Below the pieces are notes generated by a model. The model did no database searches. It saw only the letters and a list, made by a program, of their open reading frames with translations, and was not told the DNA's origin. Below are positions 1 through 61,735 of a stretch of 61,735 bases of DNA, in pieces (the stretch's first letter is position 1; every line of letters starts with the position of its first letter). The translations under genes and the position numbers were made by a program. The stretch is from Chlorobiaceae bacterium (lineage in GTDB: Bacteria; Bacteroidota; Chlorobiia; Chlorobiales; Chlorobiaceae): contig JAFGER010000073.1 in NCBI GenBank assembly GCA_016931495.1, forward strand, positions 1 to 61,735, written 5' to 3'.

Positions 1-126
1 GTCACCGTCACCCGCATCGACACTTCCGATCTCACCTTCAACAAGGAGGACGTCGCCAAGCTCGCCGCGCGCTACACCAGAGCTATCAAAGAGCACATTC
101 GTTGTCGTTCAAATGAGTGCTTCTGA
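1..126 (+). CDS. 3' end of an unidentified protein gene
   Basis: The reading frame is open from base 1 and ends with TGA at 124-126, giving the last 41 residues of a protein. The codon use is GC-rich and like the core genome, unlike the AT-rich genes that follow. The fragment (VTVTRIDTSDLTF then a charged helix ending in RCRSNECF) is too short to assign. It weakly recalls the C-terminal end of deoxynucleoside kinases, where an ID-S-L strand precedes a final helix, but this is only an impression. No gene follows for about 170 bases, and composition becomes very AT-rich there. Confidence 0.5.
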   Translation, partial: VTVTRIDTSDLTFNKEDVAKLAARYTRAIKEHIRCRSNECF

Positions 127-293
127 CTGTATGACCGCTGGAAGCCTTTGTGGAACAGTATCCCGTTTTTTGATGGAGTATATTTTTATTTTTATAAAAA
201 AAATATAGATTTCAATGTTGTGTCTAAGATGTAAAGTGTTTCTCTTTAAAATAATGACTTTTTTTGATGCTAAGAGGTTATAGTTTATAAAAT

Positions 294-1439
294 ATGACTA
301 TTGTTGGGGTTGATTTTACACATAATTATAATTATGGCGGTATTGGTACTTATACTAGAGAACTGGTCAGAGAAATGTCGCTTTTGCATCCGGAGGTTCA
401 TTTTTGGTTGGTGACACAATTTAATAAAAGTATTCGTTTTAAGGAGCTTTATGCCGGTATAGAAAATATCGATATTAAAGAGATGATGCCAAGTAATCTT
501 TTTCTTGGTAAAGGGTTGAAGAATGCTGCGGATTTGGTGAGGCGATGTATCTGGCAACAGGTCTCACAAAAGATTGATCTGATACATTTTACATACCCGG
601 ACTATTATGTCTCTGGTCTTAATAACTCGATATCGACTATTCACGATATTATTCCCCTGTACATCTCAAAATATAAAGATATTGATCGACAGAAGTTGGG
701 TAAATACAGGATTGATAAGATTATAAGGGAGTCGCGTCGTGTTATCGTGCCCTCGAAATTTGTTAAAGGTGAGTTGGAAAAGTATTTTCCTTTGTCAATA
801 GGAAAGACTTTCGTTATTTATGAGGGAATAAAGGATTTGTTTAAATGTTGTTCTGTTGATTATGAGGTATTGAGGAAATATGCTATCCCTAAAGGAATGC
901 CTTTTTACCTCTATGTAAGCAGATTGGAGCAAAGAAAGAATCTTGATTATATTTTAGAGGCGTTCAGGATGCTTCCTAATTCGTACAGAAAGGAGGTTAG
1001 TTTGGTCGTTATTGGTAATGGTAATGAGCGTCTAGTTGTGGCCTTAAGGAATAAAATTCTGGAATTAGGTATCGAAAGGTCAGTTTATCACCTGCAGGGT
1101 GTTCCTGATGTTGATTTACTGCACTTTTATAATGCCGCTACAGCTTTGGTTTTTGTGTCATATTCAGAAGGTTTTGGGCTTCCGCTGGTTGAGGCTATGA
1201 ATTGTGGTTGTCCATCAATCATTTCGAATGTGTCATCTCTTCCTGAAGTAGCCGATGGAGCAGCGTTGCTTGTTGATCCTTATAATGTTGAGCAGATCAG
1301 CCATGGGATGGAAAGGATGATTGACGATTCAAATTTACGAGAGAAATTGAAAAATAAGGGGCTCATGGTAGCAAAACGCTACACATGGAGCAAGGCTGCA
1401 AGTGAAACTATTGCATTATATCAGCAAGCACTTGCTTGA
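294..1439 (+). CDS. GT4-family glycosyltransferase
   Basis: This 381-residue protein is a probable retaining glycosyltransferase of the GT-B fold, expected to act on the cytoplasmic face of the inner membrane in surface glycan assembly. The N-terminal part opens with MTIVGVDFTHNYNYGGIGTY, the usual acceptor-side strand and Gly-rich turn. The C-terminal donor domain contains YVSRLEQRKNLDYILEAF (about 205-222) and the E-x7-E motif in SEGFGLPLVEAMNCGCP (about 291-307). The ATG has no good Shine-Dalgarno close by; taagagg lies about 16 bases upstream. The gene is strongly AT-rich, pointing to horizontal transfer. The sugar and acceptor cannot be read from the sequence. Confidence 0.88.
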   Translation: MTIVGVDFTHNYNYGGIGTYTRELVREMSLLHPEVHFWLVTQFNKSIRFKELYAGIENIDIKEMMPSNLFLGKGLKNAADLVRRCIWQQVSQKIDLIHFTYPDYYVSGLNNSISTIHDIIPLYISKYKDIDRQKLGKYRIDKIIRESRRVIVPSKFVKGELEKYFPLSIGKTFVIYEGIKDLFKCCSVDYEVLRKYAIPKGMPFYLYVSRLEQRKNLDYILEAFRMLPNSYRKEVSLVVIGNGNERLVVALRNKILELGIERSVYHLQGVPDVDLLHFYNAATALVFVSYSEGFGLPLVEAMNCGCPSIISNVSSLPEVADGAALLVDPYNVEQISHGMERMIDDSNLREKLKNKGLMVAKRYTWSKAASETIALYQQALA

Positions 1440-1661
1440 ATTGTCAAGTATGAATTAAAACTTTTGAAACTATAAATGATCTAGTAATAAACGGAGAAGG
1501 GTAATATATAACTTGATTTTTTACTAGAGAGCTTCTTAAACTGGTAACAGATGGTCCTGCGGAGTGTATTGTCAGAAAAAAATATGTTGAAAAATTAAGG
1601 GTTTTAGAGGTTTTTGATAATAGTTTGGAGCTGTTTTGTTTATTTTATAAATGATATAGAT

Positions 1662-2813
1662 ATGAAGATCGCTGTTGATTTGTTGAGAGGGAGAGCAATG
1701 ACTGGGAATGAGGTGTATACTCAGGAGCTTACAAAAGCCCTGGTTAGTATGTATCCTGAAAATGAGTATTACGCTATTCTTTATATGAATAAGCGAAGGG
1801 AGGCTGAGCGCGCACTAAGAAATACAGTGTCAGTAAAGTATCTTAATGTACTTCCGCATGATTTGTTGCTTGGTAAGAAATTTAAGAAGCTTGTTTCAGA
1901 TTTTTCCGGGTATACAAAGTGGATGATAGCAAAAAACGTTGATCTTTATCATTGTACCAATCCACTCAACTATCCTTTTGGAATAAAAAATGGGGTTGTT
2001 ACTCTGCATGACTTGATAGCTTTACGAAAAGAGCCATGGGCCTCATCGGGATCCAAACTTTTTTACCAGGAGAATATTCAAAAGATATTGAGAGAGGCTC
2101 GTGTTATTTTGAGCGTTTCTGATTTTACCCGAAAAGATGCAATAGAGCGGTATCCAGAAATTGCCGATAAAATCTTTACCACGCATCTTGCCGCAAATCC
2201 TGTATTTCATGTTGCTCAAATCGATAAAAGCTATCTTTATAAATTTGGTGTGAAGGACCCTTCGAAGCCTTATATTTTATCGGTTGCTGAGATTCAGCCA
2301 AGAAAAAATATAGGCGGCCTTGTTAAGGCATTTAAAGCGCTGCCTGAAAAAATAAAAAAAGAATATCAGTTGATATTTGTTGGTAAGACAAAGTATGATA
2401 AGGTACAAAAAGAATTCAAGGAAGAGATCTTAGGTTTAAGAGAAAAATATGAAATATATCATCTTGAAAATATTCCTCTTGATGATTTGGTTAGACTATA
2501 TAATACAGCGCATCTGTTTGTTTATCTATCCTTTTTTGAGGGGTTTGGATTGCCAGTTATCGAAGCGATGAGCTGCGGCTGTCCGGTTTTGACATCCTGT
2601 ACGACATCTCTTGGTGAGGTTGCCGGAACAGCTGCTTTTACGGTAGATCCTCGTAATCATGATGAAATAGTATCAGCATTGCAGAAGTTAATGGAAAATG
2701 ACTTGGTTCGTACTCAGTATCGAGAAAAGGGTTTGATTCGTGCAAAGAATTATTCATGGGAAAAAACAGCTCAATTGACGATGGATGCCTACAAGAAAGC
2801 GTTAATAATGTGA
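1662..2813 (+). CDS. GT4-family glycosyltransferase
   Basis: This GT-B fold glycosyltransferase is 383 residues long from the chosen ATG at 1662 (MKIAVDLLRGRAMTGNEVYT). A TTG at 1614 would add 16 residues and has an AGAGG upstream, so it cannot be excluded. The shorter form matches the N-terminus of the neighbouring GT4 protein. The donor domain shows SVAEIQPRKNIGGLVKAF and the E-x7-E motif in FFEGFGLPVIEAMSCGCP. It is a distant paralog of the gene at 294-1439 and equally AT-rich. The two were probably acquired together as part of one glycan module. Confidence 0.87.
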   Translation: MKIAVDLLRGRAMTGNEVYTQELTKALVSMYPENEYYAILYMNKRREAERALRNTVSVKYLNVLPHDLLLGKKFKKLVSDFSGYTKWMIAKNVDLYHCTNPLNYPFGIKNGVVTLHDLIALRKEPWASSGSKLFYQENIQKILREARVILSVSDFTRKDAIERYPEIADKIFTTHLAANPVFHVAQIDKSYLYKFGVKDPSKPYILSVAEIQPRKNIGGLVKAFKALPEKIKKEYQLIFVGKTKYDKVQKEFKEEILGLREKYEIYHLENIPLDDLVRLYNTAHLFVYLSFFEGFGLPVIEAMSCGCPVLTSCTTSLGEVAGTAAFTVDPRNHDEIVSALQKLMENDLVRTQYREKGLIRAKNYSWEKTAQLTMDAYKKALIM

Positions 2814-2820
2814 TTGTATT

Positions 2821-3891
2821 ATGCTTAAATCTCTTAAGAAAAAATGGGCTATTTATGGGTCAGGTTATTATCATGTACTTCGTTATTCCAGGCAGGTTCA
2901 TAATAAAAAATTACTGATAGTTCATTTTGATCATCTTGGTGATGTGTGTACACTGATTCCGGCGATATATCCTCTTGTCAAAAAATATGATATAACTGTA
3001 TCCTGCAAGTCGGGTCTTGAGGGTGTATGGCGAGAATTTCTGCCTATGGTAAAGGTCGTTCCTTTAAAAAGTTCTGAATGGTCTGCAACCAGGGTTATAG
3101 AGCAGCAGGGCGAATTGTTTGCGGCAGAGTATGAGGCTGTGATTATTGCTACTATTGCTCCTTATTCTGCCTTTTATTCATCCCTGATAACGGCCGGTAA
3201 AAGAGTTGGTTTAATAGAAGGAGGGCGCTACTATAAGGGGGCTCGTCTGCTTTATGATAAAGTATATGATGCTCAGCTCGATGAGCATGTAAGGTATCGT
3301 TATCCTGCATTGCTCAGTATAATAACAGGAGAGTTTAGCCCTTATGAAAAACCTCCATATGTTTCGACACCCCAACCGACAAAAACCCTGTTGATCCATC
3401 CTGGAGGCAAGTGGAAGCCTCGACGCTGGCCAATTGATCGGTATATGTCTGTTGCACAAGAAGTTGTTGAAAAATACGGTTTTCAGTGCCAGTTCCTTGT
3501 GCATGAATCTGAGGCTGATTTGCGTGCTTATGTAGAACGATATGTTAATGGTAAAGATTTACTTCTGCGACTTACCAGAAATGTTTCGGAACTTGTTCAG
3601 GCAGTTAAAGATTGCTATGTTTTTCTGGGAAACGATTCTGGGCCCGTTCACCTTGCCAATTTGATGAACAAAGAGTCTGTTGTTCTTTGGGGTCCAGGAA
3701 ACTATAATCGCATTCATCCATACGGGGAAAATAATGAGATTATTATAAGGGATATAGATTGCAGGCCATGCAGGCAATATCAAAATGATGAGTATTGCCA
3801 ACGTGGTGAAAATATATGTTTGTTATCAATCAGTGTTGAAGAAGTGTTTGCTGCAGTTGGAAGAAAAATTGAGAAGATATGGCAAGATTAA
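2821..3891 (+). CDS. GT9 heptosyltransferase-like glycosyltransferase
   Basis: This 356-residue protein belongs to the GT9 (ADP-heptose:LPS heptosyltransferase) family, which transfers a sugar to lipopolysaccharide core or a similar acceptor at the inner membrane. The N-terminal motif VHFDHLGDVCTLIPAIYPL matches the family's loop between the first strand and helix. The donor domain has IHPGGKWKPRRWPIDRY (about 193-209) and FLGNDSGPVHLANLM (about 263-277), both hallmark motifs. The C-terminal part has the CRPC...C cysteine pattern often seen in the family. It starts 7 bases after the preceding GT4 gene, so the two are co-transcribed. It is AT-rich like its upstream neighbours. Confidence 0.88.
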   Translation: MLKSLKKKWAIYGSGYYHVLRYSRQVHNKKLLIVHFDHLGDVCTLIPAIYPLVKKYDITVSCKSGLEGVWREFLPMVKVVPLKSSEWSATRVIEQQGELFAAEYEAVIIATIAPYSAFYSSLITAGKRVGLIEGGRYYKGARLLYDKVYDAQLDEHVRYRYPALLSIITGEFSPYEKPPYVSTPQPTKTLLIHPGGKWKPRRWPIDRYMSVAQEVVEKYGFQCQFLVHESEADLRAYVERYVNGKDLLLRLTRNVSELVQAVKDCYVFLGNDSGPVHLANLMNKESVVLWGPGNYNRIHPYGENNEIIIRDIDCRPCRQYQNDEYCQRGENICLLSISVEEVFAAVGRKIEKIWQD

Positions 3892-4013
3892 GAATAAGAA
3901 AAGAAAGTGTTATTTATACCTGCATTGCGGATAGGATGATGAGCAGATAATCAGTCAAGATCGGGATGGTGTCTGTTTTTTTAATGATCCGAGTATTCGG
4001 CATGAGAATACAC

Positions 4014-6008
4014 TTACGTTGATGCGTCAGCAGCCTGCGTATCACCCGTTTTTCCTGCAAACTGGATATCGTAGAGCATTTTATAGACGCCGTTCTTTTC
4101 GAGCAGCGAGGCGTGATTGCCTGATTCGACCACCTTGCCGCGCTCCAGGACAATGATCTTGTCGGCATTTTTGACCGTTGACAGCCGGTGGGCGACAACC
4201 AGCGCCGTGCGGTTTTCCATTGCGTGATCGATGGCCTGCTGCACCACCTTTTCCGACTCGTTGTCGAGAGCGCTGGTCGCCTCGTCGAAAATAAGCAGCT
4301 CCGGGTTTTTGACCATGGCTCGGGCGATGGCGATGCGCTGGCGCTGCCCGCCGGAGAGCTGGATGCCCCTGTCACCAATCATGGTGTCGTACTGATCGGT
4401 TTTATCCATAATGAACCGGTGTGCATTGGCCAGTTTTGCCGCTTTTTCAATTTGGTCGCGTCCAATTTCCTCATGCACGCCATAGGCGATGTTCTGCTCG
4501 ATGGTGTCGTTGAACAGAATCACCTCCTGACTGACCACGCCGATCATTTTCCTCAACTGCTTGTAATCAAACTCTCGAATGTCGATGCCGTCGATGGTTA
4601 TGCGTCCCGAATCGACGTCGTAGAACCGCATCAGCAGATCGACCGCCGTTGACTTGCCGGAACCTGACTGGCCGATGAGCGCCACCATTTCTCCTTTTTT
4701 GATTTCAAAGGAGACATGGTCGAGAATGTTTGGCGCATCAGCTTGCTCCTTGTTGTATTTGAAACAGACATCCTCGAAACGGATCGCGTTGCTAAAGGTG
4801 CTGATGCTTCGTGTGCCATTGACGATGGCCGGTTCGGCGTCAAGCACCTCAAAAAGCCGTTCGACAGAAATGATGCCCGTCTGGATGGCCGTGTTCGCAT
4901 CGCCAAGCTGCTTGATCGGCCCCATCGTCGAATAGAGGGTGAAGGCGAACACGAGCAGCTCGTTGGCTGTCATAACGCCGTTGAAAACCTGCAAGCCACC
5001 GAACCACAGCACCATGGCGATGGCCGCGATCATGAGCGTTTCGTTCAACGGGCCGATCATGTTTTTGAGCTGCGAAATGCGTATGCCGAGCTTGCGGAAA
5101 TCTTTGGTGAACTCCTTGAATTTTCTCAGTTCGACTTCTTCAAAAGCGGTCGATTTGATCACCTTGATGCCGTTGAACTTCTCCTGAAGCACAGAGTTCA
5201 TATTGCCCATGTTGACCTGATATTTGCGGGCCAGTCCTCTTATGTTCTTGCCGATCATGCGGACGAACACAAAAATAAAAACCGAGGTAACTGCTGAAAA
5301 AAGAGTCAGTTGCCAGCTAAGGGCGAGCAGTACGGCCAGAAAGACGATGATGGAAAAGGGGTTCTGAAGGAAGTTGACAAAGGTTGAACTGATACTGCTG
5401 TTGACATTCTCGACATCGTTATAGACGTAGTTCATCAGGTTGCCGACCCGGTTCTTGTTGAAGTAGTCGAGCTGCATTTCGATGATGCTGCTGAACACAT
5501 CGTCACGGAGTTTTTTTGCGGTTTTGGTCTGGATGCGGAAGATGATCTGCTTGTTCAGATAGACGAACAGGTTTTTCAGGGCGAATGCTGAAATGAGGAA
5601 GAGGCAGATTTTCAGCAGCGTCTCTTCTCTGGTCGGGGCGCTGAACAGCGCCTGGAACTTTTTGAGAGCCCAGTTTTTGAGCTGCTCGGCCTTGCCCGCG
5701 GTTTTGCTTTGCACGGTGCTTCCGCCGGCATTCCGGGATGGCACGGTCTGGCCGGGGGTGGTCGCCGGTCGGCTCTCTGCTTGCTGCAATTTGAGTCCGG
5801 GGCTGGTATTGCCGACGCCTGCCGGAGCGCCAGCACGAGCCTGTTGGGATGGGGTAAAGACTTCATTGAGCAGCGGTAGAATCGAGTAGATCGAAACGAC
5901 GCTGAACAGCGAGGTGAGCATGCTCACCACAATGACCAGAGCAATTTTTCCTTTCGACGGAGCAAGATATTTCAGTATTCTGATGAGTAACTTCATGGAC
6001 GAGCACAT
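4014..6008 (-). CDS. MsbA-type lipid/LPS flippase ABC transporter
   Basis: This is a half-size ABC exporter of 664 residues with a fused transmembrane and ATPase domain, of the MsbA/LPS-flippase type. The ATPase part has Walker A GQSGSGKST, signature LSGGQRQRIAIARA, Walker B LLIFDEATSALD and the H-loop VAHRLSTVKNAD. The membrane part carries a long Pro/Ala/Gly/Gln-rich, low-complexity loop of about 80 residues after the first membrane segment (about 50-130), which standard MsbA lacks. Start choice is uncertain: ATG at 6008 (MCSSMKLL) or ATG at 5996 (MKLLIRIL), the latter better spaced from an AAGGGA upstream. It lies opposite to its neighbours within the polysaccharide locus. The likely job is flipping lipid A core or a lipid-linked glycan. 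Confidence 0.88.
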   Translation of the reverse strand: MCSSMKLLIRILKYLAPSKGKIALVIVVSMLTSLFSVVSIYSILPLLNEVFTPSQQARAGAPAGVGNTSPGLKLQQAESRPATTPGQTVPSRNAGGSTVQSKTAGKAEQLKNWALKKFQALFSAPTREETLLKICLFLISAFALKNLFVYLNKQIIFRIQTKTAKKLRDDVFSSIIEMQLDYFNKNRVGNLMNYVYNDVENVNSSISSTFVNFLQNPFSIIVFLAVLLALSWQLTLFSAVTSVFIFVFVRMIGKNIRGLARKYQVNMGNMNSVLQEKFNGIKVIKSTAFEEVELRKFKEFTKDFRKLGIRISQLKNMIGPLNETLMIAAIAMVLWFGGLQVFNGVMTANELLVFAFTLYSTMGPIKQLGDANTAIQTGIISVERLFEVLDAEPAIVNGTRSISTFSNAIRFEDVCFKYNKEQADAPNILDHVSFEIKKGEMVALIGQSGSGKSTAVDLLMRFYDVDSGRITIDGIDIREFDYKQLRKMIGVVSQEVILFNDTIEQNIAYGVHEEIGRDQIEKAAKLANAHRFIMDKTDQYDTMIGDRGIQLSGGQRQRIAIARAMVKNPELLIFDEATSALDNESEKVVQQAIDHAMENRTALVVAHRLSTVKNADKIIVLERGKVVESGNHASLLEKNGVYKMLYDIQFAGKTGDTQAADAST

Positions 6009-6077
6009 CCCTTGTTCATAGTGACAAAAACTTTAATATAACCCAATCATCTGAAACATAAGGGGGCAAGGTCAAGC

Positions 6078-7238
6078 ATGGACTTTGTTGTTCATGCGGC
6101 ATTTTCTGTAGATTTCAGGCTTAAACCGCAGTCTTCTTATCTTGTTCTCCATAACCCGGTACTTACCGAAGTTGCCGATTCCATTATCCCCAGCAAAAGC
6201 AAATTCACACATACAGTGAGTCGTTCTCTTCGAATTAGCCATGAAAATAGTAAATTTTCAGTATCTGCGTTCATCGCCGTGTACAATCCCAAGCTGGATA
6301 TGCTCAGGCGGGCAGTTTTATCGGTACTTGACCAGACGATGCCGGTGCTTGAACTGGTGCTGGTCAATGATGGCGGAAGTGAGGAATTCAGAAAGCATTT
6401 GCCGGATGATGACCGGATCCAGGTGTTCACAAAACCAAATGAAGGTGTGGCTGCGACGCGGAATTTCGCAATAACGCAGTGTCGGGGTGAATACATCGCC
6501 TTTCTTGACCAGGATGATTACTGGTATCCCGACAAGCTAAAAGAGCAAACGGATATGATACCTGCTCCTGGCGATATCTGCATGGTGGTATCTCCGGCGG
6601 ACATTGTTGATAGCAATGGTAAAGCAATAAGAAAAAAAAGCCGGACGAGAGTCGCGCGCGCGTATTTTCAGAAAATAGCAAGTCCGGATTTTTTGCTTGC
6701 TCTTGCCGAAGGTAATTTCATCTACTCGTCTACTCCCCTTGTTCACCGTCTGGTTTTTGATCGTGCCGGTCTTTTCGATCCCTTTACCCAACCGCATGAT
6801 GATTGGGATATGTATCTCCGGATTACCTTTGTCGGCGTTCCTGTTTACTGTTACCGTGATCGTGCCTTGTCTGTTTGGTGTATGCATGATTCCAACGAGT
6901 CCAGCAAAGTGCAGGCCATGTTACTTTCAAAGTGCCGAGTCGAAAAGAAGCTGCTGAAAGTGACTAATGACCGGCGTTTACAGGCGGTGCTTAACACGAA
7001 TCTTTTGGTTGACTATCTTGGGCGGGACAGTATTGTGTTCAAGAATAGACGGTATAGCACATACCGTGCTCTTCTCAGGCGTCATCTTGTTGCGCTGTTC
7101 AGGGATCGGGGCAATTACCGTGGAGAGATGGCTGTGCTTTACCGGGATTTTGCAAAGCGTGTACGCAGAGCCGTCCTTAAGGCAACTCGGCGCTATGCGG
7201 TTTCATATTTCTTGCCTGAAAAGAGAATAGCCAAATAA
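6078..7238 (+). CDS. GT2-family glycosyltransferase with unusual N-terminal extension
   Basis: This 386-residue protein is a GT-A fold family 2 glycosyltransferase. The catalytic domain starts only near residue 60 (SVSAFIAVYNPKLDMLRRAV) and shows LVNDGGS, the GEYIAFLDQDDYW motif carrying the metal-binding Asp residues, and a C-terminal THE/WDMYLRI region (PHDDWDMYLR). The ATG at 6078 has an AAGG six bases upstream and is kept. The first 55-60 residues do not resemble the family, so an internal GTG at 6216 is an alternative start. It is divergently transcribed from the MsbA-like gene, with 70 bases between them. Confidence 0.85.
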   Translation: MDFVVHAAFSVDFRLKPQSSYLVLHNPVLTEVADSIIPSKSKFTHTVSRSLRISHENSKFSVSAFIAVYNPKLDMLRRAVLSVLDQTMPVLELVLVNDGGSEEFRKHLPDDDRIQVFTKPNEGVAATRNFAITQCRGEYIAFLDQDDYWYPDKLKEQTDMIPAPGDICMVVSPADIVDSNGKAIRKKSRTRVARAYFQKIASPDFLLALAEGNFIYSSTPLVHRLVFDRAGLFDPFTQPHDDWDMYLRITFVGVPVYCYRDRALSVWCMHDSNESSKVQAMLLSKCRVEKKLLKVTNDRRLQAVLNTNLLVDYLGRDSIVFKNRRYSTYRALLRRHLVALFRDRGNYRGEMAVLYRDFAKRVRRAVLKATRRYAVSYFLPEKRIAK

Positions 7239-7406
7239 AGGGAGGCTTTATAAAATGTTGTGAGCGGTTTGAGCGCAGGATGGCGTGGCCGTATAATTCG
7301 AGATTCGAACAGAAGTTGCAGGATTTCGAGCCTTGTTCATCTTGTACAGAGTGTGTATCAAGCCGGGCCATAAGTTAGAGTCTCCAGAAAAAAACCGAAT
7401 GAAAAC

Positions 7407-8147
7407 ATGGATCGTTTATGGCTTTACATGCTGTGTTATAATGAGGAGTTGATGCTTCCATTTACTCTTGATTATTACTCTCGATTTGCTGCAAGGATTT
7501 TTGTGTGGGACAATATGTCAACAGACTCATCTGTAGATATTTGTAGATGTTACCCAAATGTTACCGTTGAAAGGTTCAATACGAGGGGCTTATTTAACGA
7601 TAGAATTATGCAGCGTATAAAAAATAGTGCATGGAAAAAAGCTCGTGGAAAGGCGCGATATGTGGGGGTTATCGATACGGACGAGATTGTTTTTCATAAA
7701 GATGGGCTCGATTCGTTGCTTGATCAGGCATATGAGGCCAATGCAGCTATTGTCAAACAACCGGTCGCATACACGGTATATTCGGCAAATGTAACTCGGC
7801 CAGCAGATGACTTCACCTTGTCGCCAGATAATACAAGCATTCTTTGTGGACCTTCAGGCGGGAAGGTTTCCATTTTCTCTCCGGAATTGCGAGAAATCAA
7901 CTACAAGCCAGGCGCTCACCGATTTCGTCCAAAAGGCAGGAATCTTTCTGAATTTGTCGGTGGTCTCTGGTTTCACTATAGCCATGTTCTCGGGGCTGAA
8001 GTAATGGCTAAAAAATATGAAGACAGGTGGGAGCGTTTAAGCTATCAGAACAAGCGGCATAATTGGGGCCGTCATTATGCACTGAAATACGATGAGCTGG
8101 TCGCGCAGATGTCCGAAGGAACAACTCGTTTGTCAGATATTCTGTGA
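7407..8147 (+). CDS. GT2/GT92-like glycosyltransferase
   Basis: This 246-residue protein resembles the Glyco_tranf_2_4 group of family 2 glycosyltransferases. It begins with LWLYMLCYNEELMLPFTLDYY, the typical RNE/YNE-type N-terminal strand of enzymes that act on surface glycans. IFVWDNMSTDSS follows, and then YVGVIDTDEIVF (about 87-98) with the D-x-D type metal-binding motif. A later WFHYSHV segment is common in this group. The gene is AT-rich compared with the flanking GT2 gene. No membrane segment is apparent, so it is probably cytoplasmic and loosely membrane-associated. The sugar specificity is unknown. Confidence 0.8.
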   Translation: MDRLWLYMLCYNEELMLPFTLDYYSRFAARIFVWDNMSTDSSVDICRCYPNVTVERFNTRGLFNDRIMQRIKNSAWKKARGKARYVGVIDTDEIVFHKDGLDSLLDQAYEANAAIVKQPVAYTVYSANVTRPADDFTLSPDNTSILCGPSGGKVSIFSPELREINYKPGAHRFRPKGRNLSEFVGGLWFHYSHVLGAEVMAKKYEDRWERLSYQNKRHNWGRHYALKYDELVAQMSEGTTRLSDIL

Positions 8148-8334
8148 TTACGAAGAGTGTTTTTTTCCTTTGACTTTGCAGCAACAGTATGAGATCGCAT
8201 TCGCTTTCGGTTCCATCCGCTGTTTTCAAAAGGCATGAAGTCAATATAGAGCTTCCCGAGTCCGCTTAAGCTATAGCAAGAATTCTGGGAAGGCTGCTCA
8301 GTATTGTAAGTGGCCAGGTCGCAGAATGACAGTT

Positions 8335-9021
8335 TCATCTGTTGGCGAGAACACTTCGCACAATCGTGTTGCTTGGAAACTCTTCGTTCAGGTGCCGTTC
8401 AAAACGGCTCCATTTCCGCTGAATCACCCGTTTGGCAAAGGTGTTCAGGTAATTGGCGATGGGCAGGAACTGGTTGTTGCCGAGGCTGTCGATCAAAATG
8501 AGGCGCTGCTTCTCGGGCGTCAGGCGTTGCAGGACGATGTTGTCGGCCTTGAGCTCCCTGATGACGATGCGTTCCCTGAGCATGTAGTTCCGGAAATTGC
8601 TGAAAAGCCTCGAGAGCTTTTCAGCCGGAGGGGTGAACTGTTCGTCGGCCAGATAATGATCGAGCGTGCGGGAGATCGTTCCATCGAAGTCACGCGCAAG
8701 GCTGAAAACCACTCCGCTGCCCATGCTGGTTTCCACGCGGCCGTAGGTTTTGGCCAGCATCTCCCAGGAAATGCCGCGCCGCCGGTGGTGCCGGTAGTGT
8801 TTCAGCTCCTGCTTTTCGATGTCAAGATTGCGAGAGTAAGTGATCTTGATGCACTTGCCGGAATCTTTGGGGTGAAGGTAGCAGAGCCGGGAGGAACCTT
8901 TGCCAAGCAGTGGCGAGTCTGAAAGATCAAGCACGCTGATTACGTTTTTTCTGTTTGTTTGTAGTTTGTTTTCGTAATTGTAACAAAAAAAGTTTTGAGG
9001 TGAAAGTGTCTCGTATTTCAA
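8335..9021 (-). CDS. YrbL-family (PhoP-regulatory-network) kinase-fold protein
   Basis: This 228-residue protein matches the YrbL family (PF10707), a branch of the protein-kinase/LPS-kinase fold. After about 28 poorly conserved residues comes DSPLLGKGSSRLCYLHP, a Gly-rich nucleotide-binding loop. A Lys in CIKITY could be the ATP-contacting lysine. IRELKADNIVLQ (about 155-166) resembles the catalytic loop H/R-x-D-x-K-x2-N with Arg-Glu-Leu-Lys in place of the usual HRD, and LILIDSLG corresponds to the metal-binding DFG segment. In this setting it may phosphorylate a sugar or a lipid A-core residue. That role is inferred from context. It is convergent with the preceding glycosyltransferase gene. 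Confidence 0.78.
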   Translation of the reverse strand: MKYETLSPQNFFCYNYENKLQTNRKNVISVLDLSDSPLLGKGSSRLCYLHPKDSGKCIKITYSRNLDIEKQELKHYRHHRRRGISWEMLAKTYGRVETSMGSGVVFSLARDFDGTISRTLDHYLADEQFTPPAEKLSRLFSNFRNYMLRERIVIRELKADNIVLQRLTPEKQRLILIDSLGNNQFLPIANYLNTFAKRVIQRKWSRFERHLNEEFPSNTIVRSVLANR

Positions 9022-9132
9022 TTTTTTGTACTTGCATGCAGAAATGAGCCTGCGCGGGCGTCCTGATCAGAAGTCGAAATCAGGTGCAACAAAGACGCGG
9101 TGCGATCACCGTGGTCGTGGATTTGTAGAGGA

Positions 9133-9144
9133 GGTTCGCGAACC
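9133..9144. repeat. 12-bp perfect palindrome in the intergenic region
   Basis: GGTTCGCGAACC is a perfect palindrome, sitting inside a weaker symmetric context (gtagagga ... acccgaac). Similar sequences built around GGTTCGCGAACC occur as dispersed palindromes in many bacterial genomes, so this may be a decayed copy. No coding frame is credible across 9022-9267. Confidence 0.5.
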
Positions 9145-9267
9145 ACCCGAACGGAATGCCAACGGTGCATTGCGTTAGCGCAACAGGGGTATGAGGTGGT
9201 CTCGGAAAGTATTTTGGAATATGCGGTTACCTCGTTGCGGAGCCGTGCTGGCGGCGGGCGGGGTGGT

Positions 9268-10302
9268 TCAGCGTGGATTTGGGGCTTTGCTTTGCCGGAA
9301 ATGGTTGCGCAGCAGGGTTGCCATCTGCATCTGAACCCGCTCGCGTTCGTAGGTTGAAAGGAAGTGCTTCAGGCTTTGTTCACCCATGCCGAGGCGCTGG
9401 GCATGATTGGAGACGAGGGTGTCGAACGCAGCCTCCCACTCTTCGTTGGAGGTGGCGAGCAGGCCGCTTTTGCCGTGGATGACCGCGTTCATGTTTGCGC
9501 CTACTGCCGAGGCCACGACCGGTTTGCCGTGCGCCATGTATTGCAGGAGCTTGAAAGCACACTTGCCCCGGCTCCACTCGTCGTCTTCCAGTGGCATGAT
9601 ACCGATATCGATAGAGTCGAGCCAACCGGCTTCGGCCTCTTTCGACCACGGCACGAACTCCCAGCGGGTTTTGAGGCCTTCGGGCATCTTGCCGCTCATC
9701 ACCGAAAAACGAACCGAAGGGTGGCGCTGCTGGATCGCCGAAGCGGCCCGGTCGATCGTCTCAAGGAAATAGAGGTTTCCGCTGTTTCCGATCCAGCCGA
9801 TGGTGACCGGCCGGTCAGCCGGGGCCTGAAACAGCGGTTCTGGATGCTTTTTGTAGGCGGTCGGGACGATGAACGTGTTGTGAAAATTGAACTGTCGGGC
9901 GTAGGCTGCTAGTGCGTCGCTTCCGGCAAACACGAGCGACGAGCGCTTCAGGACGGCATTCAGCCGCCGAATGGTCTGCTTCGAGCCGGGGTGCGTAGGC
10001 TTGGGTTTGGTTTTTCGATAACTTTCAACGGCGTAAAACGCGTCGTCATAGTCGTAGATCAGGCGGCTGTTTTGCGCGATGATGGAGGTGAACAGAGGCG
10101 AAAGCGGCTTGCGTTGCAACCAGACGTAGTCGTAGGACTTGCTCCGGAGCGCAATCGAAAGCTTCTGCGGATAGCTCTTGCTGGTGATGCGTACCGGGTG
10201 AAAATCGATGCCATACTCCTTCCAGAACGGCAGGAACTGGGCGACCCGGTAGCGGTAACTGGCCTGGTTTTCGGCGATATGCAGGCAGAGAATCCTGATC
10301 AT
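9268..10302 (-). CDS. GT4-family glycosyltransferase
   Basis: This 344-residue GT-B fold protein starts MIRILCLHIAENQASYRYRV, with ASYRYRV typical of a subgroup of group 1 glycosyltransferases. Central features are RLIYDYDDAFYA (about 80-91), VFAGSDALAAYA (about 126-137) and TIGWIGNSGNLYFLE (about 158-172). The donor site is DIGIMPLEDDEWSRGKCAFKLLQYMAHGKPVVAS, in which the usual E-x7-E is replaced by a K/R-G-K-x-x-K-L-x-Q-Y-M form. That variant is well known in this subgroup. It is GC-rich and resembles core genes. The substrate is unknown. Confidence 0.87.
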   Translation of the reverse strand: MIRILCLHIAENQASYRYRVAQFLPFWKEYGIDFHPVRITSKSYPQKLSIALRSKSYDYVWLQRKPLSPLFTSIIAQNSRLIYDYDDAFYAVESYRKTKPKPTHPGSKQTIRRLNAVLKRSSLVFAGSDALAAYARQFNFHNTFIVPTAYKKHPEPLFQAPADRPVTIGWIGNSGNLYFLETIDRAASAIQQRHPSVRFSVMSGKMPEGLKTRWEFVPWSKEAEAGWLDSIDIGIMPLEDDEWSRGKCAFKLLQYMAHGKPVVASAVGANMNAVIHGKSGLLATSNEEWEAAFDTLVSNHAQRLGMGEQSLKHFLSTYERERVQMQMATLLRNHFRQSKAPNPR

Positions 10303-10562
10303 GAACAGAGCTGTCTGAGGATCGATTTCGTTCTGGTGTCAAATGGTGTGGTTACTTTTGCCTGAATATACATCAATTTTTGCGTTTTGCTGGTGCTGCT
10401 TTTGTTGTATCGAATGAATACGTAAATTTTTTTGATTATGCATTTTTTTGCCTTCAACGGTCTCAAGCTTGTAAGCTTTTTGACGGAAGACTTTCGACGG
10501 CGGATGCTTTGTTCCATATCCTCGACCATAATTATTCAGGATATTCTGTAGCAATGTGCGCA

Positions 10563-11306
10563 ATGAAAACAAGGGTGGTGATTCTCGGCTCGAAGCCTGG
10601 GGCTGATATTCCGGAGGGTGAGGCGATCTGGTGCGCCAATGGCTCCATTGGCTATTACAAGCAAGAGGTCAGCCGCTTCCCGAAGGTGGTCAGCGTGCTG
10701 AATCCGGATATGATCCATCCGAAAGTGCGCCGGCAAGGGGCTTCGGGTAGGGAGTTTTATGAGCAGCAATACAGGATGATTCTTGATTCGCGGCCCGACC
10801 GGATGATTCTGACCCGAACCAGCAGCTTCGATCTGGTTAAAGGTGAACTTGACGCAGCGGCGTTTGAGGCGCCGGTCAGTGCGATTTCGATCTACGAGCG
10901 GCGGCTGCTGGTTGGCAGGATCAGTGGCTGCTACGATCCCATCGTGACGAGTGATTTTTTCGGCTTGCCGAACAAGACCAAAATACGCTATGCCGGTTCG
11001 CTGGCGAGCACGTTCCTGAAGCGCCTGCTTGACAGAAAAAAGGATTGCGGATCGGCTTTCCGGCCTTCGACAGGCATTCTTGCTCTGGCGCTGGCAATCG
11101 ACGAATACGGCCATGATGCGGACTATGTCATCTGCGGTATCGGCTTGCAGAAGCGGGTCGAGTATCTCGATGGCAGGAACACCGCCAAACGGGCGCTTCA
11201 GCCACATGTTTATGCCGATATCAAGGTGCTCCGCAAGCTCGCCCGACGCTACTCGCTGTTCACCACCGAGCCTGAGCTTGCCTGGCTGATTTCGCCATTG
11301 CGCTGA
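10563..11306 (+). CDS. Uncharacterised protein, remote GT42 sialyltransferase-like (paralog 1)
   Basis: The chosen ATG at 10563 gives 247 residues starting MKTRVVILGSKPGADIPEGE. A longer frame from 10380 is not supported, because the paralog at 16558-17331 begins at the same point. The N-terminal strand plus GSKP turn resembles the nucleotide-binding start of GT42 sialyltransferases (GNGPS). PSTG at 168-171, GIGL, a following Tyr, and H215-V-Y-A-D219 followed by IKVL line up in order with the SGVY, GIDF-Tyr and catalytic His-x4-D motif of Campylobacter Cst-II. I infer a glycosyltransferase of that fold acting in the surrounding glycan locus. This is a motif comparison by eye, not a database match. 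Confidence 0.6.
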   Translation: MKTRVVILGSKPGADIPEGEAIWCANGSIGYYKQEVSRFPKVVSVLNPDMIHPKVRRQGASGREFYEQQYRMILDSRPDRMILTRTSSFDLVKGELDAAAFEAPVSAISIYERRLLVGRISGCYDPIVTSDFFGLPNKTKIRYAGSLASTFLKRLLDRKKDCGSAFRPSTGILALALAIDEYGHDADYVICGIGLQKRVEYLDGRNTAKRALQPHVYADIKVLRKLARRYSLFTTEPELAWLISPLR

Positions 11307-11314
11307 GCCGTGGT

Positions 11315-11402
11315 CGAAATTCTCATGTACTCCGTGTACACTCCAGTGTTCGTGCGCCGTCCGCCTTACATTCGGGTCGCTCATGACACTTTTTTGCGGT
11401 TT
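11315..11402. repeat. Dispersed repeat copy A
   Basis: This segment directly follows the preceding stop codon and is similar to 53225-53312. Shared blocks are AAATTCTCA at the left end and CTCATGACA, a T-run and GCGGT at the right end, with recognisable similarity in the middle (CTCC-GT-TT-G-GCGCC). It does not code for a credible protein. Confidence 0.6.
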
Positions 11403-11494
11403 CACTAAGCAGAAAAAGATATTTTAAGCTAAAAAGCGCTCTGCCAGTTTGGGGAGTATGGTGTTTTTTGTGAAGTAAACAAATCTCGTTTTAA

Positions 11495-12223
11495 ATGGTT
11501 ATGGAAGGTGAAAAAGAAGACGTTAATCTGTTATGGACTGGTGGATGGGAATCTACTTACCGGCTGTGTGAGCTGATTTTTTTGAAAAAAAGAATTGTGA
11601 ACCCGGTTTATATACTGGACCCTGAAAGAAAGTCATTTAGAGAAGAAATTAAGGCTATGGTCGCCATTCGGGGGGAGATAGTAAAAAGAATTTCTTCTGA
11701 TGCATCTTTGTTGAAGCCTCTTCAGATAGTTATAAAGGATGATATTCCACCGAATAAGATTATTACGGAGATGTATGACTCCATTGTAAAAACTTATGGC
11801 GGATTGGGGCGTCAGTTTGAGTGGCTTGCAAGATATGCTGATTGGAAGGATTTGTACAGACTTGAGATTGGTCTTGAGGGTAATACAAATTCTCCCAGAC
11901 GTCCTGTATATGCTCAACTTGAAAAAGAGTTAATTATTAAGGATGAGAGTATGATTTTGGGGAACAAGTTGGACGATCAGTTATTTGATTTTTTCCGGCG
12001 CTTCAGTTTTCCTGTATTTAATTTGAGTAAGGACAAAATATTGCAATTAGCCAAAGGTCAGGATTTTTATGATTTAATGCTGAAAACGTGGTTCTGTCAT
12101 AAGCCTCGAAATGGAAAGCCGTGCGGGAGGTGTTACCCATGTGAGCAGGTGATGCATGAAGGTATGAGTTTTAGAATCCCGTTATCGGGTAAAGTAAGGT
12201 ATGCTTTTAAGAAATTGTTTTAG
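11495..12223 (+). CDS. QueC-like PP-loop ATPase in a glycan locus
   Basis: This 242-residue protein resembles 7-cyano-7-deazaguanine synthase (QueC) and related PP-loop enzymes, which adenylate a carboxylate and replace it with nitrogen. Near the N-terminus NLLWTGGWESTYRL (about 11-24) is a variant of the PP-loop SGG-x-DS. The C-terminal part has TWFC201, then C209-G-R-C212-Y-P-C215, the four-cysteine zinc site of QueC. MILGNKLDDQL replaces the usual central region. The gene is AT-rich, and a GNAT-like gene starts 5 bases after it. The location suggests it amidates or otherwise modifies a sugar or lipid-linked intermediate rather than making queuosine. That is inference. Confidence 0.7.
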   Translation: MVMEGEKEDVNLLWTGGWESTYRLCELIFLKKRIVNPVYILDPERKSFREEIKAMVAIRGEIVKRISSDASLLKPLQIVIKDDIPPNKIITEMYDSIVKTYGGLGRQFEWLARYADWKDLYRLEIGLEGNTNSPRRPVYAQLEKELIIKDESMILGNKLDDQLFDFFRRFSFPVFNLSKDKILQLAKGQDFYDLMLKTWFCHKPRNGKPCGRCYPCEQVMHEGMSFRIPLSGKVRYAFKKLF

Positions 12224-12228
12224 GAAGC

Positions 12229-13230
12229 ATGGGACTTGTAAAAATTGTAGAATTGAAAGTGGTTCGGGGAAAAGAAAGAGTCTCTGGTGAATATCTTAAA
12301 ATACTTTTTTCTGGCAGTCGTTCGGATTTCGATTATATAACGAAAAAAGTATTTGATGGAGATTTTTCTGTTATTGCTCGCAGTAAGATGCCAATGAGCC
12401 TTTTTTTGCTTATGGCCAGAAGCAATTTTTATCAATGTGATTTTGCTCTGTTTCAGTACAGAAGATCTTCTTCAGTAAGGTTGAAAGCGTCAGAGTATTG
12501 TCTTCCTCTTTGGGTGGGCACTACGATATCATTGCCATTGCAGGTGAAGACCAATTCTGCTAAAAACGATATACGAATTATCAGGAAAAATAATCTTCAG
12601 TACAGGGTGACTGATTCTTTAGAATCTATCGATGATTTTTTTGTGAATTTTTGGGTGCCAACCGTAAAAAAACGTTACCCTGAAAAAGATGCAAAAGATA
12701 TTCAAAAAGAGCGCAGAAGCTGGAGTGAATATCGATGTGAGCTGCTTATGGTGAGTGATGGTGGGTGCGATGTATCCGGTGTCCTTATTCGTTATGATGA
12801 TGATTGTCCTTATCTCTGGAGAAATGGATTGAAAAATGGAGATTTGTCTTTATGGAAAAAAGGCGCAATAGCTGCCACGTATTATTATGGTGCTTTGTAT
12901 TTGGGGTCAAAGGGATATAAAGAATTATATCTTGGGTTGTCAAGGGGTTTTTTATCGGATGGAGTGTTTCAGTATAAAAAAAAGTGGGGTGGCGCTGTCA
13001 AGGGTAGAGACCGATATGCTTTTGGTTTGAGGGTATTCAATGATTCAGCAGGGGTTCGTAAATTTTTGACAAACAATCCTGTTTTCTCCTTTTATAATGA
13101 CGGATTGTATTTGACGGTTTTTACCGAGGGCGCGGAGAATCGGGATAAGAATAAATATCTTCTGGACGGCCTTGATGGGGTAAGGTTTGTTGATATAAAT
13201 GCCATGTCGTTTGGTAAAAAAGAACGATAA
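12229..13230 (+). CDS. Acetyltransf_6 (BioF2/FemAB)-like acyltransferase
   Basis: This 333-residue protein looks like a GNAT-fold acyltransferase of the Acetyltransf_6 / FemAB group. A first half carrying DFALFQYRR is followed by a second half with AIAATYYYGALYLGSKGYKEL, LGLSRGFLSDGVFQYKKKWGG (about 222-262). That stretch is the typical helix-strand-helix-YK-x-x-W-G pattern of these enzymes. It starts 5 bases after the QueC-like gene, so the two form one unit. A combined activation and N-acylation of an amino sugar is possible. The gene is AT-rich. No catalytic residue is certain in this family, so the function is an assignment by fold only. Confidence 0.62.
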   Translation: MGLVKIVELKVVRGKERVSGEYLKILFSGSRSDFDYITKKVFDGDFSVIARSKMPMSLFLLMARSNFYQCDFALFQYRRSSSVRLKASEYCLPLWVGTTISLPLQVKTNSAKNDIRIIRKNNLQYRVTDSLESIDDFFVNFWVPTVKKRYPEKDAKDIQKERRSWSEYRCELLMVSDGGCDVSGVLIRYDDDCPYLWRNGLKNGDLSLWKKGAIAATYYYGALYLGSKGYKELYLGLSRGFLSDGVFQYKKKWGGAVKGRDRYAFGLRVFNDSAGVRKFLTNNPVFSFYNDGLYLTVFTEGAENRDKNKYLLDGLDGVRFVDINAMSFGKKER

Positions 13231-13260
13231 TAATCATGTTCTTGGTTCTCTTGAGTTGGG

Positions 13261-14301
13261 TCAAGCGTTCTTTTTTAATTTATTGTATAAGTTGAGCGAT
13301 GGATTGTTATGCTCTTTCCAGTAATTGATCTTATGCTCCCACTTTGCGCCAAGAAGAAAGTCGATTTTTTTTGGTGACAGCTCAAGCCTGCCGGATGCCG
13401 GATAGTGTGTTAATTCTCCAAAATATATTTTATTATTGATTTCATACAGGTCAACTCTTACAAAGTCAAATGGTCTGGATAGCTTTTCGGCAATAGCAAT
13501 CATTTTTTCAAGCATGATAGGCTTTTCTACCTTTGGTCCGTATTTGTTTTTCCATTGTATGGTTTGGTATTGCCATTTGGTGTCATAAAAACTGCATGTC
13601 AGTTCGTCTTTGCGATCGCTATAAACCTGGATAAGTTCGCATTGGCCGTTTATCATCAGGAACTTGAAGTCTTTCAGCGGTGTTTTGCCGGAATCCTCGA
13701 GAGATTTTTCTATGATGAAGAGTCTTGGGATATTTTGATAAGCCCATTCATAGGCAAAAAGACCGTATGGTTTTGATAGCCAGTGGTTGAGTTGCTTTAT
13801 TATGCTATTCTTTTTTGCTGGATGGTTTTTGTCGATAAAGATGTTTGTTTTTGATGCATGATTGGTTTTGATGACATAGGCTTCGGGCAATTTTTCAAAC
13901 GGGATTTCCTTGGGATTATGCCCAACATACAACAGTGGAACAAGTATTTCGTTTGCTGTTTTGCTTCCTAATGTCAAACGGATGTATTCTCTGACTCTGT
14001 ACTTGTCGGCCGTGATCGTCAGGAGAGGATTTCTGTCGTTGAGTTTTTTCCAGACGATTTTCTGGTTAAGGCTTTCAGGCTTGTCAAGATCAAGATGATA
14101 GCCAAGTTTTGTGAAAAAACGTTCTTTTTCCTTTTTGTGTTTTGTGATTTGTTCTCTTAAAGAAAAGATATGCCAGTTTGCGGCTCGAAAAAACTCCTTA
14201 ATTTGAAAAGAGTTGTAATGCGATGGTTTCTTTCGGGCAGGGGAAGCAAGAGATTCTATCTGCTGTATCATATCCATCCGTACTGACTGGTTTTTGATCA
14301 C
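13261..14301 (-). CDS. TupA-like ATP-grasp protein
   Basis: This 346-residue protein matches the ATP-grasp TupA family (PF14305), found in capsule, teichuronopeptide and exopolysaccharide clusters. Recognisable segments are TADKYRVREYI (about 95-105), EAYVIKTNHAS (about 142-152), DFKFLMINGQCELIQVYSDR (about 212-231), PFDFVRVDLYEINNKIYFGELTHYPASG (about 276-303) and a C-terminal LGAKWE. The Lys, Asp and Glu positions of the ATP-grasp site are present. Known or supposed activity is ATP-dependent ligation of an amino acid to a glycan or peptide. It converges with the QueC-like/GNAT pair and shares their AT-rich composition, so the three may be one imported module. Confidence 0.8.
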   Translation of the reverse strand: MIKNQSVRMDMIQQIESLASPARKKPSHYNSFQIKEFFRAANWHIFSLREQITKHKKEKERFFTKLGYHLDLDKPESLNQKIVWKKLNDRNPLLTITADKYRVREYIRLTLGSKTANEILVPLLYVGHNPKEIPFEKLPEAYVIKTNHASKTNIFIDKNHPAKKNSIIKQLNHWLSKPYGLFAYEWAYQNIPRLFIIEKSLEDSGKTPLKDFKFLMINGQCELIQVYSDRKDELTCSFYDTKWQYQTIQWKNKYGPKVEKPIMLEKMIAIAEKLSRPFDFVRVDLYEINNKIYFGELTHYPASGRLELSPKKIDFLLGAKWEHKINYWKEHNNPSLNLYNKLKKNA

Positions 14302-14954
14302 GTTATTTAGAAAAATGATGGGGCGGACCGGTAATGACTTCGGGGTCGAATGAGCCGCTGTGCTTCAAGAGCAGATTGTGTGGGCGGAAGCGCTTGTTGT
14401 TTATTTCGATCAATAAGGGTTTTTTTCTGCCGGACAAGCAGTATGGTGTCGGTGCAGGAGCTGAAACCATACTGCTTGAACGGAAAGAGTCGTTTGAGGC
14501 TTTGGGTGGCAGTTTTGCGTGCTTGCCGGATTGAGTCGCAGGCCGTGTTTTTGTTGATTCGTGAATAATACGCCAGTGCGAATACTGCACAAGCGTTTTG
14601 TGTTGGTGTTATGAGCGTGTTATCGGTCCGGTGCGTGAGGCCACCTGGAGGGGAGGAGCGTTTAGCGCAGCGGATTATAAAGGTTTGCTTTTTCACCAGA
14701 TGATGTATTGAGGCTTTTGCATGGTGTATTGCCAGAGCCGACGCCTGTCTTGTTTTCTGTATGGATTCGCTCTATGCCTCTCTGTACGGTTGTTCCGTAG
14801 CCGGTTTGCTGCCTTGGTGAGCTGGCGGTGGTAACCGCGTTTTCACGGAAGGTCATCGCCTGACTTAATCACCATATAGGTGGCATCTAAAAAAATATTA
14901 ACACAATATAGGAAAATCGGTGTGGCTTTACCAATGGTTTATCCATCTGGATGG
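14302..14954. other. 653-base gene-free stretch with an inverted repeat
   Basis: Several short frames overlap here on both strands, but none has a credible family resemblance, codon use or ribosome binding site. The only clear structure is the inverted repeat at 14435-14478. The stretch may be the debris of former genes at a junction between imported modules. That is a guess from its position between the TupA-like and GT9 genes. Confidence 0.5.
14435..14478. repeat. Perfect 13-bp inverted repeat with 18-base loop
   Basis: CAAGCAGTATGGT at 14435-14447 is the exact reverse complement of ACCATACTGCTTG at 14466-14478. No T-run follows on either strand, so it is not a standard terminator. It could be a small RNA element or a remnant of a mobile element end. 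Confidence 0.75.
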
Positions 14955-16091
14955 TCATGCCACAAGCAGCTTGTTCATCGCCGTGGCGAGTGCTTCGGGT
15001 TCAATGTCACTGACCTGGCCGGTCGTCGAGATGACCAGCTCGTACGGCACGGCGTAGGGGCCGAAGCGCGAGATATCCTGCGGCGCTTCGCGATACAGGC
15101 CGGCGATGGGGATGCCGGCTCCCGAGGCGACATGCACCATCGAGGTGTCGGGCGTGACCAGCAGCCGGAGCGTCGCCACGATGAGGCTCGCTTCGTACAG
15201 GTTGCGGGTGGGCGGTGTGGCGATGACGTTCGGGCAGGCGGCTTCGAGGCGGCGCTTTGCTTCGGTGTCGCCTGGCCCGGAGAGCACCACGAAGCGTTCA
15301 CCGGCAAAGCGGTCGAGCAGTGTTTTCCACTTCGGTTCCGTCCAGAGGCGGTTGGGCTGGCCAGCACTGATGTTGATGCCTATCGGCTTTGCGCTTTTCA
15401 GCCGGGGCAGCAGCTGTTTGACCTCCTCCGATACCGGCATTGCCGGAAGCGACGGGCGGCAATCCCCGACTCCGGCGGGAATGCCGAGCACCTTGAGCAG
15501 GGCGCAGTTTTTCAGCGCCATGTGGCTGTGGTACTCCATATCGATCAGCCAGTCGTACAGCCCCTCGTGAAACGGGTTGGCGTGGCCGACCTTGAAGCGC
15601 GCCGGAATGATGGCGGTCTGGAGCAGAAAGTGGGTCGATGGGTGATCCTTGGTGTTGAACAGCAGGTCAAACCGTGCCGAGCGCACCGCTCTCAGATAGC
15701 GTAACGGCTTTTTTTTTGCCATGTGCACCGCGGTCACCTCCGGATCGTTCATGAAGAATCCCGCGGAGGCGCGGCTGAAGGCGATGATGTGGATCCGGAG
15801 ATCGGGAAACGCCCGGCGCAGATTCCGGATGAGCGGGGTGAGCAGCACGCAATCGCCGAGCTTCTCCTGGGCGAGGATCGCGATGGAGTTCAGCGGCCCG
15901 CTGAATGTGGCGCTGCCGCTTCTTGCGGGCAGGAGGCGTTGCAGCAGGCCTGCAAAGGCCTGACGGAACTGCCGTTTTTTCTTTTTTCGGGGCTTCATCT
16001 CCGGGCTGATTTTCCGGGAAACATTCAGGATTCTGCGTTCATGATCGCGTGATTGAGGAATCAATGTACGCCATTTTTCATCTTTATGCAT
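14955..16091 (-). CDS. GT9 heptosyltransferase-like glycosyltransferase
   Basis: This 378-residue protein is a second GT9 family enzyme of the locus. A basic N-terminal tail of about 65 residues (KPRKKKKRQFR) precedes the domain, which starts SIAILAQEKLGDCVLLTPLIRNL. The donor half contains PIGINISAGQPNRLWTEPKW (about 245-264), FVVLSGPGD, and LVTPDTSMVHVASGAGIPIAGLY (about 320-342), the family's nucleotide-sugar motif in a T-P-D-T-S form. It is GC-rich, in contrast to the other GT9 gene at 2821-3891. The start may be one of the internal Met codons, for example the MKPRKKKK position. It likely adds a sugar to LPS core or a related acceptor. Confidence 0.85.
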   Translation of the reverse strand: MHKDEKWRTLIPQSRDHERRILNVSRKISPEMKPRKKKKRQFRQAFAGLLQRLLPARSGSATFSGPLNSIAILAQEKLGDCVLLTPLIRNLRRAFPDLRIHIIAFSRASAGFFMNDPEVTAVHMAKKKPLRYLRAVRSARFDLLFNTKDHPSTHFLLQTAIIPARFKVGHANPFHEGLYDWLIDMEYHSHMALKNCALLKVLGIPAGVGDCRPSLPAMPVSEEVKQLLPRLKSAKPIGINISAGQPNRLWTEPKWKTLLDRFAGERFVVLSGPGDTEAKRRLEAACPNVIATPPTRNLYEASLIVATLRLLVTPDTSMVHVASGAGIPIAGLYREAPQDISRFGPYAVPYELVISTTGQVSDIEPEALATAMNKLLVA

Positions 16092-16557
16092 AGTCGTCGA
16101 TTTCTCATAGAGGGCATGGCATCTCGTCTGAAAAACGCCGTGTGATCATGGCAGGTGCCGATGGCGTGAAGCGATTGAAAATTTTGAGAAGTTTTTACCT
16201 GTTCGCTCACGGACTTCTTGTGCCTGACAGATATTTTCGGGAAGGGCGAGCTGCGTGGTCGAATAAAGTGCGGTGATCGTGCTTTTCGGTTATCGGCTGA
16301 TTCCTTTCAGATGCCTTATTCCTCCGGCCAGCGAACGTCGCAAAGAAATGCTTGAATCGGGTCTGTCATTCTGAATGGCGAAAAGCGGAATGAAGCATCC
16401 ATCTTGTTAAAAAAAGAATTTCGGATTCTTCGCTACGCCCGGAATGACATCAGGACAAGCTCATGGTCAAACCGGCGCTGGCGCCTTTAATCGCCAGATT
16501 ATGAATCAGCTCCAACAAATCTGTACAGGGCAACGCTTTTTTCCGGCAAGTTAAAGT
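16092..16557. other. 466-base gene-free stretch with a repeat element
   Basis: No credible coding frame crosses this interval. It lies between the divergent GT9 and GT42-like genes, so promoters for both must lie here. I see no convincing -35/-10 pair. The right half holds the inverted-repeat element at 16364-16449. Confidence 0.5.
16364..16449. repeat. Inverted-repeat element (TGTCATTC ... GAATGACA)
   Basis: The element begins TGTCATTCTG and ends CCCGGAATGACA, giving 8-base perfect terminal inverted repeats with further imperfect pairing inside (GAAGCATCC near the left, GGATTCTTCGCTACG on the right). The sequence style TGTCATTC-n-GAAGAATCC is that of a family of small dispersed palindromic elements seen in many bacterial genomes. 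It has no coding content. Confidence 0.7.
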
Positions 16558-17331
16558 ATGAAAAGAATTGTCGTTATCGGCTCGAAACCGAATGCGGTCA
16601 TTCCTGACGGCGATACTGTTTACTGCGCGAATGTTTCGATCGTGTATTATGCCGACCAGGTGGCCCGATTCAGACAGATCGTCAATGTCATAACTCCGAA
16701 GGCCATTGCCGATCAGAAGCCACGAAACAGCTCTGGCGAGCAGGATTGCTATACAAAGCGGTGGGAGGCGATGCTGGCCGCATGGCGGGCGCAACTGGTC
16801 ATTCTTGAGAGCAGCAATGCGAGCCGGATGATCGAAGGTTTGCGGAACGCCGGCTATGATGCTCCGATAAGCTCGATCAGCCACCAGGAACGCCGCAAGC
16901 TTGTTTCGCGGGTTTCCGGATGCGACGATCCGATTCTCTCCGCCGAATTTTTCCGTCTTCCGCCAAAACTGCAAGCCAGGTATGCCGGTTCCGCTATCAG
17001 CATCACGCTGAAAAGGATTTTCGATCAGGGCAAAACCTGCAATCCCATTTTCAGGCCATCGACAGGGATCATCTCCTTGCTCTACGCTCTCGATCAGCAT
17101 GGGCCCGACTGCGAATATGTTGTCGCGGGCATCGGCATGAATAATCGCAGTGTCTATATCCATTCCGAACGCACTTCGGCGCAACGCACTTCCGGCGCTT
17201 CTATCCCGCCGCATGTGTTCGCGGATCGTAAAGTTCTGCAAGCCGTCTCGAACAGATACCGCATCACGACCACTGAGCCCGAATTGATGGGCATCTTGCC
17301 GCCATTTGCAGGCGGGGAGCATAGCCGATGA
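16558..17331 (+). CDS. Uncharacterised protein, remote GT42 sialyltransferase-like (paralog 2)
   Basis: This 257-residue protein is a clear paralog of the one at 10563-11306. Both start with a strand plus GSKP turn (MKRIVVIGSKPNAVIPDGD), share ISGCYDP/VSGCDDP, FRPSTGI, GIG and a HV-[FY]-AD segment, and end with TTEPEL. PSTG is at 167-170 and H219-V-F-A-D223 follows, with GIGM and a Tyr between. These landmarks match the order of the GT42 sialyltransferase active site. The gene is GC-rich like its paralog, so the pair may be old in this genome. The function is inferred as a glycosyltransferase of the same glycan locus. Confidence 0.6.
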   Translation: MKRIVVIGSKPNAVIPDGDTVYCANVSIVYYADQVARFRQIVNVITPKAIADQKPRNSSGEQDCYTKRWEAMLAAWRAQLVILESSNASRMIEGLRNAGYDAPISSISHQERRKLVSRVSGCDDPILSAEFFRLPPKLQARYAGSAISITLKRIFDQGKTCNPIFRPSTGIISLLYALDQHGPDCEYVVAGIGMNNRSVYIHSERTSAQRTSGASIPPHVFADRKVLQAVSNRYRITTTEPELMGILPPFAGGEHSR

Positions 17332-17377
17332 GCATTCGGGCCGGTAACGGATGCGGCCTGCCGTGTTTTTTTGTCGC

Positions 17378-18490
17378 TCAGCCTTTTCTGTTTTTCTCGG
17401 CGAGTTTCTGCTTCAGGTGCTCTTCGAGATGGTCAACCATGGCCTGCATGGTGAAATGGTTTTTCACCCGCTCAAAGCCGGCCTTGCCGCAGGCTTCGAG
17501 GGCTTCTGGATCGTCGATGAGCTTTTCGATGCTTCTGGCGATGGCCTCATGGTCTTTCGACGGGATGATGAGACCGGTTTCGCAGTGGAGCGATTTCCGG
17601 TTTTCACTCATCAGTTCACGCGCTCCGTTCACGTCGGTGGCGATGACCGGTTTTCCCATGGCCATGGCCTCCATGACCACATTGGGCATGCCTTCGAACA
17701 GCGAGGCGAGCACGAACAGGTCGCACCCTTTCAGGTAAGGGTAGATATCGGGCGTGAAGCCGAGGAAGACAACGCTCTGTTCGAGGCTGTATTCCGCAAC
17801 CATCTGTTTCAGGGGCTGTTCGAGCTTGCCTTCGCCCGAGATGGCGAACAGCAGGTCGTCGCGTTTGCTTCTGAGTAGGGAAGCGGCAAGAATCAGGTAT
17901 TCGAACCCTTTCTGTTTCGACAGGCGTCCGGCGCTGTAGATGATCTTTTTGCCGGGGTAGCGCGAGGCGAAGTCGATGGGAGTGACGGTTTCCGGAATGT
18001 TGATGCCGTTGTAGATCACCTTGACGAACTCCTTGTCGAACCAGCCGTACTTTGCATAGGCATCCTGGATGGTCAGGCTGTTGGTGATGATGCCGTCGGT
18101 CAGCCGGGTGAGCGTGAGCTTGTGTTTCCATTTTTTGCTGCACAAGAGCATGCCGTGCCGCGCCAGCACCACAGGTCGCCCGATGAGCCGGGCTGCAAGG
18201 CCCGCGACCCGCACATCCTTGTTGAGGTTGCAGATCAGCACATCGGTTTTGTGCCGCATCATCCAAGCGGCGATTTTGAGCGTCGCCAGGGGGCTGAAGT
18301 CGCTCCGGATGTTCATGACTTCGGTGCGGACGCCCTTTTCGGCGGCATACTTCAGAAGCCGGGAGTTTTTCTTGCTGGCCATAACCACATCGTGGCCCCG
18401 GTCGGTCAGGCCTTTTGCGGCATTGACCATCCACTTTTCTCCGCCGCCGAATTTGTCTCTGCCGATGGAGTTGATGAAGAGTACGTTCAT
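17378..18490 (-). CDS. GT4-family glycosyltransferase
   Basis: This 370-residue GT-B enzyme is the last of three tandem GT4 genes read on the minus strand. It starts MNVLFINSIGRDKFGGGEKW, the acceptor-side Gly-rich loop. The donor domain has IIYSAGRLSKQKGFEYLILAA (about 184-204) and E-x7-E in FEGMPNVVMEAMAMGKPVIATD (about 264-285). Its ATG overlaps the stop of the preceding gene by four bases (18487-18490), which indicates translational coupling. The N-terminal resemblance to the two upstream genes suggests tandem duplication. The substrate is unknown. Confidence 0.9.
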   Translation of the reverse strand: MNVLFINSIGRDKFGGGEKWMVNAAKGLTDRGHDVVMASKKNSRLLKYAAEKGVRTEVMNIRSDFSPLATLKIAAWMMRHKTDVLICNLNKDVRVAGLAARLIGRPVVLARHGMLLCSKKWKHKLTLTRLTDGIITNSLTIQDAYAKYGWFDKEFVKVIYNGINIPETVTPIDFASRYPGKKIIYSAGRLSKQKGFEYLILAASLLRSKRDDLLFAISGEGKLEQPLKQMVAEYSLEQSVVFLGFTPDIYPYLKGCDLFVLASLFEGMPNVVMEAMAMGKPVIATDVNGARELMSENRKSLHCETGLIIPSKDHEAIARSIEKLIDDPEALEACGKAGFERVKNHFTMQAMVDHLEEHLKQKLAEKNRKG

Positions 18491-19569
18491 GAGGCTTTTT
18501 TTCGATCGAGGGTTTCCTGGCAGAATTCAAGCAAATCCCTGCGCATCCGTTCAACAGAGAATTTTTCCAGTATCGTTTGGCGTGCGTTGGCTGCAAGAGC
18601 GCTGAGCAGGTCGGGATTTCCATAAAGTTTCCCGAAGAGGCTGGCGAGCCGCTCTTCGTCGCCGTAGCGGACAAGAAAGCCGTTCCGCTTCTCCTCGATG
18701 AGCTCGTCAGCGCCACCCGAAAGTGTGCTGATGGGCACACATCGGAGCGCCATGCTTTCAAGCAGCACATTGGCGAGACCTTCCGAGGTCGAAGCCGAGA
18801 CGAACAGATCGCAGGCGCGCATCATGGGATACGGATTGTCGAGATGTCCGGTAAAATGCACTTTGCCGGAAATGCCGAGACTGGACGCAAGCTGTTCGAG
18901 CGCTTGACGTTCCGGGCCTGCTCCCGCAATGACCAGCCCGCTGCCGGTCGCCTCCCGGTTGCCGGCTGCGAAGCGGGCGAAAGCGCGAATGAGGAAGTCG
19001 AAGCCTTTGCGCGGTATGAGCGCTCCGGCAGCGCCGATGGTGAACGGAAAGGGTTTTTCGTAGGGATTGGCGGAGTCCAGCTCCAGCTTTTCCCGGTCGA
19101 TTCCATTGTAGATCACCCGAACCTTGCCGGTGTCGAACCATGCCGTGCGGCTTAGTGTCTGGCGGATTTTTTCGGCATTGACGATGACGCCATCCGTCAG
19201 CGAACCGTAGATCAGCCGCTGGAAAAGCGTGTTTTTCAGCGGACGGTCGATGCCAAGACGCAGGATGTTCGCCGCTCCGGTAAGGCGGCAGACAAGACCG
19301 GCAAGCACGTAATCCTTGCGTTTGGTGGGGATAAGGATCCTGATGTTCTTTTCACGGACAAGCCTGACAAGGGCGGCGATGGTGGCCGGATCGAATTCCC
19401 ACCTGAAAGGCAGGCGGATTTTTTCGACCGCAATGCGCTCTCCGATTGCCGGGTCGCGGTAGGCGAGCATCACCAGATGATTGCCGGCGAGGGCTTCGGC
19501 GGCCATTTTGGTCCATTTTTCATTGCCGCCCCATCCACGTCTTGCGGAGTTAAGAAAGAGAACATTCAT
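18487..19569 (-). CDS. GT4-family glycosyltransferase
   Basis: This 360-residue GT-B enzyme is the middle gene of the tandem triplet. It opens MNVLFLNSARRGWGGNEKWT and has TIGAAGALIPRKGFDFLIRAF (about 183-203), LVIAGAGPERQAL and the donor motif SEGLANVLLESMALRCVPIST (about 270-290). It is most similar to the gene at 19687-20754, with a shared SAR-x-GG-x-EKW start, IPTKRKDYVLAG/MIAG and ANILRLGIDR segments. It overlaps the following gene by four bases. It probably acts in the assembly of a repeating or core oligosaccharide with its two siblings. Confidence 0.9.
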   Translation of the reverse strand: MNVLFLNSARRGWGGNEKWTKMAAEALAGNHLVMLAYRDPAIGERIAVEKIRLPFRWEFDPATIAALVRLVREKNIRILIPTKRKDYVLAGLVCRLTGAANILRLGIDRPLKNTLFQRLIYGSLTDGVIVNAEKIRQTLSRTAWFDTGKVRVIYNGIDREKLELDSANPYEKPFPFTIGAAGALIPRKGFDFLIRAFARFAAGNREATGSGLVIAGAGPERQALEQLASSLGISGKVHFTGHLDNPYPMMRACDLFVSASTSEGLANVLLESMALRCVPISTLSGGADELIEEKRNGFLVRYGDEERLASLFGKLYGNPDLLSALAANARQTILEKFSVERMRRDLLEFCQETLDRKKAS

Positions 19570-19686
19570 GTTTCCGGAACAGGTGCGTTGCTGCCGCAGG
19601 CGCGATGGCTTCAGGCAATGGCTGTGTTGAGTTGTCCATCAAACTTAAAAAAATAGTTCTGTAAACTTTCCTGTGCCTTGCGCTTT

Positions 19687-20754
19687 TCAACGGCGCTGCC
19701 TTTGCCGGCAGAATTCCAGCATTTCCCGGCTCATCCGTTCCGTGGAAAACTGTTCGATGACCCGTTGTCTGGCCTGGCGTGCGATGGCTTCGCGGAGCTG
19801 AGGCGACTGATACAGCGTCAGAAGGGTGGCGGCCAGGGCTTCGACGTCGCCGTAGTCGAGCAGATAGCCGTCAACACCGTGCCCGATGGCCTCTTCGGCG
19901 CCGCCGGCTCTGGTGCTGATGGGTGCGTTTCCGAGGTACATGCCTTCGAGCAGGGCGTTGGCAATGCCTTCGTTTTTCGAGACCATGGCGAACAGATGGC
20001 TGCGTGCCAGTTCGGGAAAGGGGTCGCGGAGGAAGCCCGTGAATCTGGTGATTCCGGCAATGCCGAGTTCGTTGGCGCGGGCTTCGAGGGCCGCTTTTTC
20101 GGGGCCGCTGCCGATAATCACCAGGCGGGCATCCTGCGCGCCGGAGAGTTCAAGGAAACGCGCAAAGCCGTCCATGAGAAAATCGAATCCCTTGCGACGG
20201 GTCAGGATGCCCATCGAGCATACCGTGAATCCCGGCGGTTTGGCGGGCATTCCGCCGGGAAACTGCCGGTCGATGGCCGTTGTGTCGAAGCCGTTGTAGA
20301 TGACCCTGATCTTGCCGGGATCGAGCCAAGCCGCCCGGGTGAGGCTTTCCCTGATTTTGCGTGCGTTGACGATGATGCCGTCCGCAAGGGCGCCGTACAT
20401 GAGCTTGTGAAACCAGAACCCCGAAGGCGTCCGGTCGATGCCGAGCCGCAGAATGTTCGCGATGCCGCAGACCCGCGAGGCGATACCGGCAATCATGTAG
20501 TCTTTGCGTTTGGTCGGGATGACGACATCGATGTTGTGCTGCCGGATGATTCTGATCACCTGCATGATCGTGTACGGGTCGATATGGCTCACGCAGGGGA
20601 GCCGGAATTTCGGGATCGTGAAGCGTTCGCCGACGATGTTTCTCCGATAGACCAGAAAAGCCCGATGTTCTCCCTTCAGGGCATGGGCTGCCATGCAGGT
20701 CCACTTTTCAGTCCCGCCCCAGGTTCGTGCCGAGTTGATAAAGAGAATGTTCAT
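19687..20754 (-). CDS. GT4-family glycosyltransferase
   Basis: This 355-residue GT-B enzyme is the first gene of the tandem triplet. It starts MNILFINSARTWGGTEKWTC and shares IPTKRKDYMIAGIASRVCG and ANILRLGIDRTPSGF with its neighbour. The donor domain has VCSMGILTRRKGFDFLMDGF (about 180-199) and KNEGIANALLEGMYLGNAPIST, where the second Glu of E-x7-E is kept. About 120 bases separate it from the next gene. It follows the epimerase gene by about 40 bases, so all four may share a transcript. Confidence 0.9.
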   Translation of the reverse strand: MNILFINSARTWGGTEKWTCMAAHALKGEHRAFLVYRRNIVGERFTIPKFRLPCVSHIDPYTIMQVIRIIRQHNIDVVIPTKRKDYMIAGIASRVCGIANILRLGIDRTPSGFWFHKLMYGALADGIIVNARKIRESLTRAAWLDPGKIRVIYNGFDTTAIDRQFPGGMPAKPPGFTVCSMGILTRRKGFDFLMDGFARFLELSGAQDARLVIIGSGPEKAALEARANELGIAGITRFTGFLRDPFPELARSHLFAMVSKNEGIANALLEGMYLGNAPISTRAGGAEEAIGHGVDGYLLDYGDVEALAATLLTLYQSPQLREAIARQARQRVIEQFSTERMSREMLEFCRQRQRR

Positions 20755-20793
20755 ATACGGCCAGGGCTTTCCTGTGTGAATTCAGCTGATCGC

Positions 20794-21846
20794 TCAGACG
20801 TTGAAGAATTCACGGTACCAGGCCACGAAGCGGTTGATGCCCTCCTGGACCGGGGTCGATGGTTTGTAGCCGAGGTCGTTGACCAGGTCGGTCACGTCGG
20901 CGTAGGTGGAGGGCACGTCGCCTGGCTGGATGGGCAGCAGGTTCTTTTCGATGGTTTTGCCGAGCGCCAGTTCGATGGCCTCGATGAACTCCATCAGCCT
21001 GACCGGCTGGTTGTTGCCGATGTTGTAAACGCGGTACGGGGCCGACGAGGTGCCGGGGTCGGGCGCTTTGCCGCTCCACTCCGGATTGGCTTTCGCCGGA
21101 TTGTCGATGACGCGCACCACGCCTTCGACGATGTCGTCGATGTAGGTGAAGTCGCGCTGCATGTTGCCGTAGTTGAACACGTCGATCGGGCGGCCTTCGA
21201 GCGCGGCCTTGGTGAAGAGGAAGAGCGCCATGTCGGGCCGTCCCCAGGGGCCGTACACCGTGAAAAAGCGCAGGCCGGTGGTCGGAATACCGAACAGATG
21301 GCTGTAGGTGTGCGCCATCAGCTCGTTGGATTTCTTGCTGGCCGCGTACAGACTCACCGGGTGATCGACGTTATGGTGCACCGAAAAGGGCTGGCTCTCG
21401 TTCAGGCCATAGACCGAGGAGCTGGAGGCGTAGCTCAGGTTGCCGACGCTGTTGTGGCGGCACGCTTCGAGCAGGTTGATGAAGCCGGTGATGTTGGACT
21501 TGATGTACGCCTCGGGGTTGGTGAGCGAGTAGCGCACCCCGGCCTGCGCGGCGAGGTTGCAGACTGCGTCGAACTGTTCATCGGAAAAGAGCTTGTCGAT
21601 GCCCGCCTTGTCTTCGAGATCGAGCTTGACGAAGCGGTAGTTCGGATACTTCGCCGAAGTGACGAGCTTGCCGTACTCGATGGCGTCGCGCCCGATGCCC
21701 GAAAAGGCGAGCCGTCCGTACTTGACCCGCTGGTCGTAATAGTCGTTGATGTTGTCGAGGCCGACCACTTCGTCGCCCCGTTTGGCAAGGCGTTCGGCAA
21801 GGTGGAATCCGATAAATCCGGCCGTGCCGGTGACAAGAATTTTCAC
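20794..21846 (-). CDS. UDP-glucuronate 4-epimerase-like NAD-dependent epimerase
   Basis: This short-chain dehydrogenase-type sugar epimerase is 350 residues from the GTG at 21846 (VKILVTGTAGFIGFHLAERL). A longer frame to 22092 adds 82 residues without family resemblance and is rejected. TGTAGFIG is the NAD-binding Gly-rich loop, DNINDYYD the acidic end of strand 2, and YASSSSVYG plus YAASKK supplies the Ser/Tyr/Lys catalytic set. The NINDYYD and GIPTTGLRFFTVYGPWGRPDMA segments are characteristic of UDP-GlcA 4-epimerase, making UDP-galacturonate. It would supply a nucleotide sugar to the adjacent glycosyltransferases. Confidence 0.88.
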   Translation of the reverse strand: MKILVTGTAGFIGFHLAERLAKRGDEVVGLDNINDYYDQRVKYGRLAFSGIGRDAIEYGKLVTSAKYPNYRFVKLDLEDKAGIDKLFSDEQFDAVCNLAAQAGVRYSLTNPEAYIKSNITGFINLLEACRHNSVGNLSYASSSSVYGLNESQPFSVHHNVDHPVSLYAASKKSNELMAHTYSHLFGIPTTGLRFFTVYGPWGRPDMALFLFTKAALEGRPIDVFNYGNMQRDFTYIDDIVEGVVRVIDNPAKANPEWSGKAPDPGTSSAPYRVYNIGNNQPVRLMEFIEAIELALGKTIEKNLLPIQPGDVPSTYADVTDLVNDLGYKPSTPVQEGINRFVAWYREFFNV

Positions 21847-22115
21847 GCAGGATTGAAGGATGAGGCCCGGATTTTCCGGGCGATTACGGGTGGCGGGCCG
21901 GATGCTGATGATCGCTTCCGGGGGCGCTGCCCTTGTGGTCAATTGAAAATAAAGATAATCAGGAATCGGTTTTTTGGTAAAAAAGCGCTGAATTTTCGGA
22001 TGAAAAGAGTTTGCTTGTTTGTTTATTGGTAAGCAAAACCGCTCATCAGGTTTCCGGACGGTATGGTTCCGGAGCGCCTGGGGGGCAGTCATCCTGAAAC
22101 GGCGTATCCGGTTGC

Positions 22116-23069
22116 ATGCAAACTCTTGACCATCAGAACTTTTCAGGGCGGCCGTCCCTGTTCGGCACGGTGCTGGTGCTGCTCGTCATTCTGGCGCTCT
22201 ATCCGCTTGCCGGGTGGCTGCTGAACCTTCTGGTGACCGGCGGCCGGCCGCTTGAGGCCGTGTTGCGTGACGATTCGGTTTTTCTGTTGCGGCGGATGCT
22301 TTTCGCCCAGGCGGTTGGCCAGATCCTCGTGCTCGGGCTTCCGGTGTTCCTGCTCGCCAGCCGGTACAGCGGCGGCGCTCCGTTCGGGCGCCCGAACTTC
22401 CGGTGGCTGGGTATCGGCACGGGCGGCGGCGTGCTGCCGGCGCTGCTTGCCGGAGCCGGGATGCTGCTGCTCCAGCCCTTGCTGTACAGCATCGTGGAGG
22501 TGCAGCTCCGTTTGCTGCCCCTGCTTGGAGAGACAGGCCGGGCGCTGTTGCAGGAGCAGGAGCGGCTCGACCGGCTCATCAGGATGCTGGCCGGCGACAC
22601 CTCGCCCGGAAGCCTCGTGGCGGCTTCGCTGGTGCTGGTGCTGACCCCTTCGATTTGTGAAGAGCTGCTGTTCCGTGGTTACATCCAGAAAAGCCTGTCG
22701 CTGAGCACCAAACCGGGCCGGGCGGTGTTCTTCACCGGGCTGGTGTTCGCGCTCTTTCACCTGGAGCTGTTCAATCTGCTGCCGTTGACCCTGCTCGGGT
22801 GGTATATCGGCTATCTTTACCTGAAAACCGGCAATCTGCTGGTTCCTGCAGCCGCTCATGCCACCAACAATCTTGCGGCGCTGGCGCTGCTGCACCTTTC
22901 CGACGCGCCAGACATTGCAGCTCCGTCTGCGGCGTCTCCGGTCTTTTTCTGGCAATGGTGGCTGCTGGTCGTTGCATCGTTGTTTATATTTTCGCTGCTG
23001 ATCCGCTATTTTTCCGGAAAGCCGGCATCTGCTGGCGCCAATAACCCAATGCCCGGCGGGCGATCATGA
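22116..23069 (+). CDS. CPBP-family intramembrane metalloprotease
   Basis: This 317-residue, very hydrophobic protein belongs to the CPBP/CAAX (Abi) family of membrane proteases. Predicted membrane spans occur near 20-40, 65-85, 105-125, 170-190 and beyond. The family motifs are present: EELLFRGYIQ (about 188-197), FALFHLELFN (about 215-224) and AAAHATNN (about 246-253), giving the Glu-Glu-x3-Arg and two His metal ligands. It is divergent from the epimerase gene and starts 16 bases before cdsA, so the two are probably co-transcribed. The substrate is unknown. Related proteins process or scaffold membrane peptides. Confidence 0.88.
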   Translation: MQTLDHQNFSGRPSLFGTVLVLLVILALYPLAGWLLNLLVTGGRPLEAVLRDDSVFLLRRMLFAQAVGQILVLGLPVFLLASRYSGGAPFGRPNFRWLGIGTGGGVLPALLAGAGMLLLQPLLYSIVEVQLRLLPLLGETGRALLQEQERLDRLIRMLAGDTSPGSLVAASLVLVLTPSICEELLFRGYIQKSLSLSTKPGRAVFFTGLVFALFHLELFNLLPLTLLGWYIGYLYLKTGNLLVPAAAHATNNLAALALLHLSDAPDIAAPSAASPVFFWQWWLLVVASLFIFSLLIRYFSGKPASAGANNPMPGGRS

Positions 23070-23085
23070 TACAGGTCTGAAGTCT

Positions 23086-23913
23086 ATGTCTTCCCTGATG
23101 CAAAGCAATCTTTTTCAGCGGGTGGCCGTTGCCATCGCGGGCATTCCGCTGCTTCTCTGGCTCAATATGCAAGGCGGCCTGTGGTTCTTCGCGCTGGTGT
23201 TTGCGCTCAGCCTCATGGCCACCGTCGAGTTCCGGCGCCTGGCCGTCCGCCACGCCTATCCGCCGTCGCTGCTGGTGCTTCTGCCGCTGACCGCGCTCAT
23301 CCAGCTCAACTTCTATTTCCGCTTTGTTGAATTCTGGGAGGCGGTGCTCATGGCCGTCCTGTTTTTGCAGGTGCTCGAACTCTGGCGAACGCAGGGCTCC
23401 CAGTTGATGAATATCGGCTCGACGCTGGTTGGCCTGTTCTATGTCAATCTGTGTTTCGGGGCGTTGCTCAGGCTGCGGCTTCTGGAGACGAGCGAAGCGG
23501 GTTCCGGCGAATCGCTGGTGCTGCTGCTTTTCATCTGCGTCTGGGCCGCCGATATTTTCGCCTATTTCGGCGGAAGCCAGCTTGGCGGAAAAATTTTCGG
23601 ACGGAAGTTCTTCGCCCGGATCAGTCCGAAAAAAACCTGGGAGGGCTACCTCTCCGGTATTGCCGGCAGCATGCTGGCCGCCTGGCTCTGCTCACTCTTC
23701 ATTGCCGGATTTCCCGATGGCCGCGCGGTTCCGGCGGGCCTGTTCATCGGCGCGGTGGCGCCCGTCGGCGACCTCATGGAGTCGATGTTCAAGCGCGACG
23801 CCGGGGTCAAGGACTCTTCGTCGCTCATTCCGGGCCACGGCGGCGTGCTCGACCGTTTCGACACGATCATGTTCATGGCCCCGCTGCTTTACCTTTTCGT
23901 AACCTACGGCTGA
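23086..23913 (+). CDS. cdsA: Phosphatidate cytidylyltransferase
   Basis: CdsA makes CDP-diacylglycerol from phosphatidate and CTP, the precursor of all bacterial phospholipids. The 275-residue protein is multi-spanning with membrane segments throughout. The signature SMFKRDAGVKDSSSLIPGHGGVLDR lies near the C-terminus (about 228-252; Lys-Arg, Lys-Asp and HGG-x-x-DR are intact). DIFAYFGGSQLGGKIFGRKF and SPKKTWEG earlier are also typical. The gene follows the CPBP protease gene closely. Nothing unusual is seen in its length or motifs. Confidence 0.95.
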   Translation: MSSLMQSNLFQRVAVAIAGIPLLLWLNMQGGLWFFALVFALSLMATVEFRRLAVRHAYPPSLLVLLPLTALIQLNFYFRFVEFWEAVLMAVLFLQVLELWRTQGSQLMNIGSTLVGLFYVNLCFGALLRLRLLETSEAGSGESLVLLLFICVWAADIFAYFGGSQLGGKIFGRKFFARISPKKTWEGYLSGIAGSMLAAWLCSLFIAGFPDGRAVPAGLFIGAVAPVGDLMESMFKRDAGVKDSSSLIPGHGGVLDRFDTIMFMAPLLYLFVTYG

Positions 23914-24273
23914 TTTCAGGCTGGAGGCCTGACCATCGCTCATCGCAGAGGCATCGGCATCGGCGTTTCCGGCGGTCTCGAACTTTTTTCCGGATGGCCG
24001 CCCGATCGGGCACTTGCCGGAAAGAATGTTTTTTTATATTCCGGTTCTGTTTTTTAGAGATATTCCCCTGTGATTTTGTCGTGAGTTCCGGTTCATCGGA
24101 TTCGGAATGGCCGACACGGGTCAGCCGGGTGGCTGCTTCGTCCCGCCGGGGCATGCGGAAGAAGCGCCGGAAACGCCGCTCGATCTCCTTACCCTTGAAG
24201 GCCAGCACCATTGCGAAGTCCGGCGCAAGCGGTCTCACCATCTCACGGCCTCACACTGCAAGCCTTATCGCCC
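23914..24273. other. 360-base stretch without a supported gene
   Basis: A minus-strand frame (23873-24241, 122 codons) crosses it and overlaps the end of cdsA, but it is Arg-rich, has no family resemblance and was rejected. An AT-rich patch near 24028-24070 (TTTTTTTATATTCCGG) could hold a promoter for the downstream ptsN gene. I see no clear terminator for cdsA. Confidence 0.4.
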
Positions 24274-24744
24274 ATGAAAATCGAAGAGCTTCTCTCGGAA
24301 AAGCATATTTCGCTGAATCTCCACTCGGATTCGAAGGAAAAGGTCATCGATACCCTGATTTCGATGGTTTCCGGTCATGAAAAGGTCAGGGACCTTCAGC
24401 GGCTTGCCGAGGATGTGCAAAAGCGTGAACGGGAGATGTCAACCGGCATCGGCAAGAATATCGGGCTGCCTCATGCCAAGACATCGGCGGTGACCGCGCC
24501 CGTGCTGGCGCTGGTGACGCTGAGTGACGAGGTCGATTTCGAGTCGATCGACAACCAGCCGGTCAAGATCGTCTTCCTGCTCGCCACGCCTGAAACCATG
24601 CTGGCCGAACACCTCAAGCTACTGGGCCGCATCACCCGGCTGGCGGGCAAGGACGAGGTGCGCCGCAGGATCATCGAGGCGAAGAGTTCCGGCGAGGTGC
24701 TTGAGCTGTTCAGGGAAGAGGAAAAGGATTTACCCCAGATTTAA
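24274..24744 (+). CDS. ptsN: PtsN-like EIIA domain protein
   Basis: This 156-residue protein is a single PTS EIIA domain of the nitrogen/fructose type. The start at 24274 (MKIEELLSEKHISLNL) fits the family, and an upstream frame to 24211 is not used. The phospho-accepting His lies in IGLPHAKT (about 65-72). The tail FREEEKDLPQI completes the domain. Such proteins act as regulators through phosphorylation rather than sugar transport, and no other PTS component is seen here. It lies 21 bases upstream of hisS and is likely co-transcribed with it. Confidence 0.87.
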   Translation: MKIEELLSEKHISLNLHSDSKEKVIDTLISMVSGHEKVRDLQRLAEDVQKREREMSTGIGKNIGLPHAKTSAVTAPVLALVTLSDEVDFESIDNQPVKIVFLLATPETMLAEHLKLLGRITRLAGKDEVRRRIIEAKSSGEVLELFREEEKDLPQI

Positions 24745-24765
24745 TTGTCGAGAGAAAAAGGAGTT

Positions 24766-26058
24766 ATGGCGCAGTTGCAGGCAGTCAAGGGTACGCGGGA
24801 CATTTTTCCGGAAGAGATCGCGCGTTGGCACTATGTCGAATCGGTGATCCATTCGGTGGCCGCCCTGTACGGCTTCAGTGAGGTGCGCACGCCCGCGTTC
24901 GAATACACCGAACTGTTCCAGCGCGGCATCGGCGCGACGACCGACATCGTCGGCAAGGAGATGTTCACCTTCCAGCCCGACGGGTCGGGACGCTCACTGA
25001 CGCTCCGTCCCGAGATGACCGCCGGGGTGATGCGCGCCTGCCTGCAGAAGAATCTGCTCTCGCAGGCTCCGGTGCACAAACTCTGGTACATCAGCGACCT
25101 GTTCCGCAAGGAGCGCCCGCAGGCCGGACGCCAGCGCCAGTTCACGCAGTTCGGCGCAGAGCTGCTCGGTGTCTCCAACCCGGCGGCGGTGACCGAGGCG
25201 CTGACCTTTATGATGCAGGTGTTCGAGACGCTGGGCCTGCACGGCTTGCGGCTGCGCATCAACTCGCTCGGCGACCTCGACGATCGCGCCCGCTACCGCG
25301 AGGCGCTCCGGGCCTACTTCCAGCCCTACGAAGCCGACCTCGACGAGCCATCCAAAGAGCGGCTCGAAAAGAATCCGCTGCGCATCCTCGACTCGAAAAA
25401 TCCTGCCCTGAAAGAGATGATCGCCGGAGCGCCCAGGCTGTACCATTCCCTCAAGCCGGAGTCTGTTGCCGAGTTCGAGCAGGTGCTCGCTTACCTCGAT
25501 GACAGGCAGATCGCCTACGATGTCGATCACCTGCTGGTGCGAGGTCTCGATTATTACTGCCACACGGCTTTCGAGGTGACCAGCTCCGAGCTTGGCGCGC
25601 AGGACGCCATCGGCGGCGGCGGGCGCTACGACGGACTGGCCCGGGAACTCGGATCGCCGAACGATCTGCCCGCCGTCGGGTTCGCGGTCGGCATGGAGCG
25701 GCTGATGATCGTCATGGAGAAGCAGGGACTTTTTGCGACAATCAATCCGCATGGTCCGCTCGTTTCTGTCGTCATACAGCAGAAGGAGCTTTCGGGGCAC
25801 GCCATGCAGGTCGCCTTTCGACTGCGCAAGGCGGGGATCAGCACCGAGATCGATCTGGCCGCGCGGAGCATGAAAGCGCAGATGCGCGAGGCAAACCGTA
25901 CGGGTTCGGCATATGCGCTTTTCGTCGGTCAGTCGGAGTTCGAGTCGGGCGTGTACACGCTCAAGAATCTCGTCACCTCCGAGCAGACATCGCTCGATCT
26001 CGACGCCATCATCGAGGTGCTGCGTGAACCAGCGGCGCGGGAGTCGCTCAGGCCGTGA
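24766..26058 (+). CDS. hisS: Histidyl-tRNA synthetase
   Basis: HisRS charges tRNA-His. The ATG at 24766 ([17 protein letters not shown]) follows an AAAAAGGA and is chosen over a TTG at 24745. The 430-residue length is normal. Class II motifs are visible: [13 protein letters not shown] (about 79-91), [20 protein letters not shown] (motif 2, about 110-129), and the His-specific [15 protein letters not shown] (about 257-271) and [14 protein letters not shown] (about 286-299). The C-terminal anticodon-binding domain begins around 325. The next gene starts inside its last codons. Confidence 0.97.
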
Positions 26059-26297
26059 AGCCTCGAGTCACGATCTACGGCAAGCCGGAGTGCTGCCTCT
26101 GCGACGCGGCGCTCAGGGTGCTCGATGAGGTCGGTCAGCAGATTCCGTTCGAGATCGAAAAGCGCGACATTTCCGGCGACGCCGATCTTATCGACCGCTA
26201 CGGCCTCGACATTCCGGTCATCCTCGTCGACGGCCAGGTAGCCTTCAAACACCGGATCGACGCCGAAAGGTTCATCGGGCTGCTCGAAGGGCGGTGA
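26055..26297 (+). CDS. Glutaredoxin-like (DUF836) thioredoxin-fold protein
   Basis: This 80-residue protein of the glutaredoxin-like DUF836 family has a thioredoxin fold. It begins with a GTG overlapping the hisS stop by four bases, so translation is coupled. [18 protein letters not shown] holds a C-C-x-x-C cluster; Cys-Cys-Leu-Cys replaces the classic CPYC site. [17 protein letters not shown] provides the cis-Pro strand. The family is expected to take part in thiol redox reactions, but the substrate is not known. Confidence 0.85.
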
Positions 26298-26433
26298 CGG
26301 CGTTTTTGCTTCCGGCCGCCGCAAAGCTCGCGCGAGCCGGTTTGGAGAAGCCTTTCGGGTTCGTTAACATAGTTTTCAAATTGTCCCCCTTTTTCCGGCG
26401 CAATGCATTCCAGAGCCGGAGGCTGTTTCCGGA

Positions 26434-26643
26434 GTGTTCACCATGCTGAAATTCATCCTGCTTCTCATCGTTCTCTGGCTGGCGATACGGTTCGTGAGCC
26501 GTCTGGTACGTCTGACCTTCAACGTTTCCAGAAACGACCGCGCGGTCAATCCGTCGTCCTTCTCCTCTTCCTCCGGCCGGCGGGCGCAGGCCGAAGAGGC
26601 CGAGTACGAGGTGATCGACAGCCAGATCAGGCAAAAGGAGTGA
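26434..26643 (+). CDS. Small DUF4834-like membrane protein
   Basis: This 69-residue protein has one hydrophobic segment (about 5-22) followed by a basic and then polar tail ending EVIDSQIRQKE. It resembles the DUF4834 family of small single-span proteins found near RimP in the Bacteroidetes-Chlorobi group. It starts at a GTG/ATG pair: GTG at 26434, with ATG at 26443 (MLKFILLL) an equally good choice. A role is not known. Confidence 0.65.
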   Translation: MFTMLKFILLLIVLWLAIRFVSRLVRLTFNVSRNDRAVNPSSFSSSSGRRAQAEEAEYEVIDSQIRQKE

Positions 26644-26672
26644 CGTCGCCGGTGATTGCGTGACAAGCCGTT

Positions 26673-26700
26673 TTGCTTGTGTGCGGATTTTTTGTACATT
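26673..26700 (+). promoter_or_regulatory. Probable promoter of the rimP operon
   Basis: TTGCTT at 26673-26678 and TACATT at 26695-26700 are separated by 16 bases. This is a fair match to a sigma-70 type promoter. It lies about 45 bases before the hairpin at 26743 and about 90 before the rimP start. Confidence 0.5.
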
Positions 26701-26742
26701 ATCGGCTGATCGGGGCACTGGACTTTTCAAGATCGGTTTCTG

Positions 26743-26766
26743 AAAGTGGGGTATCCCCACTTTTTT
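26743..26766 (+). terminator. Terminator-like hairpin in the rimP leader
   Basis: AAAGTGGGG (26743-26751), loop TAT, CCCCACTTT (26755-26763) and a T-run to 26766 form a compact 9-bp hairpin with U tail, 25 bases before the rimP ATG. It lies downstream of the likely promoter, so it could act as an attenuator in the rimP-nusA-infB leader, a region where autogenous control is common. Confidence 0.75.
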
Positions 26767-26790
26767 GTTTTAGGTAATCTGGGCGAACGT

Positions 26791-27306
26791 ATGGATGAGA
26801 TGATACAGCGGGCGATCGACGAATCGATTGCCGAAGTGTCGGCGGCGACAGGCAGCGACATCTACCTTGTCGAGGCAGATGTGCGTGGCGGCGGCAGAAT
26901 CATCGGGCTGACCGTCGAGGCCGACAAGGGCGTGAGCATTGACCAGTGCGCCAGAGTGAGCCGTGCCGTCAGGGCGCGACTCGAAGCGTGCGAAGAGAAC
27001 ATCATGTTCGCCGGCGGCGATTTCGAGCTCATGGTCTCCTCGCCGGGCATCGGTGAGCCCATAAGGGTTGTGCGCCAGTATCTCAGGCATCTGGGCCGGA
27101 AAGTGAGCATCGTGTATGTTGACGCCGAAGGGGAGCGCAAGGAGCTTGAAGGCAAGCTTGTCGAGGCCTCCATCGCCGGCGAGGAACCGTCGATCACCAT
27201 CGAGCCGGTAGCGAAGGGAAAGAAAAAGACGAAAGCCGGACGGCGGGAACCGTTGACGTTGCGGCTTGCCGACGTCGTCAGGGCGACTGTTCAGACTGAA
27301 TGGTAA
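26791..27306 (+). CDS. rimP: Ribosome maturation factor RimP
   Basis: RimP helps mature the 30S subunit. The ATG at 26791 (MDEMIQRAIDESIAEV) gives 171 residues; the frame extends upstream through the hairpin but that part is not coding. Conserved parts are YLVEADVRGGGRIIGLTVEAD (about 28-48), the DQCARVSRAVRARLE helix (about 52-66), and the family mark FELMVSSPGIGEPI (about 77-90). The C-terminal SH3-like part ends in a basic KGKKKTKAGRREPL tract. It heads the rimP-nusA-infB-rbfA-truB-ribF-rpsO series. Confidence 0.94.
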   Translation: MDEMIQRAIDESIAEVSAATGSDIYLVEADVRGGGRIIGLTVEADKGVSIDQCARVSRAVRARLEACEENIMFAGGDFELMVSSPGIGEPIRVVRQYLRHLGRKVSIVYVDAEGERKELEGKLVEASIAGEEPSITIEPVAKGKKKTKAGRREPLTLRLADVVRATVQTEW

Positions 27307-27373
27307 TTGCAGGAACCGGCTCGGGCCGGTAACGAATCGCAGACTATTTATATAAAAATAAGATCACACAGCG

Positions 27374-28990
27374 ATGCCAAGAAAGCAGGTTAAGGGTGAA
27401 ACTCATGATCAGAAGGCGCAGATTGCAAGCGCTTTCGGAGAGATCGAGCAGTCGAAGGTTTTTCTGGACAAACGCTCCGAAAGCGCCGCCGTCAAGATGG
27501 ATATTGCCGATCTGCTCAAGGAGATCATCCAGAAGCAGCTCAGGAAGGATTACGATCCCGAAGTGGAGGCCAACATCTTCATCAATCCCGAGCGCGGTGA
27601 TTTCGAGGTGTACATTCTGAAGAAAATCGTCGAGGAGGTCGATCTTCCGACCATCGAGATCAGCCTTGAAGAGGTTCGCAAGATCGACGACTCGCTTGAG
27701 CTGGGTGATTATTTCGAGGAGGGCCCGATCAAACTCGACGACTATCTGACCCGCAAGTCCATCCAGATCATCAAGCAGTCGGTGCAGAAAAAGGTGCGCG
27801 ACCTTGAACGCATGGCTGTGTATGAGGACTGTCTGGAGAAGGTTGGCGAGGTGGTGGCCGGCGAGGTCTATCAGGTCCGCTCCAACGAGGTGATTTTCAC
27901 CTACAACACCTCCAAGGATCATCGAGTCGAGCTGGTGCTGCCCAAGGCGGAGATGATGAAAAAGGACAATCCCCGCCGCACGCCGCGCATGAAGCTGTAC
28001 GTCAAGCGCATCGAGCGCGAGAAGGTCAAGGTGCGTAACGAGGATGGCTCGGTCGAGGAGCGCGAGAAGCCGGACGGCGGCATGAAGGTGATCGTCTCGC
28101 GGGTCGATGACCGCTTCCTCTACAAGCTGTTTGAAAGCGAGGTTCCGGAGATTCTCGACGGCCTCATCGTCATCAAGAGCATTGCCCGCGTGCCGGGCGA
28201 GCGCGCCAAGGTGGCCGTCGAATCGACCAGCTCGCGCATCGATCCTGTCGGAGCGACGGTCGGCTATCGCGGCAAGCGCATCCAGAGCATCGTCAAGGAG
28301 CTGAACAACGAGAACATCGACGTGATCTACTACACCGACGAGCCGCCCGTTTTCATCGCCCGCGCGCTGCAGCCGGCCAAGATCGACCCGATGACCGTGC
28401 ACGCCGACATGAAGACCCGCAAGGCTCGCGTCATGCTCAAGCCCGACCAGATCAAGTACGCCATCGGCAAGAACGGCAACAACATCCATCTGGCCGAAAA
28501 GCTGACCGGTTATGAAATCGACGTCTATCGCGACGTGATCGACAAGTCGCTCGAAGACCCGAACGACATCGACATCATCGAGTTCCGCGAAGAGTTCGGC
28601 GACGATATGATCTACCAGCTGCTCGATGGCGGCCTCGACACGGCCAAGAAGATCCTGAAAGCCGGCGTCGACGAGATCGAAGAGGCGCTGCTCGGCACCC
28701 AGAAGAGCGAAGAGTTGTTTGTTTTCAGCAAGGACAAGGGCCGCAAGCCGTCGAAGCCTCGGGAACGCAGGATTACCGACGACGAGAAGCGGTACTGGAA
28801 GAAAATTGCCGAAACGATTTACCGCACGGTGCGCGAGCAGTTCAGCGAGGAGGATCTGGCATCGCTGCTCGACGACACCCGCGAACGCCTGATCATGGAC
28901 CAGAGCGCCATGGACGAGAACATCATGGGCGAGAACCCCATGGACGAGAGCACGGAGCCGGAAGAGCGCCGGGACGAAGAAACAAACTGA
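27374..28990 (+). CDS. nusA: Transcription elongation/termination factor NusA
   Basis: NusA binds RNA polymerase and nascent RNA to control pausing, termination and antitermination. The 538-residue protein has an N-terminal polymerase-binding domain (about 20-130), an S1 domain beginning GEVVAGEVYQVRSNEVIFTY (about 158-177), and two KH domains with GATVGYRGKRIQSIV (about 295-309) and KYAIGKNGNNIHLAEKL (about 360-376). The tail is highly acidic and Met/Asp/Glu-rich (about 500-538), in place of the acidic repeats of enterobacterial NusA. It follows rimP by about 70 bases and precedes infB. Confidence 0.96.
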   Translation: MPRKQVKGETHDQKAQIASAFGEIEQSKVFLDKRSESAAVKMDIADLLKEIIQKQLRKDYDPEVEANIFINPERGDFEVYILKKIVEEVDLPTIEISLEEVRKIDDSLELGDYFEEGPIKLDDYLTRKSIQIIKQSVQKKVRDLERMAVYEDCLEKVGEVVAGEVYQVRSNEVIFTYNTSKDHRVELVLPKAEMMKKDNPRRTPRMKLYVKRIEREKVKVRNEDGSVEEREKPDGGMKVIVSRVDDRFLYKLFESEVPEILDGLIVIKSIARVPGERAKVAVESTSSRIDPVGATVGYRGKRIQSIVKELNNENIDVIYYTDEPPVFIARALQPAKIDPMTVHADMKTRKARVMLKPDQIKYAIGKNGNNIHLAEKLTGYEIDVYRDVIDKSLEDPNDIDIIEFREEFGDDMIYQLLDGGLDTAKKILKAGVDEIEEALLGTQKSEELFVFSKDKGRKPSKPRERRITDDEKRYWKKIAETIYRTVREQFSEEDLASLLDDTRERLIMDQSAMDENIMGENPMDESTEPEERRDEETN

Positions 28991-29074
28991 GAATTACCAG
29001 GGATTTCAGTACAGGCGCCGGGGCGGCGGGTGTGACGGAATTTCGGCAAGAGGATAATCATCCAGGAGGAGTCA

Positions 29075-31897
29075 ATGGCCATCGAGGAAAAGCAGAGAAG
29101 GTACCGCATCAGTGATATAGCCAGGGAGTTGCAGGTCAGTCCCCAGGATGTCCTGCATTTTGTGAAGCAGGAAGGGGGCAAGGTGGCTTCCACCTCCTCA
29201 ATGGTGGAAGAGGAAATGCGCGACATGATTTTCGGCAATTTCAGCCAGGAGAAGAAGCAGGTCGATGAAACCAGAAAGATCAGGGCTGAAAAGAAAAAGC
29301 GCCTCACCAGGCTCGAAGAGCAGTCGCGGAAGGCTTATGAAAAGGAGCAGCAGCTCAAGGAGAGCCTGAGCAGCGCGCCTGCGGCCGCTCCTTTCGTGCC
29401 GGTGCCCGAGCCGAAAAAAGAGCCGTTCCTTGAGATTCCGCCCCGTCATGTTGCCGAGGTTGCGCCCCCCGAAACGCCCGGGCCGGAACCGGTCAGCGTG
29501 GAAATTCCGGCTCCGGAACCGCAAGCGGCAGCGCCCGCGCCGGTTGCCGCACCCGAGCCGCAACAGCCCGAGGCTGTAAAGGCTCCGGAACCGGCGGTGG
29601 AGATGCCGGCCGCTGCCGAGGCTGTCGAAGAGCCGGTAGCCGTACAGCCTGCCGAACCCACCCAGCTCCTGGTGCAGACCCTGCCCGAGTCGATGCAGAC
29701 CTATGAAGCTCCGCAGAAGATCGGCGGCCTGACCGTGCTTGGCACCATCGATGTCACGAGCGGTTCCGACCGCAAGAAAAAGTCGCGCAAGAAGAGCTTC
29801 AAGGAGAGCGCCGCCGAACTCAAAGGCGAGTTTGAAGGAGCTGCTGCGGCCGCTTCCACCGAGGAGAGCGAAGCCGCCAAGAAAAAGCCTGTCAAGGCTG
29901 CCGGAGAGGGTGAGACCACGACTGGCGGCGCTGAAGAGACCGCTGGCAGCAGCAAAAAGAAGGGCAAAAAGAAAAAGAAGGTCGCGGTTGACGACAAGGT
30001 CATCTCCAAGAATATCAAGAGCACCATCAGCGGCATGGAAGACAGCGGTTCGTCCGGCTCCCGCCAGAAGTTCCGCAAGCAGCGCCGCATGGAGCGCGAG
30101 CGCGAGTTCGAGGAGGCCGAGGCGATGCGCGAGGCCGAAAAGAGCCTTATCCGCGTGACCGAGTACGCCTCGCCGCACGAGCTTGCCGAACTGATGGGCC
30201 TGACTGCCAAGGACATTATCCAGAAGTGCTTCACGCTGGGCAAGTTCGTCACCATCAACCAGCGCCTCGACAAGGAGACCATCGAGCTGATCGCGCTCGA
30301 ATTCGGGTTCGATATCGAGTTTACCACCGAGGTTGAAGCGGCCGTCACCGAAGAGCAGGTTGACAATCCCGAGGACCTGAAGACCCGTCCGCCGGTGGTG
30401 ACCATCATGGGTCACGTCGATCACGGTAAAACCTCGCTGCTCGACTACATCCGCCGGAGCAACGTGGTTGCGGGCGAATCGGGCGGCATCACCCAGCACA
30501 TCGGCGCCTATGAGGTGTCGCTCGATGGCGGGCGCCATATCACCTTCCTCGACACGCCGGGTCACGAGGCCTTCACGGCGATGCGCGCCCGTGGCGCCCA
30601 GGTGACCGACATCGTCATTCTGGTCGTGGCCGCCGACGACAGCGTCATGCCGCAGACCATCGAGGCGATCAACCATGCCAAGGCGGCGGGCGTGCCGATC
30701 GTCGTGGCGCTCAACAAGATCGACAAGCCCGAGGCCAACGTTGACAAGATCAAGACGCAGCTCTCCGAAGCGGGCGTGCTGGTCGAAGACTGGGGCGGCG
30801 AGAACCAGTGCCAGGAGATTTCGGCCAAGAAGGGCATCGGCATTGGCGAGCTGATGGAGAAGGTGCTCACCGAGGCCGAAATCCGCGAGCTGAAAGGCAA
30901 CTATTCGAGGGAGATTCCCGCCAGCGGCATCATCGTCGAGTCCGAGCTTGACAAGGGCAAGGGCGTGGTTTCAACCGTGCTGGTGCAGCGCGGCTTCCTG
31001 AAGGTCGGCGATCCGTTCGTGGCCGGCAACTCGATGGGCAAGGTCAGGGCGCTCATGGACGAGCGCGGCAAGCGCATCCACGAGGCCGGTCCCTCCACGC
31101 CGGTGCGCGTGCTCGGTTTCGAGGACATGCCGCAGTCCGGCGACGTGCTCACCGTGATGGCCTCCGACCGCGATGCCCGCGACCTGGCCCAGAAGCGCCA
31201 GATCATCAAGCGCGAGCACGAGTTCCGCCGCAGCACCCGCGTCAAGCTCGACAGCATCGCCCGCCAGATCAAGGAGGGTCTCAAAAAGGAACTAAGCGTC
31301 ATCATCAAGGCCGATACCGACGGCTCGATTCAGGCGCTTGCCGACGGCCTCATGAAGATTCACAACGAAGAGGTCAAGGTGCAGCTCATTCACCAGGGCG
31401 TCGGCCAGATCACCGAAACCGACGTGCTGCTCGCTGCCGCTTCCGACGCGATCATCATCGGCTTCAGGGTACGCCCGAACGTCAACGCCAAGCGGCTTGC
31501 CGAGAAAGAAGACCTCGACGTGCGCTTCTACAGCGTCATCTACCACGTGCTCGAAGATGTGGAGAAAGCGCTTGAAGGCATGTTGTCGCCCGAGCTGCAC
31601 GAGGAGAGCCTTGGCTCGATCGAGATCCGCCAGGTCTTCCGCGTGCCCAAGGTGGGCAATGTCGGCGGCGCGTACGTGCTCGACGGCAAGGTTCCGCGCG
31701 ACGCCAAAGTGCGCCTGTTGCGCGACGGCGTGCAGATTTACGACGGCCAGCTCGACTCGCTCAAGCGCTTCAAGGATGACGTCAAGGAGGTCGATTCCGG
31801 CTACGAGTGCGGCGTCAGCCTGAAGGGGTACGACGATATCAAGGTCGGCGACGTGATCGAGGCCTACAAGATCGTCGAAAAGAAACGCAAACTCTGA
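29075..31897 (+). CDS. infB: Translation initiation factor IF-2
   Basis: IF-2 is the GTPase that brings initiator tRNA to the 30S subunit. A good AGGAGG lies upstream of the ATG. The 940-residue protein has an IF2_N helix (about 8-25), then a long Pro/Ala/Glu-rich low-complexity linker (about 110-215), a Lys-rich region (about 235-330), and a second IF2_N (about 365-420). The G domain (about 440-610) shows GHVDHGKT, DTPGH, NKID and SAK. The C-terminal half (beta-barrel, domain 3, fMet-tRNA domain) ends GYDDIKVGDVIEAYKIVEKKRKL. The linker is unusually long. Confidence 0.97.
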   Translation: MAIEEKQRRYRISDIARELQVSPQDVLHFVKQEGGKVASTSSMVEEEMRDMIFGNFSQEKKQVDETRKIRAEKKKRLTRLEEQSRKAYEKEQQLKESLSSAPAAAPFVPVPEPKKEPFLEIPPRHVAEVAPPETPGPEPVSVEIPAPEPQAAAPAPVAAPEPQQPEAVKAPEPAVEMPAAAEAVEEPVAVQPAEPTQLLVQTLPESMQTYEAPQKIGGLTVLGTIDVTSGSDRKKKSRKKSFKESAAELKGEFEGAAAAASTEESEAAKKKPVKAAGEGETTTGGAEETAGSSKKKGKKKKKVAVDDKVISKNIKSTISGMEDSGSSGSRQKFRKQRRMEREREFEEAEAMREAEKSLIRVTEYASPHELAELMGLTAKDIIQKCFTLGKFVTINQRLDKETIELIALEFGFDIEFTTEVEAAVTEEQVDNPEDLKTRPPVVTIMGHVDHGKTSLLDYIRRSNVVAGESGGITQHIGAYEVSLDGGRHITFLDTPGHEAFTAMRARGAQVTDIVILVVAADDSVMPQTIEAINHAKAAGVPIVVALNKIDKPEANVDKIKTQLSEAGVLVEDWGGENQCQEISAKKGIGIGELMEKVLTEAEIRELKGNYSREIPASGIIVESELDKGKGVVSTVLVQRGFLKVGDPFVAGNSMGKVRALMDERGKRIHEAGPSTPVRVLGFEDMPQSGDVLTVMASDRDARDLAQKRQIIKREHEFRRSTRVKLDSIARQIKEGLKKELSVIIKADTDGSIQALADGLMKIHNEEVKVQLIHQGVGQITETDVLLAAASDAIIIGFRVRPNVNAKRLAEKEDLDVRFYSVIYHVLEDVEKALEGMLSPELHEESLGSIEIRQVFRVPKVGNVGGAYVLDGKVPRDAKVRLLRDGVQIYDGQLDSLKRFKDDVKEVDSGYECGVSLKGYDDIKVGDVIEAYKIVEKKRKL

Positions 31898-31918
31898 GCA
31901 GCGCAAAGGAGGCCACTG

Positions 31919-32278
31919 ATGTCGATACGAACCGAAAAAGTCGCGTCGCTTCTCCAGCGGGAGCTGAGCTCGATTTTCGAGAAGGAGCTGCCCCGCAGCG
32001 GCCCGCTGGCGACCGTGACGGAGGTGAAGATCACCGCCGACCTGGGCATCGCCAGGGTCTATGTTTCCATCATCGGCTCCGAAGCCGAGCGAACGGAGCT
32101 GATGGAGTATCTGCACGCCGAGACCAAAGCGCTGCGCAAGATTCTCTCGTCGAAAATCCGGAACCAGTTCCGCCGGATTCCGGAGCTGGAGTTTTACGAA
32201 GACCGTCTGTTCGAGCAGGCCAACCGGATCGAGGAGCTGCTCAAATCGGTCAGGCGCGGCCCGGAAGAAGAGCAGTAA
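31919..32278 (+). CDS. rbfA: Ribosome-binding factor A
   Basis: RbfA is a cold-shock protein that assists 16S 5' end processing on the 30S subunit. The 119-residue sequence shows the KH-like fold: REL-x-x-IF (about 14-20), ITADLGIARVYVSIIG (about 38-53), and a helix plus the family end RRIPELEFYEDRLFEQANRIEELL (about 80-103). The length is normal. The start codon is 21 bases after the infB stop and follows AAGGAGG, so the operon is continuous. Confidence 0.96.
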   Translation: MSIRTEKVASLLQRELSSIFEKELPRSGPLATVTEVKITADLGIARVYVSIIGSEAERTELMEYLHAETKALRKILSSKIRNQFRRIPELEFYEDRLFEQANRIEELLKSVRRGPEEEQ

Positions 32279-32310
32279 CGGCCGTTATTTTTTCCCGGAG
32301 TACGCTTGCC

Positions 32311-33033
32311 ATGACGCCTCGGCCCGCCATGCCCGTTCTGAGTGAAGAGGGCGATTATCTGCTGGTTGACAAACCGCTTGACTGGACCTCGTTCGACGTT
32401 GTGGCCAAAATTCGCGGCGCTTACAAGCGCAACGGCGCCAAGCGCAAGGTAGGCCACTGCGGCACGCTTGATCCGAAAGCTACGGGCCTCCTGATTCTCG
32501 CCACCGGACGCAAGACCAAGACCATCTCGTCGCTCGAACTGCTCGACAAGGCCTACGAAGGCACGATCCGGCTCGGCGCAAAAACGGCGAGCCACGACAC
32601 TGAGTCCGGGGAGTACGACCTTCGCGACGTCTCGCATATCGAAGAGACTGCCATCCGCGCAGCCGCCGCTTCGATGGTCGGCGAGCGGATGCAGCAGCCT
32701 CCGATGCACTCGGCGGTCTGGCACAACGGCAAACGCCTCTACGAGCTTGCTCGCCAGGGTCACGAGGTGCGGGAGCGCAAGGCGCGCCCCATCGAGATTC
32801 ACCGGTTCGAGATTACCGGCATCGAACTGCCGGATGTCCGTTTTTTTCTCCACGTCTCCAAAGGAGCTTACATCCGGGTAATCGCGCACGAACTGGGCGA
32901 GTTGCTCGGGGTTGGCGGGTATCTCAAATCATTGAAACGGGTTGCGATCGGCCCGTACAACCTTTCGGAAGCGATGAGCGTCGAACAGATCGTTGACGAA
33001 ATAGCTCGCGCCGCTTCGGCCATCGAAGAGTAA
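32311..33033 (+). CDS. truB: tRNA pseudouridine-55 synthase
   Basis: TruB converts U55 in the T arm of tRNAs to pseudouridine. The frame is open far upstream, to 31807 through rbfA, but only from 32311 (MTPRPAMPVLSEEGDY) does it resemble the family, giving 240 residues. The catalytic Asp is in GHCGTLDPKATGLL (about 50-63), and KRKVGH precedes it. YEGTIRLGAKTASHDTESGEY follows, and AYIRVIAHELGELLG (about 186-200) is the family C-terminal mark. It is a short TruB without a PUA domain. ribF starts 4 bases after the stop. Confidence 0.95.
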   Translation: MTPRPAMPVLSEEGDYLLVDKPLDWTSFDVVAKIRGAYKRNGAKRKVGHCGTLDPKATGLLILATGRKTKTISSLELLDKAYEGTIRLGAKTASHDTESGEYDLRDVSHIEETAIRAAAASMVGERMQQPPMHSAVWHNGKRLYELARQGHEVRERKARPIEIHRFEITGIELPDVRFFLHVSKGAYIRVIAHELGELLGVGGYLKSLKRVAIGPYNLSEAMSVEQIVDEIARAASAIEE

Positions 33034-33037
33034 CACC

Positions 33038-34003
33038 ATGCGCGTCGTTGTTTTACAGGGCGATACGGTGCTTGACGCCGGAACCGGCCAGGCGGTCAGC
33101 CTTGAGCGTGTGCCCTCGGCGGTGACCATCGGTTCGTTCGACGGACTCCATGTCGGCCATCGCAGGATCATCGACGCGATGATCGGGCGGGCTCGCCGTG
33201 AAGGGCTGAGAAGCGTCGTGGTGACCTTCGAGCCCCATCCCCGGCTCGTGCTCGAAAGCGGCAAGGAGTGCCCGGTGCAGCTCCTGACCACCATCGACGA
33301 AAAGATCGCGCACTTCAGCTCCATGCAGCCCGACCTGCTGTTCATCATCCGCTTCGACCGGGAATTTTCCCGGAAAAGCTCGGCGGAGTTCATCCGCCAG
33401 GTGCTTGTCGAGCGGCTCGATGCGCGCCAGGTGATTGTTGGCTACGACCACGGCTTCGGCAGCGACCGGAGCGGCAGCCGCCAGACGCTGAACCAGCTCG
33501 GCGAGGAGTACTGTTTTGGCGTCGAGGTGGTGGGCGAAGTGATTATCGATGGTACTCCGGTATCGAGCACCCGCATCAGGAAGCTGCTTGCAGAGGGGCT
33601 GATTCGTGAGGCCAGCGACTGCCTCGGCGCTCCCTACGTCATCAGCGGCAAGGTGGTCGAGGGCAACAGGCTTGGCCGGCAGCTTGGCTTTCCGACAGCC
33701 AATCTCGATCTGGCCGACCGCTGCAAGCTGCTTCCGGCGCACGGCGTCTATGCGGCTGCGGTTACCATCGATGGAAGGGACCATGCGGTCATGATGAACA
33801 TCGGACGCCGCCCGACCGTCGCGGAGCACGGGCCGGTGACCGTCGAGGCGCACATCATCGGCTTCAACGGCGAGCTGTACGGCAGGATGCTGGTGTTGCG
33901 GCTTCTGGATTTCATCAGGGCCGAGCAGCGTTTTGGCTCCCTCGATGAGCTCAGGGCGCAATTGCTGCTTGATCAAAAAAAGGCGGCATCATATCAGAAA
34001 TAA
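33038..34003 (+). CDS. ribF: Bifunctional riboflavin kinase / FMN adenylyltransferase
   Basis: RibF makes FMN and FAD from riboflavin. The 321-residue protein has the adenylyltransferase domain first (GSFDGLHVGHRRIIDAMI, about 33-50, holding the H-x-G-H motif; VVTFEPHP; GYDHGFGSDRSG; VSSTRIRKLL). The riboflavin kinase domain follows (GKVVEGNRLGRQLGFPTANLDL, about 205-226; AVMMNIGRRPT). The order and length are normal. It starts 4 bases after truB and is followed by rpsO. Confidence 0.96.
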   Translation: MRVVVLQGDTVLDAGTGQAVSLERVPSAVTIGSFDGLHVGHRRIIDAMIGRARREGLRSVVVTFEPHPRLVLESGKECPVQLLTTIDEKIAHFSSMQPDLLFIIRFDREFSRKSSAEFIRQVLVERLDARQVIVGYDHGFGSDRSGSRQTLNQLGEEYCFGVEVVGEVIIDGTPVSSTRIRKLLAEGLIREASDCLGAPYVISGKVVEGNRLGRQLGFPTANLDLADRCKLLPAHGVYAAAVTIDGRDHAVMMNIGRRPTVAEHGPVTVEAHIIGFNGELYGRMLVLRLLDFIRAEQRFGSLDELRAQLLLDQKKAASYQK

Positions 34004-34057
34004 TGTTATATTCAAGGCCGTATTTTTGTATCTCATTCACTACTATTTCTTACCATC

Positions 34058-34327
34058 ATGGGTCTGACAAAAGAACACAAAACCGAGATCATTACGAAGT
34101 TTGGTGATTCTGCGACGGATACCGGAAAAGCGGAAGTGCAGGTTGCCCTGTTCAGCCGCAGGATCGCCGATCTGACCGGTCACCTTCAGCAGCATCCCAA
34201 AGACAAGCACTCACGCCGCGGCCTCCTGATGCTGGTCGGCAAGCGCAAGCGCGTCCTGAACTACCTCAAGCAGGTTGACATCGAGCGCTACCGCAAAGTG
34301 CTGGCCGATCTCGATCTGCGTAAATAA
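34058..34327 (+). CDS. rpsO: 30S ribosomal protein S15
   Basis: This 89-residue S15 binds the central domain of 16S rRNA. It shows FGDSATDTGKAEVQVALF, the LTGHLQQHPKDKHSRRGLL segment that contacts rRNA, and VGKRKRVLNYLK. There is no clear Shine-Dalgarno before the ATG (CTTACCATCATG), which is common in this bacterial group. A strong hairpin follows the stop codon. Confidence 0.97.
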   Translation: MGLTKEHKTEIITKFGDSATDTGKAEVQVALFSRRIADLTGHLQQHPKDKHSRRGLLMLVGKRKRVLNYLKQVDIERYRKVLADLDLRK

Positions 34328-34353
34328 AACGGGGCGGAACCCCGATGCCCCAA

Positions 34354-34383
34354 GCCTGCGGAACGTGGTTCCGCAGGCATTTT
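34354..34383 (+). terminator. Terminator after rpsO
   Basis: GCCTGCGGAAC (34354-34364), loop GTG, GTTCCGCAGGC (34368-34378) form a perfect 11-bp stem followed by ATTTTC. It ends the rimP-to-rpsO transcript or marks an attenuation point before the yicC-like gene. Confidence 0.8.
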
Positions 34384-34405
34384 CAAGAATTAACAGTATG
34401 AGTCT

Positions 34406-35296
34406 ATGTTGGAAAGCATGACCGGCTATGGCAGCGCCGAGCGTACGGAAGAGGGCATGAAAGTGCTTGTCGAACTTCGCTCGGTTAACAATCGTTTTGC
34501 CGAAATCGGTGTCAAGCTTCCAAGACAGTTACTCTCCTGGGAGCTGGAGGTCAGGGAGCTGATCCGAAGCAATTTCCAGCGCGGCAAAATATCGGCCTTC
34601 GTCCAGCTCCAACTTGAAGAACAGGACGAGCAGCTGCCGGTAACCGTCAACCCGTCCAAGGTCAGGGGTTACAGGAATCTGCTTGAGATCGTCAGGCGGG
34701 AAGCCGGTATCGAGGCTCCGGTGACCATCGATCAGATTCTGCGCTTCTCTGAAATTTTCGAGTCCGACACTTCGATTCTCGAACGACCCGACGAAATCTG
34801 GCCCATCGCCAAATCGGCCATCATCGAGGCGATTGAAAATCTCAAGGAGATGCGCCGCAGAGAGGGCGAGGAGCTTGCCGGTGATTTCCACGCAAGAATC
34901 GCCGAAATCGAGCGCACGCTCATCGAGATCAGGGCGATTGCCGCCGACAACCTGGAAACGATCCGCAAGCGTCTGTCGTCCAAAATCAGCGCCATTGCCG
35001 GGCGTGATATCGAATACAGCAGGGACCGGCTCGAAATGGAGATTGTCATGGCTGCCGAAAAGCTTGACATCACCGAGGAGTGCATCCGGTTCAACAGCCA
35101 CAACAAGTTCTTCATCGAGGAGCTGAAAAACTCGTCGAGCGGTTCGGGCCGAAAGCTTAACTTCCTGTTGCAGGAGCAGCTTCGCGAGGCCAATACCATC
35201 GCTTCGAAATCCCAGAACGCCGACATCTCGCAGAAGGTGGTGCACATCAAGGAGGAGCTTGAGAAGGTGCGCGAGCAGCTGCAGAACATCGAGTGA
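34406..35296 (+). CDS. YicC-family endoribonuclease-like protein
   Basis: This 296-residue protein is a YicC homolog, a family now known to include RNA-cleaving enzymes. The N-terminal domain starts MLESMTGYGSAERTEEGMKV, the family signature, with ELRSVNNRFAEIGVKLPR. The C-terminal domain has DRLEMEIVMAAEKLDITEECIRFNSHNKFF (about 208-237) and a Ser/Gly-rich GSGRKLNFLLQEQLREANTIASKS followed by a final coiled-coil helix. Its position just before gmk is conserved in many bacteria. The gmk start lies at its end. Confidence 0.92.
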   Translation: MLESMTGYGSAERTEEGMKVLVELRSVNNRFAEIGVKLPRQLLSWELEVRELIRSNFQRGKISAFVQLQLEEQDEQLPVTVNPSKVRGYRNLLEIVRREAGIEAPVTIDQILRFSEIFESDTSILERPDEIWPIAKSAIIEAIENLKEMRRREGEELAGDFHARIAEIERTLIEIRAIAADNLETIRKRLSSKISAIAGRDIEYSRDRLEMEIVMAAEKLDITEECIRFNSHNKFFIEELKNSSSGSGRKLNFLLQEQLREANTIASKSQNADISQKVVHIKEELEKVREQLQNIE

Positions 35297-35301
35297 CGCC
35301 A

Positions 35302-35889
35302 ATGAGTGACCGGAACGATTCCAGAGAGGGCAGGCTGATCGTTTTTTCAGCGCCGTCGGGCACCGGCAAGTCCACCGTGGCCAGGCTGGTGATGGAGCGT
35401 CTCGGCTGCCTGGAGTTTTCGGTTTCAGCCACAACCCGCGCCATGAGGGCCGGTGAGCAGGACGGCGTCGATTACCACTTCCTGAGCCGTGAGCGTTTCG
35501 AGGAGCTCGTTGCGCAGGGCGGCTTTATCGAGCACGAGTTCTTTTTTGGCAACTACTACGGCACCCTGCTCGACAAGACGCGCGAGGCGGTTGCGGCGGG
35601 CCGGAACTTGCTGCTCGATCTCGATGTGAAGGGGGCGCTGAACCTCAAGAAACTGTTCGGAGAGGGCGCGCTGCTTGTTTTCCTCAAACCTCCGAGCATG
35701 GAGGTGCTTGCACAGCGGTTGCAGTCACGCAAGAGTGAGGCGCAGGAGGCGCTGGCCATGCGTCTGGAGCGGGCGGAGATGGAACTTGCCTGTGCAGATC
35801 AGTTCGATTTTGTCGTGGTCAACGACGATCTCGAGCACACGGTCGATCTTGTCGCTTCCAGGATCGCCCGGTTTCTTCCACAATCATAA
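35302..35889 (+). CDS. gmk: Guanylate kinase
   Basis: Gmk phosphorylates GMP to GDP. From the ATG at 35302 (MSDRNDSREGRLIVFSAPSG) it has 195 residues; a GTG at 35293 overlapping the yicC stop is an alternative. The P-loop is SAPSGTGKSTVARL, the GMP-binding part is SVSATTRAMRAGEQDGVDYHFL, and EHEFFFGNYYGT and DLDVKGALNLKK follow. All are in the normal order and the length is typical. Confidence 0.95.
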   Translation: MSDRNDSREGRLIVFSAPSGTGKSTVARLVMERLGCLEFSVSATTRAMRAGEQDGVDYHFLSRERFEELVAQGGFIEHEFFFGNYYGTLLDKTREAVAAGRNLLLDLDVKGALNLKKLFGEGALLVFLKPPSMEVLAQRLQSRKSEAQEALAMRLERAEMELACADQFDFVVVNDDLEHTVDLVASRIARFLPQS

Positions 35890-35901
35890 CGCTCTATTGC
35901 A

Positions 35902-36255
35902 ATGTCGGTCAAACCTGTAGATCTGAACAAGCTCAGAAGTACGCATGAAAACCTGTATGAAACCGTTGTAGCCATTTCGAAACGCGCCAGGGAGATTCAC
36001 GAGGCCGAGCGATCCGAACTGGAAGAGAGGCTGCTGCCCTACAAGGAGATGATCCGGAACCCCACCTCGGAGTCGGAATCCGAAAAGGTCTTCCCGGAGC
36101 AGATTGCCATCAGCGTCGAGTTCGAGTGCCGTGAAAAGCCTTCGCAGCAGGCCGTCGAGCAGTATTTCGATCACCAGTACGATTATATTCTGGAAAAGCC
36201 GGTCGAAATCAAGACCGCAGAACCGGAGAACGAAGATGAAACTGACGGGGATTAA
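35902..36255 (+). CDS. rpoZ: RNA polymerase omega subunit (Bacteroidetes-Chlorobi type)
   Basis: This 117-residue protein resembles the divergent omega subunits of the Bacteroidetes-Chlorobi group. The N-terminal helix region has VKPVDLNKLRSTHENLYETVVAISKRAREIHEAE, where ISKRAR-x-I matches the omega helix that packs on beta'. A middle acidic stretch and a C-terminal PSQQAVEQYFDHQYDYI segment follow. It sits right after gmk, as expected for rpoZ. The last 20 bases overlap the next gene. Confidence 0.8.
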   Translation: MSVKPVDLNKLRSTHENLYETVVAISKRAREIHEAERSELEERLLPYKEMIRNPTSESESEKVFPEQIAISVEFECREKPSQQAVEQYFDHQYDYILEKPVEIKTAEPENEDETDGD

Positions 36256-36736
36256 CCAGATCACGCTTCGGGTCAACGACGTTCGCGTCTCCGAAGAGTT
36301 CTATGCCGGCATTCTCGGCTTCCGTGTGGATCACCGGGCGGGCGCGAACATCACTTACCTCAGGCTCAATTCCGATCTTTTCGTGCTGGTCAAGGCCGAA
36401 ACGCCGGGCACGGCCGATGCGCGGGACATCCGGGTGGATCACTTCGGGTTCCGCCTGGCCTCGGATGCCGAGGTCAGGGAGGCCGCGATCTATCTCGAAG
36501 ACCGGGGAGTTCACCTGGTCACCCGTCCGGCGCACCGGCGCGAGGGGCTGGCTTTTTTCGTGATGGATCCCGATGGCAACCTGATCGAGTTCTACTCGAT
36601 GCGGATTGCGGGGCTGCAATCCGAGCCGGAGACGATCGATACCCGGACCTCCAGCGAGATTGCTTCCGATTCGCGTAAAAAGAGCGCCATGTCGGCCAGC
36701 GACGAGCCCAAAAAGCCGAGGCGCTCGCGCAAGTAA
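36236..36736 (+). CDS. Glyoxalase/VOC-superfamily protein
   Basis: This 166-residue protein of the vicinal oxygen chelate superfamily begins at the ATG at 36236 (MKLTGINQITLRVNDVRVSE), 20 bases inside rpoZ. VSEEFYAGILGFRVDHR, DHFGFRLASD (His metal ligand), and FFVMDPDGNLIEFYSM (Glu metal ligand) are visible. A C-terminal tail of about 45 residues is rich in Ser, Lys and Arg (ASDEPKKPRRSRK) and not part of the fold. Substrates of this family range from methylglyoxal adducts to catechols, so the reaction is unknown. Confidence 0.82.
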   Translation: MKLTGINQITLRVNDVRVSEEFYAGILGFRVDHRAGANITYLRLNSDLFVLVKAETPGTADARDIRVDHFGFRLASDAEVREAAIYLEDRGVHLVTRPAHRREGLAFFVMDPDGNLIEFYSMRIAGLQSEPETIDTRTSSEIASDSRKKSAMSASDEPKKPRRSRK

Positions 36737-36757
36737 AACCTTTCAACTCCGCGCTCC

Positions 36758-37930
36758 ATGCATATCGGCCTTCTGACCGGAGGGGGTGACGCGCCCGGCA
36801 TCAATGCGTGCATCAAGACGATCGTGACGACCAGCGCCGAGAAAGGGTATCGCGTCACCGGAATCCGCAGGGGATGGAACGGCCTCCTGGCGTTCGATCC
36901 TTCCGATCCTTCAAGCCATGAGGAGCATATCGCCGATCTCGACCCTGCCGCCGTCCGCAGAATCGACCGTACCGGCGGCACCTTGCTTCACACCAGCCGG
37001 ATCAATCCCGGCAACCTCAGAAAGAAAGAGATTCCCCCGTTTCTGCGCAACTCGCCGGAACTAATGCGTTCCGGCCTGCTCCACTCCGGAAATTTCGACC
37101 TGACCGACCAGGTGCTCCGGAGCATCGGCATCCTCAGCATTGACGTGCTTGTCGTTATCGGCGGCGACGACACGATCAATTATGCCGAGCATCTGTCGCG
37201 CAAGGGGCTCAAGGTGATCGCGGTGCCCAAGACGATGGACAACGATGTCTATGGTTCCGATTACTGTATCGGTTTTGGTACGGCGGTTACCCGAAGCGTT
37301 CAGTACATTCACCAGCTTCGCACCAGTTCCGGCTCGCACGAGCGCATCACCATCGTCGAGCTGTTCGGGCGCAGCACGGGCGAGGCTTGCCTGATCAGCG
37401 CCTACCTGGCCGATGTGGATCGCGCGCTCATTCCGGAGGTGCCGTTCGACCCTGAAACTCTGGCCGACTACCTGGTCGAAGACAAGAGAGCCAATCCAAG
37501 CCGCTACGCCATGATCGCCATCAGCGAAGGGGCGCGGATGGTCGGCAGCAAGATGATCGAATATTGCGGACGACGTTACGATGGGGACGGATACGAAACG
37601 GCGAGCATCGGCCAGCTGACCCGCGAGACCATCTCCATGCTGACCGGTCAGGATGTGATCTGCCAGCCGCTCGGCTATCTGATGCGCTCCGGTATTCCCG
37701 ATGCGCTCGATCTTATGGTCGGTTTCAATTTCGCCCAGCTTGCCGTGGAACTGATCGCCAGGAAGCGTTTCGGGCTCATGGTGGCGCTGCAGAAGGGCGT
37801 CTATACCTCCGTGCCGCTTGACGAGGTGTCGTCAAACACCAAGCAGGTCGATATCGGCGAACTCTACGACGTGCGCTCCTACCGTCCGAAGATGAGGAGC
37901 GTGATGGGCAAGCCGATGTTTCTCTACTGA
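36758..37930 (+). CDS. pfp: Pyrophosphate-type phosphofructokinase
   Basis: This 390-residue phosphofructokinase starts [20 protein letters not shown]. Near residue 130 it reads [15 protein letters not shown] and near 155 [11 protein letters not shown]. In ATP-dependent enzymes these positions are usually GGDGS and P-x-T-I-DND with Gly; an Asp after GGD and Lys before T-x-DND are marks of PPi-dependent enzymes. [20 protein letters not shown] and [10 protein letters not shown] follow the pattern. The reaction, fructose 6-phosphate to the bisphosphate, would thus be reversible and PPi-driven, fitting both glycolysis and gluconeogenesis. Confidence 0.87.
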
Positions 37931-37977
37931 GAAAGGATCGGTCAGATCACGCTCTTCTGGCCGAGCCTGCCGCTCTT

Positions 37978-38721
37978 TTACCAGTACTTTCCGCTCAGTA
38001 GCAGCTCTTCGGCCTCTCTGAGCTGGTCGGGGGTGTTGATGCCCCGGATCTCGTTGGGGTCGCTCACCTTGAAGGCGCACACCTTGCGCCCTTTCCGGAA
38101 GCAGATGCCGAACACGTCGGTCAGGTAGTATTCGCCCTGGGCATTGTTGTTGGTGATGCTGTGCAGCGCCTCGAACAGCTCGGCGGCGTTGAAAACATAG
38201 ACGCCGGAGTTGATTTCGGTGACCGCTTTTTCCTCTTCCGAAGCATCTTTCTGCTCGACGATCCGGAGCACCTCCCGGCCATCGTCACTCCTGATGATCC
38301 TGCCATAGCCAGTCGGATCGTCGATCTCGGCGGTCAGCACGGTGGCTGACGCCTGGTGCGAGCGATGGAACGCCACCAGCTCCCTGAGGGTGGCAGTGGT
38401 GAACAGCGGGGCATCGCCCGACAGGATGATGATCTCTCCCTCGAACTCCTTCAGCAGCGGCTCGGCCTGCATGACCGCATGGCCCGTGCCGTGCTGCGGC
38501 TCCTGCAGGGCGTAACGGACGGGGAAGCGGGCCGTGGCCTGGCGAACCTTGTCGGCCTGATGGCCGACGATCAGCACGATCGTTTCGGGTTCGAGCGCCT
38601 GCGATTTTTCGATGACATAGTCAACCACCGGTCTGCCGTTTGCCTGATGCAGCACTTTCGGCAGGTCTGACTTCATTCGCGTACCTTTACCGGCAGCCAT
38701 AATGACGATTGCCAAGCTCAT
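37978..38721 (-). CDS. GlmU-like UDP-GlcNAc pyrophosphorylase, uridyltransferase domain only
   Basis: This 247-residue nucleotidyltransferase has MAAGKGTRMKSDLPKVLHQANG (about 8-29), the GlmU signature, then QEPQHGTGHAVMQ (about 73-85), LSGDAPLF (about 98-105), GYGRIIR and EINSGVYVFN. The left-handed beta-helix acetyltransferase half of a full GlmU (another ~200 residues) is absent: the protein stops at LLLSGKYW. It therefore probably makes UDP-GlcNAc from GlcNAc-1-phosphate, while acetylation must come from elsewhere. It ends convergently with pfp. Confidence 0.87.
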   Translation of the reverse strand: MSLAIVIMAAGKGTRMKSDLPKVLHQANGRPVVDYVIEKSQALEPETIVLIVGHQADKVRQATARFPVRYALQEPQHGTGHAVMQAEPLLKEFEGEIIILSGDAPLFTTATLRELVAFHRSHQASATVLTAEIDDPTGYGRIIRSDDGREVLRIVEQKDASEEEKAVTEINSGVYVFNAAELFEALHSITNNNAQGEYYLTDVFGICFRKGRKVCAFKVSDPNEIRGINTPDQLREAEELLLSGKYW

Positions 38722-38752
38722 GATGGAATGGGGGATTTGAAATTGAGATGGT

Positions 38753-39139
38753 TCAGCCGAGATATTCGTCGTTTGCTCCCACGCGGTGCCGCCGCTTCGG
38801 GTTGTTCATCTTGTCAACGATCACGATCATCGGCTGCCAGTTGCGTGCCTCTTCCGGCTCCATTTCCGCAAAGGTCATGATGATGATTTCGTCGCCCGGC
38901 AGAGCGCAGCGCGCCGCCGCGCCGTTGAGCTGGATTTCGCGCAGGCCGCGGGTTCCCTCGATGATATAGGTCTCGAAGCGTTCGCCGTTGTTGTTGTTGA
39001 CCACCAGCACCTTTTCGTTGGCCATCATATCGGCGATTTCAAGCAGCTCCTTGTCGATGGTGATGCTGCCCTCGTATTCGAGGTCTCCACTGGTAACGAT
39101 GGCATTGTGGATCTTCGATTTGAGCATGTGTAGTTTCAT
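38753..39139 (-). CDS. panD: Aspartate 1-decarboxylase
   Basis: PanD makes beta-alanine for pantothenate and CoA. From ATG 39139 ([15 protein letters not shown]) the protein has 128 residues; a longer frame to 39190 would overlap lptC and is not used. The enzyme is made as an inactive proenzyme: the self-cleavage site Gly-Ser lies in [11 protein letters not shown] (about 20-30), giving the pyruvoyl group. Downstream [28 protein letters not shown] and [12 protein letters not shown] are normal. Confidence 0.95.
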
Positions 39140-39161
39140 ACTGATGCAACTATGGTCATGA

Positions 39162-39710
39162 TTATTGTGATAAAGCTTCGCCGCTGGCATGAAAAATTCT
39201 GTACCGCTTCATGGCCTCATCGCTCTCAAAACCGTATCCACGGATGGTTCGCGAGGGGCCGGCGATGGTTACATAGCTGTCGGAGCGGATCATGCGGTCA
39301 TGAGCGGTGCGGATGATGTGTTCGGTACGCAGCTCCGTACCGTCGTCTGAGCGGATGACCACCTTGTCGAAGGCTTCGATGTCCTGATTGTCGTGCACGA
39401 TGCCACGGCCCGCCGTGATGAGGGTCGCCGAGCCGTCCCGGTTGACGATGCGCACGCTGACCCCTCCATCCACACGGATCTCCTTGGCTTCGCCTTTCCG
39501 GTATTCAGCCGCATGGCCGGCGCTGATGAGCGTTTTCTGGCGGCCGGAATCGGAGATGACGATGGAGATGTTCCAGCTCTCCTGGGCGGGCTGGTCTTTT
39601 GCCGAAACCACCGGCTCTGCGGCCTGGCGCTCCTTTCGTGGAGCGCCACAGCCGAGAACGGCACTGAACAGAATGGCCAGAAGGAAAAGCGTTGTCCGGC
39701 GGGAATACAA
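39162..39710 (-). CDS. lptC: LptC-like LPS export lipoprotein
   Basis: This 182-residue protein carries a lipoprotein signal peptide ([21 protein letters not shown]; lipobox AVLGC, mature Cys21). Its body matches the LptC fold: [27 protein letters not shown] and [32 protein letters not shown] with repeated short beta strands. LptC links the inner-membrane LPS transporter to the periplasmic bridge. The mature protein would be anchored by lipid rather than by the single span of enterobacterial LptC. It follows the Skp/OmpH gene on the same strand. Confidence 0.85.
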
Positions 39711-39727
39711 GGGACTGCCCGGGAGGA

Positions 39728-40264
39728 TTACTTGATATTCAGCTGGTCGAGCACCTTGTAGGTGATGTCGGTCTGAGCATCACCATAGACGCGGACGTTC
39801 TTGTCGAAAATCATGCTGTAGCCCTCTTTTTTGGCAATCGCCGCCACGGCGGCATCGATTTTCTGGCGGATGGGAAGAATCAGGCTCTGCTCTTTCTTGG
39901 CCAGCGCATTTGTTTTTTCAGCAGCGACCTTTCTGAGGTTCTCTTCACGGCCCTGAAGCGCTCGCTCCTGTGCCGCATCGGCCTTGCCGGTCTTCTGTTT
40001 CTGCTTCAGATAGGTCTGGATGGCCGTCTGCAGTGAGGACTGCATTTTGCCGAGTTCCTGGTTGGTCTGCATTTTGGCTGTCTGCATCGATTGCTCGGCA
40101 GCTTTGGTTTCAGGCATCATCTGGAAAATCCGGCCGTAATCGACGACACCGATTTTCTGGGCGGTACTGGCAGCCGCAGAATTCTGGCCGGAGAAGAAAA
40201 CGCCCAGCACGAGGGCCATGAAAAGCAGTCGGGAAATGACTTTGATTCCTTTGAAATCTGACAT
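39728..40264 (-). CDS. Skp/OmpH-family periplasmic chaperone
   Basis: This 178-residue protein begins with a signal sequence (about 1-33, ending SAAAST) followed by AQKIGVVDYGRIFQMMPE, the OmpH start. A long coiled-coil helical part rich in Gln, Lys and Ala follows (about 55-130), and the closing IDAAVAAIAKKEGYSMIFDKNVRVYGDAQTDIT strand segment completes the family pattern. It chaperones outer-membrane proteins on their way to BamA, whose gene lies 14 kb away at 54123. It is read with dprA upstream and lptC downstream. Confidence 0.9.
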   Translation of the reverse strand: MSDFKGIKVISRLLFMALVLGVFFSGQNSAAASTAQKIGVVDYGRIFQMMPETKAAEQSMQTAKMQTNQELGKMQSSLQTAIQTYLKQKQKTGKADAAQERALQGREENLRKVAAEKTNALAKKEQSLILPIRQKIDAAVAAIAKKEGYSMIFDKNVRVYGDAQTDITYKVLDQLNIK

Positions 40265-40390
40265 TGTCGGGTTGTTTGGGTTACATGAAAACAGCGGGTC
40301 TTTTTCTGGTCAACTTGTCGCTACAACATCAGCCAAAGTAAGCAATCCGGTGATAAAATGCTATTTCACCAAAGAAAATCGAGGCGGCGT

Positions 40391-41551
40391 TCACCGTCTT
40401 TCGGGCGGGCGGAGGCTGAAGAGCTGACCGGGTTCCTGCCGTACAAGCCGTTTCATTTCGAGCTCGAACAGGTGCACCAGAAGCTCATCGACGCGCAGGC
40501 CGGTTTTTTCGGTGATGAGGTCGATGTGGATCGCTTCCTTTTCGAGGGCTTTGATGATGCGCAGCTCTTCGGGATTCAGTGCGGGAAGCGAAGGCTCCGC
40601 TTGCGCCTGTCCGGCAACGGGCAGGAGGGCGGCGGCGGGGAGTTCGGCGAAAATGTCATCGGCGGAGAGCACCGCTTTGGCCTGCGAGCGCTGGATGAGC
40701 AGGTTCGGGCCGCGCGAGGCTTTGGCGAAGATGCTGCCCGGCACGGCGAACACTTCGCGGTTCTGTTCGAGCGCGCTCGATGCGGTGATCATCGAGCCGC
40801 CCTTGATGTCTGACTCGACGATCAGCGTGCCGAGCGTGAGGCCCGCGATCAGGCGGTTTCTTCTGGGAAAATTGCCGGGCACGGGTTCGGCGCCCAGCCA
40901 GTCTTCGGCGACGATAGCGCCTCCCTTCTCAAGGATGCGGGGCCAGAGCCGCCCGGACGGGTCGGTGTAGATGGTATCGACGCCGCAGCCGAGCACGGCG
41001 ATGGTAATGCCGCCATGCTCCACAGCGGCGTGATGGGCGGTCATGTCGATGCCGTAGGCCAGGCCGCTGACGATGGCGAGCCCCATGCCGACCAGGTCGC
41101 GGCAGAGGTGCTCGGTGGCCTGTTTGCCGTAAGAGCTTGCTTTGCGGGTGCCGACCACGGCGAGCGACGGCTTCGCGAGCGCCTTGAGGTCGCCACGGAC
41201 GAAGAGCGCGAGTGGGGGATCGTAAATCTCCCGGAGCAGCTCGGGGTAGGCCGGATCGGGCATGGTGACGATGGAGGCCTTGAGCCTGCCTGCCCGTTCG
41301 ATCTGCTCTTCGGCGGCTTTTCTTGCCTTGTTGCGCCACGATGGGCTTGCAAGGTTATCGGCAGTCTGGCGGGCGAGGGTTTCGCCGATGCCCGGCAGCC
41401 GGAGCATGGCGTCGGCGTCCGCTTCGAGCAGCGCACTGCCGGAGCCGAAGGCGGCGAGCATGGCGCGGGCGCGGGCCGGGCCGATGCCGGGCAGTTGCGA
41501 GAGCATGAGAATCCGGAGGAGCAGGTCGTCCGGCGCAGGGGTTGTGGTCAT
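40391..41551 (-). CDS. dprA: DNA-processing protein DprA
   Basis: DprA loads RecA on incoming single-stranded DNA during natural transformation. The 386-residue protein has a helix-hairpin-helix (LPGIGPARARAMLAAFG, about 18-34), the Rossmann-type core with VVGTRKASSYGKQATEH (about 132-148), SGLAYGIDMTAHHAA and GCGVDTIY, and NRLIAGLTLGTLIVES. The C-terminal DML1 winged helix (about 315-380) ends RQEPGQLFSLRPPERR. The gene seems complete, so competence may be possible. Confidence 0.93.
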   Translation of the reverse strand: MTTTPAPDDLLLRILMLSQLPGIGPARARAMLAAFGSGSALLEADADAMLRLPGIGETLARQTADNLASPSWRNKARKAAEEQIERAGRLKASIVTMPDPAYPELLREIYDPPLALFVRGDLKALAKPSLAVVGTRKASSYGKQATEHLCRDLVGMGLAIVSGLAYGIDMTAHHAAVEHGGITIAVLGCGVDTIYTDPSGRLWPRILEKGGAIVAEDWLGAEPVPGNFPRRNRLIAGLTLGTLIVESDIKGGSMITASSALEQNREVFAVPGSIFAKASRGPNLLIQRSQAKAVLSADDIFAELPAAALLPVAGQAQAEPSLPALNPEELRIIKALEKEAIHIDLITEKTGLRVDELLVHLFELEMKRLVRQEPGQLFSLRPPERR

Positions 41552-41610
41552 GACAGGGGGCAGGGGAATTGAAGAGAGGCCGGGGGGAGGGGTTGCCCCC
41601 CGGAAACGTC

Positions 41611-42609
41611 TCAGAAATCGCGTTTCATGAGGATGTTGGCGTAACCCCTCAGGTAGCCGCGCCCTTCCTCGAAGGGCAGGCTTTCGAGCGCGTCGAGCGC
41701 CGCTTCGGTATCCTCGTTGATTTTTGCCCTGGTCTCGTCGAGCACGCCGCAGCGCTCGAAGATCGCCTTGACGGCCGGGACGTTGTCGGGCGTCGTGCCG
41801 TTGTTGTCGATGATCGACTGCAACAGCTCGCGGTCGCTGCCGGTTGCCAGTTCGAGCGAGCGGAGCAGGAGCCAGGTTTTCTTGCCGTTGATGACGTCGC
41901 CGCCAGGCACCTTGCCCGACTTGCCGTCGCTGGCCATGATGTCGAGGTAGTCGTCCTGGATCTGGAAGGCGCGGCCGATCTTTTCACCGAAGGTGACCAG
42001 CGCCGAAATCTGTTCCGGAGTGCCGTTGCCCGCAACGCCGCCCGCTTCCAGCGCCGCAGAGATGAGCCGTCCGGTCTTTTTGGCGATCATGTCGAGATAG
42101 TCGGCGATGGTGACATCCTTGCGGTGCTCCAGTTCCATGTCGAGTGCCTGACCTTCACAGATGGTGATGTTGGCGTCGTTGAAGATGTGAATCATCTCGG
42201 CGTGGCGCGCGGTGAGCTCCCTGAGCGCCAGCTCGTAGGCGTAGGCGATCATCATGTCGCCCGAGAGGATGGCCGCATTCACGTTCCACTGCTTGTGCAC
42301 GGTGGGGCGTCCATGACGCAGGTCTGCCTGGTCCATGATATCGTCGTGCATCAGGGTGAAGTTGTGCAGCACCTCGATGCCGAGAGCCACGCCAAGCGCG
42401 TTGTGCGATGAGCCGCAGACCGCTTCGGAGGCCAGCAGGGTCAGGAACGGGCGGATGCGCTTGCCTTTTCCTTCGAGAATGTACCGGGCCGGGCCGTACA
42501 GGGTTGCCGGGCTCTCTTTCGGGAAACATGCAGCGAGCGCCTGGTTGATCTTTGCGTGGTATTGGAGGTATTTGCTTTCAACCTGTGCTTGGGTAATCGG
42601 TGAGGACAT
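41611..42609 (-). CDS. Polyprenyl (farnesyl/geranylgeranyl) diphosphate synthase
   Basis: This 332-residue isoprenoid chain elongating enzyme starts MSSPITQAQVESKYLQYHAK. The first aspartate-rich motif is LMHDDIMDQADLRHGRPTVH (about 90-109) and the second FQIQDDYLDIMAS (about 222-234). KGKRIRPFLTLL and GKKTWLLL are also in place. The chain length cannot be read from the sequence; a C15 or C20 product would serve carotenoids, chlorophyll tails and quinones. It follows the IPP isomerase gene by about 10 bases, so supply and use of the C5 units are encoded together. Confidence 0.92.
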   Translation of the reverse strand: MSSPITQAQVESKYLQYHAKINQALAACFPKESPATLYGPARYILEGKGKRIRPFLTLLASEAVCGSSHNALGVALGIEVLHNFTLMHDDIMDQADLRHGRPTVHKQWNVNAAILSGDMMIAYAYELALRELTARHAEMIHIFNDANITICEGQALDMELEHRKDVTIADYLDMIAKKTGRLISAALEAGGVAGNGTPEQISALVTFGEKIGRAFQIQDDYLDIMASDGKSGKVPGGDVINGKKTWLLLRSLELATGSDRELLQSIIDNNGTTPDNVPAVKAIFERCGVLDETRAKINEDTEAALDALESLPFEEGRGYLRGYANILMKRDF

Positions 42610-42620
42610 GACTGCTGTCG

Positions 42621-43694
42621 TCAGGGTTTACGGTAAATTGGTGCGAGTTTAAGCTGTGCGATGCTGGCCGAGCCGGTCAGGAACATGGCCGCCCGGAGAT
42701 CGTTCTGCCAGGTGCGGAGGGTCTCTTCGAGCGTTCCGGAGTGCAGGGCCTTGAGCATGTGCTGCGCCGATGCGGCGATGTCCGCGCCGAGCGCGATGGA
42801 TTTTGCGGCGTCGAGTCCGTTGCGGATGCCGCCGGAGGCGATGACCGCGAGCGGCCGGTACTCCGGATTTTTCTCTTTGAGCTTGGCGATGCCGGTCAGG
42901 CAGTCGGCGGTGGGGATGCCCCAGTTGAGCAATTCGTCGAGTGCCGAAGGGCTGAAGCGCTCTTCGTGACCGAACCGGTCGAGGTAGCGGCACTCTTCGA
43001 CCTTCTGCCAGCTGATGCCGCCAGCGCCGGCCACGTCGATAGCGCTGACGCCCGCATCGGCGAGCTTTTGCGCCACCGGCGCCGAAATGCCGCAGCCCAC
43101 CTCCTTGGCGATCACCGGCACGCCGATGGTGGCGGTGATGTCGTGCAGCCGGTCGAGCAGGCCCCGGAAGGCTGTGCTGCCTTCGGGCTGGAACAGCTCC
43201 TGCGCCGGATTGAGGTGCACGATCAGGCCGTCAGCCTCCACGAGGCCGACGAGCGTGGAGAGCTCTTCCCGGCTCAGACCGGCGGCCACTTCGGGCGCGC
43301 CAATGTTGGCGAAAATCGGCACCGACGGGGCCGACGACCGCACGATCGAGAAGCTTTCGCGATGAGCGCGCCCTTCGAGCGCCTGGCGCATGCTGCCGAC
43401 GCCGAGCGGAATGCGGAAGCGTTCTGCGGCTTCGGCAAGAGCGCGGTTCAGGGCGAGCGCGTCGCCATAGCCGCCGGTCATCGAAGAGATCATGAGCGGC
43501 ATGCCAAGGGTGTGGCCGAGGAATTCTGCCGTCAGGTCAATCTCCTCGAAATCGATCTCCGGGGCGGCGTTGTGTTCAAATCGCCATGAGCCGAGGCCCG
43601 TATCCTGCCTGTCGAAACAGACCGGCCGGTTGAGGCAGATATCGACGTGGCTGTGCTTGCGTTCGGCGGTTATGGTTGCGCTGGTCTCTTGCAT
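42621..43694 (-). CDS. fni: Isopentenyl-diphosphate delta-isomerase, type II
   Basis: The type II enzyme interconverts IPP and DMAPP using FMN and NADPH. The 357-residue protein is a TIM barrel: [19 protein letters not shown] (about 67-85), [28 protein letters not shown] (about 160-174), [18 protein letters not shown] (about 195-212), [14 protein letters not shown] (about 221-234) and [23 protein letters not shown] follow the family order. It lies directly upstream of the polyprenyl synthase in a two-gene unit and diverges from the LolC/E-type gene. Confidence 0.95.
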
Positions 43695-43805
43695 GGTCGG
43701 CTTGTGGTACTCTCCGGGTTTGAACGATTTTCAGAGGTGCTCTGTAAAGTATAACTTATAGAAAATATACCATAATTTTTTTCCGGCCTGTCCTGCATAC
43801 GCGCC

Positions 43806-45074
43806 ATGTTCAGAATCCTGTTCGATATCGCCATACGGCACATCCTTGGGCGCAAACGCCAGACCCTGACCACGATGCTTGCCGTATCGGTCAGCACGAC
43901 GGTGCTCATCACCACCATTTCGCTGACCCGGGGGCTGCTCGATTCGTTTACCGAAACGATTATCGACGTCGCTCCTCACATCAGCCTCAGGGGAGAGAAG
44001 ACCGATCCGATGCCCACCAACCTGTTCGAAAGCGAGCAGACGGCAAAGGTGGCTTTCGTCGATGACAACATTGGCCAGGACGAGCCTGAAGAGGTGCGTA
44101 ACTACGGACGGATTCTCGACATCGTCGCCTCGCCGGCCTTCTCCGGCAAGATCGTGGCGGCCTCGCCGTTCGTCGAGTCGCAGATCATGGCCGTCAAGGG
44201 AAACCGGAACCAGCCCGTACTGCTCAAGGGGGTGATCATCGACCGTGAAGATCGCATCAGCCGCATCGCCAGAAGCCTTACCGCGGGCGATCTGGTGCAG
44301 TTCAAAAAAACGCCCGACGCGCTGCTGGTGGGGCGCACGGTGGCCAGCGACCTCGGCGTGGAGCTTGATGACCAGCTCACCATCATTTCGCCCGACGGCA
44401 CGAGCCGGCAGTGCAAGGTGGCGGGCATCTTTTTCACCGGCGTGAACGCGGCGGACAACACCATTCTCGCCTCGCTCAAGCTCGGGCAGATCGTCGAGGG
44501 GATGCCGCCGAACAAGGTGACCGGCATTTCGCTCAAGGTGAGCGACCCGTTCGCCAACGCCGCCGTGGCGCGTGATCTGGAGCGCATCACCGGCTACCGC
44601 TGCCTGACCTGGCAAGAGGAGAACGCCAGCATTCTGGCCCTGTTCCGCCGCATCGGCGTCATCGTGCTTTCGCTGGTGGGTTTCGTGGGCGTGGTGTCGG
44701 GCTTCGGCGTGGCCAACATTCTGGTGACCACCGTGTTCGAGAAGAGCCGCGACATCGCCATCATGCGCTCGTTCGGCTTTTCGTCGCTCCAGATGATCGG
44801 GCTGTTCGTCTTCGAGGGGTTCCTTGTCGGCCTCGGTGGAGCGCTGGCCGGTGGCGTGATGGCTACCGGCTCCATCGGTTTCCTGGCCAGCCTGCAAATT
44901 CAAAGCTCGCAGGGGCCGCTTACCAAAAGCGGCTTCAGCATGTCGTGGAACCCGTGGTACTTCCTGTTTGTCATCGTCGCCACGGTCATCATCAGCACCA
45001 TCGCCGCCGCTCTTCCTTCGATCAAGGCTGCAAAGCTCGAACCGGTGAAGATTCTGCGGGAGAGCAATCTTTGA
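43806..45074 (+). CDS. LolC/LolE-type ABC permease
   Basis: This 422-residue protein has four membrane spans: one near 17-40, a large periplasmic MacB-like domain (about 60-270), and three spans near 285-310, 325-355 and 385-410. SLVGFVGVVSGFGVANILVT and MRSFGFSSLQMIGLFVFEG are hallmarks of the FtsX-like permease core. Such permeases release lipoproteins from the inner membrane with the LolD ATPase, or export antibiotics. The start at 43806 is the MFRILFDIAIRHILG position. No LolD gene is in the window, and the pair must be completed elsewhere. Confidence 0.85.
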   Translation: MFRILFDIAIRHILGRKRQTLTTMLAVSVSTTVLITTISLTRGLLDSFTETIIDVAPHISLRGEKTDPMPTNLFESEQTAKVAFVDDNIGQDEPEEVRNYGRILDIVASPAFSGKIVAASPFVESQIMAVKGNRNQPVLLKGVIIDREDRISRIARSLTAGDLVQFKKTPDALLVGRTVASDLGVELDDQLTIISPDGTSRQCKVAGIFFTGVNAADNTILASLKLGQIVEGMPPNKVTGISLKVSDPFANAAVARDLERITGYRCLTWQEENASILALFRRIGVIVLSLVGFVGVVSGFGVANILVTTVFEKSRDIAIMRSFGFSSLQMIGLFVFEGFLVGLGGALAGGVMATGSIGFLASLQIQSSQGPLTKSGFSMSWNPWYFLFVIVATVIISTIAAALPSIKAAKLEPVKILRESNL

Positions 45075-45191
45075 GGCTTCGGGTTTGGCCTTGCTGCGGT
45101 AGTTGAGTGTCGTGGGACGATTGGGGCCTGTTGGACTTTTGGGAGGAAGAGAAGAAGGATAGGGGATCGGTTTTTTTTCTTCGTTCTTGCT

Positions 45192-45221
45192 GTCCCAACA
45201 GTCTCAATAGTCCCAACAGTC
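45192..45221. repeat. Two 12-bp direct repeats
   Basis: GTCCCAACAGTC occurs at 45192-45203 and 45210-45221, separated by TCAATA, in the 150-base gap between the convergent LolC/E-type and ABC genes. The motif GTCCCAAC with a short spacer looks like a degenerate tandem array. A related GGCCTGTTGGAC lies about 60 bases to the left. Confidence 0.6.
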
Positions 45222-45227
45222 CTTTGC

Positions 45228-47060
45228 TCACGCCGCGCCTTCCATTCTGCCGCGCTCCGGGTGCTGCAACAGGTAAAGCTTGTAGTACAAGCCCCGCTGG
45301 GCGAGCAGCTCCTGGTGGGTGCCGGTTTCGCGGATGGTGCCTTTGTGCAGCACCACGATGCGGTCGGCATGCTGGATGGTCGAGAGCCGGTGGGCGATGA
45401 TGATCGATGTCCGGTGCTGCATGAGCCGGTCGGTGGCCTGTTCGATGAGCGTTTCGGTTTCGGTATCGACCGAGCTGGTGGCTTCGTCGAGCACGAGGAT
45501 GTCTGGGTTGTAGAGCAGCGCCCGCACGAAGGCGAGCAACTGCTTCTGGCCCGCCGAAAGCCCTGATCCGTTTTCGCGGATGCGGTAGTCGTAGCCGCCG
45601 GGCAGCTTTTCGATGAACCTGTCCGCGCCCACGATGCGTGCCGCATCGCGAATCTTTTCGTCGGAAATGGACGGATCCCCGAACGAGAGATTCTCGCGGA
45701 TCGAACCGGCGAAAAGCACCACGTCCTGCATCACTACCCCAACGAGCTTGCGCAAATCCTGGCCGGGAATCCGGCTCAGCTCGATGCCGTCGATAGTCAC
45801 CGACCCCTTGCCGTACGGATAGAATCGTGAAAGAATATTGATGAGCGTGGTCTTGCCGCTGCCGGTCGCGCCGACGATGGCCACGGTTTCGCCAGCCCTG
45901 ATTTCCAGCGAAATGTCGCGCAGCACCCAGTGATTTTCGTCGTACGCGAACCACACCCTGTCGAAGACGATGCGATCCCTGAAGCTGGTGATGGCCTTGC
46001 GGTTCTCCTCCTCCGGCTCCGGCTCCAGCGGCTCTTCGAGCAGCTTGATGATGCGGTCGGAGCTGGTGATGGCCGTCTGCATGATGTTGAAGCGGTCCGA
46101 CAGGTGCTGCAACGGGCGGAAGAAGAGCCAGATGTACTGCACGAACGACACCACCACGCCGACCGACAGGTTGCCCGTCAGAATCCACGAGGCGCTGAAC
46201 CAGACCACCAGCCCTGCCGCCAGCGAGCTGAGGAACTCGATCAGCGGGAAGTAGATCGAAAAGTAGTGCACGCTGCGGATGTTGGCGTCACGGTGGTCGG
46301 CGTTGATGGCGGAGTGCTTCGAGAATTCGGCCTCCTCCCGCGCGAAGAGCTGCACCACCTTCATGCCGGTGATGTGCTCCTGGAAAAAGGAGTTGAGGCG
46401 CGCAAGATGGGTGCGCACGTCGAGGAATGCCTGCCGAACGCGGTTCTTGAACGCCATGGTCGAGTAGATCATGACCGGCAGAATGCTCAGCACCACGAGC
46501 GTCAGCCGCCAGTCGCTCAGGAACATCATCACCACGATGAGCACCAGTTGCAGGATGTCGCCGATGATGGTGATGAGGCCGCTGGAGAGCATCTCGTTGA
46601 GCGACTCGACGTCGTTGGTCGTGCGGGTGATGATGCGCCCGACCGGGTTGCGGTCGAAGTAGCGGATCGGCAGGCGCTGGAGGTGGCGGAAGATGTCGAG
46701 CCGGATGGCGTACACCGCCTTCTGGCCGAGAAGCTGGGTGAACCAGGTGGCCGCGTACTGCTTGACGCCGTCGAGCACGATGACCGCGAGCAGGATCATG
46801 CTGATGACGCCGAGGCCGTGCAGGTCGCCCTTGGTGATGTGCTCGTCGATGGCGATGCGGGTCAGCCACGGGCGCAGCGGCGTCAGAATCGCCCCGCCCG
46901 CCGTCAGCAGCACCGCTGTGGCCACCAGCCCCTTGAAGGGCTTGATGTAGCCGAGCATCTTCTTGATGATGTAGCGGTCGATCGATCCTTTCGGACGTTT
47001 CCCGAGAGTCTCGTCCTGCTGCGTGCGGAATCCCGATGCTGTGTTTGCCGTGCCGCGCAT
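45228..47060 (-). CDS. ABC exporter (fused membrane and ATPase domains)
   Basis: This 610-residue half-transporter has membrane spans through about residue 330, then an ATPase with Walker A GATGSGKTTLINI (about 401-413), Walker B ILVLDEATSSVD and H-loop IAHRLSTIQHAD. The signature reads LSAGQKQLLAF rather than LSGGQ-x-Q, a substitution common in the multidrug/lipid exporter subgroup close to MsbA and LmrA. FLLGQK and NPVGRIITRTTNDVESLNEM in the membrane part are normal. It is not in an operon with the other ABC gene. The substrate is unknown. Confidence 0.9.
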   Translation of the reverse strand: MRGTANTASGFRTQQDETLGKRPKGSIDRYIIKKMLGYIKPFKGLVATAVLLTAGGAILTPLRPWLTRIAIDEHITKGDLHGLGVISMILLAVIVLDGVKQYAATWFTQLLGQKAVYAIRLDIFRHLQRLPIRYFDRNPVGRIITRTTNDVESLNEMLSSGLITIIGDILQLVLIVVMMFLSDWRLTLVVLSILPVMIYSTMAFKNRVRQAFLDVRTHLARLNSFFQEHITGMKVVQLFAREEAEFSKHSAINADHRDANIRSVHYFSIYFPLIEFLSSLAAGLVVWFSASWILTGNLSVGVVVSFVQYIWLFFRPLQHLSDRFNIMQTAITSSDRIIKLLEEPLEPEPEEENRKAITSFRDRIVFDRVWFAYDENHWVLRDISLEIRAGETVAIVGATGSGKTTLINILSRFYPYGKGSVTIDGIELSRIPGQDLRKLVGVVMQDVVLFAGSIRENLSFGDPSISDEKIRDAARIVGADRFIEKLPGGYDYRIRENGSGLSAGQKQLLAFVRALLYNPDILVLDEATSSVDTETETLIEQATDRLMQHRTSIIIAHRLSTIQHADRIVVLHKGTIRETGTHQELLAQRGLYYKLYLLQHPERGRMEGAA

Positions 47061-47065
47061 ATCGT

Positions 47066-48481
47066 TCAGGCGGTGGTCAATTGGTTGATTTCATCCATGA
47101 ACCTCGCGGCCAGGGCGTCGGCCCCGGCTTTTGTGGCCGCTTCGGTGTAGATGCGCACGATCGGCTCGGTGTTGGAGGGGCGCAGGTGCCCCCAGCCCTC
47201 CGGGAAGTCGAGCCTGATGCCGTCGAGCCGGTTGACCGAGGCCTCCGGATGGCGCGCCGCGATGGCGTCGAACAGCGCGGCGAGCGACTCTTTGCTCATG
47301 GCTGCAAGCGTCACCTTCTGCTTCGACATGAAGTAGTCCGGGAAGCTTTTCCGGAACTGCGACAGCGTGCCGCCGGTGGCAGATTTCCACTCGGCGAAGG
47401 CCTGCATGAAAAGCGCAATGCCGGCCAGCGCGTCGCGGCCGTAGTGCAGCTCCGGCAGAATCACCCCGCCGTTGCCCTCGCCGCCGATCACCGCGCCTTT
47501 TTCCTTCATCATCTCGGTGACGTTGGCCTCGCCGACTTTTGCGCTGAAGCACTCGACTTCGTGCTTGCGGGCGATGTCCTGCAGGGCGCGGCTGCTCGAC
47601 AGGTTGTTGACCACCGGCCCTTTGCGGTGCTTGAGGTAGAAGTCCGCGCAAGCCACCAGCGTATATTCTTCACCGAAGAGCGTGCCGTCCTCGCACACCA
47701 GCGCGAGCCGGTCGGCGTCGGGATCGACGATGATGCCGAGGTCGCAGCTCTCGCTGGCGAGAATCTTCATCGTCTCACGAAGGTTCTCCTCGACCGGTTC
47801 GGGGTTGCGCGGAAAGATGCCCGTGCCGAGGCAGGCGAGGGTCTTGACTTCGGCGATGCCGAGCTGGCGGCAGAGTTCGGGCACGATGAACGAACCGGCC
47901 CCCTCGACCGCATCGACCAGCACCCGGAACTTCATGCCCGCAATCAGATCGCGGTCGAGGCAGTCGAGCTTCAGAATCCAGTCGATATGTTTTTTATCCC
48001 ACGATCCGCTGGCCGTCATGGAGCCGATGCCGTCCCAGCGGGCGGACGGCTTGTTCTTTTCGTTCAGAATGGCGAGAAGCTCCTCGACGTCGCTGGCGGT
48101 CAGGAATTCGCCCTTTTCGTCGAGCATCTTCAGCGCGTTCCATTCGACCGGATTGTGCGAGGCGGTGACGATCAGCCCGCCGTCGGCCTCTTCGCCCGCC
48201 GTGGCGAGTTCGACCGTCGGCGTGGTGGTCATGCCGATGTCGATCACGTCGCAGCCGCAGAGGCAGAGGGTGCTCGAAACGAGCCGGGTGATGAGCTCGC
48301 CCGTCGGGCGGCTGTCCCTGCCGATGACGATTTTCGGCTTCGCCTCCGATGTCGGGTTCCGCTCCGCTTTGCGGCGGCGTACCCAGGTGGCGAAGGCCAT
48401 CGTGAAGTCGGTGAGATTTTCCGGGGTGAGGCTTGTGCCGACAACGCCGCGGATGCCGGAGACGCTGATCATCAGGCTCAT
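47066..48481 (-). CDS. Phosphohexomutase (phosphoglucosamine/phosphomannomutase)
   Basis: From ATG 48481 ([20 protein letters not shown]) the protein has 471 residues. It is a four-domain alpha-D-phosphohexomutase: the catalytic serine loop is [16 protein letters not shown] (about 100-115), the metal loop [10 protein letters not shown] (about 248-257), sugar binding [18 protein letters not shown], and phosphate binding [12 protein letters not shown] near the C-terminus. ISGIRG at the N-terminus resembles the GlmM/ManB group. It could make GlcN-1-P or Man-1-P, feeding the GlmU-like enzyme and the glycan locus. It starts only a few bases from the ABC exporter end. Confidence 0.88.
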
Positions 48482-48615
48482 GGAGGCAGGGATTGGTAAG
48501 TTGAGATGCCGTTGTGTCGCGGGAATATATAAAATCTTCCCGAAGCAGAGGTGGGCGGCGGCCAAGATAAGGAAGAATTTATGCGGATGTTTTTTTAATA
48601 TTTCCGTCCTTTCCG

Positions 48616-48621
48616 TATATT
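48616..48621 (+). promoter_or_regulatory. Probable -10 element of rpsT
   Basis: TATATT at 48616-48621 lies about 70 bases before the rpsT start. The 14-base context TATATTACATGCCTT is nearly the same as that at 52715 upstream of the COX24-like gene, which supports a shared promoter. No clear -35 is seen beyond a T-rich tract. Confidence 0.5.
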
Positions 48622-48688
48622 ACATGCCTTTTGTTGCGGCAGTAACGCAATAGTAACAGATTTCACAAGCCATTAACAGCACAAGGTT

Positions 48689-48961
48689 ATGCCTTTACAC
48701 AAATCAGCCGAAAAACGACTCAGACAGGCAGCGCGCAGGAATGAAAGGAACCGTGCCCGTAAGAAAGAACTCAAGGGCCTTTTGAAGAACATGCAGAAGC
48801 TGATCGATGCCAACGCGCAGAAGAGCGAGGTCGAGTCGGCATACCGTGCGGCAGTGCAGAAGCTGGATCGCCTTGGCGTCAAGCGTTACATCCATGCCAA
48901 CAAGGCATCGCGCAAGAAGGCCCAGCTGACCAAAATGCTCAACAGCTACACGCAGGCCTGA
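48689..48961 (+). CDS. rpsT: 30S ribosomal protein S20
   Basis: S20 is a primary 16S rRNA-binding protein. The 90-residue helical protein is basic and starts [75 protein letters not shown] is the typical body. It is monocistronic with a promoter-like region upstream, and nothing unusual is seen. Confidence 0.96.
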
Positions 48962-49094
48962 TCATCCCGTTGCGTGCCGCCGTGACCGGCGGTGCATGAA
49001 ACGCTTCTTTTTCAGTATGCCCGGTTTGTGATGTTCGCAGCGTCTCTGGTGACGTTTGCGGATTGCAGGCCGGGTATCGTCCATTTCATCCGAC

Positions 49095-49709
49095 ATGTTT
49101 GCATTTTTAAGAGGTGAGCTGGTGACGGCTTCCCGCGAGGAGGCGGTTGTCGAGGTGTCCGGCATCGGGTACCAGCTGCATATCTCTTCGGGCACAAGCA
49201 GCCGCCTGCCGGCTCCGGGCAGCCCGGTGCTTCTCTACACGCACTACCATGTCCGCGAGGATCTTCAGCAGCTTTTCGGTTTTCTCGACGAAGAAGAGCT
49301 TCAGCTTTTCCGCCTGCTCCTCTCCATCAGCGGCGTCGGGCCGAAGCTGGCGATCGCCGTGTTGTCGGGCCTGAGCGTAGGTGAGATTCAGGATGCCATC
49401 GTCTCGAATCGTCCGGAAACCCTTTTCGGCATCACCGGCGTGGGGCGCAAAACCGCCGCGCGCATTATTCTCGAACTCCGCGACAAGATTCTCAAAATCC
49501 AGCCCACGTCGTCCGCGAAGGCGGGCGCTCCAAGCGCTGTGCTTTCTGCGACACAGTTGATCGACGATGCCGTGGCGGCGCTGACCACGCTCGGCTTTCC
49601 GAAAGCCTCCGCGCAGAAAGCGGTCTCGACAGTGCTTGAAGCGACTCCCGGACTCTCGGTCGAGGAGCTTGTCCGGACGGCGCTCACGGCCATGCACAAC
49701 AATCTCTGA
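49095..49709 (+). CDS. ruvA: Holliday junction DNA helicase subunit RuvA
   Basis: RuvA binds Holliday junctions and recruits RuvB. The ATG at 49095 (MFAFLRGELVTASREEAV) gives 204 residues. Domain I has the OB fold (about 1-62). Domain II has two helix-hairpin-helix motifs: LSISGVGPKLAIAVLSG (about 75-91) and LFGITGVGRKTAARIILELRD (about 108-128). Domain III (about 150-204), which contacts RuvB, ends SVEELVRTALTAMHNNL. No ruvB is in the window. It precedes folC. Confidence 0.95.
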   Translation: MFAFLRGELVTASREEAVVEVSGIGYQLHISSGTSSRLPAPGSPVLLYTHYHVREDLQQLFGFLDEEELQLFRLLLSISGVGPKLAIAVLSGLSVGEIQDAIVSNRPETLFGITGVGRKTAARIILELRDKILKIQPTSSAKAGAPSAVLSATQLIDDAVAALTTLGFPKASAQKAVSTVLEATPGLSVEELVRTALTAMHNNL

Positions 49710-49716
49710 GGTCATC

Positions 49717-51018
49717 GTGGACTACCGGCAAGCGCTCGACTTTCTCTTCCCCCTGCATCGCTTCGGCATCAAGCCTGGCCTTGAACGCATCGAGGCGCTG
49801 CTTGACGTGCTCGGCCATCCCGAGCAGCGGCTCGGCACGGTGGTGCATATCGCCGGCACCAACGGTAAGGGTACGGTCGCTTCGTGCATGGCCTCGATCT
49901 TCAGGGCGTCGGGCCGCAAGACCGGCCTGTTCACCTCGCCGCACCTCGTCGATTTCACCGAGCGGATTCGCATCGACGGCACGCCGATTCCGGAGGCGCG
50001 TGTGGCTGAATACTGCACGAAACTTGAGACGGCGGTCGCCGGGCTGGGGGCGACCTTTTTCGAGGTGACCACCGCAATGGCCTTCGCGTACTTCGCCGAC
50101 GTGGGCGTCGATGCGTCGGTGATTGAAACCGGCATGGGCGGCCGGCTCGACGCGACCAACGCCGTCACGGCCGACATCGTCATCATTCCGAGCATCGGCC
50201 TTGAGCATACCGAGTGGCTTGGCGGCAGCCTCGCCGAAATCGCCGCCGAGAAGGCCGCGATCATCAAGCCCGGCTCGCGAGTGTTCACCGCCGTTGCCGA
50301 CGAGGAGGCGCTCGCGCCGATTCGCCAGTGCGCCGCCATCCGGAAGGCGGAGCTGCATCACGCTTCGAAGGCGCGGTGCGAAATGCTTGGCGTCCAGCCC
50401 GGCAGGCTCGATCTGGAGATCACGCTCGCCGGAGAGGAGCCGCACTGCGTGACGGCGCAGCTCACCGGCTCGTTCCACGCCTCGAACGTCACGCTTGCGG
50501 TCCTCGCCGCCCGCTCGGAGGGTATCGGCTGGGAGCAGATCAGGGCGGGGCTTTCCAGCCTGCGCGGCACCGGATACCGGGCGCGGCTTGAGCTGTTTCC
50601 GGGGTCGCCGAAGGTGATGCTCGACGTGTCGCACAACCCGGACGGCATGGCAAGAACCGTCGGAGCGCTCCGGGAGGTGCGCGAGTCGTTCAGCACGCTC
50701 CGTGTGCTGCTTGGGGTGGCCGCCGACAAGGATGCCGCGGGAATCGCGCGGCAGCTTGCCGCCATTGCCGGCGAGGCGGTGACGGTCGGGCTGCCGACCG
50801 CGCGGAGCTTTCCGGCGGCCGAGCTTGCTGAACTGTGCCGGCAGGCCGGGATCGGGCGAGTCGAATCCTGTGCTACGGTTGCCGAGGGACTCGACCTCCT
50901 TCTCAGTCATGCCGGTCACGATGACCTGATTCTCATCACCGGTTCGTTCTATCTCGCTGGCGAAGTTGCCGCGATGGAGCGCTTCAGTTCAGGCAGCCAA
51001 GGTGGCGTTTCGGCATGA
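49717..51018 (+). CDS. folC: Folylpolyglutamate / dihydrofolate synthase
   Basis: FolC adds glutamate to (di)hydrofolate. The GTG at 49717 (VDYRQALDFLFPLHRFGIKP) gives 433 residues, starting 8 bases after the ruvA stop. It has the Mur-ligase P-loop GTNGKGTVASCMASI (about 49-63), SPHLVDFTERIRIDG (about 75-89) and ETGMGGRLDATNAV. DVSHNPDGMARTV marks the C-terminal ligase domain (about 305-317). The length is normal. Confidence 0.93.
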   Translation: MDYRQALDFLFPLHRFGIKPGLERIEALLDVLGHPEQRLGTVVHIAGTNGKGTVASCMASIFRASGRKTGLFTSPHLVDFTERIRIDGTPIPEARVAEYCTKLETAVAGLGATFFEVTTAMAFAYFADVGVDASVIETGMGGRLDATNAVTADIVIIPSIGLEHTEWLGGSLAEIAAEKAAIIKPGSRVFTAVADEEALAPIRQCAAIRKAELHHASKARCEMLGVQPGRLDLEITLAGEEPHCVTAQLTGSFHASNVTLAVLAARSEGIGWEQIRAGLSSLRGTGYRARLELFPGSPKVMLDVSHNPDGMARTVGALREVRESFSTLRVLLGVAADKDAAGIARQLAAIAGEAVTVGLPTARSFPAAELAELCRQAGIGRVESCATVAEGLDLLLSHAGHDDLILITGSFYLAGEVAAMERFSSGSQGGVSA

Positions 51019-51311
51019 GTAGTGGGTTTTGTTAAAAAATTTTATATTGGTAGTGCTTTCGAACTCTCCGGTACATGGCTCACGACGCAACCTGCCGCTG
51101 GCGGTTCGTCGGGGAAATACCCTTTACATCACAGACCATCATTCCTCATACGGCTTCTTTTCCGGTTCCCATGTCGGCCTCATCAGCATCATCGGTGATT
51201 TTCATCACAGCAGGCGGTTATCGACAGCGAACCTTTGCCTTTCCACAGCGATTACGCATGACGCAGTGTTTTTACTGCATACTTAACCATTAAGCGTTGC
51301 ATACATCAACA
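51019..51311 (+). other. rho leader region without a supported gene
   Basis: This 293-base gap between folC and rho contains small overlapping frames without family resemblance. TTGTTAAAAAATTTTATATTG near 51032-51052 is a plausible AT-rich promoter. No strong hairpin was found. Long rho leaders are often regulatory, but nothing specific is seen. Confidence 0.4.
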
Positions 51312-52601
<1,290 letters not shown>

Positions 52602-52608
52602 TTCGCGT

Positions 52609-52648
52609 GATCCGGCAGGCCGGACGGGCCAGTCCGGCCTGCCGGATC
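52609..52648. other. Perfect 17-bp GC-rich hairpin after rho
   Basis: GATCCGGCAGGCCGGAC (52609-52625), loop GGGCCA, and GTCCGGCCTGCCGGATC (52632-52648) pair without mismatch. AAAAGCGG follows with no T-run, so this is not a classic intrinsic terminator. It may act as an mRNA-stabilising or bidirectional end structure. Confidence 0.75.
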
Positions 52649-52690
52649 AAAAGCGGATGCCGGGGAAAAATTGTTTGCCGTTATTTTTTG

Positions 52691-52720
52691 TTTGGTGAAA
52701 TGGGGTCGATGCCCTATATT
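52691..52720 (+). promoter_or_regulatory. Probable promoter of the COX24-like gene and tRNAs
   Basis: TTTG at 52691-52694 and TATATT at 52715-52720 are 20 bases apart, near the TTTG-n19-TA-TTTG pattern of the Bacteroidetes-Chlorobi group. The -10 context TATATTACTTGCCTT is shared with the rpsT promoter region at 48616. Confidence 0.5.
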
Positions 52721-52757
52721 ACTTGCCTTCTAAAACAGAGATTAGAGAGAAATATTC

Positions 52758-52865
52758 ATGCCCTGCGGAAAAAAAAGAAAACGCCATAAAATGGCAGTGC
52801 ACAAACGCAAGAAGATGCGCCGTAAGAACAGGCATAAGAAGCGTTTGAGGTACCAGAACAAGTAA
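52758..52865 (+). CDS. COX24/AURKAIP1 (mS38)-like ribosomal mini-protein
   Basis: This tiny 35-residue, extremely basic protein reads MPCGKKRKRHKMAVHKRKKM and ends NRHKKRLRYQNK. KRKRHKM-x-x-HKRKK-x-RRKNRHKK matches the COX24/AURKAIP1 domain, found in the mitochondrial small-subunit protein mS38 and in short bacterial homologs of the Bacteroidetes group. It most likely binds 16S rRNA in the small subunit. It is followed directly by tRNA-Lys and tRNA-Leu and preceded by a promoter shared in sequence with rpsT. It is too short for the usual gene-finding cut-off. Confidence 0.85.
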   Translation: MPCGKKRKRHKMAVHKRKKMRRKNRHKKRLRYQNK

Positions 52866-52891
52866 GCCCGTATGTTGGCTGGAGCTTGGTT

Positions 52892-52964
52892 GAGAATATA
52901 GCTCAGTCGGTAGAGCAACTGCCTTTTAAGCAGTGGGTCGAAGGTTCGAGTCCTTCTATTCTCA
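52892..52964 (+). tRNA. trnK: tRNA-Lys(UUU)
   Basis: The cloverleaf is complete: acceptor GAGAATA/TATTCTC, D arm GCTC-AGTCGGTA-GAGC, anticodon arm ACTGC-CTTTTAA-GCAGT with anticodon TTT, and T arm GAAGG-TTCGAGT-CCTTC, discriminator A. It is 73 bases long and has no encoded CCA. Confidence 0.97.
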
Positions 52965-53004
52965 CTGGAAGCAGTAACTGTTTCCTGAACTGACGATACA
53001 GAAT

Positions 53005-53086
53005 GCCCGAGTGGTGGAATTGGTAGACACACCATCTTGAGGGGGTGGCGCCGTTAGGTGTAGGAGTTCGAATCTCCTCTCGGGCA
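53005..53086 (+). tRNA. trnL: tRNA-Leu(GAG)
   Basis: Acceptor GCCCGAG/CTCGGGC pairs, the anticodon stem CCATC/GGTGG frames loop TTGAGGG with anticodon GAG, and a long variable arm (TGGCGCCGTTAGGTGT region) marks a leucine tRNA. T arm AGGAG-TTCGAAT-CTCCT and discriminator A are present. It is 82 bases long without encoded CCA and lies 40 bases after tRNA-Lys. Confidence 0.95.
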
Positions 53087-53093
53087 CATAGAC

Positions 53094-53122
53094 AAAAAAA
53101 GCCGCTTTATGCGGCTTTTTTT
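53094..53122 (+). terminator. Terminator after the tRNA genes
   Basis: AAAAAAAGCCGC, loop TTTAT, GCGGCTTTTTTT make a strong stem with a U tail immediately after tRNA-Leu. It should end the COX24-like/tRNA transcript and works on both strands. Confidence 0.92.
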
Positions 53123-53431
53123 GTTGTCATGGCCAGACTTTGCCTTTTGCGCCGGTTACCTTCACGATCATCCGGGCATCTCTGAAAACTTGTTGCGAGC
53201 CCCGATTGCTGCGTTGGGTGAAGCTCAAAATTCTCACCTCCTCAGTGTCCGCTCCGGTTTTTGCGCCCCGGCGCCGTGCACGCGGTGCTCTCATGACATT
53301 TTTTTTGCGGTGTCCTTTCCGGGATTGAAGGGCGTTGCTCTTTTTTGATCAAGAAATGTTTAACGGTACTTTACTGTTATGTACAGGCGGTCTGATTATC
53401 TGTCCGCTGAAATGAAAACTGTTCCCGAATC
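53123..53431. other. 309-base gene-free stretch with a dispersed repeat
   Basis: Only short, unsupported frames cross this interval. It contains repeat copy B at 53225-53312 and a preceding TTGTTGCGAG-CCCCGATTGCTGCGTTG segment that may belong to the same element. The promoter of the downstream nuclease-family gene must lie near its right end (TTTAACGGTACTTTACTG). Confidence 0.5.
53225..53312. repeat. Dispersed repeat copy B
   Basis: This segment is similar to 11315-11402 (copy A): the left end TCAAAATTCTCA, the middle CTCCGGTTTTTGCGCC and the right end CTCTCATGACATT with a T-run and GCGGT all have counterparts there. The two copies lie in unrelated intergenic regions 42 kb apart, so a genome-wide family is likely. 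Confidence 0.6.
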
Positions 53432-54046
53432 ATGCACAAACTTCAGGTTGATATCCTCGGACTTTCGACCAGTCCCCATACCAACGGCGCTTACGCCCTG
53501 ATTCTGTACGAAGTCGATGGCAAACGCAAGTTGCCGATCATCATTGGCGGGTTTGAAGCCCAGGCAATTGCGCTCAAGCTCGAGAATATCAAACCCCCCC
53601 GTCCCTTTACGCACGATCTTTTCAAGCAGATTGCCGATGTCTTCGATCTTCACGTCAACGAGGTGTTTATCGATGAACTGCATAACGAGACCTTTTATGC
53701 GAAGGTCATCTGCGAGCAGGGCGGGGTGGTGCATGAAATCGATGCCAGGCCAAGTGACGCCATCGCTATCGCTGTGCGTTTCAATGCGCCGATTTTCGTT
53801 TCCGAGGAGATCATGAACGAGGCTGGAATTGTAGAGGAGCAGCAGAAAGAGGAGGCCGAGCCGGTTCAGCCGGAAGAGGTTTCCGGCGGCACATCTCCGG
53901 AAGCCGAGGTGCCGGGCGTTGTTTCGACCGAGGCCGATCTGAAGCAAAAGCTGGAGGAGGCCATCAATCGCGAGGACTATGAAGAGGCTGCCCGCATCCG
54001 GGACGAGTTGTCACGCCTGAGTGAAGATGGCGGTGAAGAAGATTGA
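53432..54046 (+). CDS. Bifunctional-nuclease (DUF151) family protein with UVR-like tail
   Basis: This 204-residue protein has the bifunctional nuclease/DUF151 domain (about 1-130), with PIIIGGFEAQAIALKLE, RPFTHDLFKQIADVFDLHVNEVFIDEL and EIDARPSDAIAIAVRFNAPIFVSEE. A Glu/Pro-rich linker follows (about 133-165), then a C-terminal helical hairpin DLKQKLEEAINREDYEEAARIRDELSRL that resembles the UvrB/UvrC interaction motif. Plant and archaeal relatives have DNase/RNase activity. The combined architecture suggests a role in DNA repair or RNA turnover, but this is inference. Confidence 0.85.
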   Translation: MHKLQVDILGLSTSPHTNGAYALILYEVDGKRKLPIIIGGFEAQAIALKLENIKPPRPFTHDLFKQIADVFDLHVNEVFIDELHNETFYAKVICEQGGVVHEIDARPSDAIAIAVRFNAPIFVSEEIMNEAGIVEEQQKEEAEPVQPEEVSGGTSPEAEVPGVVSTEADLKQKLEEAINREDYEEAARIRDELSRLSEDGGEED

Positions 54047-54073
54047 TGAACGATCGGAAGCGGCAAAAACGCG

Positions 54074-54100
54074 AAGGGTGGCTTGATGGCCACCCTTTTT
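54074..54100 (+). terminator. Terminator after the bifunctional-nuclease gene
   Basis: GGGTGGC (54076-54082), loop TTGATG, GCCACCC (54089-54095) flanked by AA and TT gives a 9-bp stem followed by T's. It sits between two converging genes, so it may serve bamA as well. Confidence 0.85.
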
Positions 54101-54122
54101 GCGTTCAGGCGATTCTCGGCGC

Positions 54123-56633
54123 TCAGTTGTTGGGCTGTCCGAAGGTGAAGGTGAAGCTCCAGCCCTGAGACTTTTTGTCCGGTTCCGAATCTACAGGATC
54201 GAATCCGTAGCCGTAATCGAAGCCAACCTGCCCGATGATTGGCAGATAGAGCCTCAGCCCGATGCCGGCCGATTTTTTCAGGTCGCTGAAATCCACCGAA
54301 GAGGAGTCGGCCCAGAGATTGCCCGCCTCGAAGAAAACAAGGGCATAGATGCTTGCCGAGGGGTTGAGGGTGAGCGGATAGCGGAGTTCCGTTGAGATTT
54401 TGGAGTAGATTTTGCCGCCGTACAGGTCCTCTTCGCCACTGAACTCCTTTCCGAGACTCTGGTCGGGATAGCCTCTCAGAGGGACGGTCGGGAGCGACGA
54501 CATACCGCTTCCACCCATGTAGAAGTAGCTGGTGTACGGGATGAAATCGTTATCGCCGAAGGTGTCGAGATAGCCCTGCTGCGCAGAAATGTTCAGCACC
54601 AGATCCTTCGAGACCGGCAAGTACCAGCTCGTTGTGCCGATCACTTTGTAGAAATCGATCGTGCCGGGCAGGATGCCGCCGGAAAGCTGGGCGGTCAGGA
54701 CGTTCTTGCTGCCGCGCCTCGGATAGATCGGGTTGTCGATGCTGTTGCGGCTGATGGTCTGGGTGATCGAGTACTCTTCAGCCGTTTCGGGCACGTCCGG
54801 CTCGTTGAGGAAGCTCACAAAACCACCCTCGGTGTGCAGGTAGCCGATACGCCAGCTGATGGTGAAATAGTCATCGGGCCAGGTAAGCCGTCGTCCGATG
54901 GTGAAGTTGGCGCCGTACTGCTTGATGGTTTTGGTGTTTTCATCGCTGCCGTCGTCGGTCAGGTCATAGCTCTGCTTGGTCTTGAAGACGTTGAAGCCGA
55001 CTGAGGTGTGGGTGCCGAAGGCCCACGGATCGCTGAACGACAGCGAGAGCGTCCGGTAGTTGTTGGTGCCGAACTGCCATTGCATCGAGAGCTTCTGGCC
55101 ATCGCCGTGAGGCAGCGGGCGGTATGCCGAGGGGTTGAAGATATCGCCCAGCGAGAAGTTGTTGAAGGTCAGTCCCAGGGAGCCCGTGCCTCCGCTTGAT
55201 GCGCTGTAGCCGACGGCGGCGTTGAAGGTGTCGGTTTGCCGCTCGGTGACATTGTAGGTCAGATCGACGGTATCGTTCTGCGGATTCGGCTGGATGTCGG
55301 GCGTCAGGGTTTCCGGATCGAAGTAATTCAGCATCGAGAGTTCCCTGATGCTCCTCACCACCTTTTTCCGGCTGAAGGTCTCTCCCGGTACCGTATAAAG
55401 TTCGCGGCGGATGACGTGATCTTTGGTCTTGGTGTTGCCCTTGATGTTGATGATGTTCAGGGTGAACGGATCGCCTTCGGTCAGGGTGATCACCAGATTG
55501 ACCGTATCGGGTTGTACGACCTGCTCCTCAAGCCGCGCCCTGAATGAGAGGTAGCCCCTGTCCATGTAAAGCGAGGCGACATCGGAGTGGTCCTGGGAGT
55601 AGTTCAGCCGTTCGTTGATCTTTTTGGCGCTGTACTGGTCTCCCTGTCTTATGCCGAAGGTTTCCTCAAGAATGCTGGTCGTGGCAAAGTCCTTGGTGTT
55701 GCCCACCCAGGTGATGGTGCCGATTTTGTACTTCGGCCCCTCATCGATATAAATATCGATGTTCACCCCTTTGTTGTCTTCCGTGTAGGTGAGGGAGTCC
55801 TTGATGACGCGCGCGTCGCGGTAGCCGTTGTCACGATAGAACTCGATCAGCAGGTTTTTGTCCTCATCGAACTTGTCCTTGTCGAGCTTGGGCTGGCCGA
55901 AGATTTTTCTCCACCACGAGTTCTGGGAGGTCTCCTCGAAGACGCCCCGGAGCTTGCCGTCCTTGAAGGCGTTGTTGCCGTGGAAGCGGATTTTTTCGAT
56001 GACCACTTTCGAGCCTTCCTGAACGGTAAAGATGGCCTTGGCCCTGTTGCCGGCTGCCGTTTCGAGGCGGTACTCCACGCCGGCGGTCAGGAAGCCTTTT
56101 GCGGCGTACTGCTTTTCAATTTTGTTGGCCGCGTTGAGCAGCTCCTGTTCACTGATCCTGCTGCCGGTGACAAGCTCCGTGGCCCTGATCAGCTCATTGT
56201 CCTTGTATTTGGTATTGCCCTGGAACTCGATGTTTTCGAGAACCGGATACTCGGTGACCCTGAAGGTCAGCTTGATGCTGTCGCCTCCGAGGTCGGTTTG
56301 CTCAAGCTCTATGTTGCTGAAATACTGAAGATTCCAGAGGTATTGCAGCACGCCGGGAATCTGCTGGCCGGGGATGCTGACCGTATCGCCAGCCTTGATG
56401 GGCAGGCTTTCGAGCAGCTCCTGCTCCTGGATGGTTTGCAGTCCGCTGAACGAAATCTGACGGACGGTCACGGCGCGAATTTTTGGCGACAGCAGCGGTA
56501 CCGAGGTTTCGGAAGCCGGAGCCGGGCCTTTTGCCGCTGTTTTGGCAAAAGCGGTCGATATCGGGCTGTTCAGCAGAACCAGACCGATCAGGAGCGCTGA
56601 CAGCTTGTCTGGCGAAAAGGATGTTGTATTCAT
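54123..56633 (-). CDS. bamA: Outer-membrane protein assembly factor BamA
   Basis: BamA inserts beta-barrel proteins into the outer membrane. The 836-residue protein has a signal sequence (about 1-32), then POTRA domains (about 55-430) with RQISFSGLQTIQEQELLES, NIEFQGNTKYKDNELIRATEL and IINIKGNTKTKDHVIRRELYTVPGE. The C-terminal barrel (about 455-836) contains RGYPDQSLGKEF and ends GWSFTFTFGQPNN, with the terminal aromatic-alternating strand typical of Omp85 proteins. Length and order are normal. uppS lies immediately upstream on the same strand. Confidence 0.94.
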   Translation of the reverse strand: MNTTSFSPDKLSALLIGLVLLNSPISTAFAKTAAKGPAPASETSVPLLSPKIRAVTVRQISFSGLQTIQEQELLESLPIKAGDTVSIPGQQIPGVLQYLWNLQYFSNIELEQTDLGGDSIKLTFRVTEYPVLENIEFQGNTKYKDNELIRATELVTGSRISEQELLNAANKIEKQYAAKGFLTAGVEYRLETAAGNRAKAIFTVQEGSKVVIEKIRFHGNNAFKDGKLRGVFEETSQNSWWRKIFGQPKLDKDKFDEDKNLLIEFYRDNGYRDARVIKDSLTYTEDNKGVNIDIYIDEGPKYKIGTITWVGNTKDFATTSILEETFGIRQGDQYSAKKINERLNYSQDHSDVASLYMDRGYLSFRARLEEQVVQPDTVNLVITLTEGDPFTLNIINIKGNTKTKDHVIRRELYTVPGETFSRKKVVRSIRELSMLNYFDPETLTPDIQPNPQNDTVDLTYNVTERQTDTFNAAVGYSASSGGTGSLGLTFNNFSLGDIFNPSAYRPLPHGDGQKLSMQWQFGTNNYRTLSLSFSDPWAFGTHTSVGFNVFKTKQSYDLTDDGSDENTKTIKQYGANFTIGRRLTWPDDYFTISWRIGYLHTEGGFVSFLNEPDVPETAEEYSITQTISRNSIDNPIYPRRGSKNVLTAQLSGGILPGTIDFYKVIGTTSWYLPVSKDLVLNISAQQGYLDTFGDNDFIPYTSYFYMGGSGMSSLPTVPLRGYPDQSLGKEFSGEEDLYGGKIYSKISTELRYPLTLNPSASIYALVFFEAGNLWADSSSVDFSDLKKSAGIGLRLYLPIIGQVGFDYGYGFDPVDSEPDKKSQGWSFTFTFGQPNN

Positions 56634-56657
56634 GAAAAGCCTGGGTGATTCTATGGG

Positions 56658-57464
56658 TTAGGCCTGGTTGGTGAAGGTTTCGGTTTTGAGCTGCTCGCTG
56701 GTTTTGCCGAACCGGCGCTCGCGTTTCTGATACTCACGGAGTGCGTCGTAGAGCCTGTTGCGGCGGAAATCCGGCCAGTAGGTGTCTGTGAAAAAGATTT
56801 CCGAATAAGCGATCTGCCAGAGCATGAAATTGCTGATGCGGAACTCGCCGCTGGTGCGTATCAGAAGCTCGGGATCGGGGAGCGGCGCGGTTGACAGGTA
56901 CGAGGCGAAAAGGTTTTCGTCGATATGATCGGGATCGAGTCTGCCGGCGGCAACCTGCCCGGCGATGTTCCGGCAGGCGTTGGTGATATCCCACTTGCCG
57001 CTGTAGCTCAGGGCGATGGTCAGGGTCAGCCCATGGTTCTCTCTGGTTTCGTCCATCGTCTCTTCGAGCGTTTTGCGCACGGCGCGGCTGACCAGATTCA
57101 TGTCGCCGATGACCTCGAGCCTGACGTTGTTTTGGCGAAGCTGGGGGGTTTCTTTTTTGAGCACCTTGATGAGCAGTCTCATCAGGGCTGAAATTTCGGT
57201 CTTCGGCCTTCTCCAGTTTTCGATGGAAAAGGTGAAGAGGGTAAGAGCGCGGATGCCGAGCTGGGTGCACGCCTCGACGATGTCACGCACGGAATCAACA
57301 CCGGCAATGTGACCCTCGATCCGCGACTTGCCTTGCTGTTTGGCCCAGCGTCCGTTTCCATCCATGATGATGCCGATGTGCCGGGGAAACACGCAGGATG
57401 CTTTCAGCTCCTCCTGGATCAGAGCGTCTTCAGGATCAATTGTCGATTTGAACCACTGGGGCAT
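56658..57464 (-). CDS. uppS: Undecaprenyl diphosphate synthase (isoprenyl transferase)
   Basis: UppS makes the C55 lipid carrier of peptidoglycan and polysaccharide synthesis by cis-addition of IPP. The 268-residue protein has HIGIIMDGNGRWAKQQGKSRIEGHIAG (about 29-55), LTLFTFSIENWRRPKTEI (about 75-92), ALSYSGKWDITNACRNIAG and DPELLIRTSGEFRISNFMLWQIAYSEIFFTDTYWPDF. It is the producer of the lipid used in the glycan locus, about 35 kb away. It starts 25 bases before bamA. Confidence 0.96.
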   Translation of the reverse strand: MPQWFKSTIDPEDALIQEELKASCVFPRHIGIIMDGNGRWAKQQGKSRIEGHIAGVDSVRDIVEACTQLGIRALTLFTFSIENWRRPKTEISALMRLLIKVLKKETPQLRQNNVRLEVIGDMNLVSRAVRKTLEETMDETRENHGLTLTIALSYSGKWDITNACRNIAGQVAAGRLDPDHIDENLFASYLSTAPLPDPELLIRTSGEFRISNFMLWQIAYSEIFFTDTYWPDFRRNRLYDALREYQKRERRFGKTSEQLKTETFTNQA

Positions 57465-57672
57465 GTAACTGTATAAAAATCGAAGGGTTGATGCTTTTGG
57501 CCGGAAATAGAGCTTTCCAATCTGAACCGTTCATAGGTGACTGTACCCGCAATATCCATGAAATTGAATTATAGACAGTAATTTGTTATTATACAAACTT
57601 CATGGCGGCAGAGCCCCGTGCTCTTCCGGCCGGCAGCCTCTCTGTCCGCAGGAGTTGTTGTCCCGCCGCATC

Positions 57673-59160
57673 ATGCAGATGAACGATCTTCAATTAATCC
57701 AGCCTGAACAGACTGTGCAGTTTCGCCGATATGAGGACCTCAGGTCCAGACTGCTCTCCCGTGAGCTGACCTGCGTGCAGGTTATTGCTGATTATTTACA
57801 GCGTATCGACTCCCGCCGGGACGATAATATTTTTACCGCGGTGTTTCATGACAAGGCGCTCGAACGCGCACGCGAGCTTGACGCCAGGCTTGAGCGCGGC
57901 GAAAAGCCGGGCGTGCTTTTCGGCATGCCGATTGCCATCAAGGACAATATCTCGATAAAGGGCGCGCCTCTCGGCTGCGCCTCGAAGATTCTCGACGGTT
58001 ACGAAAGCGTCTATGATGCCACGGTGATCGAGCGGATGGTGGCCGAGGATGCCATTTTCGTCGGTCGCACCAACATGGACGAGTTCGCGATGGGCAGCTC
58101 CAACGAGAACTCCGCGATCGGCCCGGTGCCCAATCCTTTCGACAAAACCCGCGTGCCCGGCGGCAGCTCCGGCGGCTCGGCGGCGGCGGTCGCCAACGAT
58201 CTCTGCATGGTCGCGCTCGGCTCCGACACCGGCGGCTCGGTTCGCCAGCCGGCAGGCTTCTGCAACATCGTCGGCCTGAAGCCAACCTACGGCCGCATTT
58301 CCCGTTACGGTCTGGTGGCCTTCGCTTCGTCGTTCGACCAGATCGGCCTGCTCGCTGCCAACTGCGACGACGCGGCACTCGTGCTTGGCGTGATTGCCGG
58401 GCAGGACGAGCGCGACGCAACCTCGTCGCATCACGAAGTGCCCGATTATGAGGCTACGATGGATCACGTCTCCCTCGAAGGCCTGCGCGTTGGCGTGCCT
58501 TCCGCTTTTTTCCCGGAAAGCCTGAACGCTGATGTGGCTGGCGTGGTCAAGGCGGGTCTGAAGAAGCTTGAGGAGGCGGGCGCGGAGCTGGTTGAAATCG
58601 ACCTGCCGGAGAGCGATTACGCCATCGCCGCCTACTACATTCTCGTCACCGCCGAAGCCTCCTCGAACCTCGCCCGGTTCGACGGCGCGCGCTACGGCTA
58701 CCGCTCGCCCGACTCGCCCGACCTTTCGAGCATGTACGTCAACTCGCGCACCGAGGGATTCGGCGCGGAGGTCAAGCGCCGCATCATGCTCGGCACCTAC
58801 GTGCTCTCGGCGGGCTATTACGACACCTACTACAAGAAAGCGCAGCAGGTGCGCCGTGTTTTCCAGGACCGGTACCGCGAGGCGTTCGAGAAGGTCGATG
58901 TGATCGCCGGACCCACCTCGCCGTTCCCGCCGTTCGGCATTGGCGACAAGATGGACAACCCGCTCGAAATGTACCTGGCCGACGTTTTCACCGTCCCGGC
59001 CAGCATTGTCGGCATGCCGGCGGTCAACGTGCCGGTCGGCTTCGACAGCCTCGGCCTGCCGGTGGGCGTTCATCTGATCTGCAACTTTTTCGAAGAGGGC
59101 AAGATGCTCGGAATTGCGCGCAATCTCCAGGCATTCTGCCAGACAGCTCCGTCGAACTGA
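57673..59160 (+). CDS. gatA: Glutamyl-tRNA(Gln) amidotransferase subunit A
   Basis: GatA supplies ammonia from glutamine to convert mischarged Glu-tRNA-Gln or Asp-tRNA-Asn. ATG 57673 gives 495 residues; ATG 57679 and GTG 57715 ([15 protein letters not shown]) are alternatives, the last giving the usual length of about 480. The amidase signature is clear: [14 protein letters not shown] (catalytic Lys) and [15 protein letters not shown] with the cis-Ser-Ser pair, then [15 protein letters not shown]. No gatB or gatC is in the window. sucD follows. Confidence 0.95.
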
Positions 59161-59196
59161 CGGCTATTTTATAACACCACAAACGATTATGAGCTT

Positions 59197-60099
59197 ATGA
59201 GCGTACTGGTCAATAAAGATACCCGTCTGGTCGTGCAGGGAATCACCGGCGGTGAGGGTACCTTCCACACCTCGCAGATTCTCGAATACGGCACCAATGT
59301 TGTCGCTGGAGTCACCCCCGGCAAGGGCGGAATTCTCTACAACGGCAACGAAAAAGACCAATTCTGCCGCCCGGTTCCGGTGTTCGACACCGTCCGCGAG
59401 GCGGTTGAGAAGGCTGAAGCCAACGCTACGGTCATCTTCGTGCCCGCGCCTTTCGCAGCCGACGCCATCATGGAGGCCGCCGCCGCCGGACTGAAGGTCA
59501 TCATCTGCATCACCGAAGGCATTCCGGTCAACGACATGATGAAAGCCTACAGTTTTGTGCAGGAGAAGGGCGCCGTGCTGGTCGGCCCGAACTGCCCCGG
59601 CGTCATCACTCCCGGTGAAGCCAAAGTCGGCATCATGCCCGGCTTCATCCACAAGAAAGGCACCATCGGCGTCGTGTCGCGCAGCGGCACCCTGACCTAC
59701 GAAGCCGTGCACCAGCTCACCGAGGTCGGCCTCGGCCAGTCCACCTGCATCGGCATCGGCGGTGACCCGATCATCGGCACCCGCTTCCTCGACGCCGTCA
59801 AGATGTTCGCCAAGGATGACGAAACCGAAGGCCTCGTCATGATCGGCGAGATCGGAGGCAGCGCCGAAGAGGAGGCCGCCGAGTACATCAAAAAGTACTT
59901 CAAGAAACCGGTCGTCGGCTTCATCGCAGGCCGCACAGCCCCTCCCGGACGCCGCATGGGCCACGCCGGCGCCATCGTCTCGGGCGGTAAAGGCACCGCC
60001 GACGAAAAGATCAAGGCCATGGAAGCCGCCGGCATCCACGTCGTCGAAAACCCCGCCGACCTTGGCATAACTATGCTGAAAGCCCTCGGCAGAGCCTGA
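59197..60099 (+). CDS. sucD: Succinyl-CoA synthetase alpha subunit
   Basis: SucD with SucC interconverts succinyl-CoA and succinate with NTP, in the oxidative or reductive TCA cycle. The 300-residue protein has the CoA-binding N-terminal Rossmann domain ([28 protein letters not shown]) and VTPGKGG. The phosphorylated His is in [16 protein letters not shown] (about 252-267), and [15 protein letters not shown] precedes it. Length is normal. In a green sulfur bacterium it would run in the reductive CO2-fixing direction; that is inference. Confidence 0.96.
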
Positions 60100-60126
60100 G
60101 ATCAGGACTGACATGATTAACGAAGA

Positions 60127-60162
60127 GGCTGCTCCAGACGCAAAACCGGGGCAGCCTTTTTT
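60127..60162 (+). terminator. Terminator after sucD
   Basis: GGCTGCTCC (60127-60135) and GGGGCAGCC (60148-60156) pair with one G-T, and a T-run (60157-60162) follows. This ends the sucD transcript. Confidence 0.9.
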
Positions 60163-60246
60163 GCGTTGTAGCAATTTTTGGTATCGGCTATTTTCTTGTG
60201 AAGTATAGAGGGCGTATTATATTGTGCTCATTATTGTCATCTTACA

Positions 60247-61653
60247 ATGGAGGTGTCTTTGAGTCCGCGCGTGTTTATTTCTTATAGCTGGTCGTCTCCA
60301 GGACATCAAGCTCGTATTCGCCAATGGGCCGAACAGATGGTGAGTGATGGTGTTGATGTTGTGCTTGATGTTTGGGATCTCAACGAAGGTGACGACAAGT
60401 ACGCGTTCATGGAGAAAATGGTTACGGATGAGTCTGTGACCCACGTATTGGTATTTTCTGATTCAGAGTATGTTACAAAAGCGGATGCCCGTAAAGCAGG
60501 TGTTGGTACCGAATCACAAATCATATCTCGCGAGGTATACGCTAAGGTTCAGCAGAGCAAGTTTATTCCAGTTGTCTGCGAATTTGACGAAACTGGTGAG
60601 CCATGTCTTCCGATTTTTCTGAAATCGCGTATCTGGATTGATTTTTCAAGTCCTGAGGCGGCGAATGATAACTGGGAAAAACTCATTCGTGTTTTGTACG
60701 GAAAGCCTACTTACAATAAGCCATCTCTCGGAAAAGCACCCACTTACATTACAACAACCGACACTGTCCTGGCTAGTCCTGCTGTTACAAAGTTTGTGGC
60801 GCTCAAACAGGCAATTATTCAAGAGAAGCGAGGGCTTAAGCTTTATCGGCAGGATTTTCTTGATGCTTGTTATTCTTATGCGGATGCTTTACGTATTCGG
60901 GAGCGACCTGATGAGATGAACATGGGGGAGCGGGTATTAGAGGACTGTGGTAAGCTCAAGTATGTTCGCGATCATATTGTGGATTGGGTGCTTCTCGAAT
61001 CCGAATTCAATCAATCGGAAGAGTTTGGAGATGCACTGATCGAGATGCTGGAGCAATTGCTTGACCTGAAGTCACGCCCATCTGAGGTCAATTCTTGGAG
61101 CGATGTTTGGTTTGAGGCGCATCGTGTTTTTGTATATGAGACATTTCTTTACATCATCGCTGCTCTCATAAAGACTAGCGCGTTCAGTACCCTTCACCTT
61201 GTTCTTACAAGTCATTATCTTTTACCTGAGACGGAGCGTTATGGGGATAATCATTTTGGAACATTCGGGTTATTCTATGGCCATTCCAATACTCTACAGA
61301 TTCTCGCGCCGGAAGGCCGCCGTCTTAATGCTCCAGCGGCAGAGCTTATAAAGCGGCAAGCGGACCGAGCGGACGTGCCATTTTCGAATGTTATTCAGGC
61401 AGAGTTGCTTGTGCTACTTATGGCGTTTATAACCGATGTTGATCACTGGTATCCTCAAACTCTTCACTATTCATCGTACAACTATAGATTTCCGTTCTTT
61501 ATAAGAGCTGCACAGCATCGCCATTTTCAGAAGCTAGCACAGATCACCGGAATTGATAGTGCAGAACAATTGCGCAAAGCCGTTAAGGAAGGTCATGAGC
61601 GTCTTCAGGTGAAAAGTTGGCATAGCTTCTCGCTGGGGGATTGCACTTTTTGA
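60247..61653 (+). CDS. SEFIR-domain protein with unrecognised C-terminal region
   Basis: This 468-residue protein has an N-terminal SEFIR domain, a TIR relative: PRVFISYSWSSPGHQARIRQWAEQM (about 7-31), VVLDVWDLNEGDDKYAFMEKM, VLVFSDSEYVTKADAR, and IPVVCEFDETGEPCLPIFLKSRIWIDFS (about 117-144). The remaining 300 residues, rich in helices, are not recognised. SEFIR/TIR proteins in bacteria are often antiphage or virulence effectors. TTG at 60259 is an alternative start with a perfect GGAGG five bases upstream. The gene is AT-richer than the core and abuts an IS end, which fits a mobile accessory gene. Confidence 0.75.
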   Translation: MEVSLSPRVFISYSWSSPGHQARIRQWAEQMVSDGVDVVLDVWDLNEGDDKYAFMEKMVTDESVTHVLVFSDSEYVTKADARKAGVGTESQIISREVYAKVQQSKFIPVVCEFDETGEPCLPIFLKSRIWIDFSSPEAANDNWEKLIRVLYGKPTYNKPSLGKAPTYITTTDTVLASPAVTKFVALKQAIIQEKRGLKLYRQDFLDACYSYADALRIRERPDEMNMGERVLEDCGKLKYVRDHIVDWVLLESEFNQSEEFGDALIEMLEQLLDLKSRPSEVNSWSDVWFEAHRVFVYETFLYIIAALIKTSAFSTLHLVLTSHYLLPETERYGDNHFGTFGLFYGHSNTLQILAPEGRRLNAPAAELIKRQADRADVPFSNVIQAELLVLLMAFITDVDHWYPQTLHYSSYNYRFPFFIRAAQHRHFQKLAQITGIDSAEQLRKAVKEGHERLQVKSWHSFSLGDCTF

Positions 61654-61735
61654 GTCTGTAAGATAAAGTGTGTAAACGGTCATAGTTTCCTATCATGTAA
61701 AAAGGAGAACAGCTATGGCCAGAAAGAAAGAGAAA
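61654..61735 (+). mobile_element. Left end of an IS256-family insertion sequence (partial)
   Basis: Just after the SEFIR gene stop, TGTAAGATAAAGTGTGTAAACGG resembles the terminal inverted repeat of IS256-type elements (GATAAAGT...GTGTAAA). About 40 bases further a transposase-like frame begins. The window ends before the right end, so the element boundaries cannot be confirmed. Confidence 0.65.
61715..61735 (+). CDS. Start of a probable IS256-family transposase (partial)
   Basis: ATG at 61715, with AAAAAGGAG ten bases upstream, opens MARKKEK and runs into the window end. This start is typical of IS256-type (mutator) transposases, but seven residues alone are not proof. The IR-like sequence before it supports the call. 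Confidence 0.55.

Follow-up and report, generated by a model that had tools for sequence, protein, structure and literature searches.

The analysed stretch of DNA from a Chlorobiaceae bacterium (61,735 nucleotides, below called the window) carries three adjacent genes within a glycan locus, the first of them coding for a PP-loop protein that resembles QueC of the queuosine pathway. What does such a protein do among glycosyltransferases, and do the three genes belong together? According to the earlier note, they could form a module amidating or acylating a surface glycan.

The gene triplet and its variable slot

All three reading frames were open as described in the earlier note. The gene of the QueC-like PP-loop protein (11495..12223, forward strand, 242 aa), which has a TGGWES loop and a Cx8CxxCxxC site, is followed after 5 bases by that of the GNAT/FemAB-like protein (12229..13230, forward strand, 333 aa), and the TupA-like ATP-grasp protein (13261..14301, reverse strand, 346 aa) is encoded convergently. 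Also the AT-rich character of the genes within a GC-rich locus was confirmed, the GC3 of the QueC-like, GNAT-like and TupA-like genes being 0.39, 0.33 and 0.44, respectively, against 0.75 and 0.77 in the flanking glycosyltransferase genes. A contrast of the same kind between the cassette and its flanking glycosyltransferase genes was present in another genome of the genus (G002, locus L142).

The locus is rich in glycosyltransferase genes by Pfam. The conserved left flank of the triplet is a GT4 glycosyltransferase (9268..10302, reverse strand) and the conserved right flank a GT9 heptosyltransferase-like protein (14955..16091, reverse strand), which matched the NCBIfam heptosyltransferase models far below their cut-offs. 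The slot between them includes also an unclassified protein of the GSKPxAxIPxG family (10563..11306, forward strand), the gene of which has a host-like GC content and lies outside the AT-rich cassette. Further away, an MsbA-like ABC transporter (4014..6008, reverse strand) matched MsbA structures in PDB with an E-value of about 1e-107 and the NCBIfam MsbA model with 511.7 bits against a cut-off of 602, its best PDB matches being P-glycoproteins, which outscored MsbA. The locus also has a nucleotide-sugar epimerase/dehydratase-like protein, which may serve a uronic acid; its coordinates (20794..21846, reverse strand) are those from an internal start, the frame being open to 22092. Its top PDB match was 5u4q, named as a dTDP-glucose 4,6-dehydratase, and the next 6zl6, which we take to be a UDP-glucuronate 4-epimerase; none of its best 25 NCBIfam models exceeded the cut-off. 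The locus shows some resemblance to a lipopolysaccharide core locus, with the sub-cut-off scores of the MsbA-like and GT9 proteins and the P-glycoprotein matches counting against this reading.

Of the 21 genomes searched for this slot, which is variable in the genus, eight had the two flanks on a single contig. The slot was occupied by the QueC-like, GNAT and TupA genes in three of these eight (this genome, G002 and G012) and by a GINT1_N gene in two, G003 and G007, in the latter alongside a gene related to that at 10563. In G006 the slot was empty (less than 90 bases) and a GINT1_N gene was located beyond GT4, on its other side, and in G016 and G009 the slot held about 1 kb without assigned content. 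The order and strands of the cassette genes were identical in the three species, with the QueC-like and GNAT genes either overlapping or 5 bases apart. The QueC-like reading frame of G012 was interrupted by a stop, and the GNAT match was split there. As congeners have other genes or nothing in the slot and the copy of G012 is decaying, the triplet is a single AT-rich cassette that forms an exchangeable insert and at times decays.

The QueC-like protein

By homology and fold, the PP-loop protein belongs to the QueC (PF06508) superfamily as a distant member. The Pfam QueC model gave it 20.9 bits, just under the cut-off of 22, aligning over residues 171–217 only, and 71 of its 75 family members matched the same model at E ≤ 0.1. 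A PDB search with the single sequence returned only noise and a profile was required: the 74-row profile of relatives found the Bacillus subtilis QueC (3bl5) with an E-value of 2e-5 and a second QueC with 4.8e-4, and the relation to QueC is therefore beyond chance. When the profile was compared with the genome's own QueC, the match covered 188 columns (E 6.3e-5). The AlphaFold model of the protein was of high confidence (pLDDT 93.9), and its best Foldseek matches in PDB were Cap9-CdnD (9nto; E 1.3e-5, TM 0.50 by query) and, as the second, QueC (E 1.9e-5, TM 0.45).

The fold, the position of the PP-loop, a conserved lysine and the Cx8CxxCxxC zinc site are common to the QueC-like protein and canonical QueC. 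The four-cysteine site reported earlier was indeed found as C201-x8-C210-x2-C213-x2-C216, the only other cysteine read from the sequence being at position 25. Among the 75 rows of the family alignment, the exact x8 spacing was present in 43 and a spacing of x6–9 in 74. The rows exclude six QueC-like ORFs in which the motif was missing or which were too short, as well as the repeats L003, L004, L006 and L008.

Canonical QueC differs in its loop and in its substrate motifs. The TGGWES loop does not match SGGxDS, which was present in only two of the 75 relatives, but this test is weak by itself because the genome's own QueC, canonical by fold and score, reads SSGMDS. The substrate motifs YPDC, VPxRN and YxQxHxxE were each found in none of the 75 QueC-like rows, while the genome's own QueC has the first two and not the YxQxHxxE pattern. 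Invariant or nearly invariant in the family are W14, G17, Y39, R45, S47, E51, G105, Q107, W110, K179 and H202. The conservation is inflated at the peptide patterns NLLWT[GS]GW and [ML][LKY][KL]TWFCH, because the 63 genome loci were picked with them. H202 aligns with the tyrosine just after the first zinc cysteine of QueC, so that the family has a histidine at the place of a residue (Y189) that is essential in Escherichia coli QueC according to the accessible text of a 2026 survey of PF06508 (PMC13329287). Judged by its motifs, the protein keeps the zinc site common to QueC and Cap9 and not the residues reading 7-deazaguanine. Since YPDC and VPxRN are missing in all 75 rows, synthesis of preQ0 by this protein is unlikely.

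The earlier note had suggested a check for queuosine genes elsewhere in the genome. The four families looked for were found, with a full-length queC at C33 (E 1.6e-71), QueD-family matches at C68 and C33, TGT at C59 and QueF at C2. The QueC-like protein is distinct from the QueC of the genome.

The partner proteins and the distribution of the genes

The product of the third gene is clearly a TupA-like ATP-grasp protein, as had been claimed (PF14305, E 1.3e-39, 136.6 bits against a cut-off of 25). The Acetyltransf_6-like label of the second gene, the position of which 5 bases downstream was correct, held only by way of a relative: the protein itself had no Pfam match, and a relative (E 9.1e-15 to it) matched FemAB (4.4e-6) and Acetyltransf_6 (4.9e-5), both over the Pfam cut-off, so that the GNAT/FemAB label is indirect. 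The low pLDDT (40.6) of its AlphaFold model, for which two sequences served as input, makes the Foldseek list of GNATs and FemX, none reaching E 0.001, no more than a hint.

The scan of genome contigs detected 63 QueC-like loci in several phyla, and the viral scan one locus on a viral contig. Carriage by phages or plasmids was considered and rejected, the tblastn searches of plasmids and phages having found nothing and the viral scan only that single locus.

Among the 394 genomes of the phylum sample, nine had the QueC-like gene, 33 had TupA and seven had both. TupA thus accompanies QueC-like in seven of nine genomes compared to 33 of 394 overall, an observation that counts for glycan amidation. 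The corresponding numbers among 101 relatives, own genome included, were five, five and four. The hypergeometric probabilities of the co-occurrence were 5e-7 and 6e-6, respectively, values in which kinship is still included. In the seven genomes with both, the genes were neighbours in four (G000, G002, G012 and G089) and on separate contigs in three (G162, G326 and G340). TupA was located at most three genes from the QueC-like gene in 16 of the 75 rows and was not found within that distance in the remaining 59, some of these loci being incomplete; 26 of the 33 TupA genomes had no QueC-like gene. Neither gene therefore requires the other.

Linkage to TupA required at least four changes on the QueC-like tree, and the QueC-linked TupA copies at least five on the TupA tree, by which a single origin of all QueC-linked TupA genes was unsupported; both trees have SH-aLRT support only and many open forks. 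The two genes were placed tail to tail in this genus (with GNAT between them), in Flavobacterium and in L017, a locus of the gammaproteobacterium BD1-7. The 3' ends overlapped by 15–21 bases in the Flavobacterium pairs and L007, with the exceptions of L023, in which they abut, and L014, in which a glycosyltransferase lies between the genes. L007 (G089) shares an identical QueC-like stretch with F. limi. In Synergistales (L015) the QueC-like and TupA genes are on the same strand, three QueC-like genes being located between two TupA genes. In Chloroherpetonaceae (L010), the gene directly downstream of the QueC-like gene looks ATP-grasp-like by eye, with only a Pfam trace of Dala_Dala_lig_C (E 0.08).

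The QueC-like/TupA pair recurs across lineages, and the triplet was seen in a single genus only. Neither of the findings that the earlier note named as refuting its proposal was made: the genome has a QueC of its own, and the three genes stand together in two further species of this genus, with the pair recurring beyond it. No GNAT-containing triplet was seen outside the genus. Relatives of the GNAT-like protein were found in only four of the 394 phylum genomes, three of them of the same genus, and the triplet was rejected as a widespread unit.

When the nearest neighbours were collected family-wide (121 upstream and 106 downstream ORFs), glycosyltransferase models ranked highest with six to nine members each, followed by haem-oxygenase-like and PEP-mutase models with five each; the labels come from profiles built on these same loci, and the gene calls were mechanical and poor at high GC. 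Many QueC-like genes have no evident glycan context, which counts against glycan amidation; of 14 loci of the Lysobacter group searched locally, for example, three had a glycosyltransferase.

Proposed function and alternative explanations

The reading that we tentatively favour, at slightly less than an even chance, is that the cassette was laterally acquired and is a swappable decoration unit that builds amides on a carboxylate of the glycan, in a locus resembling that of a lipopolysaccharide core. A sugar with a carboxylate, e.g. a uronic acid, would be put on the glycan; a UDP-glucose 6-dehydrogenase is present in the genome (PDB match E 2e-196). The TupA-like ligase would then activate the glycan-bound carboxylate with ATP and couple an amine to it, as its precedent does. 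From its fold and motifs, the QueC-like protein may likewise use its PP-loop to activate a carboxylate and transfer it to ammonia or an amine to give an amide, and the GNAT/FemAB-like protein might perhaps acylate, aminoacylate or extend the added group. The cassette is one among several alternatives at the slot in the genus. The amidation/acylation module of the earlier note is plausible and has partial support: the context, the exchange of the cassette and the chemistry of a TupA-like amidoligase are in agreement with the proposal, while the restriction of the triplet to one genus and the 59 rows without a nearby TupA are not.

The precedent is Cj1438C of Campylobacter jejuni, which is also a TupA-like ATP-grasp domain of a surface glycan locus. 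In the accessible text of the two reports, it joins serinol-P to the C6 carboxylate of glucuronate already in the capsule chain as an amide, and UDP-GlcA is not a substrate (PMC11800397, PMC11800379). Cj1438C forms a fusion with a glycosyltransferase and takes serinol-P or ethanolamine-P as its amine, whereas the TupA of the window is free-standing; by analogy, its role would be glycan amidation. In QueC, a carboxylate is activated with ATP and transferred to ammonia, and in Cap9 the activated carboxylate goes to a protein amine, as the accessible part of PMC12424860 describes.

The similarity to Cap9 raises the alternative of a defence element, in which the QueC-like protein would attach a carboxylate to the N-terminus of a protein; Cap9 does so, and the same has been proposed for QatC. 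Cap9-CdnD of type IV CBASS, whose carboxylate-amine ligation is the chemistry proposed also for the QueC-like protein, is the best structural match, and the locus is variable. However, Cap9 retains the motifs reading 7-deazaguanine, YPDC included, according to the accessible text of the survey (PMC13329287), and YPDC is missing in 75 of 75 QueC-like rows. The neighbours are glycosyltransferases, and PADLOC, run on eight proteins of the window, gave a weak generic QueC match, none for the two partner genes and no CD-NTase beside the QueC-like gene nor QatA, QatB or QatD. We consider this explanation highly improbable. Hardly more probable is an action on a sugar N-acetyl group to give an acetamidino group, as in the WbpG-type N-acetyl sugar amidotransferases (PF06508 cluster 5), which are PP-loop enzymes of glycan loci as well. 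One of them (8wex) was among the Foldseek matches, but at rank 36 (E 3.8e-3) and far behind Cap9 and QueC; their CxxC(x)6CxC signature, as given in the accessible survey text (PMC13329287), is absent from the QueC-like protein, and Pfam recognised no glutamine amidotransferase partner among the neighbours scanned.

A second queuosine enzyme would explain the zinc motif and the fold. This candidate was rejected by the full-length QueC on C33 together with the substrate motifs lost in all 75 rows, and glycosyltransferases, not que genes, adjoin the QueC-like gene; the probability left to it is very slight. A chance grouping of the three genes in a hypervariable locus, with each acting on a separate and unrelated substrate, is unlikely, although less so than the other alternatives: the triplet was seen in one genus only, and TupA is missing from the surroundings of most QueC-like rows. 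Against it speak the order and strands shared by three species with the QueC-like and GNAT genes overlapping or 5 bases apart, the low GC common to the three genes and the recurrence of the QueC-like/TupA pair in separate clades. Amide formation on a glycan carboxylate is the reading that we tentatively retain.

A wider and rather doubtful extension of it is that a QueC-fold clade present in several phyla has shifted from nucleobases to other carboxylates, forming sugar amides, or even nitriles, beside a TupA-like amidoligase in glycan loci. Nitrile formation is the second step of QueC. In its accessible text, the survey divides PF06508 into ten main clusters, seven of them described, reports repurposing of the QueC fold for defence and other pathways, and has WbpG as the sole glycan-linked branch among those described; clusters 7, 8 and 10 are almost exclusively archaeal and were left unanalysed there (PMC13329287). 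Some small cluster within the other 1.5% of the sequences in that account could include the QueC-like clade, and, as the QueC-like protein is under the Pfam cut-off, part of the clade may be missing from the survey. A literature search, with subscription papers mostly outside it, found no title on glycans among those listed for QueC-like proteins and none joining QueC, PP-loop and polysaccharide. If true, the extension would mean a further repurposing of the QueC fold, by a distinct clade that has a remodelled active site and is located repeatedly next to TupA-like ATP-grasp genes of glycan loci. The QueC-like/TupA genes make a defined enzyme pair, the substrate of which is testable in vitro, and QueC-like genes of this kind are at risk of being mistaken for queuosine enzymes.

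Other proteins at or near the variable slot

The products of 10563-11306 and 16558-17331 are paralogous, both starting with GSKPxAxIPxG...YCAN. Pfam assigned neither of them to a significant family, the single match of the 16558-17331 product being at chance level, and for the 10563-11306 product no match was found in PDB at E 1. Relatives of these proteins were present in two related genomes of the same genus, in one of them (G007) within the slot, the variable stretch between the conserved GT4 and GT9 genes, and in the other (G016) close to it. At L137:9258-10226, L140:3482-4465 and L139:6029-6991, an alternative occupant of the slot, or a gene adjoining it, codes for a bacterial protein that carries the GINT1_N domain (PF24793, with E values between 5e-52 and 1e-61). 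The name of this domain derives from a sphingolipid glycosyltransferase.

Additional copies of the cassette genes

QueC-like paralogues were arranged three or four in tandem at L018:3004-6530, L024:7071-9836 and, in the Synergistales locus, L015:1880-4324. In two Flavobacterium genomes (L021:7977-10429 and L022:7929-10463), two QueC-like genes are adjacent to each other ahead of a single TupA. The paired genes represent different branches within the Flavobacterium clade, and the pairs look as if one gene had been added next to the other. The own genome includes, apart from the cassette, a distant second TupA at C15 (L086:235-1209) and a GNAT paralogue with 36% identity at C50 (L084:7325-8383).

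Other regions of the window

A further AT-rich patch is situated at 294-3891 (GC3 0.31-0.36). It contains two GT4 genes and one GT9 gene and is perhaps another imported cassette. At 60247-61653, the product gave a strong match to bSEFIR of PADLOC (E 4e-94) and is a candidate anti-phage defence protein.
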